A stretch of DNA of 34,011 bases from an uncultured Verrucomicrobia subdivision 3 bacterium (GTDB lineage: Bacteria > Verrucomicrobiota > Verrucomicrobiia > Limisphaerales > UBA8199): positions 1 to 34,011 of the forward strand of contig CAIWMU010000267.1 of the NCBI GenBank assembly GCA_903913865.1, given 5' to 3'. The notes under the pieces are model-generated. The model searched no databases. It was given only the letters and a program-made list of their open reading frames with translations, and was not told the DNA's origin. A program made the position numbers and the translations under genes. Positions 1 through 34,011 of the stretch are shown here, one piece after another (the stretch's first letter is position 1; the number at the start of each line of letters is the position of its first letter).

Positions 1-1250
1 CCATAGACACCGGCGGGGGTATTGGTCGTAGCCGAGGAGATGAACGTGGCGGTGATGTTGTCCCCATCGACCACATTACTCAGGGTTCCCGTGAAGACAG
101 GATTGGGCGCGCCGTAGGGACGTGAGGCGTTGTTGGCTGTGCCAGAGAGGGTTAACGTCGCTTTCGTGATGGTGAGAGTGGCGGCGGTGGATGTCACGGT
201 GTAGTTCACCAACCGCCCGTTGGGATCAGAGAGTTGCGGCGTGATGGCGTAGGGCGAAGTCGGACCATAGACACCGGCGGGGGTGTTGATCGTAGCCGAG
301 GAGATGAAGGTGGCCGTGATGTTGTCCCCATTGAGCACGTTGCTCAGGGTTCCGGTGAAGACAGGATTGGGGGCGCCGTAGGGACGTGAGGCGTTATCGG
401 CCGTGACCTGGAGCGGGAGCGCAGCTTTCGTGATGGTAAGGGTGCCGATGGTGGAAATCACGGCGTAGTTGACCAGTCGGCCGTTGGGATCAGAGAGTTG
501 CGGCGTGATGGCGTAGGGCGAAGCCGGACCATAGACACCGGCTGGAGTATTGATCGTAGCCGCAGAAATGAACGTGGCGGTGATGTTGTCCCCATTCAGC
601 GCGTTGCTCAGGCTTCCGGTGAAGATGGGATTGGGCGCGCCGTAGGGCCGCGAGGCGTTGTCGGCCGAGACATTGAGTAGCAGCGCAGCTTTCGTGATGG
701 TAAGGGTGCCGGCCGTGGAAATCACGGTGTAGTTGACCAGCCGACCGTCGGGATCAGAGAGTTGCGGCGTGATGGCATAAGGCGAAGCCGGGCCATAGAC
801 ACCGGCGGGGGTATTGGTCGTGGCCGTGGAGATGAAAGCGGCGGTGATGTTGTCCCCATTGAGCACGTTGCTCAGTGTTCCGGTGAAGGCCGGATTGGGG
901 GCGCCGTAGGGTCGCGAAGCGTTATTGGCTGTGACTTCGAGTGCGAGGGCAGCTTTCGTGATCGTCAGAGTGCCGGTGGTGGAAATCACGGTGTAGTTGA
1001 CCAACCGGCCGTCGGGATCATCGAGTTGCGGCGTGATGGCGTAGGGGGTGGCAGGACCATAGACACCGGCTGATGCAATTGTCGAGGCCGCGGAAATGAA
1101 CTCAACGGTGATGTTATCATTGTATACAACGCCTGTGAGCGTCCCATTGAAGTGGGGATTTGCTTCGCCATAGGCCCGGGTCACAATGGAAGGAGCGGAA
1201 ACCAGGAGCTTTGCCGGCCTCACGATGAAGGAGTTTGTGACGTTTGGGGC
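1..1250 (-). repeat. Tandem 264-bp (88-residue) MBG repeats
   Basis: The anchor CCATAGACACCGG (plus-strand reading) recurs at 1, 265, 529, 793 and 1057, an exact 264-bp period. The four units to the left are nearly identical at the DNA level, while the unit nearest the beta-helix domain (about 1057-1250) has diverged. The array continues beyond the window. The exact phase and high identity suggest recent unequal crossing-over or gene conversion within the array. Confidence 0.92.
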
Positions 1251-2702
1251 AGGGAGATAGAGTGCGTTACCTGCTTGGGAGGCCACCACTGTGACGGCGT
1301 TGGCACCAGTGATGATGAGCAGGCGGCTATTCGTGGGCGACAAATGGGCAGGACCGCTGAGAATCGTGAAGGTGACCGGCATCCCGGAGGAACTGGAAGC
1401 ATTCAGCTCAAACGGCGCGGCCCCGTAGGTCGTGTCGTGGATCGGCGGGAAGGTGATAGCTTGGTTGCCCCACTCGTAGGCCCCGATGTCCACACCCTGG
1501 CCTTGCGGGCGAATGGTTCCCCGGGCATCCAGCGGTGCGGCCCCGCTCGTTAGGCCGGAATCGAGGGCCGGGCTGTTCATGGAGATGGCATGTGTGGGCA
1601 CCGGGCCGCCATTGTTCTGCAATGGGCCAAGGAGGGGCGGCATGTTGATGATATCGTTCGTGAGCAGGATGGCGGTCATCCCGTTGGTGTTCCCAACCAG
1701 GTTGCCGCCCAAGCTGATCAGATCACCGCGCAGGTCGGGTGTGTGGTTGGCGACCGAGTTGCCTGCGATGATGGTGTTAAGGATGTGAACATTGCCGAAG
1801 TCCTGGGAGGAGAAGAAGCCCCCACCGACGCCGAAGCCGTTCGGCCCATCAGGTCCCAGGTTTCCCTGGACAGTCCCACCTGTGCCGCCTTGGGCCCGGT
1901 TCTCCGTGAGGGTGCAGTTGACAAGCATCAGCAGGCCGTCTTCAAAATAGATGGCTCCACCCCACCCGCCTCCACCCGTGCCTGCGCCCCCGCGCTGCAC
2001 ACTGTTGCCACCCTTTCCACCGATGGCAGCGTTGCCGGAAAACGTGCAGTTGGTCAGACGGGCGCTGCCCGCCACACAGAAGAGCGCACCGCCCATGCCA
2101 TCGAATCCGACCTCGGCCGGCGGGTCGTTCGTATAAGCGGCCGAACGCCCTACCCACCCGACAACGCTATTGCTCACAAACGTGCAACCGTCGAGCACCA
2201 GTGAGCCTTCGTTCCAGATGGCGCCTCCCTCGTTATTGGCTGTGTTGTTGGTAAGAATGCAGTTTTGCAAAGTAAGCAGCCCATGGCTCGTGATCGCCCC
2301 GCCCCCGGAAGTCCCAAACCCATCCGCCAATGTCAACCCCGACAACGCCACCCGGGCGTTGGCCTGGACGCAAAGGAGGGTGTTGGTTTGCTGGCCGCTG
2401 AGGACGAGATTCGTTGCTCCCGGCCCAATAATAATGAAGTCTTTCGTTAGCGATGGCAGCTTCGTCTCCAGCCGGATGACGCCTGTCGTGGCAAACGTGA
2501 TTGTATTGTTGTCGGCCAGATTGGTGATGCTGCTGGCTTGCGTGATCACGTCTCTCAAGCTGCCAGGGCCCGAGTCATTGGTGTTCTCCACGAAAAAGTC
2601 GTGGGCCCTTCCGGTGGAATGGCCACCAAAAACAACTAACAACCATAGAACTCCGACCGAACAAGCGCGCCGGAGCAACTTGGAAAGCATTGGTTGCATC
2701 AT
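1..2702 (-). CDS. Secreted beta-helix protein with MBG repeats (partial, runs off left edge)
   Basis: The reading frame is open for 900 codons from the ATG at 2700-2702 to the left edge, with no stop seen, so the C-terminus is missing. Residues 1-33 look like a signal peptide (two or three Arg/Lys followed by a hydrophobic stretch). Residues about 36-410 carry the NDSGPGSLRDVI opening, many N-C-x-F/L turns such as LTNCTFSGN, and the GVDIGAYE ending typical of choice-of-anchor Q parallel beta-helix domains. An Ig-like linker (about 412-490) is followed by MBG/YDG-type repeats of 88 residues, with RPYGAPNP and YAITPQL in each. The protein is probably exported and displayed at or beyond the outer membrane, as an adhesin or matrix component; that role is inferred from architecture. 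There is no good Shine-Dalgarno before the start, and a second ATG follows directly at 2697-2699. Any anchoring domain lies outside the window. Confidence 0.85.
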   Translation of the reverse strand, partial: MMQPMLSKLLRRACSVGVLWLLVVFGGHSTGRAHDFFVENTNDSGPGSLRDVITQASSITNLADNNTITFATTGVIRLETKLPSLTKDFIIIGPGATNLVLSGQQTNTLLCVQANARVALSGLTLADGFGTSGGGAITSHGLLTLQNCILTNNTANNEGGAIWNEGSLVLDGCTFVSNSVVGWVGRSAAYTNDPPAEVGFDGMGGALFCVAGSARLTNCTFSGNAAIGGKGGNSVQRGGAGTGGGGWGGAIYFEDGLLMLVNCTLTENRAQGGTGGTVQGNLGPDGPNGFGVGGGFFSSQDFGNVHILNTIIAGNSVANHTPDLRGDLISLGGNLVGNTNGMTAILLTNDIINMPPLLGPLQNNGGPVPTHAISMNSPALDSGLTSGAAPLDARGTIRPQGQGVDIGAYEWGNQAITFPPIHDTTYGAAPFELNASSSSGMPVTFTILSGPAHLSPTNSRLLIITGANAVTVVASQAGNALYLPAPNVTNSFIVRPAKLLVSAPSIVTRAYGEANPHFNGTLTGVVYNDNITVEFISAASTIASAGVYGPATPYAITPQLDDPDGRLVNYTVISTTGTLTITKAALALEVTANNASRPYGAPNPAFTGTLSNVLNGDNITAAFISTATTNTPAGVYGPASPYAITPQLSDPDGRLVNYTVISTAGTLTITKAALLLNVSADNASRPYGAPNPIFTGSLSNALNGDNITATFISAATINTPAGVYGPASPYAITPQLSDPNGRLVNYAVISTIGTLTITKAALPLQVTADNASRPYGAPNPVFTGTLSNVLNGDNITATFISSATINTPAGVYGPTSPYAITPQLSDPNGRLVNYTVTSTAATLTITKATLTLSGTANNASRPYGAPNPVFTGTLSNVVDGDNITATFISSATTNTPAGVY

Positions 2703-3304
2703 ATGTGAATGGGTGAGGTGTTAACCGGGGTTGGTTGGACGAATCGGGCGTATCTATCCCGGTGCCGTAAAGAGTGAAACCCAGGGTTGGCAACCCGGGT
2801 TCCGTCCGCTGCATGTGCCTGTAGGCCAATCTGTTGGGACTGTGGATTGTTGCCCGCCAATCGAGGCCCGGCTATGGGCGGGCGGCTGAGCAAACTGCGG
2901 CTGGGAGCACGCGCTCCGAGCATCCTGCAATTTTCGTCGATTCCTATTTTCCTCCACAGGCGGAATATATCAGGTGTGGTCCGGCGGCGCAAGCGGGCAG
3001 AGGGTCGCCCGGCAGTCGAGCCGTTGAGGGTGGTTGTGGGTCTTGTGATGGTTGCGACTCCTGACTGACTGGAAACGGTTCCGAAACAATATGGAGTCAT
3101 CTCCGGCGGTTTGGTGGCAATGGTGACCCCACCAACAGGGCAATTCCAACAGGTCAGGGCTATTCCAGAAGCTCGGCCATAAGGTTCTCCAACTTCACGC
3201 AGCATACCTTGATGCGTAAGGGTGTTTCCTTGATATAAAACGTTGGCTGTCATCAGGATAGCAGAACTCACTAGCTCTGTATCTGTGCAGAATTCAACAC
3301 TCAT
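2699..3304 (-). CDS. Doubtful 201-residue ORF upstream of the beta-helix gene
   Basis: An ATG-started frame (3302-3304) runs to a TGA at 2699-2701 that overlaps the ATGATG start of the beta-helix gene, which could mean translational coupling. It lies just downstream of the strong promoter at 3333-3361, and an AAGGA sits about 12 bases before the ATG. I recognise no family. The second half is rich in Arg, Pro and Ser and reads like translated non-coding DNA. It may simply be a long 5' leader. A TTG at 3313 is an alternative start. Confidence 0.2.
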   Translation of the reverse strand: MSVEFCTDTELVSSAILMTANVLYQGNTLTHQGMLREVGEPYGRASGIALTCWNCPVGGVTIATKPPEMTPYCFGTVSSQSGVATITRPTTTLNGSTAGRPSARLRRRTTPDIFRLWRKIGIDENCRMLGARAPSRSLLSRPPIAGPRLAGNNPQSQQIGLQAHAADGTRVANPGFHSLRHRDRYARFVQPTPVNTSPIHI

Positions 3305-3332
3305 ATCAAACAAATATCCTTAAGCAACCATT

Positions 3333-3361
3333 GATATATCCCTTTTGTAGTGATTTGTCAA
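3333..3361 (-). promoter_or_regulatory. Sigma70-type promoter pointing toward the beta-helix gene
   Basis: Reading the minus strand, a perfect TTGACA (-35, at 3356-3361) is followed after exactly 17 bases by TATATC (-10, at 3333-3338). Transcription would start near 3326 and run toward the beta-helix gene, leaving a leader of about 620 bases before its ATG. It sits in a locally AT-rich stretch. Confidence 0.6.
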
Positions 3362-4031
3362 GCAGGCTTTTAGCATTTGCCAAAGAAAAGTTTAGGATGT
3401 GTTTAGCGTTGCGCTAATAAGAGTACATAGCCGAATTAAACGCATGCAATAAAGCCGTGTCCACCGATCGATCGGGGTACCCTGACCTGCTTTGTGTTAC
3501 AGGCGCGGTAGGCCTTCACTGTCCCTCACAGACGAGTTGGCTTGTGCTCTTGGCGGCGTTGGATTTATCTGGATGGGCATTATACCGGGCGATGCTCCGT
3601 GCTTCACCTGACAGGCGCAGCAATTATCATGTAGTTTTGGACGTAAGCTACACCCGCTACTGTCGGTTCATGACAATCAAGGGGCCTTCTTGACGCCACA
3701 TAAAGGGGGTCTCACTTTGCGTGTAGGGCGATTTCTGAGAGTTGGCCAAAAGCACCCCTGCAAAGACGGCTGGATTGCTTCCGAGGATGGGAGCATACGT
3801 TCGTCCCCCTTCCTTTCCCATCATACTTTGGGATGAGCTTTCAAAGCGTTGCTCGCGTTAGGTTCGACTACCTGCAAGGCACCCCAAAGAAATTATGATT
3901 TAATAAATGCAGTATTGCGCGGGCTGCCACCCCGGACACGCCCGTGAAGTCCTTCACAAGCTCGGTTCTTCGGTGCAACGACCCATCACCCGGTTGGTGG
4001 AGAGCGATTCCCCGGCCCAAAGAGAATCGAT

Positions 4032-4458
4032 TCGCTACTTCTCTCCGAGTCTGAAGTAGGCGATACATCCCCAGGGGCGGAGGTCGTTAGCGCCGATGAG
4101 GTGTCATTTTATCAAAGCTTCACCCTTCGTCAGACCTGGGTTCCCTGTAACCCAAGGGGGGGAAAATTCGCTTCCGTGGCGGGCGCAACGCCCGGAAGGT
4201 CCTCGGGGTTGTGGAACTCCGTCCAGCAAGATACGCTTATTGGCACCAAGCCGATTAGTTCGATCACCAGGCTTACCGCTCGTTTGTTCAGGATTTGGTC
4301 CTGCCGGCTTATTACCGGCGTGGAAATCGGATATTTTTGTTCCAGAACATCCCTTCGGATCACGGGCATCCGGAAGTCTTTGGGTTCTTCAAACGAGAGT
4401 GCACCAGACTCGAAGTTTACTGACTTCCCGGATGTTCCCCTGGATTAAACGCCAGGGG
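4032..4458. repeat. Cluster of inverted repeats (hairpins)
   Basis: At least five stem-loops lie in about 430 bases: 4032-4041 with 4053-4063 (one bulged base); 4137-4142 with 4149-4154; 4171-4176 with 4191-4198 (bulged); 4303-4307 with 4315-4319; and a perfect 7-bp stem 4437-4443 with 4452-4458. None is followed by a clean T-run on either strand, so they do not look like simple terminators. I could not match the set to tmRNA, RNase P RNA, SRP RNA or 6S RNA signatures. Confidence 0.5.
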
Positions 4459-4657
4459 ACCAATTTGGAAGCACATGCCTGGTGATGCTGCTCAAAACCT
4501 GCGCTTTGTGACACCCACCGACTGTATGTGGATTTTGCGACTGAGTCGAAGAGTGCCATGCACCCCTACAGTGAAAGGAATTCTGGCCATTTCATGGCTT
4601 GAATTGTCATAAATGTGTCATCAAGAAGAAGGGAGGAGGGAAAAGGCGAATAAAAAA

Positions 4658-4735
4658 TGGTCGGGGCGGTGAGATTCGAACTCACGACCTCTTGTACCCG
4701 AAACAAGCGCGCTAGCCAGGCTACGCTACGCCCCG
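4658..4735 (-). tRNA. tRNA-Pro (anticodon CGG)
   Basis: On the minus strand the acceptor 5' strand CGGGGCG (4729-4735) pairs with CGCCCCG (4662-4668), followed by discriminator A and an encoded CCA (4658-4660). The anticodon arm is CTTGT-TTCGGGT-ACAAG, giving anticodon CGG. The T-arm is GTGAG-TTCGAAT-CTCAC, fully paired. The C1-G72 pair is the usual bacterial proline identity feature. A run of six T directly after CCA may help end transcription. Confidence 0.95.
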
Positions 4736-4830
4736 AACCAGAGCTCTTAGTTTGTGGTGCGCCGGGGGAAAAAGCAAACATGAATTTACCAAATTTTGAA
4801 ACCAACACGTTTGGCTCAACCGGATGGCTC

Positions 4831-4894
4831 ATTGGCTCACACAAAGGCGCCAGGACGGGGAGAACCGCGAATGGACGCCAATGAACGCGAATGG
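4831..4894. repeat. Dispersed repeat fragments (ATTGGCTCACAC... and CGCGAATGGACGC... types)
   Basis: Bases 4831-4860 begin ATTGGCTCACACAAAGG and resemble, in degraded form, the repeats at 11094 and 17824. Bases 4861-4894 contain CGCGAATGGACGCCAATG with a second CGCGAATGG, a direct-repeat structure. Confidence 0.5.
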
Positions 4895-4932
4895 TGTGTG
4901 TGGATGCGCAGATGGGGGAGGGCTGTTTGGCG

Positions 4933-5019
4933 GGGCGTTCACCGGTTTCCCGCGAGGGATCAGTCCGGTCACTGTTGAGCCCGGCAGGGCCGGTCTGAAC
5001 AGATGAGAACTGACCCCAT
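4933..5019. repeat. Degenerate palindromic element ending ATGAGAACTGACCCC
   Basis: It begins GGGCGTTCACCGGTTTCCCG, continues with a damaged GATCAGTCCGGTCAC arm, and ends ATGAGAACTGACCCC (5003-5017). The same order of blocks is seen at 6420-6574, so this is a second, more eroded copy of that element. Confidence 0.55.
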
Positions 5020-5032
5020 GGCGTTCGGGGGG

Positions 5033-5066
5033 ATTCCCGCAGATGGCGCAGATTGTCGCAGCTGGG
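5033..5066. repeat. Dispersed repeat of the CGCAGATNGCGCAGATT type
   Basis: CCGCAGATGGCGCAGATTG is followed by TCGCAGCTGGGG. It matches the block at 18944-18977 (CCGCAGATAGCGCAGATTA followed by ACGCAGATGGGG), including the phased CGCAG spacing. Confidence 0.55.
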
Positions 5067-5111
5067 GGGATGGGATGGGTGGCGGGGAGCCTTGCTTGAG
5101 GGGCTGGTGTT

Positions 5112-6596
5112 ATGTATTCTGGAGACATGGGGTCGGCCAACATTCTGGCAGCGGCAGGCGTCCTGGTTTTCACCGGGGCGAGCTTTTTTTTTGCCCTGGC
5201 TGAAACGGCTCTATTCTCATTGGGTGCCTGGCAGGTCAAGCTTCTGGCGGAGAGAAACCCGGTCAAGGGTGGCATCGTGGCCTCGCTGCTGGCGAATCCG
5301 CAGGTGCTGATCGCCACAATCGCCCTTGGAAATTCTTTTGCGCTGGCGGCGATGCTGGCGGTTTGTTTCTGGATGGGGTTGCGCGGGGATTGGCCCTGGA
5401 TGTTCTCGGTGCCGGGGTTGCTGGTGCTGTCCCTCGTCGGAGGGGAGGTGCTGCCGAAAACCCTGGCGGTGCGGCGTCCGGAGGTTTGGGCGTTGCGGTT
5501 GGCGCGTCCGCTTACGTTCATGATGTTGTTTTCGGGTCCGCTGTGTCGGGTTTCGGAGTGGATGTTTTCTTCCATCATCCGTTTGGGGACGCGCACCCTG
5601 AAGGCTGGTCAAAGGGCCGAGGGGGCGGGGGCGAGGAACCCGGGAGCGGGGGATGCACAATCTGCCCTGACGGATGCTGATTATCAGGAGCTGGTGGAGC
5701 TGGCTTTCCAGAGCGGCACGCTGGAGCTTTCGGAGAAGGAGATCATCCTGCAGATTGTTTCACTGGACCGCAGGACTGTGAAGGATGTTTTGCGGCCCCG
5801 GTCTTTGCTGGCAGCGATTCCGGATGACCTTTCGATCGAAGAGATGGTTGCGGCTGCGAGGAAGTACCGGCATGGGCGTTTGCCGATTTATGATGAATCC
5901 CCGGATACCATCGTGGGGGTGCTGAACACGCGGGCGTTCCTGTTGAATCCGGAGGGGGACCTGGCTGATGTGATTGACTTTCCCTCGTTTGTGCCGGAAT
6001 CGATGAATCTGCTGCAGTTGTTCATCAGCCTGCAGCGGCAGGGTCGCGGGCTGGCGATCGTCTTGGATGAGTTCGGGGGCACGGCCGGTGTGGTTGGGTT
6101 GCAGGACATTCTGGAGGTGATCATCGGCAGGGTGCGCCCGGATACGGGGCTGGCAGGGATGGTGTTGAAGGAGATTGGCGCCGGGCGGTGGCGGGTATCC
6201 GGTGCGGTTCGGATTGATGATTTCCGCAGGGTATGCCCCGGGATCGGCACGGTGCCGGAGGTGGAAACAATGGGGGGCTTGCTGACGCTGCTGCTGGATG
6301 TGGTGCCCGGGTTGGGGGATTCAGCATCCTACCGGGGGCTGAAATTGACGGCGGTGGCTGTAGAGGAACGGCGGGTGCGGGAACTTCTGGTCGAGACATC
6401 CAAGGGCGGGGGCGAAGGGAGTGGGCCGGTTTCCCGGGAGGAGTCAGTCGTCAGTTCTTCCAAACGACCCAACGAAACGGGTGGCGCGTTCTCCAAGCTC
6501 GTTGACCGATTTCCCGTTCAGGGGTCAGTCCTCACTTTTTTTAAACGACAAAAAAAGATGAGGACTGACCCCATTCACTCGGGGGGGGCGGCATGA
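5112..6596 (+). CDS. CNNM/CorC (HlyC/CorC) family membrane protein, copy 1
   Basis: This 494-residue protein has the full layout of the family: an N-terminal CNNM membrane domain (about 5-180, with FFALAETALFSLG and GGEVLPKTLAVR), a CBS-domain pair (about 215-335, with DEFGGTAGVVGLQDILE) and a CorC_HlyC ligand-binding domain (about 350-430). Characterised relatives are linked to Mg2+/Co2+ efflux or resistance; the substrate here is unknown. The last 60 or so residues do not belong to the family: they are a translated palindromic repeat, ending KKMRTDPIHSGGAA. The stop overlaps the ATG of the next paralogue by four bases, so the three copies probably form one operon. An in-frame ATG at 5127, preceded by GGAG, is an alternative start. 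Confidence 0.88.
   Translation: MYSGDMGSANILAAAGVLVFTGASFFFALAETALFSLGAWQVKLLAERNPVKGGIVASLLANPQVLIATIALGNSFALAAMLAVCFWMGLRGDWPWMFSVPGLLVLSLVGGEVLPKTLAVRRPEVWALRLARPLTFMMLFSGPLCRVSEWMFSSIIRLGTRTLKAGQRAEGAGARNPGAGDAQSALTDADYQELVELAFQSGTLELSEKEIILQIVSLDRRTVKDVLRPRSLLAAIPDDLSIEEMVAAARKYRHGRLPIYDESPDTIVGVLNTRAFLLNPEGDLADVIDFPSFVPESMNLLQLFISLQRQGRGLAIVLDEFGGTAGVVGLQDILEVIIGRVRPDTGLAGMVLKEIGAGRWRVSGAVRIDDFRRVCPGIGTVPEVETMGGLLTLLLDVVPGLGDSASYRGLKLTAVAVEERRVRELLVETSKGGGEGSGPVSREESVVSSSKRPNETGGAFSKLVDRFPVQGSVLTFFKRQKKMRTDPIHSGGAA
6420..6574. repeat. Palindromic REP-like element inside the end of the CNNM gene
   Basis: GGGGTCAGTCCTCAC followed by seven T (6521-6542) is mirrored by seven A, then GATGAGGACTGACCCC (6550-6572), forming a nearly perfect 22-bp stem over a loop of about seven bases. 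Before it, 6501-6516 reads GTTGACCGATTTCCCG, also found at 19076-19091. A degenerate half-copy (GGAGTCAGTCGTCAG, then TTCCAAACGAC) lies at 6440-6470. The block order matches 4933-5019. I infer a mobile, REP-type repeat; no transposase is present in the window. Confidence 0.75.
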
Positions 6597-7579
6597 GCGG
6601 GGGATTGTTTTGGGTCGGACTCGTGGTCGCGCTGCTGGTTTCGTTCCTGCTTTCCGGGATGGAGGCTGGGGTTTTTGCACTGAGCCGCTTGAGGATTCGG
6701 CAGCAGCTGCGGGCTGGGCAGTCCTCCGCAGGGGTGCTGCATCGTTTTCTGGAGTGTCCGGAGAATTTTCTTTGGACAATTCTGGTGGGGAACACGCTTG
6801 CGAATGTTTATGTGCTCTGGGTGCTGGCGTTTTTTCTGAGGCAGTGGCTGGGTGGATGGAGGCTGGGGTTCGGGTTGTTTTTCGGGCTGGTAGTGTTGCT
6901 GCTGTTCGCCTTTTTCGATCTGCTTCCGAAGATGCTGTTCCGGGCTTTTCCGAACCGGTTGTGTGTTCTTTCGGCGCGTCCCTTCCAGGTGATTCACTGG
7001 ATTTTGCGTCCGCTGGTGTGGCTGGTGGAGTGGTGCTCGGGACTGTTGCTCAGGCTTCGGGGAGGCACGACGTTCAAGGGATACCTGTTCGGTAATCGTG
7101 AGGAGTTGCGTTTGGTGATGCAGGAGTCGGCGCAGGGGTTGAGTTCCGAGGAACGGTCATTGATCAATCGTGTGCTGGATCTACAGAGCCTGACGGTGAG
7201 CAAGGTGATGACACCACTGGAAAAGGCGGTGATGGTGCCGACCCAGATGCGGGTGGAGGAGGTGCTGGTGCTGGCGAGGGGGAAGCGGTTCAGCCGGATT
7301 CCGGTGTCGGAAACCCGTGGGGGAGTGGTGAGGATCGTGGGGTTGCTGGCTCTGGATGATCTGCTGTTCGGACAGAATGTTGCACCGGGACGCACGGTTG
7401 GGGAGTTTTTGCGGCCAACACTGTTTTTGGAGGAGGATTCGCATCTTGAGGTGGCGCTCCGGCGGATGCAGAGGGGTGGAATCCGTCTCGCCATCGTATT
7501 GTCGCGGGATGGGCGGGAGATCGGAATTCTGGGTTTGCAGGACGTCTTGAGGCCCATCTTCGGGGAGGTTTCGCTCTGA
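6593..7579 (+). CDS. CNNM/CorC family membrane protein, shortened copy 2
   Basis: This 328-residue paralogue has an N-terminal membrane domain (about 1-145, opening with a hydrophobic stretch and LSGMEAGVFALSRLRI) and a CBS pair (about 190-325, with SKVMTPLEKAVMVP). It ends right after GLQDVLRPIFGEVSL, so the CorC_HlyC C-terminal domain is absent. The usual DE(F/Y)GGT signature before that motif is replaced by SRDGREIG, and the GE-x-lPK membrane motif by FDLLPKMLF, so ligand binding may differ. The ATG overlaps the stop of copy 1 (ATGA), and copy 3 starts one base after its stop, arguing for co-translation and possibly a mixed complex. Confidence 0.85.
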   Translation: MSGGLFWVGLVVALLVSFLLSGMEAGVFALSRLRIRQQLRAGQSSAGVLHRFLECPENFLWTILVGNTLANVYVLWVLAFFLRQWLGGWRLGFGLFFGLVVLLLFAFFDLLPKMLFRAFPNRLCVLSARPFQVIHWILRPLVWLVEWCSGLLLRLRGGTTFKGYLFGNREELRLVMQESAQGLSSEERSLINRVLDLQSLTVSKVMTPLEKAVMVPTQMRVEEVLVLARGKRFSRIPVSETRGGVVRIVGLLALDDLLFGQNVAPGRTVGEFLRPTLFLEEDSHLEVALRRMQRGGIRLAIVLSRDGREIGILGLQDVLRPIFGEVSL

Positions 7580-7580
7580 T

Positions 7581-8912
7581 ATGGCCGCGAATGAGACGAT
7601 GAATCTTGGGTTGCGCGCCGGGGCGGTTCTGGTGCTGGTGATGCTGAACGGCTTCTTTGTGGCGGCCGAGTTCGCCCTGGTGAAGGTGCGGGACACGCAG
7701 CTTGAGCCGTTGATCAAAGGCGGGGACAGGCGGGCAAAGCTGGCGGGGTTTATCCTGCACCGGCTGGATTCGTTCCTGAGCGCGGCACAACTGGGGATCA
7801 CCCTGGCGAGCCTCGGACTCGGGTGGATAGGGGAGCCGGTGTTCACGGGGTTGCTGGCCCCGGTATTTGCCTGGGTGGGGATTGAATCGGACCAGGTGCG
7901 GCATGTGCTGGGGTTCGCGATCGGGTTCTCGGCGCTGACCTTTCTGCATATCAGCGCCGGGGAGCAGGCACCGAAGTGGCTAGCGATTCAAAAACCACTG
8001 CCAACAACACTTTGGATTGCCTATCCGATGCTTTGGTTTTACCGGATTTCCTATCCCTTTGTCGTGGTGTTGAACCTGTTTTCGCAATGGCTGCTGTTGC
8101 AGGTGGGGATCAAGCCGGTGGCGGAGGGGGAGGGTGGACACTCGGAGGATGAGTTGCGACTGATGCTGGCCGCCGGGTTGAAGCGGAACGGCGCAACCGC
8201 CCTGAGCCGGGAGATCCTGCTGAATGCACTGGATTTGAGGCGGCGACTGGTCAGGGAGGTGATGCGGCCGCGCCAGGAGATCGTGCCGCTGGACACGGCA
8301 GCTGCCATTTCTGAATGCCTGGATGTGGCTGAAAGGACCCGGTATTCGCGCTTTCCGCTATGCCGGGATGGGGATCTGGACCAGTCGATCGGGGTCATTC
8401 ATATCAAGGATCTCTTCGCCATGCGCTCAAGGGTGGCCACTGCGGCAGAACTGACCCCGGTTGCGCGGAAGGTCATTTATGTGCCGGAGACCGCCCGGCT
8501 TGAAAAGTTGCTGCGGCTGTTCCTGGATCGGAAGCTGCACCTGGCGATTGTGGTGGATGAATATGGTGGAACGGTTGGGATGGTGACACTGGAGAACATT
8601 CTGGAGGAACTGGTGGGCCAGATTCAGGATGAGTTTGATCAGGAGAAGCCGTTGCTGGTGAGGAAGGATGATTCAACCTGGGATGTCTCAGGTGCCCTTC
8701 CTTTGCATGAGTTGGAAGAGTTGTTGGGGCAGACTCTGGCGGAGGAGGGTATTTCGACGGTGAGCGGGTGGGTGACGTTGCGTCTTGGTGGCTTTCCGAA
8801 GGTGGGTGACGTGATCTCAGTTGGAGGCCATCAGCTGAGGGTGGACCGGACGGATTCGAGCAGGGCAGCGCAGCTGACCCTGACCCGCGAAAGCGAAGCC
8901 GATAGTCCGTGA
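7581..8912 (+). CDS. CNNM/CorC family membrane protein, copy 3
   Basis: This 443-residue protein shows the complete family architecture: CNNM membrane domain (about 10-190, with FVAAEFALVKVRDTQLEPL and SAGEQAPKWLAIQKP), CBS pair (about 215-340, with REVMRPRQEIVPLD and DEYGGTVGMVTLENILEEL) and a CorC_HlyC domain (about 355-435). It is closest to the standard form of the three and is likely the core functional unit. Its role in divalent cation export is known for relatives only. The start is one base past the stop of copy 2. The gene converges on the minus-strand carotenoid gene, with 14 bases between the two stops and no obvious terminator. Confidence 0.9.
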   Translation: MAANETMNLGLRAGAVLVLVMLNGFFVAAEFALVKVRDTQLEPLIKGGDRRAKLAGFILHRLDSFLSAAQLGITLASLGLGWIGEPVFTGLLAPVFAWVGIESDQVRHVLGFAIGFSALTFLHISAGEQAPKWLAIQKPLPTTLWIAYPMLWFYRISYPFVVVLNLFSQWLLLQVGIKPVAEGEGGHSEDELRLMLAAGLKRNGATALSREILLNALDLRRRLVREVMRPRQEIVPLDTAAAISECLDVAERTRYSRFPLCRDGDLDQSIGVIHIKDLFAMRSRVATAAELTPVARKVIYVPETARLEKLLRLFLDRKLHLAIVVDEYGGTVGMVTLENILEELVGQIQDEFDQEKPLLVRKDDSTWDVSGALPLHELEELLGQTLAEEGISTVSGWVTLRLGGFPKVGDVISVGGHQLRVDRTDSSRAAQLTLTRESEADSP

Positions 8913-8926
8913 CCGGTTCCGAGGAA

Positions 8927-9805
8927 CTACTCCTTTCGGGGCGAGGGGCGGGTTGCCCGGCGGGTATTCCACCAGGACCAGAAGGCGGAGGAACCGACGA
9001 GGATTGCCCCCGCGATGGCGGCTACCGCTGCAGGCCAGAGGCGGTGTGAAACGAAGGCATTTGCCATCAGGAGTTGAAGGACACACCAAACGCCGACCGA
9101 GATATGTTCGGCGGGCACCGGTGCCGGACTTTTGGATAGGAGAAACGGTGTGGAAAAGGCAACAATGAGTCCACCCGCCAGCAGCCAGCCCAGAAAATTT
9201 ACCAGGGGTGCGCCATACCATGCCAGAGGCAGTTTTGTGACGGACCACAGCCAATAGCCTTTGATGGTGCAAGCGAATGGTTCCAGACTGAGATCCATCC
9301 ACAGGATCAGCGCTAGTGTCGCGATCAGGAGCCGGTAGCCGTAGTTCGGTTTCGACCGCCAATAGCGCAACACGGATCTTGCAGCGCCCCGGGAACAAAG
9401 GACGATGAGCACCCAGAGCAGGGGAATGGATCCCGGCAGGGGATCGATGAGGGTCTGCCCTGCGTTTCGCGTGTAGGTGTAGGGGCCGAAGGGAATGGAG
9501 GATAACGCGCCAACATAATGGAACAGGGCGGAGATGACTCCGATGATGGCGCAGGATCCGGCCAGATTCTGGACCGGCAGGGAACGGGAGAGGGTGGTGA
9601 TAACGGTTGCGGTCCCCAGTAGCAGCAGGACTCCTTCCGGCCACTGCGCCTCCGGAAACCACGGGCGGGCCTGCCAGCAGCGGAGGGACACAAGGAGGGC
9701 TTGCGCCAGAAACAGAAGGAAAAATCCGCGTGACAGTTTTACCGGGAGGCCCTGAAAAGGATCGGGCTTCAGGCGCATTTCGTTCAGGGGAAATCGATTT
9801 GGCAT
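8927..9805 (-). CDS. CruF-like carotenoid biosynthesis membrane protein (DUF422)
   Basis: This integral membrane protein of about 292 residues has seven or so hydrophobic segments. It matches the carotenoid biosynthesis protein family (Caroten_synth/DUF422) in the motifs FGPYTYT, LPGSIPLLWVL, LWMDLSLEPFA and GYWLW, and in WYGAPLVNFLGWL. Characterised members are carotenoid 1',2'-hydratases (CruF) or bisanhydrobacterioruberin hydratases, acting in the inner membrane on linear carotenoid ends. No other carotenoid gene is in the window, so the exact substrate is unknown. The upstream DUF167 gene ends 27 bases before this ATG, and the two are probably co-transcribed. A TTG at 9829 would add eight residues. 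Confidence 0.8.
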   Translation of the reverse strand: MPNRFPLNEMRLKPDPFQGLPVKLSRGFFLLFLAQALLVSLRCWQARPWFPEAQWPEGVLLLLGTATVITTLSRSLPVQNLAGSCAIIGVISALFHYVGALSSIPFGPYTYTRNAGQTLIDPLPGSIPLLWVLIVLCSRGAARSVLRYWRSKPNYGYRLLIATLALILWMDLSLEPFACTIKGYWLWSVTKLPLAWYGAPLVNFLGWLLAGGLIVAFSTPFLLSKSPAPVPAEHISVGVWCVLQLLMANAFVSHRLWPAAVAAIAGAILVGSSAFWSWWNTRRATRPSPRKE

Positions 9806-9832
9806 GTCAGGGGGAGTGGATCGTCTCAAGCA

Positions 9833-10129
9833 TCACAAACCGAGCTGCTTCAGGACTTTTTCAGCGGTCATGCCCCAGATTGTGACCGTTTTATGGCGGG
9901 AAGTCTGCCCTCGGGTGATCTCCAGCTTACTGCGGGGGCAGTCGAGCTTTTCGGCCAGGAGGCGGATCAGGGCTTCATTCGCGGCAGCGTCCACCGGGGG
10001 GGCGGTGACCTTGATCCGGATTTCATCCCCCAGGGCTTCTCCAATGTGGTTGGCCGAGGCGCGAGGCGTCAATTTGATCGCCATCACGACCCCATCCGGT
10101 TTTTCCTTCAAGAATCCTGGAATGCTCAT
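9833..10129 (-). CDS. DUF167 (YggU-like) small protein
   Basis: This 98-residue protein fits the DUF167/YggU family in length and motifs: VMAIKLTPRASANHIG near the start, then IRIKVTAPPVDAAANEALI and the KSLEITRGQTSRHK-like block (here SKLEITRGQTSRHKTV). The family is a small soluble alpha/beta fold of unknown biochemical role. The ATG at 10127-10129 is preferred over a TTG at 10135. It probably shares a transcript with the carotenoid gene downstream. Confidence 0.88.
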   Translation of the reverse strand: MSIPGFLKEKPDGVVMAIKLTPRASANHIGEALGDEIRIKVTAPPVDAAANEALIRLLAEKLDCPRSKLEITRGQTSRHKTVTIWGMTAEKVLKQLGL

Positions 10130-10188
10130 GGTCAAAACAGTGCTCGCCCTTGTGGGCGACGATCCATACGATATTATGCCAACGAACT

Positions 10189-11013
10189 ATGAGCAATGCG
10201 TCAATCAAAGCCCCCGCTTTTTCCATGGCCGGTTGTCTGGTTTTACTCCTTGCGACAGCCCTTTTCGCGGGGGGCTGCTCGACAGGCGGGGGGGGGAAGG
10301 GGGATTCACCGGCGAAGACCGCGGATGCGGCAGCCGCTGTCGCGGCGGCGAAGGCGGCGGAGGACATGGAGCCGGACAAGCCCATCCTGCCCCCGGGCGT
10401 CTCGAAAGCCCCCGCGCCATTTGAGGGGGATGGATGGAGGGAGATGTTCGATGGTCGGGACCTGTCCGGGTGGAAGGCCACACCCTTTGCAGGGCATGGG
10501 CAGGTGGTGGTGGTGTCTGGCAATCTGGTGCTGACCATGGGGGACCCTTTCACCGGGGTGAACTGGACCAACCCTTTCCCAACCGCCAATTATGAGATCG
10601 CGTTTGATGCGATGCGGATGATGGGAACCGACTTTTTCTGTGGATTGACCCTTCCGATGAACGATTCCCACTTCAGCCTCATCCTCGGAGGGTGGGGAGG
10701 GTCCCTGGTGGGGATCAGCAGCATCAACGGCATGGATGCCTCGGAGAATGAGACCACCAAGTTTGTAAAATTCGATGGCGGCCAATGGTATCGTGTCCGG
10801 ATGCGGGTCACCACCGGAAGGCTGGAAACGTGGGTGGACGACAAAAAGGTTGTCGATCTCGTTGTGAAGGATCGCAAGATCTCCCTCCGCCCCGGAGATA
10901 TCGAAATGTCGGCCCCGGTGGGCATCGCAGCCTGGCAGACCTCCGCCGTGTTCAGGGAGATCAAGTGGCGCCCGGTGACCACAGCGGCCGATCCCGTCCC
11001 GAAGATTTACTAG
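10189..11013 (+). CDS. DUF1080 (3-keto-disaccharide hydrolase-type) lipoprotein
   Basis: This 274-residue protein begins with a lipoprotein signal: Lys7, a hydrophobic core (residues 14-28) and a lipobox-like LFAGGC placing the lipidated Cys at 30. A low-complexity Ala/Lys linker follows. From about residue 80 a DUF1080 domain starts with the hallmark WREMFDGRDLSGWKA and runs to FREIKWRPV near the end, with a LamG-like beta-sandwich fold. Members are usually periplasmic or surface glycan-processing proteins and are abundant in Verrucomicrobiota and Planctomycetota; some hydrolyse 3-keto-glycosides. The ATG at 10189 gives a well-formed signal peptide; an in-frame TTG at 10150 does not look useful. 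The divergent start from the DUF167 gene leaves only about 60 bases for promoters. Confidence 0.85.
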   Translation: MSNASIKAPAFSMAGCLVLLLATALFAGGCSTGGGGKGDSPAKTADAAAAVAAAKAAEDMEPDKPILPPGVSKAPAPFEGDGWREMFDGRDLSGWKATPFAGHGQVVVVSGNLVLTMGDPFTGVNWTNPFPTANYEIAFDAMRMMGTDFFCGLTLPMNDSHFSLILGGWGGSLVGISSINGMDASENETTKFVKFDGGQWYRVRMRVTTGRLETWVDDKKVVDLVVKDRKISLRPGDIEMSAPVGIAAWQTSAVFREIKWRPVTTAADPVPKIY

Positions 11014-11287
11014 GGTCGTTCCGCTGGCGGTCGCAATTTCAGTGGCTTTCGAGGCCCATCGAGGAGATCTGCGGAAGGGGGGGGGAAGGTGCTTTGGATT
11101 GGCTCACACGAAGACACGAAGACACGAAGGGGAAATGGAGAGTGGGCATGCCAAAATACAGAGGCCTTTGTGTTCCGGTGGCTTTGAGGTGGGATTTCCG
11201 GGGTTTGCACCGTGCTTGCGGGAATATCGCCATGGTGGGGCGAAGCCGGGGATGATTGTGCTTGGTAGTCTATTCGGGTAGCCTGCG
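11014..11287. other. Intergenic stretch with a dispersed repeat
   Basis: Between the DUF1080 and GH99-like genes there is no convincing frame. It contains the CACGAAGACACGAAG-type repeat at 11094-11130. I see no terminator hairpin with a T-run. Confidence 0.5.
11094..11130. repeat. Dispersed repeat, CACGAAGACACGAAG type
   Basis: TTGGATTGGCTCACACGAAG is followed by two further nine-base ACACGAAGN-type steps. The block is almost identical to 17824-17860, and a damaged relative is at 4831-4860. The text after the repeat also looks related in the two good copies (a CTT-GTGT-GGGAT stretch about 40-70 bases on), so the true unit may be longer than the core given here. Confidence 0.7.
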
Positions 11288-12436
11288 GTGGTGAGCAACA
11301 CGTTAGAAACAGTGGAGCCCCGGGTTTGCCGGAACCGGGTGCCGGGAGGTTGGTTTCCTCTGGGCCGATTGGTGAAATTTCTTTTACTTTTGCTTTGCGC
11401 AACCGCAGCCCGACCGGGCGGGGCGGCAGATGCCAAAGTGACGGCGGCGCGGAGCGATTACCTTGTCGGCATCTACTACTTTGCCGGATGGTGGCCGGAG
11501 TCGCCGAACAAGTGGGAAACCGGCGGTCGGGATTGGAGGCCGGATTACCCGGAGCGCATCCCCCTCCTGGGGCAGTATAACAACCAGGAGACGATGGATC
11601 GCGAGATTGTCGCCGCATCGAGCCATGGCGTGGATTTCTTCCAAATTCTCTGGTATCCCAAGGGCGGGCCGCTCAACGAGGGGCTCCGGACCTTTCTTGC
11701 CTCCACCAACGCCGGGCGCATGAAGTTCACCATTGAGTTCGTGAATCACCCTCCATTCGGTCCCGGCACGGAGGGGGAATGGGAGGCAACCTGCAAGGAA
11801 TGGTGCACGGCGATGAAGCATGCCAGCTATCTCAAGATCGACGGCAGGCCTGTTTTCAAGGTTCACGGTCTGGATTTCTTTCACCAGCAGAATGGCGGCG
11901 ACCCCGCCAAAATCAAATCCCGGCTCGATACCTTCCGCCGGGTCGCCAGGGAGAACGGGCTTGCAAGTCCGCTCATCTCCGGCGGGGTGATGCCCGGTGG
12001 CGTGCCCCCGCCAGACCATGTGGCGCTGTTCGACTTTGTAACCACCTACATGGACATGCCCAATTTGCCTCAGCGACCGGAGGTTTATCCGTATGAACTT
12101 CTGATCCAGCATGCGCAGGATGGCTGGCTGCGTTACGCAGAGCATTCCAGCAAACCGTATGTGCCATACGTCCCGTGCGGATGGGACCCCAGACCGTGGG
12201 GGGATCCGCGTCCGTCGTTTGCGGTGCCGACCCGGGAGGCGTGGACTGCGGCCCTCAGCCGGGTGAAAGCCGCTCTGGACAAGTATCCGAAACTCGGAAT
12301 ACCGGGTGAAGGTGGCAGAAAGAAGATGCTTTTGATTTACGCCTGGAACGAGTTCGGCGAAGGGGGAATCATGGCCCCAACCCGGGGGGAGAGGGAAATG
12401 AAGCTGGAGGCGGTGCGGGAAGTCTTCGGTAAGTAA
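11288..12436 (+). CDS. Secreted glycoside hydrolase family 99-like protein
   Basis: This protein of about 382 residues carries an N-terminal hydrophobic signal (about 28-45, FLLLLLCATAARPGGA). The body fits the GH99-like/WbsX-type fold: an opening LVGIYYFAGWWP, a GVDFFQILWYPKGG strand, VFKVHGLDFF in the middle, and near the C-terminus LLIYAWNEFGEGG, the W-N-E-x-x-E type motif of the active-site region. Related proteins act on mannan-type or other glycans, but the GH99-like group is broad, so the substrate is not assigned. The start is a GTG at 11288 (a second GTG follows directly at 11291), and no strong ribosome-binding site is seen. It may work with the DUF1080 lipoprotein upstream, though 274 bases separate them. 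Confidence 0.8.
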   Translation: MVSNTLETVEPRVCRNRVPGGWFPLGRLVKFLLLLLCATAARPGGAADAKVTAARSDYLVGIYYFAGWWPESPNKWETGGRDWRPDYPERIPLLGQYNNQETMDREIVAASSHGVDFFQILWYPKGGPLNEGLRTFLASTNAGRMKFTIEFVNHPPFGPGTEGEWEATCKEWCTAMKHASYLKIDGRPVFKVHGLDFFHQQNGGDPAKIKSRLDTFRRVARENGLASPLISGGVMPGGVPPPDHVALFDFVTTYMDMPNLPQRPEVYPYELLIQHAQDGWLRYAEHSSKPYVPYVPCGWDPRPWGDPRPSFAVPTREAWTAALSRVKAALDKYPKLGIPGEGGRKKMLLIYAWNEFGEGGIMAPTRGEREMKLEAVREVFGK

Positions 12437-12738
12437 TCGATCGGGCGAGCGTGAACGGATCAACTCCTTCGCGCGCCGCCACAGCAACCGCTCCTCAAAT
12501 CGATGCCACCCCGCCGCAGAGTCCTCATCTATGGGTTGACCCTTTTACTGCGTGCGAAGATATGTCCTGGGGGTGACGTCGCAAGTGGCATTCGAGTGTC
12601 AGATGCGCTCTGCTGACCTGTTCCAGGCAATGGAGGGCGCTGTGCCGCACCACAAACCCGTCGATTCAGCCTGGGAAAAAAGAAGCGACCGGGAGGGTAT
12701 CCCGGTCGCATGAGAGACGGAGCGTAAGTCTGGAAGAA
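12437..12738. other. Convergent intergenic region
   Basis: This lies between the GH99-like gene (plus) and the LamG/Ig gene (minus), which converge. Apart from the minus-strand terminator at 12675-12709 I see no gene or structured element. Confidence 0.5.
12675..12709 (-). terminator. Rho-independent terminator of the LamG/Ig gene
   Basis: On the minus strand, GCGACCGGGA pairs perfectly with TCCCGGTCGC across a five-base loop (12685-12709). The stem is followed by a T-rich tract (TTCTTTTTT, 12675-12684). It lies 30 bases past the stop of the LamG/Ig gene. Confidence 0.88.
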
Positions 12739-15700
12739 TCAGAGCTTCACGCGGTAGAACACGCTGCCTGTGCCGGGGGTGGCCTTAAAGAAGGGCGCCG
12801 ACGCCCCGGGCACGTTGGTCCAGCCGGCGGGATTGTTCAGGTTGCTGTTTTGCTGCAGCGTGCCAGCCTGCCAGATCAGTTCCAGGTCAGCTCCGGACTT
12901 CTGGAGCGTGAGGCCGACCGGCCCATAAGCGTCGAAGCTCCGGCCTTGTTGCCCGGCGGCGTAGAGGCTGGCGGCCTCATAACCCGACAGGGCCCTGCGC
13001 CAGATGCCGAGGTCATCGATGTCGGCTGTGCCGTTTTCTGCGTAGGATCCCGATGTATCCTGCCCAATGTTCCAGACCTGGCCGTTGTCGAGATCCTGGA
13101 CACTGGTAAAGGAGCGAATGTCCACCAGCGTGCCATCAAGGTAGGTGACGGCGTCGCCTGTGCGATTGAAGGTGTGGAGCAAGCTATGCCAGTTGCCGTC
13201 GTTAACGGCGGCCATGCCATAGCCAGTGCCCACGCCCGGCCCGGTGACGCCCGCGACGTAGTAGGACCAGGTTCCGGTGGTGTAGCCCGGGGCAAAGGTC
13301 AGCCCGACTCCGCCGTAGGAATTAGGGGCTGTGCACAGGAACGGCAGGTCGCCCGGGGTGCCGGTAAACTTCACCCAGTAGGCCACCGAGAAGTTGACGT
13401 TCGTGCTGAGCTGCAAGTCGTTGGGCGCACCCAGCGTGACGTAGTTGTAGATTCCGCCAGCGGTGTCCGTCTGGTAGCGGAGCGCCTGGTTACCGATCTT
13501 GCCCGGAACATAGGTTGGCGTGCCCAGGGCGGTGCCATGGTTGTTCCGGCCGGAAGCATCGTTAGGGTCACCCTCGAACTTCAGATGCACCACCAGATCG
13601 TTGGTCAGGTTGGCAAAGGTGGGAGCTGGCATCACCACCAAAGTGACCGTGTCGCTGTTGGTCGAACCAACGCCATTGCTAATTTGCACGGAGTAGGATC
13701 CAGCGGCCGAGAATGGCACGTTGGTGAGGGTCAGTGTCGGACTGACGGCGCCCGAGACGGGGCTGCCCCCATGGCTCCATTGGTAGGATAGCGCGGGGCT
13801 GCCAGAGGCTGCGACCGCGAAGGTGAGGGTAGCGCCGGATTGGATCGTCTGGGAGGCCGGCTGCCTGACGATGAACGGAGGGGTGTTGTTACCAAACTTG
13901 CCCAGTCCGTAGTGGTAGGCCATGCGTTCCTCGGGAAGCACATAGCCATAAACGGCTACCTCGTCCACGTCGCCCACGAAGAAGTAGTCGCCGGTGTCGC
14001 TCTCATTCTTGCCGGCGCCTATGCGGAGCGGGCGCATGGGATTGGGAACCACCGTTGCGGGAGCCGTTCCCACCAGAACCCCGTTGACATAGAACCGTTT
14101 GTTCGTCCCGTCATAGGTTGCCAGGAGGTGTGTCCACTCATTATCCACCACCGCCGGACCATCCAAGGCTTGCCAACCCGCGCCGACGCTGGTCCAGAAA
14201 GACCAAATGTTGGCAGCGGTGGCGTAGAGTATGAACCCACCCTGATTGGCACCCTGGACTTCGTTGCGTGCGGACAACGGGGAACGATAGGTGCCCAGTC
14301 CTCCGGTCACGCGCGCCCAACATTCCACTGAGAAGTTGGTCGTGTTCAACTCCGGAGCAAAGGGGACTTCAACTTTGGTTGGGCTGACGCCGTCGAAGGT
14401 GGCTGCGGTGTCGGCATCGCCATTGACTGCTCCGGGGGTTCCCAGCGTCACGGCACCGATGGGCGCTCCGTTGTGTGATCCCCAGAGGTCATGGATCGTC
14501 GTGCTGCCCGGGGCTTCATCCAAACGCCAGAGGCCGGCCGGATTATCCTGAACCACGGCGGCAGCGTAGCCTGCCGGATTGAGGATGGTGACGGAAGCGT
14601 TCGCGCTGTTGACCACGCCCGCCCGGTTTGTGACGGTGACGGAGTAGTTCGCCCCCGCCATTCCGGCGGTGACGTTGGGAACCACGAGCGTGGTGTTGGT
14701 GGCACCGGCTATCGCGACGCCGTTGGATTTCCACAAGTAGCCCAGCGGGGAGCTGCCCGCAGCTTCGACCAGGAACCGGGCCGTTCCGCCAGGGAACAAC
14801 TGCACAGAGGCAGGTTGGCGCACGATGGTGGGGGGCACCAGCGAGCCGTAGCGAGCGTCGTAGAGAGCTTTGATTTCCGCCGTGCTCAACACGCGGCCAA
14901 ATACTGCGGCCTCGTCCAACTGGCCTGTGAAGGGCTCCTCGTCGGCGGCTGCGGAGAAGTTGGGGTTGCCGCCCAATTGGAGCGGGGAGGGGGATGTCTT
15001 GATCCCGGTGGAGGCAACGGCTCCGTTGCCGGCGCCCTGGTACACGCCGTTCAGGTAGAAATAGACATTCAGGTTGCTGCATACTGCGGCCACCTGGTAC
15101 CACTGACCGATATTGAGTGTGGGCAAGCTCTGAGCGATGTCGGTCACGCCAAACGCAGTGAAACGGTAGGAGTTGCCGTTCCAGATGCCGAAGCCGTAAC
15201 CCCCGGTGGCGCCGACGAGCAGCCGGGTGGAGAAGATCCGCGCTCCCGTAGCCGGCCAGGAGTCGCCCTTGATCCAGGCCACGAGCGAGAATCGGTTGGT
15301 GGCGCCAAAATAGTTGAATGTGGTGGCATCGCGCATTCGCACATAACTGCCTGCGCCATATTCCTGGACGCATCCGTCGTCATCATCGACCAACGCGCCG
15401 GGCAGCGTGTTCGGATAGGAATTAGCGTAATCACCATTCCGGCCGCTCCAAGAATCAAAGGCGGTGCTGCCGATGTCCTCGCCCAGGCGCCAGTAGCCGG
15501 CCGGGTTCAGGTTCGTGGTGGCCGCCGCGCAAGTAGAAACCGGCGCGGTCAGAACCTGCAAGGTGCAGGCGGTGCTGGGGGTGACACCAAAAATGTTCGT
15601 GGCCACCACCTGGTAGTTCACGCTGGCGTAGCTGGACTTCACGCCGGGGATCTTGAGGGAGCCATTCGTGGAAACCGCGATCGTGATGCTGTTGGATTGC

Positions 15701-17622
15701 AAGAGATAACTGATCGGAGGAGTACCGATGGCGCTCACGTCCAAACCGGCGGTGCCGCCCACATAAACCGGGATGGAGGATGGCAGGTCCAGGCTGATTG
15801 CCGGCGGCGTTGCCGGGTAGATTTCCACCCAGGCGGGGGCAGTCTCAATCCCGCCCAGGGAGTTGGTGGCAGCGAGGTAGTAATTGCCCGTGTCGGTGGA
15901 TGATGTGGGATTCAGCGTCAGCACCAGATTCGTGCCAGCGGGGATGGCGTTGGTGGTCAAGCCATCGGCCGAGATATGGAACCACTGGAGTTGCATCGGC
16001 AGACTGCCGGTGACGACGCAGCTTACGATCACCGGGTAGGGCGACCAGTTGGTCTGGCCAAGTGGATTGGCGAACGCCCCCGGCGCGGCCACGACAGCGG
16101 GGCTGCCACCTCTGGCTGCCACATAGTGCGCCTCAACGCGTTGCTGGCCCAGGGCAGTAGGATAGACCGCGACTTCGTCCACGGCTCCATTCATGAAGAA
16201 ACTCCCGAAGGACTCGTTGGCTCCCGCCCCGATGCGCAAGGGCATGGCTTCATTGGTGGTGTAGGCGACGTTCAGACCGCCGCCCACGAGCTGGCCGTCC
16301 ACGTAAAGGTATTTGGTCTTGGACGCGGCGTCGTAAGTGCCCACGAGATGTGCCCATTGTCCGAGAGTGACATTGGGTGCGGGGCTGACGGAGGCATTGA
16401 AGCCCGGACCGGTCCAGAACTCCCAGCGCGGCGCGTTGGTGTAAACCCCGGCCAGCGTGTAAGGCGCGGCGTATAAGAGGTAACCGCGGTTGCCCGTGGC
16501 GCCACTATTGCGAACGGAAACGGGGGACTGGTGAACGTTCGCCCAGGCGTCCACCCGGGCCCAACATTCCACCGTGAAACTCGCCGGATTCAACGCGGCG
16601 TTGTAAGGAACATCAATCTTGCCATCCGTGCTGTTGAATCCCATCGCCGTGTCGGCATCTCCCGGCACAGCCCCACCGCCGCCACCGAACACGCTGTTCA
16701 GGGAACCGAACACCCGCCCGTCACCGGCGGCTCCGGCACTGCCGGTGTTGGCAATCACGGTGGGGGACTCCAGCGGCTTCTTTGGCTGATTCAGGTGCCA
16801 ATAGCCGATCGGGCCGTCGGCCACGATCACCCCGGCATAGCCGGCTCCATTGGTCCGGCCATTATTGTAATGTGCGGCGATTTGGGCCGCCGTCAGGACG
16901 TTGGTGTAAACCGCCGATTCATCCATTGCGCCCGTGAACGGCTCCAGGCCCGCCGCGGTCCGGCCCAGCGTCAGCGGGTTGGCGGTGGTGATGATGTTCG
17001 CGAGGGACTTCGACGCGCCGAATTGAACACCGTTCGTATAGAAGTAAACCACGGTGTTGCTGCGTACCAGCACAAGGTGATACCACTGGTTGGTAGTCCA
17101 AGGTGAGGGAGCCACGTCCGACGATACATCGGCCACTCCAAAGGCAGTAATCCGCAGCTGGTTGTTACCCTGGAAGCAGAGGGCGTAGCCCTGCCCGGAC
17201 GAACCGTTCGCGATGAGGCGCTGGCTGCCGGTTGGGGTAATCGTGGGCCTGGCCCAGGTTTCGAGCGTGAAGGATCTCGTGCTGGTGAAGTTGAAGCTGC
17301 CGGGGCTACCCATCGTGACGCGGCTTTGGTTGGCCGTAGCGAACTCAAACGCCGTATCGGGGTTGCCCGCCAGTGCGCCCGCAACCTCGCGAACAACGAG
17401 TCCGCCGAACACGCCATCGGCTGCGGCCGCCAGGCTGCCGCTGTTGGTGACGACGTAGGGATCGCCATAGGTGATCGGCAGTTCGCCCAAACGCCAGTAG
17501 CCGACGGGGGCGTCACTGAGGACGGTGGTGGGGTAGTCCGCCAAGGCCGTGAACGTGCTGGAGCCAGCCAGCAACGCTCCAGCCAGAGTGGCCAGCGCAG
17601 TTCGATTGAGGGTAGGATTCAT
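12739..17622 (-). CDS. Giant secreted LamG/Ig-repeat protein
   Basis: This 1627-residue protein starts with a signal peptide (residues 1-29, ending TALADY). Five LamG/concanavalin-like modules follow, at about 30-255, 260-500, 700-930, 1025-1245 and 1350-1560. The repeated signatures are GYWRLGE or GLWRLDE at the start, a T/V-E-C/T-W-A-R strand (SFTLETWARP, SFTVECWARV) and a closing E-x-A-V-Y helix such as MDESAVYTNVLTAAQI. Between them sit Ig-like modules (about 505-695, 935-1020 and 1255-1345) with the P-x-x-Y-x-W-x-x-x-G pattern. The last 55 residues (from LTLQKSGADLELIWQ to FYRVKL) resemble a short C-terminal beta module common on such exported Verrucomicrobiota proteins. The likely role is glycan binding or surface adhesion, inferred from the modules; no catalytic residues are evident. 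It is a single-gene unit with its own terminator. Confidence 0.9.
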   Translation of the reverse strand: MNPTLNRTALATLAGALLAGSSTFTALADYPTTVLSDAPVGYWRLGELPITYGDPYVVTNSGSLAAAADGVFGGLVVREVAGALAGNPDTAFEFATANQSRVTMGSPGSFNFTSTRSFTLETWARPTITPTGSQRLIANGSSGQGYALCFQGNNQLRITAFGVADVSSDVAPSPWTTNQWYHLVLVRSNTVVYFYTNGVQFGASKSLANIITTANPLTLGRTAAGLEPFTGAMDESAVYTNVLTAAQIAAHYNNGRTNGAGYAGVIVADGPIGYWHLNQPKKPLESPTVIANTGSAGAAGDGRVFGSLNSVFGGGGGAVPGDADTAMGFNSTDGKIDVPYNAALNPASFTVECWARVDAWANVHQSPVSVRNSGATGNRGYLLYAAPYTLAGVYTNAPRWEFWTGPGFNASVSPAPNVTLGQWAHLVGTYDAASKTKYLYVDGQLVGGGLNVAYTTNEAMPLRIGAGANESFGSFFMNGAVDEVAVYPTALGQQRVEAHYVAARGGSPAVVAAPGAFANPLGQTNWSPYPVIVSCVVTGSLPMQLQWFHISADGLTTNAIPAGTNLVLTLNPTSSTDTGNYYLAATNSLGGIETAPAWVEIYPATPPAISLDLPSSIPVYVGGTAGLDVSAIGTPPISYLLQSNSITIAVSTNGSLKIPGVKSSYASVNYQVVATNIFGVTPSTACTLQVLTAPVSTCAAATTNLNPAGYWRLGEDIGSTAFDSWSGRNGDYANSYPNTLPGALVDDDDGCVQEYGAGSYVRMRDATTFNYFGATNRFSLVAWIKGDSWPATGARIFSTRLLVGATGGYGFGIWNGNSYRFTAFGVTDIAQSLPTLNIGQWYQVAAVCSNLNVYFYLNGVYQGAGNGAVASTGIKTSPSPLQLGGNPNFSAAADEEPFTGQLDEAAVFGRVLSTAEIKALYDARYGSLVPPTIVRQPASVQLFPGGTARFLVEAAGSSPLGYLWKSNGVAIAGATNTTLVVPNVTAGMAGANYSVTVTNRAGVVNSANASVTILNPAGYAAAVVQDNPAGLWRLDEAPGSTTIHDLWGSHNGAPIGAVTLGTPGAVNGDADTAATFDGVSPTKVEVPFAPELNTTNFSVECWARVTGGLGTYRSPLSARNEVQGANQGGFILYATAANIWSFWTSVGAGWQALDGPAVVDNEWTHLLATYDGTNKRFYVNGVLVGTAPATVVPNPMRPLRIGAGKNESDTGDYFFVGDVDEVAVYGYVLPEERMAYHYGLGKFGNNTPPFIVRQPASQTIQSGATLTFAVAASGSPALSYQWSHGGSPVSGAVSPTLTLTNVPFSAAGSYSVQISNGVGSTNSDTVTLVVMPAPTFANLTNDLVVHLKFEGDPNDASGRNNHGTALGTPTYVPGKIGNQALRYQTDTAGGIYNYVTLGAPNDLQLSTNVNFSVAYWVKFTGTPGDLPFLCTAPNSYGGVGLTFAPGYTTGTWSYYVAGVTGPGVGTGYGMAAVNDGNWHSLLHTFNRTGDAVTYLDGTLVDIRSFTSVQDLDNGQVWNIGQDTSGSYAENGTADIDDLGIWRRALSGYEAASLYAAGQQGRSFDAYGPVGLTLQKSGADLELIWQAGTLQQNSNLNNPAGWTNVPGASAPFFKATPGTGSVFYRVKL

Positions 17623-18024
17623 GGTTCCGTTTTATCTATTATTTTGATGGTCGACCAGCACGCACCTGTGGCGGGTTATTCACTGCCGCAGGATGATGGT
17701 GTAGCGGAATCTTACCCCTCAGGCTCGGGAAGGCAAATGCAAACTGATCTGGGAAACCCACCTCGTGTTGCCAGCCTGGCCCGGGCCTATCAGGCAGAGG
17801 TGGCAGTGGGCTGTGAACGTGGTTTGGATTGGCTCACACGAAGGCACGAAGCCACGAAGGGTGGAAAAACGGATCGGCCGAAAGCCCAAGGAGTTGCATG
17901 CTCTGGGGGCTTCGTGTGGGATGTCTGGCATCCTTGTGAATGCTGGCGGTTTTTAGAACCCGCGAGATGACAAAGGCCGAAACCGTGCTTGCCGTCCGCT
18001 TGTGCAGAAGCAGAATATCCGGCG
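17623..18024. other. Divergent intergenic region with a dispersed repeat
   Basis: This stretch separates the minus-strand LamG/Ig gene from the plus-strand SGNH hydrolase. It holds the CACGAAG-type repeat at 17824-17860. An AT-rich patch just before the LamG start (17623-17650) could supply a minus-strand -10 box, but no matching -35 is clear. Confidence 0.5.
17824..17860. repeat. Dispersed repeat, CACGAAGGCACGAAG type
   Basis: TTGGATTGGCTCACACGAAG is followed by GCACGAAGC and CACGAAGG steps. It differs from the copy at 11094-11130 by only a few bases. About 60 bases on, CTTCGTGTGGGATG repeats the CACACGAAG core in inverted orientation, hinting at a palindromic unit of about 100 bases. Confidence 0.7.
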
Positions 18025-18906
18025 ATGAAATCGACGCAAAAGCAGTTTCCGACCAGCGCAGTGCATTTAGGATGGCCGGGGTGGTCCGGTCGGGAACGGA
18101 GTTGGCTGAGCAAGAGCGGCGTGCGGCTGGTTTTGATGGCGTGGGTTGCATTCTGCTCGGCGATCGCGACGGCGACGGCCGACACGGCAGGGGCACCGGG
18201 AGGGAAAGCAAACAGTGCGGTTGTTCCGGTGCCGGGCGGGGGCGATACCTGGAAGACCCGGCAGGAGGCTATCAACGCTCGCGCAAAGCAGGGGAATGTC
18301 GATCTCATTTATATCGGGGACTCGATTGTCAGGAGCTGGCAGTGGGACGGAACGCCGGTGTGGGATTATTATTACGCGAAGCGCAACGGGATGATCGCGG
18401 GGATGACGGGGGACCGGACGGAACAGGTCTTGTGGCGTCTGCAGAACGGCAACATCGATGGCATTACCCCGAAACTGGCGATCGTGATGATCGGGCAAAA
18501 CAACGGTCCGTTCAACACGGGGGAGGAGATCGGTGCCGGGGTGGCGCTGATTGTGCAGACCTTGCGTGAGAAGCTGCCGAAGACGAAGATTCTGGTGCTC
18601 GCGATTTTTCCGCGAGGGGAGAAGCCGACTGCGGAGCGGGCGGTGCTCGCGAAGGCCAATGAGGTGGTGTCGAAGCTGGCCGATGGGAAGCACGTGTTTT
18701 ACATGGACGTGAATCATCTGTTTCTGGGGCCGGACGGGGGCATCCGGGCCTCGCTGATGCCGGACTTCGAGCATCCGAACGAGGAGGGGCACCGGGTCTG
18801 GGCTGCGGCGATCGAGTCGAAGGTGGCGGAACTCATGGGGGACACGCCGACACCGGAGATGCCTGCGAAACCGAAGACCAAAGGGGAAGCGGCACCGGGC
18901 CATTAA
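18025..18906 (+). CDS. Secreted SGNH/GDSL-type hydrolase
   Basis: This 293-residue protein has an N-terminal hydrophobic export segment (about 33-52, VRLVLMAWVAFCSAIATATA) followed by an SGNH hydrolase domain from about 75. Block I is DLIYIGDSIVRSW with the nucleophile Ser100. Block III is VIMIGQNN. Block V is DFEHPNEEGH with the catalytic pair Asp247 and His250. This layout is closest to the PAF-acetylhydrolase-like GDSL esterases, which deacylate glycans or small esters. The Lys/Pro/Ala-rich tail (last 25 residues) is outside the domain. The ATG at 18025 is used here; an upstream in-frame TTG at 17989 gives no better signal. A role in removing acyl groups from polysaccharides is inference. 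Confidence 0.87.
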   Translation: MKSTQKQFPTSAVHLGWPGWSGRERSWLSKSGVRLVLMAWVAFCSAIATATADTAGAPGGKANSAVVPVPGGGDTWKTRQEAINARAKQGNVDLIYIGDSIVRSWQWDGTPVWDYYYAKRNGMIAGMTGDRTEQVLWRLQNGNIDGITPKLAIVMIGQNNGPFNTGEEIGAGVALIVQTLREKLPKTKILVLAIFPRGEKPTAERAVLAKANEVVSKLADGKHVFYMDVNHLFLGPDGGIRASLMPDFEHPNEEGHRVWAAAIESKVAELMGDTPTPEMPAKPKTKGEAAPGH

Positions 18907-18943
18907 CCGCTCGGGTGGGCAGGGGCGCGGGGCTGGGGAGGGT

Positions 18944-18977
18944 TATCCGCAGATAGCGCAGATTAACGCAGATGGGG
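18944..18977. repeat. Dispersed repeat of the CGCAGATNGCGCAGATT type
   Basis: ATCCGCAGATAGCGCAGATT is followed by AACGCAGATGGGGG. This is a clearer copy of the block at 5033-5066. Confidence 0.65.
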
Positions 18978-18993
18978 GGAGGGCAATGGTGGT

Positions 18994-19100
18994 TGGGCGT
19001 TGACCGATTGTGCGGACGAGGCTGTTGAGGATGGGCGTTGCCCGATTTGCCGGGGGGAAGCCCTTGCGGTTGGGCGTTGACCGATTTCCCGCGCCAACGG
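18994..19100. repeat. Three phased GGGCGTTGNCCGATT repeats
   Basis: TGGGCGTTGACCGATTG (18994), TGGGCGTTGCCCGATTTGC (19032) and TGGGCGTTGACCGATTTCCC (19071) recur at 38- and 39-base spacing, with unrelated text between. The same core with TTTCCCG is at 6501-6516, and a weaker form at 4933-4952, in both cases next to the palindromic GACTGACCCC element. Confidence 0.7.
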
Positions 19101-19115
19101 ATGGCATCTTTCCGC

Positions 19116-19163
19116 CGCGCCAACGGCGCACTCTATGTCAACATCGGATGCGCCGTTGGCGCG
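19116..19163. repeat. Perfect 15-bp inverted repeat with 18-base loop
   Basis: CGCGCCAACGGCGCA (19116-19130) is exactly mirrored by TGCGCCGTTGGCGCG (19149-19163). A further direct half-copy, GCGCCAACGG, lies at 19091-19100. No T-run follows, so it is not a standard terminator. It lies 130 bases before the GNAT start. Confidence 0.8.
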
Positions 19164-19293
19164 GTCGGAGGGGATCCGTTGAGGGCGGGGTGTGGGCGGC
19201 TTGTGAAGAGAGAGGGGAGGCCGTCCGTTGGTGCGGGGGGATGAGGAGCGATATGACACCCCCCCGGTAGAAGCTGCGCGGTAAGAAGGGATC

Positions 19294-20013
19294 ATGGCGT
19301 GGTTGGAGGGCCATGGCGCGGTCGGAGAGGGGGGCGGCCTTGGGCTGAAATCATGTATCCGTTCGGTGCGTGGGGCGGGGAGCGGTTTTGGTGTGCCTGT
19401 TTCCGGCGATCGGAACGTGCTTGATGGAGGGCTTTGGTCGAAGCAACCTGTGGGGGTGAGCCTTGATTTGTCGAAACAGAGCGACACTGGAACGGGTGCG
19501 GGGCATCGCCTGATCACCACGTATCTGGAGATGCATTCCCGTGCCGATGTGAAGCGGTCCAACCGCCCTGCGGCGGGCCCCTTGCAACTTATGGAGACCA
19601 ACGACCGGAGCGGGGCGGTGAACTGGTTCTTCTACGGGGCTGTGGGCGGGATGTGGACCTGGCATGACAAGGCCGGGTGGGGTGATTCCGAATGGCGCGT
19701 CTATGCTGCCGATGAGAGCCTTCGAACCTGGGTGGCCACCGTGGAGGGGAGGGAGGCCGGTTATTTTGAGTTGCGGCGGGACGGGGAGGGTGGGGTTGAG
19801 ATTGCCTACTTTGGTCTGCTACCCGAATTCATTGGCAGGGGATTGGGGGGCGAACTGCTGACCCGTTGCCTCGAGACCGCCTGGGGCATGGATCCGGTCA
19901 GGGTCTGGGTCCACACCTGCTCCTTGGATCATCCATCAGCTCTGCTGAACTATCAGGCCCGGGGGATGACGATTTACAAGGTGGAGGAGGCTCCGGTTGC
20001 GGGTGGTTCGTGA
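19294..20013 (+). CDS. GNAT family N-acetyltransferase
   Basis: The conserved part of this 239-residue frame begins near residue 72 (HRLITTYLEMHS) and ends with a GNAT core: EIAYFGLLPEFIGRGLG (about 175-195, the acetyl-CoA loop R/Q-x-x-G-x-G/A), then VWVHTCSLDHPSALLNYQARG, the beta5-alpha4 region. The acceptor substrate is unknown. Residues 1-54 have no family resemblance and may be non-coding; a GTG at 19456 would give a protein of about 185 residues, closer to the usual size. The listed ATG at 19294 does have AGAAGGG just upstream. The first sulfatase starts 55 bases after its stop. Confidence 0.78.
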   Translation: MAWLEGHGAVGEGGGLGLKSCIRSVRGAGSGFGVPVSGDRNVLDGGLWSKQPVGVSLDLSKQSDTGTGAGHRLITTYLEMHSRADVKRSNRPAAGPLQLMETNDRSGAVNWFFYGAVGGMWTWHDKAGWGDSEWRVYAADESLRTWVATVEGREAGYFELRRDGEGGVEIAYFGLLPEFIGRGLGGELLTRCLETAWGMDPVRVWVHTCSLDHPSALLNYQARGMTIYKVEEAPVAGGS

Positions 20014-20056
20014 AAGGAACTGGAACGAACATGAAACCCGCCGGAACCAATTGGAT

Positions 20057-20071
20057 ACAGGAGGAGTTATG
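20057..20071 (+). promoter_or_regulatory. Strong ribosome-binding site fixing the sulfatase 1 start
   Basis: ACAGGAGGAG is followed by TT and ATG (20069-20071). This fixes the start at 20069 rather than at in-frame upstream codons from 19997, which would overlap the GNAT gene. Confidence 0.75.
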
Positions 20072-21589
20072 AGGATGAAACATGCAGTCTGTTCGAGGAG
20101 TCAGGGGCCTGCTTCAGGGTGCTGTCGGGATTCCCTTGTGGCAACCGGCGGTGCTTGTAGGGATGGCGCATCCCCGGTTCCGGGAGGGTTGTTTTTGTAT
20201 CCATTCGCCCGGGGTCATCTGCTGCTTCTTTGCCTGCTGATCGGTTGCGTCATGGCAGCCGATGCTTGGGGTGCCGGGCCCTCCAAGCCCAATATTCTGT
20301 GGCTGATTGCCGAGGATTTGGGGCCGCAACTCGGCTGCTTTGGGAACAGGGATGTGGTGACACCAAATCTGGACCGGCTTGCGGCAGCGGGTGTCCGGTA
20401 TTCACGGTTCTACAGCGGGATGGTCTGCTCCCCCAGCCGTTCGACCTTCATGACCGGCATGTATGCCACCACGATCGGGGCGCACCAGCACAGGACGGTG
20501 GACAAGCGGCTGCTGCCATCCGGCGTGCGGCTGATCACTGACTGGATGCGGGATGCGGGCTACTTCACTGCAAACCTGGTTGAACTTCCGGCGGATTGCG
20601 GGTTCAAGGGCACCGGAAAGACGGATTGGAATTTCATCCATCAGGGAAAGCCGTTCGATTCGGAAAAGTGGCAGGATCTCAAGGGGCACCAACCCTTTTT
20701 CGCCCAGATCAATTTCAAGGAAACGCATCGTGCCTTTCATGCCCCGCGCGCCATCGCGGATCCGGCGCGGGTGGAGATCCCACCGTATTATCCCGACCAT
20801 CCGGTGACCCGCAAGGATTGGGCGGCCTATCTGGATGAAATCAGCGAATTGGATCAAAAAGTCGGAGCCGTGCTCCGGCAACTGGAACTGGACGGGCTGG
20901 CAGACAGCACGGTCGTCATGTTTTTTGGCGACAACGGGCAGTCGATGGTGCGGGGGAAGCAGTTTTGCTACGAGGAGGGGTTGAATGTGCCGTTGATCAT
21001 CCGTTGGCCCGGCAATCATCCGGTGCCTGCCCATTTCAAGCCGGGTAACGTGGATGACCGGTTGCTGGAATCGATCGATCTGGCTCCAACGGTTTTGGAT
21101 ATTGCGGGAACGGCTCCACCGCCGAAGATGCAGGGGCGGATCCTGTTCGGCCCGCGCATGGGCCTTTCGCGAGGGTTTGTGTTCGGTGCCCGGGACCGGT
21201 GTGATGAGACGGCCATGCGCATCCGCACCGTTCGCGACAAGCGCTACCGCTACATCCGCAATTTCACTCCGGAAGTCCCCTTTCTCGCGCCGAACGCCTA
21301 CAAGGAGCGCCAGTATCCGGTCTGGAACCTGCTCAAGGAACTGCACAGCCAGGGCAAACTTACCCCACCACAGGAAGCTCTCTGCCAGCCGCGCATGCCG
21401 GAGGAGGAGCTTTATGATCTTCAGGAGGATCCCTGGGAAATTCACAATCTTGCCGGATCGACGGCAGGCAAACATCAGGCCGAACTGAGGTTGTTGCGAG
21501 CAACGCTGGATAAGTGGATTGTGGAAACGGACGACCAGGGCAGGTTTTCCGAACTCATGCCCGCCCCTCCGGTGTCTGTGGCCCGGTAA
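20069..21589 (+). CDS. Sulfatase 1 (N-sulfoglucosamine sulfohydrolase-like)
   Basis: This protein of about 506 residues belongs to the type I (formylglycine) sulfatases. An N-terminal hydrophobic segment (about 48-70, HLLLLCLLIGCVMAADAWGA) indicates export. The domain starts with PNILWLIAEDLGPQLGCFG. The active-site motif is CSPSR with Cys120, the residue normally converted to formylglycine by a separate maturation enzyme. MFFGDNGQS is a metal-binding block, and a C-terminal subdomain ends ELYDLQEDPWEIHNLA. The first metal motif reads AED instead of the common DD, as in heparan-N-sulfatase-like members. It is probably periplasmic, removing sulfate from glycans; the substrate is inferred. It is the first of three sulfatase genes in the same direction, ten bases from the next. 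Confidence 0.9.
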   Translation: MRMKHAVCSRSQGPASGCCRDSLVATGGACRDGASPVPGGLFLYPFARGHLLLLCLLIGCVMAADAWGAGPSKPNILWLIAEDLGPQLGCFGNRDVVTPNLDRLAAAGVRYSRFYSGMVCSPSRSTFMTGMYATTIGAHQHRTVDKRLLPSGVRLITDWMRDAGYFTANLVELPADCGFKGTGKTDWNFIHQGKPFDSEKWQDLKGHQPFFAQINFKETHRAFHAPRAIADPARVEIPPYYPDHPVTRKDWAAYLDEISELDQKVGAVLRQLELDGLADSTVVMFFGDNGQSMVRGKQFCYEEGLNVPLIIRWPGNHPVPAHFKPGNVDDRLLESIDLAPTVLDIAGTAPPPKMQGRILFGPRMGLSRGFVFGARDRCDETAMRIRTVRDKRYRYIRNFTPEVPFLAPNAYKERQYPVWNLLKELHSQGKLTPPQEALCQPRMPEEELYDLQEDPWEIHNLAGSTAGKHQAELRLLRATLDKWIVETDDQGRFSELMPAPPVSVAR

Positions 21590-21598
21590 GGATTTTGG

Positions 21599-22993
21599 AT
21601 GAAAATGAAGAAGCTGATTTTGTTCCTGCTGATGGGGGTGCCCGGGTTTCTCTGGTGCAGCTGCCAAAGTAGTGCAGCCGAAGTCGGCCATCGTCCGAAC
21701 ATCCTCCTGATCGTTTCGGATGACCAGGGCTATGCGGATGTGGGATTCCAGGGATGCAAAGACATTCCCACCCCGCATCTCGACCGGCTGGCACGGGAGG
21801 GGGCGCACTGCAGAAACGGCTATGTGACCCACCCGTTTTGCAGCCCGACCCGGGCGGCGTTGATGACCGGTCGTTACCAGCAGCGGTTCGGCCATGAGAA
21901 CAATCCCTATTACGATCCTGCGGACCATCTGGAGGGCCTTCCCACCTCTGAAACGCTCCTGCCGGACCACCTGCGGAAGGCGGGATATGCCACCGGCTGG
22001 GTCGGCAAATGGCACCTCGGTGCGGCACCGGAGTTCAGCCCGTTGAAGCGCGGGTTTGGGGAGACCTTTGGTTTTATCGGAGGCGGACATCGCTACCTGA
22101 ACTGGAAGCCGGATGTGCGGGGGGAATACGTGGTCCCCATCCTGAGGAACGGGGAGCCGGTTGAAGTGACCAACCACCTCACCCTGGCCTTTGGCGCGGA
22201 GGCGTCGTCATTTGTCCGTCGCCATTCCGCCGGGCCGTGGTTCCTTTATCTTGCCTTCAACGCCCCCCACAATCCGCACGAGCCAACGCCGGAGCGATTG
22301 GCCCGTTTCTCCTCGATTGCGAATCCCCTGCGAAGGGCGTATGCGGCCCAGGTGAGCCTGATGGACGATGCGATCGGGGAGACTCTGGATGCAGTGCGCA
22401 GTTCGGGGCAGGAGGATCGCACGCTGGTCTTCTTCTTCAGCGACAATGGAGGGCCTGTGGGGATCAATGGATCCAGCAACGCCCCGTTGCGCGGTGCCAA
22501 GGGATCGGTGTATGAAGGCGGGGTTCATGTCCCGTATGTGGTTCGTTGGCCCGGGGTCATCCCCGCCGGAAAGCCTTATGACGAACCGGTCAGCTCTGTG
22601 GATGTTTTCGCGACCTCCCTCGCTGTTGCGGGGGTGCCGATGCCCACGAACAGGGTGTATGACAGTGTGAACCTGGTGCCGTTTCTCCGGGGTGACAAAG
22701 CTGGGCAGCCCCACGATCAGCTCTTCTGGCGGACCAGCAAGGCCCAATGGGCCACCCGGCAGGGGGCCTCCAAACTGGTGCGCAAGGCGGGTGTGGCGGA
22801 TGAGTTTTACGACCTCGGTCTTGATCCGGGGGAATCGAAGGATCTGGCTGCGGTCAGGCCGGACTCGGCGGCAAATCTGGCGGCTTCGGTGGAGGCGTGG
22901 GATAAGACACTGGTGCCTCCCGCATTCCCCGGTCTGGGGGCGCGGGAGCCTGCAAAAGCAGCGCCGGCCAAAAAGAGGGCCAAAACGGATTAG
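21599..22993 (+). CDS. Sulfatase 2 (arylsulfatase-type)
   Basis: This 464-residue type I sulfatase has a short export signal (residues 1-27, KKLILFLLMGVPGFLWCSC; the Cys residues make a lipoprotein possible). Metal ligands are in NILLIVSDDQGYADVG. The active-site motif is CSPTR (Cys81) followed by AALMTGRY. Further blocks are GWVGKWHLG, LAFNAPHNPHEP, FFFSDNGGP and GSVYEGGVHVPYVVRWPG. Thr replaces the more frequent Ser in C-x-P-S/T-R, which is still compatible with formylglycine formation in many family members. The last 20 residues are a Lys/Ala-rich tail (KAAPAKKRAKTD). It starts 10 bases after sulfatase 1 and ends 23 bases before sulfatase 3. Confidence 0.92.
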   Translation: MKMKKLILFLLMGVPGFLWCSCQSSAAEVGHRPNILLIVSDDQGYADVGFQGCKDIPTPHLDRLAREGAHCRNGYVTHPFCSPTRAALMTGRYQQRFGHENNPYYDPADHLEGLPTSETLLPDHLRKAGYATGWVGKWHLGAAPEFSPLKRGFGETFGFIGGGHRYLNWKPDVRGEYVVPILRNGEPVEVTNHLTLAFGAEASSFVRRHSAGPWFLYLAFNAPHNPHEPTPERLARFSSIANPLRRAYAAQVSLMDDAIGETLDAVRSSGQEDRTLVFFFSDNGGPVGINGSSNAPLRGAKGSVYEGGVHVPYVVRWPGVIPAGKPYDEPVSSVDVFATSLAVAGVPMPTNRVYDSVNLVPFLRGDKAGQPHDQLFWRTSKAQWATRQGASKLVRKAGVADEFYDLGLDPGESKDLAAVRPDSAANLAASVEAWDKTLVPPAFPGLGAREPAKAAPAKKRAKTD

Positions 22994-23015
22994 GGACAGA
23001 GGAAAGAACGGAATC

Positions 23016-24488
23016 ATGATGAAACAACTGTCATATCTTCACGAAGGGACACTCCCGCGTTTGCGGCGACTCTGCCGGGGGCTGCTCGGGAAACTCTGCT
23101 GCGCCATTGCCTTGGTCACAGTGGTCATGGGAGTTTCTGCCGCTGCCAAACCGAACATCGTTGTCATTCTGGCTGATGATCTGGGATACGGGGACCTTGG
23201 ATGCTATGGACATCCCACGATCCGGACCCCGAATCTGGATCGGATGGCGGCGCAGGGGATGAGGTTTACCGACTTTTATTCCGCTGCTGAAGTGTGCACC
23301 CCCAGCCGCGCTGCCCTGCAGACCGGGCGTTATGCGGTGAGAAGCGGGATGGCCCATGACCAGTTCCGGGTGCTGAGGACCCGGTCCATCGGACATTTGC
23401 CCGCGAGCGAAGTCACCCTCGCTGAGAGGTTAAAAGAGGCTGGTTACCAGACCGGCATGGTGGGGAAGTGGCATCTTGGCGTGTGGTCGATCGATCCCGC
23501 AGGGCACCCCCTGAAGCACGGTTTTGATTCCTTTTTTGGGTTGCCGCATTCGAACGACATGGATCCCAGTCCAAAGGCTCCCAAGGGCGCCCCAGGGAGG
23601 GGGGATCAGGATCCGGAATGGTGGAACTCGCCTCTTTATCGGAATGAATCCATCGTGGCCCGTCCGGCGGACCAGACCCAGTTGACCCGGCTCTACACCG
23701 GGGAGGCTCAGAAGTTCATTAGGGAGAACAAGAGGAAGCCGTTTTTTCTCTATTTTGCACACACGTTTCCCCATGTGCCGTTGTTTGCGTCGGATTCGTT
23801 TCGCGGGAAGAGTCGCCGGGGATTGTATGGGGATGTGGTTGAGGAGCTGGACTGGAGCGTTGGCCAGATTCTGGGAACCTTGAAACAGGAGGGATTGGAC
23901 GGGAACACACTGGTGGTTTTCAGCAGTGACAATGGGCCATGGCTTGTGATGGATCAGCAGGGTGGATCGGCCGGACTCCTGCGGGAGGGCAAGGGAAGCA
24001 CATGGGATGGGGGCATGCGGGTGCCGGGCATTGCATGGTGGCCAGGCAAAATCAAAGCCGGGGTGGTGAATACCAATCTGGCATCGCTTCTGGATATCTT
24101 CCCGACGGCCATAAAACTCGCCGGAGCCAAATTGCCGGAGGATCGTGCGATTGATGGCGTGGATTTGGGGGATGTGTTGTTCAAAGGAGCATCCAGTCCT
24201 TCCCGGACGTTGTTTTTCTATAAGGGCACCCGGATTTTTGCCGCGCGGAAGGACCACTGGAAGATTCATTTGTTCACCCAGAAGGGATATGGGCAGCCAA
24301 AACCAGACACCCATGAACCGCCCCTGCTATTCGATCTTGATGCCGACCCGGGTGAGTCGTTCAATGTGGCGGGGAGCCATCCTGAGGTTGTCGCCGGGTT
24401 GCTGAGGGAGGTGGAGAAGCATCGGGCCACGGTTGTGCCGGTGGTTTCCCAGTTGGAATCGGTGCAGGCGGTGGATCCGGGGAAATAG
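23016..24488 (+). CDS. Sulfatase 3 (arylsulfatase A-like)
   Basis: This 490-residue type I sulfatase has a hydrophobic export segment at about 25-45 (LCCAIALVTVVMGVSAAA). It shows NIVVILADDLGYGDLGCYG (metal ligands), CTPSR with Cys94 followed by AALQTGRY, MVGKWHLG, FLYFAHTFPHVPLF, VVFSSDNGPW and GKGSTWDGGMRVPGIAWWPG. The layout is the classical arylsulfatase A/GalNAc-6-sulfatase-like one. The ATGATG at 23016-23021 lies just after an AGGAAAG, so the long in-frame extension into sulfatase 2 is not needed. It probably acts with its two neighbours on one sulfated polymer, each at a different sulfate position; that division of labour is inference. Confidence 0.92.
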   Translation: MMKQLSYLHEGTLPRLRRLCRGLLGKLCCAIALVTVVMGVSAAAKPNIVVILADDLGYGDLGCYGHPTIRTPNLDRMAAQGMRFTDFYSAAEVCTPSRAALQTGRYAVRSGMAHDQFRVLRTRSIGHLPASEVTLAERLKEAGYQTGMVGKWHLGVWSIDPAGHPLKHGFDSFFGLPHSNDMDPSPKAPKGAPGRGDQDPEWWNSPLYRNESIVARPADQTQLTRLYTGEAQKFIRENKRKPFFLYFAHTFPHVPLFASDSFRGKSRRGLYGDVVEELDWSVGQILGTLKQEGLDGNTLVVFSSDNGPWLVMDQQGGSAGLLREGKGSTWDGGMRVPGIAWWPGKIKAGVVNTNLASLLDIFPTAIKLAGAKLPEDRAIDGVDLGDVLFKGASSPSRTLFFYKGTRIFAARKDHWKIHLFTQKGYGQPKPDTHEPPLLFDLDADPGESFNVAGSHPEVVAGLLREVEKHRATVVPVVSQLESVQAVDPGK

Positions 24489-24666
24489 CACGTCCGGGAG
24501 AGATTTTGAGAAGTGCTTCGTGGCGTGCGGTTTGGGTTTGATGGGCTGTGGGCAGAGGAAGGGTGCGCCGATGCAATTCCGGTTGCGCGACACCGCTTCC
24601 CGCCTTACTGTCTTTGGCGGTGACCGAACCCGGAATTACCCCGCCTTCGGATTCGGCACCCAAGCT

Positions 24667-26895
24667 ATGGGAAAGAAAAAATTGTTACAGCATCCGGCAA
24701 AAAGCGCAGGCGGCGTGAGTCCCAAACAGTCGCCCACGCGAAATCCGCTATCCTCCACCGGCAAGCCAAAGGCGCGACAGGTCGCCAAACGACCCGCAGT
24801 CAAGTCTGGCAAATCTGCCATCCTCAAGCCAGTCAACCCGCTGGTCAGGGCGGGGCAGTTGCCCAAGAGATCCACTTCAGTGGTCGCGAAGCCAAAAAAG
24901 GTGGTAAGTGCTTCAGCCAAAAAATCTTCCGGGGTTGTGGCGAAGATCGTTGCCAGGACGGTGAAGCCGACCGCTCGAACAAAAAGCCCGCCAACCCCTT
25001 CGGCGCCAAAGGCGGTCCCAACCAAACCTCAAGCCAGCAAGCCTGAACCGGTTGCAGTCGTGCCATCTCCCGCTCCTGTTAAGAAGGTTAAGCGAACCAA
25101 AGCCGCAGAATCTTCGGTTGCCCAGACGGAAAAGCAGCCTGCCGCCAAGCCCGCAAAAGTGGCTGGAAAGCACCCCAAATCTCAAGCCAAAGCTGGATCG
25201 GAGATCCCCCCCGTAAAACCGCGAGCGATCCGAAAGCCAAAACCGGTTGTCGAGCCCGGTCCAATTCCCGTGCAACCGAAAGAGGCCGCTCCAATCGCAG
25301 TCACACCGGTTGTCGCAGCGATCAAGCCTGCCACCAAGGGCAGGAGGATATCTCCCGGGAAGAAGTCTCCTGTCGGTGTCCCCCCTGCGATTTCGACCAA
25401 GGTGGTCGCCCCCCCTGAGGGTGTGGATGCGCCAGTTGTTGCGGGTGTCCCCGTGGTGCTTGCATCCCCGACAGAGGTATTGGTTGCCGGGTCTGCCACG
25501 GTGGAACCTACTCTGCGATCCGCCGGGGCAGGGGTTGTGGCACAACCGTCTGTCGCGAGTGCGCCGGTTGTTCCTTCACCTGCCCAACCCAAAGGCGAAC
25601 CGGTTTTTATCAAGAGCTCCTGGGATGGATCATTGATTCAAGTCCCGCCGATCCTGCTTGAGGGTGATTCTCCACAGGTTGAGCGGGTGTTGGCTGGAAC
25701 TGCTCCCCGGGAAGACACTCTTCCGGTTTTGGACAAGCCGGTGACCGGTACCCCTCAGGAATCCAGTGTGGGAACGCTGCATCTCACTCCACGCGATCCC
25801 CGTTGCCTTTACGCCGACTGGGATTTGCCATTCGAGCAGCAGATGGCCTGCAACGCGGAATCGGTCGATCAACACCTGGTTTTGCGTGTGCATGAGGGAG
25901 TCCCGGAGGGGGCGACTTCTTCGGAAATGCACTTGCACCCGGACTCCAGGCACTGGTTTGTGCATGTGGATCGTCCCGGAGTGCCTTATGTTGCCGAGTT
26001 GGGTTACGCCACAACGTGCGGTGCCTGGGTTTCGCTCGCGAAGTCGGAACCGGTGAGCACCCCGTCGGTGGGAGATGCGCGGCAGACAGGTTTGGTTGAA
26101 TTTGTCGAGCCACACACTCAGGTTGTGCCTCCGGCGGTTGTTGCTGCGCAACCGCAACCGGAAGCCGCTCCCGCTGTTTTGGAACAACCGGTGCCGTCCC
26201 CAGCCCTGCCAATGCCGGTGGTGGATCCGGTGGGGACTGGGGAGATTCCACCCCCACCATCCGAGGTCTTCGCACCTGTTTTCCCTGTCGCAGCCAGGGT
26301 TGATCCCTTACTCGCAGGGGATGTTCCTGCTGCCGCAGTGCAGGGGACCCTGCCAGCGCCGACCTGGATTCCTGTGACTGCTCCCGTCTGGCCAGCCGGG
26401 GGACAGCAGGCACTTCCCGAATTGCTGGAGCGGATCTCCGGGCGTCGCAGTGCGATCGGATCGGCTGAGATTAACGAGTTGCTCAAGCCTGGGGTGGTGG
26501 CCGGGGATGAACTGTCCTCAGTGGGCCTCGCTGCCAAGCACGCGGCTCGGGAGAGCTGTTCCTCGGACTCCAATCCGGTTCCTCCCGAAGCACCGGGCGG
26601 CCCGGGGTTTTGGCTGCAGGTCAATGCCGAGCTGGTGGTCTATGGTGCCACCGATCCCAGTGCCCGCGTTACAATCGGGGGACACCCGATCCGCCTGCGG
26701 CCGGATGGTTCCTTCAGCTATCGATTTGCCCTGCCGGACGGGGCATACGAGTTGCCGATTGTGGCCGTGGCAGCGCACGGCGACGAGCGTTCTGCCGCGA
26801 TGCGTTTCAGCCGGGGAACGGAATATTCAGGTGAGGTGGGGGCACACCCGCAGTGCGCATCCCTGAAGCCGCCGGTTCCCGACTCCGTTCAATGA
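24667..26895 (+). CDS. DUF4912 protein with long Lys/Pro/Ala-rich N-terminus
   Basis: This protein of about 742 residues begins with roughly 350 residues of low-complexity, basic Lys/Pro/Ala/Val sequence (MGKKKLLQHPAKSAGG, then many KPK and AKP steps), like a disordered histone H1-type tail. A DUF4912 domain follows at about 366-465 (LTPRDPRCLYADWDLP, HLHPDSRHWFVHVDRPG, YVAELGY). After a Pro-rich linker, a second conserved block lies at about 635-735 (FWLQVNAELVVYGATDPSA, IRLRPDGSFSYRFALPDG, MRFSRGTEYSGEVGAHPQ). The function of DUF4912 is unknown; in many genomes it sits next to the GH57 glucan enzyme, as here, where its stop overlaps the GH57 ATG. ATG 24667 fits the basic N-terminus; an upstream ATG at 24571 is possible. 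Confidence 0.82.
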   Translation: MGKKKLLQHPAKSAGGVSPKQSPTRNPLSSTGKPKARQVAKRPAVKSGKSAILKPVNPLVRAGQLPKRSTSVVAKPKKVVSASAKKSSGVVAKIVARTVKPTARTKSPPTPSAPKAVPTKPQASKPEPVAVVPSPAPVKKVKRTKAAESSVAQTEKQPAAKPAKVAGKHPKSQAKAGSEIPPVKPRAIRKPKPVVEPGPIPVQPKEAAPIAVTPVVAAIKPATKGRRISPGKKSPVGVPPAISTKVVAPPEGVDAPVVAGVPVVLASPTEVLVAGSATVEPTLRSAGAGVVAQPSVASAPVVPSPAQPKGEPVFIKSSWDGSLIQVPPILLEGDSPQVERVLAGTAPREDTLPVLDKPVTGTPQESSVGTLHLTPRDPRCLYADWDLPFEQQMACNAESVDQHLVLRVHEGVPEGATSSEMHLHPDSRHWFVHVDRPGVPYVAELGYATTCGAWVSLAKSEPVSTPSVGDARQTGLVEFVEPHTQVVPPAVVAAQPQPEAAPAVLEQPVPSPALPMPVVDPVGTGEIPPPPSEVFAPVFPVAARVDPLLAGDVPAAAVQGTLPAPTWIPVTAPVWPAGGQQALPELLERISGRRSAIGSAEINELLKPGVVAGDELSSVGLAAKHAARESCSSDSNPVPPEAPGGPGFWLQVNAELVVYGATDPSARVTIGGHPIRLRPDGSFSYRFALPDGAYELPIVAVAAHGDERSAAMRFSRGTEYSGEVGAHPQCASLKPPVPDSVQ

Positions 26896-28490
26896 GCCCT
26901 GCGCATCTATGCTTGGTGCTGCACGCCCATCTTCCCTTCGTGCGGCATCCGGAGCATGAGCGCTTTCTGGAGGAGAGCTGGTTTTTCGAGGCGGTCATTG
27001 AATCGTATTTGCCGCTGGTGAACGTGTTGGATGGTTGGAACCGTGACCGAATCCGGGCACGGATGACCTTCACAATCACCCCCACGCTATGCTCAATGCT
27101 TCGGGATCCGCTGCTCCAGATCCGGTGCGGCCGGCATCTTGACCGTTTGATCGAACTGGCAGAACGGGAGATTCACCGCAACACCTTCCTGAAGGATTTT
27201 CAGGCGGTGGCGATGTTTTATCATGAGAGATTGACGGTCTTGCGGGGGATTTGGACCCGCTGCGAAGGGGACCTGCTGCGGCGGTTCAAGGAGGCGCGTG
27301 AGAGGGGGCAGATCGAAATCATCACCAGCGCTGCGACCCATGCTTTGTTGCCCCTCTTGAGCGCACATCCTCCGGCGGTGCGGGGGCAATTGCTGACAGC
27401 CCGGGATCATTACCGGGAATGCTTCGGTATTGATCCGGAAGGAATCTGGCTGCCTGAATGTGCATGGTCAGAGAGGCTTGAGCCGCTGCTGCTCGAGGCG
27501 GGGTTGAAGTGGTTCATCACGGACACGCAGGGGGTGGTCAAAGCCCGTCCCGAACCCCAATTCGGCCACTTCGCGCCTGTGGCGACTCCGGGCGGGCTTC
27601 TGGCTTTTGGCAGGGATCCCGAAACCGCCCGGCAGGTCTGGAGCCGGGAGGAGGGCTATCCCGGCGACTTCCGCTACCGTGATTTTTACAGGGATATTGG
27701 GTTTGATCTGGATCTGGAATATCTGGAGCCATACCTGGGGGCGCCGGGTGTGAGGGGATTCACCGGAATGAAGTATCATCGCATCACGGGTGCGGGCGGA
27801 GTCAAGGAGCCCTATCACCGAGGGCTGGCGATGGAGGCGGCCCGGGAACATGCATACCACTTTCTGGTGGCAAGATTGGGGAGGACGAGGGAATTGCGCG
27901 ATGTTCTGCCCCAGGCACCTCTGTTCCTGTGCCCCTATGACGCAGAGCTGTTCGGTCATTGGTGGTATGAGGGGCCGGAGTTTATCGACTCATTGGCCCG
28001 GCAGGCACAGGGGTATGCGGATGAAATCGTGCTTAGTTCCCCGGCCGACTTTATTTCGGGGAGGGGGAGGGCCCAGGTGGGGATGCCTGCGGATTCAAGC
28101 TGGGGGGAGGATGGGTATTGGAAGGTTTGGCTGAATGAAAAAAACCATTGGATTCACCCATCCACCCGGGAGGCCGGTGTGAGAATGAGTGGCCTGGTGC
28201 GGAAGCACGGTCAGGCGGTGGGTGTTCCGGCCCGTGTCTTGAAGCAGGCTGCGCGCGAGTTGCTTCTGGCGCAGTCGAGCGATTGGCCATTCATTCTCCG
28301 CATGGGAACCTCACCGGACTATGCGCGGCGGAGGGTCATTGAGCATCTCGAACACTTTGACCGACTCTGGCAGATGCTGGAGACCGGAAACGTGGATGAG
28401 GCGTGGCTGGGGCAATTGGAGTCACGCGACAACCTGTTCCCATCCATCCGCCCGGCCTATTGGGAAACCTCCCATGCCGGGCGTGATTAA
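26892..28490 (+). CDS. GH57 1,4-alpha-glucan branching-type enzyme (DUF1957)
   Basis: This 532-residue enzyme of glycoside hydrolase family 57 lacks a signal peptide, so it should be cytoplasmic. It opens with LVLHAHLPFVRHPEHERFLEE, the standard N-terminal GH57 strand. The probable catalytic nucleophile is Glu189 in GIWLPECAWS, and the acid/base Asp350 in CPYDAELFGHWWYEGP; both agree with characterised GH57 branching enzymes. The C-terminal DUF1957-type helical domain (about 410-520, with LLLAQSSDWPFIL) is complete. The reaction would be transfer of alpha-1,4 chains to make alpha-1,6 branches in glycogen-like polymers, though some relatives are mainly hydrolytic. The ATG overlaps the stop of the DUF4912 gene (ATGA), implying coupled translation. 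It converges on hflX, with four bases between them. Confidence 0.92.
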   Translation: MSPAHLCLVLHAHLPFVRHPEHERFLEESWFFEAVIESYLPLVNVLDGWNRDRIRARMTFTITPTLCSMLRDPLLQIRCGRHLDRLIELAEREIHRNTFLKDFQAVAMFYHERLTVLRGIWTRCEGDLLRRFKEARERGQIEIITSAATHALLPLLSAHPPAVRGQLLTARDHYRECFGIDPEGIWLPECAWSERLEPLLLEAGLKWFITDTQGVVKARPEPQFGHFAPVATPGGLLAFGRDPETARQVWSREEGYPGDFRYRDFYRDIGFDLDLEYLEPYLGAPGVRGFTGMKYHRITGAGGVKEPYHRGLAMEAAREHAYHFLVARLGRTRELRDVLPQAPLFLCPYDAELFGHWWYEGPEFIDSLARQAQGYADEIVLSSPADFISGRGRAQVGMPADSSWGEDGYWKVWLNEKNHWIHPSTREAGVRMSGLVRKHGQAVGVPARVLKQAARELLLAQSSDWPFILRMGTSPDYARRRVIEHLEHFDRLWQMLETGNVDEAWLGQLESRDNLFPSIRPAYWETSHAGRD

Positions 28491-28494
28491 GTAA

Positions 28495-29838
28495 TCAGGA
28501 AGTTTGCAACTCCCGGACGAGGTATTGGGCAAACTCCTCGTGCAGATGTGGGGGAATGCGGGCCTTGAACCGTGCCTTCTCCCCCTCATAGTTCCGCTCA
28601 ATCACCTGGCCGATTTCATGGAGCCGTGCGATCACGCCGGTCCTGTCATGCGGTATCTCGAGTTCCAGAAATTCGCGGGTGGGGCGAATACGGCTTCCGA
28701 GTTCGTTAATCAGGGTGGGGACGCCATCCCCCGTTGTGGCAGAGATGGAGACTCCCTGGGGATACTGCTCCAAAAAGCGTGTGAGCACCGTCTTATCGGC
28801 AGCCAGTCGGTCAACCTTGTTGAATACCATCAAGGTCGGCTTGCCATCTGCACCGATTTCCTTGAGCACGGCATCCACGGATTGGATCTGTTCCTCCGCC
28901 TGTGGATGACTGGCATCGACGACGTGCAGGAGCATGTCCGCCTGAACCACTTCCTCGAGGGTGGCCTTGAAAGCCTCAACGAGACCGTGGGGGAGTTTCC
29001 GGATGAAGCCCACGGTGTCTGTCAAAAGCACGTTTTGATTCGTGGGGAGACGGAGACGCCGGGTGGTGGGGTCGAGCGTGGCAAAAAGTTTGTTCTCAGC
29101 CAGAACAGTGGAGCCGGTGAGTGAGTTCAGGAGGGTTGATTTTCCTGCGTTGGTGTAGCCAACGATGGATGCCAGGGCCCAGTAATTCCGCTGGCGGGCA
29201 TTCCGCTGGATGCCCCGCTGGCGGCGCACCACTTCCAATTCATCCTCGATGCGTGAGATTCTGTCCTGGACACGGCGGCGGTCGGTTTCCAACTGGGTTT
29301 CACCCTCACCGCCACGCATGCCGATGCCGCCCTTTTGGCGGGTCAAGTGGCCCCAGAAACGGGTCAAGCGGGGCAGCAGGTGTTGCAATTGCGCCAGTTC
29401 GATCTGCATCTTGCCCTCGCGGGTCCGGGCGCGCTGGGCGAAAATATCCAGAATGAGGGATGTGCGGTCGAGGACTTTGCAGTTGAAGACCCGTTCCAAA
29501 TTCCGGCTTTGGGCCGGGGACAACTCATCGTCGAAAATGACGGTATCCACTTCGGCTTCGCGGCATTTCTCCGCAAACTCCCCGGCTTTGCCGGTACCGA
29601 TGTAGGTGCTTGCGCAGGGGGAAGCCATCTTCTGTATTCCTGTGCCCACAACTCTGCCACCGGCGGTGATGGCCAGTTCGGAGAGTTCCGCGAGGGATTC
29701 CTCCGTTCCACAGACTTCGCGGGTCTTCAACTCCACACCGACCAGGAAGACCCGTTCAGTTTTCCGGTTCCGCGTATCAATTAATGCTTTCAATCGCTCA
29801 GTTCTGTATCCTGTCCTATGCAAGTCAGGGTAACACAT
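28495..29838 (-). CDS. hflX: GTPase HflX
   Basis: This protein of about 447 residues has the full HflX architecture: an N-terminal HflX domain (about 15-190, with FLVGVEL and VIFDDELSPAQSRNLE), a coiled-coil linker containing KGGIGMRGGEGETQLETDRR, and the G domain with P-loop GYTNAGKST (227-235), DTVGFIRKLPHGL (G3) and NKVD (G4). HflX binds the 50S ribosome, splits stalled or heat-damaged ribosomes and can act as an RNA helicase. The ATG at 29838 is chosen because family similarity starts just after it. An ATG at 29949 would add 37 residues, partly translated from a C-run/G-run hairpin, which seems unlikely. Confidence 0.95.
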   Translation of the reverse strand: MCYPDLHRTGYRTERLKALIDTRNRKTERVFLVGVELKTREVCGTEESLAELSELAITAGGRVVGTGIQKMASPCASTYIGTGKAGEFAEKCREAEVDTVIFDDELSPAQSRNLERVFNCKVLDRTSLILDIFAQRARTREGKMQIELAQLQHLLPRLTRFWGHLTRQKGGIGMRGGEGETQLETDRRRVQDRISRIEDELEVVRRQRGIQRNARQRNYWALASIVGYTNAGKSTLLNSLTGSTVLAENKLFATLDPTTRRLRLPTNQNVLLTDTVGFIRKLPHGLVEAFKATLEEVVQADMLLHVVDASHPQAEEQIQSVDAVLKEIGADGKPTLMVFNKVDRLAADKTVLTRFLEQYPQGVSISATTGDGVPTLINELGSRIRPTREFLELEIPHDRTGVIARLHEIGQVIERNYEGEKARFKARIPPHLHEEFAQYLVRELQTS

Positions 29839-30053
29839 CCAGCCGATGGGACCAAGCCCTACTTGCAGTTCACGGGATCCCCCCTTTCCGGGGGGGGGCG
29901 ATGGCTTCAGGCGTGCCTCCTGAACCGGGGGCGCAGCAGGATCGACCATGCGCGTCGGCGGGCTCTGTCAGGGACAGGAATTTCGCAGGGAAAGGGGCAA
30001 TTAAGGCTTGATTGAAATCCGGGGAAGGGTTCTTCTATGGCAACACCAACGCT

Positions 30054-31190
30054 ATGAAAAAGATCAGAATCGGATTGATTGGCTACGGCTTCATGGGCCG
30101 GGCCCACTCGAACGCATTTCGCAAAGCCCCCAATTTTTTCGACCTTGAATATGAGCCGGTTCTTCAGGCCGTTTGCGGCCGGGACGAGGCCAAGGTCAAA
30201 GCCTTCGCAGCACGCTGGGGCTACGCTTCCCATGAAACCGATTGGCGCAAGCTCATCGCCCGGGAGGATATCGATCTGGTGGACATCGCCTGTCCGAACG
30301 ATCTGCACAAGGAGATGGCGGTGGCGGCTGCCAAGGCCGGGAAAATGATCCTGTGCGAGAAGCCTCTGGCCCGCACCGGCGCTGAAGGCCTGGTCATGGT
30401 GAAGGCCATCGAAAAGGCAGGGGTGCCGAACATGGTCTGGTATAACTACCGGCGCGTGCCGGCCGTGACCCTGGCCCACCAACTCATTGGCGAGGGGCGC
30501 CTGGGTCGTATTTTCCATTACCGCGCAAAGTTTCTTCAGGATTGGACCATCTCGGCCGATCTGCCTCAGGGCGGGGCGGGGTTGTGGCGGTTGGATGCGA
30601 GTGTTGCGGGGAGTGGTGTGACGGGGGACCTGCTCGCCCACTGCATTGACACGGCCCTTTGGCTGAACGGGCCGATGACGAAGGTGAACGCGATGACCGA
30701 GACCTTCATCAAGCAGCGCACACACAACCTGACCGGCAAGGTCGAGAAGGTGACGATCGACGACGCCTGCGCATTTCTGGCGAAGTTCGACAATGGATCC
30801 CTTGCCACCTTCGAATCAACCCGCTATGCGCGGGGACACAAGGCGCTCTACACCCTTGAGATCAATGGTGAGAACGCGTCGATCGCCTGGGATCTGCATG
30901 ACCTGCATCGGCTGCAGTATTTTGATCATCGGGATGAGGGGAAAGTGCGCGGGTGGCGCAGCATTCATGTGACAGATGGGGACCAACCCTACATGTCCAA
31001 ATGGTGGGTGCCCGGCCTCCAGATCGGTTATGAGCACAGTTTTGTCCATCAATTCGCCGACTTCCTTCAAGGGCTTGCCTCAGGCAAACCCGCAAGCCCG
31101 ACCTTCAGGGATGCCCTCGCCACCCAGTATGTTTGCGATGCAGTCCTGAAGTCGGCTGACACGGAAAAGTGGGAGAAAGTCCGGTCCTGA
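30054..31190 (+). CDS. Gfo/Idh/MocA family oxidoreductase
   Basis: This 378-residue NAD(P)-dependent dehydrogenase has an N-terminal Rossmann fold starting [20 protein letters not shown] (G-x-G-x-x-G), then [16 protein letters not shown] and the family signature CEKPLA with Lys103. The C-terminal alpha/beta domain includes [14 protein letters not shown] (His is the probable catalytic base) and [14 protein letters not shown]. Such enzymes oxidise or reduce sugars, inositols or their derivatives in the cytoplasm; the substrate cannot be read from the sequence. The ATG at 30054 starts the Rossmann strand exactly; an upstream TTG at 30012 is unlikely. It is divergent from hflX, with 215 bases between that include the imperfect palindrome TTCAGGCGTGCCTCCTGAA. 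Confidence 0.93.
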
Positions 31191-31240
31191 ACTGGAGCAA
31201 CGTTCTTGCGCCTTTGTAAAATCCTGCTTCAATCCGCCCG

Positions 31241-32539
31241 ATGAAAATTTTGGTAGTCGGATCGGGTGGACGGGAGCATGCACTCGTGTGGAAGCTGGCC
31301 GCTTCGATGCGTGTAAGGCGCATGTGGTGTGCTCCGGGCAATGCGGGCATCGGTCTGGAGGAACTTGCCTGTGGCAGTGGCCGGGTGGAGTGTGTGCCAA
31401 TCCCGGCCGAGGAGATAGACGTTCTGCTGGAGTTTGCCCGGTCGCACAAGCCGGATTTGACAGTTGTAGGCCCCGACAATCCATTGGCGCTGGGCATCGT
31501 TGACCGGTTCCAACGGGAGGGGCTTCCCATCTGGGGGCCAAACCAAAGCGCTGCACGGTTTGAGAGCTCAAAAGTCTTTTCCCAGGAATTCATGGAGAGG
31601 TATGGAATTCCCACCGCACGGGCCGGGACATTCAGCGATGCAGGGGAGGCGAAGGAATTCGCGAGAACGCTGGACGGGCGTTGCGCCGTGAAGGCCGATG
31701 GTCTTGCGTTGGGCAAGGGTGTTTTGATCTGCCAGAATAAAGAGGAGGCTTACCGTGCCATAGAGGAAATCCTGGTGCAGCGCACCTTTGGCAGTGCCGG
31801 GGCGACGGTGGTGATTCAGGAGTTTCTGGAGGGGACGGAGGTTTCTCTGCACGCACTGTGCGATGGCCGGACGGCCCTGATGTTTCCCACCTCACAGGAT
31901 CACAAGCGGGCGATGGACCAGGACATGGGGTTAAATACTGGCGGGATGGGGACGTATTCCCCGACACCGTTTCTTTCCGGGGATGAGCTGGAGAAGGTGG
32001 GGCGGTCCATACTGGATCCATGGTTGGCAGGTTGCGCGCGGGAGGGGATTGATTTCAAGGGGATTCTTTATCCGGGGGTCATGCTGACCGCCCAGGGGGC
32101 GAAGGTGCTGGAATTCAACGCCCGATTTGGGGACCCTGAAACACAGGTCTATCTGACCCGGCTCGAGAATGATCTTTTGGAATTGCTCGAAGCGAGCGTT
32201 GCCGGGAGTCTCCACCGGATTGAACTGCGGTGGAGGCCGGATGTTTCCGTGTGTGTTGTGATGGCCTCAGGAGGCTATCCTGGAGCCTACGAAAAGGGCT
32301 GTGTCATCAAGGGATTGGATCAGGCCGATCAGATCCCCGGAACGAAGGTGTTCCATGCTGGAACGGCCATGAAAAACGGGGAGGTTGTGACCAACGGCGG
32401 GCGGGTTCTTGGGGTGACTGCCCTGGGGCGGGATCTTGTCCAGGCCCGGAACGCTGCCTATGCTGCCGTGGATCGAATCCGATTCAAGGGAGCGCAGTGG
32501 CGGAGTGATATTGGCTGGCGGGCGATGAAGCCATCGTGA
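31241..32539 (+). CDS. purD: Phosphoribosylamine-glycine ligase PurD
   Basis: This 432-residue enzyme catalyses the second step of purine synthesis: ATP-dependent ligation of glycine to 5-phosphoribosylamine, giving GAR. The sequence shows the GARS N domain (MKILVVGSGGREHAL, then TVVGPDNPLALGIVD), the ATP-grasp domain (VKADGLALGKGV, SQDHKRAMDQDMGLNTGGMG, LEFNARFGDPETQ with metal-binding Glu and Asn) and the C-terminal GARS C domain (MASGGYPGAYEKG, FHAGTA, GGRVLGVTA). The length is normal. The ATG follows the Gfo/Idh stop by 50 bases, and the RNase HIII gene begins right after. Confidence 0.97.
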   Translation: MKILVVGSGGREHALVWKLAASMRVRRMWCAPGNAGIGLEELACGSGRVECVPIPAEEIDVLLEFARSHKPDLTVVGPDNPLALGIVDRFQREGLPIWGPNQSAARFESSKVFSQEFMERYGIPTARAGTFSDAGEAKEFARTLDGRCAVKADGLALGKGVLICQNKEEAYRAIEEILVQRTFGSAGATVVIQEFLEGTEVSLHALCDGRTALMFPTSQDHKRAMDQDMGLNTGGMGTYSPTPFLSGDELEKVGRSILDPWLAGCAREGIDFKGILYPGVMLTAQGAKVLEFNARFGDPETQVYLTRLENDLLELLEASVAGSLHRIELRWRPDVSVCVVMASGGYPGAYEKGCVIKGLDQADQIPGTKVFHAGTAMKNGEVVTNGGRVLGVTALGRDLVQARNAAYAAVDRIRFKGAQWRSDIGWRAMKPS

Positions 32540-32591
32540 GGTGCAGGTCAACACGCCGCTCAATCCCGAAGATTCAATCCGTCTGGACGAA

Positions 32592-33551
32592 ATGAACCCG
32601 ATCACCTCCCACACCTGTCAGCTCACGCCGGAGCAGGGGCAGGCTCTGCATACACTTCTGGAAAGCCGCAGTTTTACTTTTCGAACGGTGCCATACGCAC
32701 TGTTTGCAGGCGAAAAGGAGAAGGTGACAGTGGTTTTTTACCAGAGTGGAAAACTGGTTGTTCAAGGAAAGAATACACAGGAATTTGTTGAATTTGTTCT
32801 GGAGCCGGAAATCCTGAAAGAAGCACGGCTTGGCTATGAGGCGGTCCTGAATCCGGAAATGCTGTTGCCGCGTCTTGGGGTGGACGAGAGCGGAAAGGGG
32901 GATTTCTTTGGTCCCCTTTGTGTTGCAGGGGTTTATGTAAACGAATCGGTCGTGAAAGCTTTGAAAGAGGCCGGGGTGAGGGATTCGAAGCTTATTGGGA
33001 GCGACAAGCGGATCGGGGAACTGGCCGATATTATCAGGAACACCCCCGGATGTGTCACCACGGTTGTGCCGATCGGAAACGACGCCTATAACCGGCTCTA
33101 CATCAAAATGAGAAGCGTCAATGCCATGCTGGCCTGGGGGCATGCGCGGGTGATTGAGAACCTGATGTCGCTGAAATACCAGATGAATCCACCGCCCGTT
33201 CGGGCCATCAGTGACCAGTTTGCCTCCAGCAAGGATGTGGTGGCAAAGGCATTGATGGGATTGGGGAGGGAAATCGAGTTGATCCAGAGGCACAAGGCGG
33301 AACAGGATTTGGCAGTTGCGGCTGCTTCGATTCTGGCCAGAAACGAATTTGTGACCCGTCTGGCGAAGCTTTCCAAGGAGTTTGATCTGACTCTTCCGAA
33401 GGGAGCTTCCGCTGCTGTGGACGCCGCAGCGGTAAAATTTCTAGGCAAACATGGGGCCGATAAGTTGCCGAAAGTGAGCAAAATGCACTTTCGCACATCG
33501 TTCCGGGCCTTGGGTTTACCTGAGCCGCCTCGAAAAGAGTGGGGTCACTAG
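32592..33551 (+). CDS. rnhC: Ribonuclease HIII
   Basis: This protein of about 319 residues is an RNase HII/HIII-type enzyme that cleaves the RNA strand of RNA-DNA hybrids. The N-terminal TBP-like substrate-binding domain (about 8-80, with YALFAGEKEKVTVVFYQSGKLVVQG) is what separates HIII from HII. The catalytic domain starts LGVDESGKGDFFGPL with Asp98 and Glu99, and continues with RDSKLIGSDKRI, AISDQFASSKD and AVAAASILARNEFV. A GTG at 32541, one base after the purD stop, would add 17 residues; neither start has a strong ribosome-binding site. Together with purD it looks like a housekeeping pair. Confidence 0.95.
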   Translation: MNPITSHTCQLTPEQGQALHTLLESRSFTFRTVPYALFAGEKEKVTVVFYQSGKLVVQGKNTQEFVEFVLEPEILKEARLGYEAVLNPEMLLPRLGVDESGKGDFFGPLCVAGVYVNESVVKALKEAGVRDSKLIGSDKRIGELADIIRNTPGCVTTVVPIGNDAYNRLYIKMRSVNAMLAWGHARVIENLMSLKYQMNPPPVRAISDQFASSKDVVAKALMGLGREIELIQRHKAEQDLAVAAASILARNEFVTRLAKLSKEFDLTLPKGASAAVDAAAVKFLGKHGADKLPKVSKMHFRTSFRALGLPEPPRKEWGH

Positions 33552-33904
33552 AAAAGAGGCGGGGCAGGGGGGCTTAACCACTGAACTGGGGGAGGATGGC
33601 GGGCGTAAGGGTTTAATCTACCTAAGTTACTTTCTAATAGCGGCTTGCGATGCAATGGGGATGGCATGTGGCAGGCAATCGGGTGTAATGGATGGAGCTG
33701 GTTGTCGGGTGCGGTTGTTGACAGGTGAAAATTTCTTGAACTTTTTTCAAAACCACATTGACACGAGGAGTGATATTCCCTAGCTTTGACCTCGACAATT
33801 GGGCCGTCAAAGTCAAAAGATACCAGCCCCAGAATCTTTGAGAACCAAAGCTTGGGCCATGGGTTTTTGTCGTTTGTAAGTATCAGATGAATGGTATTGG
33901 CCAC
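33552..33904. other. AT-richer intergenic region before tRNA-Thr
   Basis: I see no gene here. The stretch turns AT-rich and holds two TTGACA-like boxes (near 33716 and 33764) without good -10 partners. A weak TTGTCG (33867-33872) with a TGGTAT (33892-33897) lies just before the tRNA, at an untypically long 19-base spacing. Confidence 0.45.
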
Positions 33905-34008
33905 GCCCATGTAGCTCAGTTGGCAGAGCGCGTCCTTGGTTAGGTCGAGGTCATCAGTTCAATTCTGATCATGGGCTCCATTAAAAATTAGTAAACGTAG
34001 ATTAAACC
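33610..34008. repeat. 12-bp inverted repeat pair around tRNA-Thr
   Basis: GGTTTAATCTAC at 33610-33621 is exactly mirrored by GTAGATTAAACC at 33997-34008. The two arms enclose about 375 bases that include tRNA-Thr. The match stops on both sides at 12 bases. Confidence 0.5.
33905..33980 (+). tRNA. tRNA-Thr (anticodon GGT), with abnormal anticodon arm
   Basis: The 76 bases fold as a standard tRNA: acceptor GCCCATG/CATGGGC, D-stem GCTC/GAGC, variable AGGTC, T-arm ATCAG-TTCAATT-CTGAT, discriminator T and encoded CCA. The anticodon loop is TTGGTTA, so bases 34-36 are GGT (Thr). Two positions are odd: base 37 is T instead of the usual A, and the anticodon stem CGTCC/GGTCG has a T-T mismatch at 29-41. 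Changing both T to A would give the normal TTGGTAA and GGACG. It may be a functional variant, a damaged copy, or carry sequence errors. Confidence 0.85.
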
Positions 34009-34011
34009 GAG

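Follow-up and report, generated by a model that had tools for sequence, protein, structure and literature searches.

In a verrucomicrobial genome, the first gene of an array coding for CNNM-type proteins (copy 1) very probably acquired a C-terminal tail when copies of a palindromic repeat were inserted between the end of its CorC_HlyC domain and an old ATGA overlap with the next gene, the reading frame being kept. The array lies in the window, i.e., the whole 34,011-nt stretch of DNA analysed, which is contig C267 of a 6.27-Mb genome in 267 contigs. According to the open reading frame list and Pfam, it comprises, all on the plus strand, the CNNM/CorC-type copy 1 (5112..6596, 494 aa, domains CNNM, CBS, and CorC_HlyC), the CNNM-type copy 2 (6593..7579, 328 aa), and the CNNM-type copy 3 (7581..8912, 443 aa). 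The named relatives closest to the copy 1 protein belong to subdivision 3 Verrucomicrobia, e.g., UBA693. CorC_HlyC, the last Pfam domain of copy 1, ends at residue 429, and the frame stays open up to residue 494, where its TGA overlaps the ATG of copy 2 in the sequence ATGA (6593..6596, plus strand). About 60 residues beyond the conserved domain read through palindromic repeats; the sequence-only reading had described a frame crossing a REP-like element and stopping at ATGA, and the open reading frame 5112-6596 agrees with it.

The tail contains two units of a dispersed repeat, named family A here: an intact one of 84 bp (6500..6583, plus strand, residues 463-491, nhmmer 78.7 bits) and a partial one upstream of it (6422..6471, plus strand, residues 437-454, 18.8 bits, E 1.5e-4), both placed by iterated nhmmer over the stretches collected for the analysis, to which this E value refers. 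The partial unit appears degenerate, with weaker support than the intact one. Together the two span 162 nt (6422-6583), corresponding to residues 437-491. The palindrome of the intact unit has its left arm at 6521..6542 and its right arm at 6551..6572 (both plus strand, inverted repeat I17 in the inverted-repeat scan of the window); the arms are 22 nt each, 91% complementary, and separated by an 8-nt spacer, which bears out the stem of about 22 bp reported earlier. The repeat origin of the tail, also proposed in the sequence-only reading, stands, while its single element has to be replaced by two units and a larger repeat-derived part. Elsewhere, the tail region as a whole is matched best by contig C11, with 78% identity over 6430-6586, the inter-unit spacer included. 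We infer two separate insertions, one preceding the other. A further family A unit is located upstream of the gene array (4936..5029, plus strand, 46.8 bits).

The long tail of copy 1 is present in none of the relatives examined (the best 80 of 120 relatives, a set of loci sharing some genomes with the 58-genome set used below). In 74 of these 80 loci, 6 to 20 residues (median 7) follow the RRVREL-type anchor, compared with 69 in the window; of the six loci without a tail length, two (L187 and L188) are cut by contig ends, and the other four, in which the anchor sequence differs, can be seen to end early. The in-frame repeat is thus a property of a copy 1 reading frame whose measured relatives lack it, and the search for the same tail in distant orthologues, suggested by the sequence-only reading, returned none. 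With copy 1 as the query, matches were obtained in 56 of 58 genomes, its own included, and in 49 of the 55 other genomes the best match reaches only to residue 429-444 of 494. The exceptions are G003, in which the match continues to residue 473 through two stops and the genome's own frame ends 3 residues after RELLVE, G008 and G056, in which the matches reach contig ends, and G025, G039, and G057, with weak matches (E 1e-15 to 1e-18).

The stop within ATGA is probably the old one, since the NTGA overlap is common in relatives devoid of the repeats: 51 of 78 loci that contain the stop (from the best 80 of 120 relatives; L187 and L188, cut by contig ends, were left out) have it with a frame that stays open into copy 2, one of them as CTGA. 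In the nearest relative, a member of the same genus, copy 1 is about 70% identical, and in the same-genus locus L127 the overlap is TTGA, with no repeats. A two-sequence alignment with G001 across the junction was poor, the junction being too divergent for a clean alignment, and was not used. With NTGA as the ancestral type of junction, it is probable that the repeats were inserted ahead of the old stop without disturbing the frame, and they would therefore sit within the gene end and not past a lost stop. It is unlikely that they landed instead in a spacer following an old copy 1 stop, whose later loss let the frame run on to copy 2; such a history could draw on the 25 of 78 loci with a junction other than the NTGA overlap (best 80 of 120) and on the frequent location of repeats in this genome just past a stop, e.g., in L104 and L097, but it has to face the 51 of 78 relatives, L127 among them, which have the overlap without any repeat. 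The comparison of orthologues proposed earlier as a way of finding an ancestral stop did reveal short ends, while the lost stop it presupposed is made unlikely by the common occurrence of the overlap in relatives.

Insertion upstream of the old stop would require that the inserted repeats happened to read open and that their net length preserved the frame, so that copy 1 would have been extended by about 55-60 residues, probably unstructured, and the stop/start overlap would have survived. The nhmmer model gave 47 near-full-model hits, of which 45 were distinct (full or deleted units) and 44 were aligned, the deleted copy L102:1478-1543 being left out. These 44 units give 264 unit-frame combinations, of which 81 contain no stop (19 of 132 in the orientation seen here). 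Openness is not rare, and the open frame through the repeats is a modest coincidence or the result of a modest filter. The two units of the tail are read in different phases, so selection for one particular peptide is not suggested. An AlphaFold model based on a 30-sequence alignment, of modest overall confidence (pLDDT 67.4, pTM 0.37), gives pLDDT below 50 for residues 432-494 and block means of 80-86 for residues 351-430. Values below 50 are also found in other segments of copy 1, e.g., 166-184, and for the tail they are to be expected in part, as none of the aligned relatives extends over it; the low pLDDT is for the same reason only suggestive of disorder. The tail, presumably translated, is probably floppy, and most likely tolerated, not functional.

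The insertion might instead have been useful, either because a hairpin within a translated gene preserves or strengthens the coupling of copy 2 or because the tail itself has a role. In one version, selection kept the insertion because only in-frame ones leave copy 2 coupled, the hairpin being an operon module and the tail its by-product. Both forms are very unlikely, even though the ATGA overlap is retained and the hairpin, ending about 20 nt before it, is strong: the predicted RNA fold of 6511-6620 has an energy of -51.2 kcal/mol (z -5.71, none of 200 shuffles as stable), and that of 6400-6600 a z of -2.59 (2 of 200 shuffles as stable). In the predicted fold, part of the copy 2 AUG is base-paired to the flank of the repeat unit. 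Nevertheless, the predicted exposure of this AUG in the 6500-6640 context amounts to 0.38 when the repeats are present and 0.36 when they are removed; it is as low or lower in 68 of 300 shuffles and in 22 of 50 relatives (50 of the 51 overlap loci from the best 80 of 120, the CTGA locus left out), and it varies from 0.19 to 0.39 depending on the stretch folded. For positions -13..+6, too, the exposure is not low, with 251 of 300 shuffles at the same or a lower value, and no conservation is seen, as no examined relative carries the insertion. Masking of the copy 2 start by the hairpin was rejected since the controls revealed nothing unusual, and the earlier suggestion that the hairpin tunes copies 2 and 3 finds no support in these values. 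In RNAalifold, 1 of 13 pairs is changed on both sides over the 44 units (covariation term 0.11), and because of this weak covariation no RNA role is claimed for the repeat. Rfam at gathering scores finds two tRNAs only in the window, and a terminator scan marks the hairpin as terminator-like on the minus strand only (10 sites, against a mean of 5.5 in shuffles).

A false join in this fragmented assembly of 267 contigs, to which the location of several repeat copies near contig ends might point, is hardly credible, as the genes on either side of the repeat are arranged as in the relatives (copy 2 comes next in 76 of 78 loci from the best 80 of 120, no adjacent copy 2 being found in the other two) and the ATGA junction is intact.

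The arm of the palindrome, GGGGTCAGTCCTCA, is present in 73 exact copies in the 6.27-Mb genome, 41 forward and 32 reverse, and its reversed pattern, used as a control, in none; the search for further copies of the palindrome recommended by the sequence-only reading is thereby answered. Among the stretches collected from the own genome, 72 distinct contexts of GGGGTCAGTCCTCA were divided by simple sequence patterns into 23 of family A and 49 of family B, in which TTGACA comes directly after the arm. The family A unit is 82-102 bp long (66 bp in one deleted copy) and consists of CGTTGACCGATTTCCCGC, the palindrome with a variable middle, and CGCTCGGG. A 96-base stretch of the unit was searched for in 20 genomes and gave 64 matches in the own genome, 5 in a genome of the same genus, one short match in a genome of the same family, and none in the remaining 17, which would so far make family A almost confined to this genus. 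The bare arm is found in 6 of 58 genomes, the own one among them, with 126 copies in G006, 5 in G001, 3 in G017, 2 in G044, and 1 in G049; the reversed arm gave one match across all relatives, in G047. G006 belongs to the same family, and the family A unit has a single short match there in spite of the 126 exact copies of GGGGTCAGTCCTCA, which appear to be a separate expansion of the arm. A literature search covering titles and the beginnings of abstracts brought up no paper recognised as describing the family A/B repeat.

The likely source of the mobility of the repeats is a resident Y1 (IS200-like) transposase, since the GGGGTCAGTCCTCAC arm is common to the repeat and to the terminal repeats of its gene. 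The genome contains 8 matches to PF01797 (Y1_Tnp), and one of them, L035, a 346-aa open frame, has inverted family B arms, GGGGTCAGTCCTCACTATTGACAG, on both sides, separated by about 1.1 kb, so that a Y1-type transposase associated with the arm, which the sequence-only reading had proposed to look for, is found at one of the eight matches. No arm is present near the other seven in the flanks examined, and no full family A unit beside any of the eight, some flanks being cut by contig ends in both cases. In relatives, the only two arm copies of G044 bracket the Y1_Tnp open frame L207, and one arm of G001 adjoins another, L211. The L035 transposase may also mobilise family A, with which it has the arm in common. 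Three further Y1_Tnp genes located near contig ends, L036, L037, and L038, are flanked instead by sequence of the type GGGTCAAnCCATAGnATTnGGCATTT, perhaps a repeat family of their own.

Comparable in-frame repeat insertions have been described before in other bacteria. According to PMC3733652, palindromic repeats occur inside open reading frames, their ends included, repeat clusters encode 43-82 residues in two species, and Y1 tyrosine transposase genes lying between inverted terminal repeats are called TIRYT, some of whose terminal repeats have the motif GGGGWSAS in common. The GGGGTCAG of the arm described here fits this motif, a Y1 gene lies between inverted repeats as at L035 and L207 for the family B arm, and the repeats are dispersed here too, like the dispersed single or paired TIRtrons of the same paper (PMC3733652). 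Family A differs from TIRtrons, as they are presented there, in a longer conserved unit around the arm and in that full family A units were not observed on the flanks of any Y1 gene. With the intragenic REPs of the GTAG and CGTC classes (PMC3733652), it shares the location of palindromes inside open reading frames; unlike them, the arm begins with GGGGTCAG and the gene overlap was kept by the insertion. Inspected by eye, family A ends carry no GTAG or CGTC tag, the units running from CGTTGACC to CTCGGG and the arm starting with GGGG. The Rickettsia palindromic elements (RPE), which PMC3733652 cites, are comparable by their description as palindromes within protein genes, and their host differs from the present one. 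What distinguishes the present case is the repeat class, which differs from the GTAG and CGTC repeats covered by PMC3733652, and the operon stop/start overlap preserved in spite of the insertion. It is a documented example, from a verrucomicrobial genome, of a protein made longer by a mobile palindrome, and it leaves the general view unchanged.

Gene ends apparently supplied by the repeat are not unique to copy 1, as several other open frames of the genome end inside the arms. Seven of at least 130 aa (L005, L021, L030, L078, L083, L093, and L098) have an identical TGA as their stop, located near 1494-1496 in the sequence that continues the family B arm, which suggests that the family B repeat may often replace gene ends. 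Four of the seven were scanned with Pfam: L083 is a histidine kinase with HATPase_c reaching residue 405 of 421, L078 is an NAD-binding protein with domains up to 239 of 309, and L030 and L098 have no Pfam domain. In L095 (1497-1556), a single family B palindrome contains the ends of two convergent genes, one for an ABC transporter ATPase and the other for a transglutaminase-like protein. Long minus-strand open frames passing through repeats in L102 and L109 were rejected, since their Pfam domains start after the repeat and they look like spurious 5' extensions. In L090, a family B arm lies in frame within a variable loop of a TPR protein; its counterpart in G001 has no arm and a loop of similar length, so that an insertion is not proven there.

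The window contains a second palindrome at 19115-19164, with arms CCGCGCCAACGGCGCA.. and ..TGCGCCGTTGGCGCGG of 24 nt, 88% complementary. Similar text is found at other loci of the genome, e.g., L102, and it may perhaps represent a further repeat family. At the beginning of the contig (1-1092), a 264-bp unit is repeated in tandem to give four copies, the later ones sharing 82-86% identity with the first.
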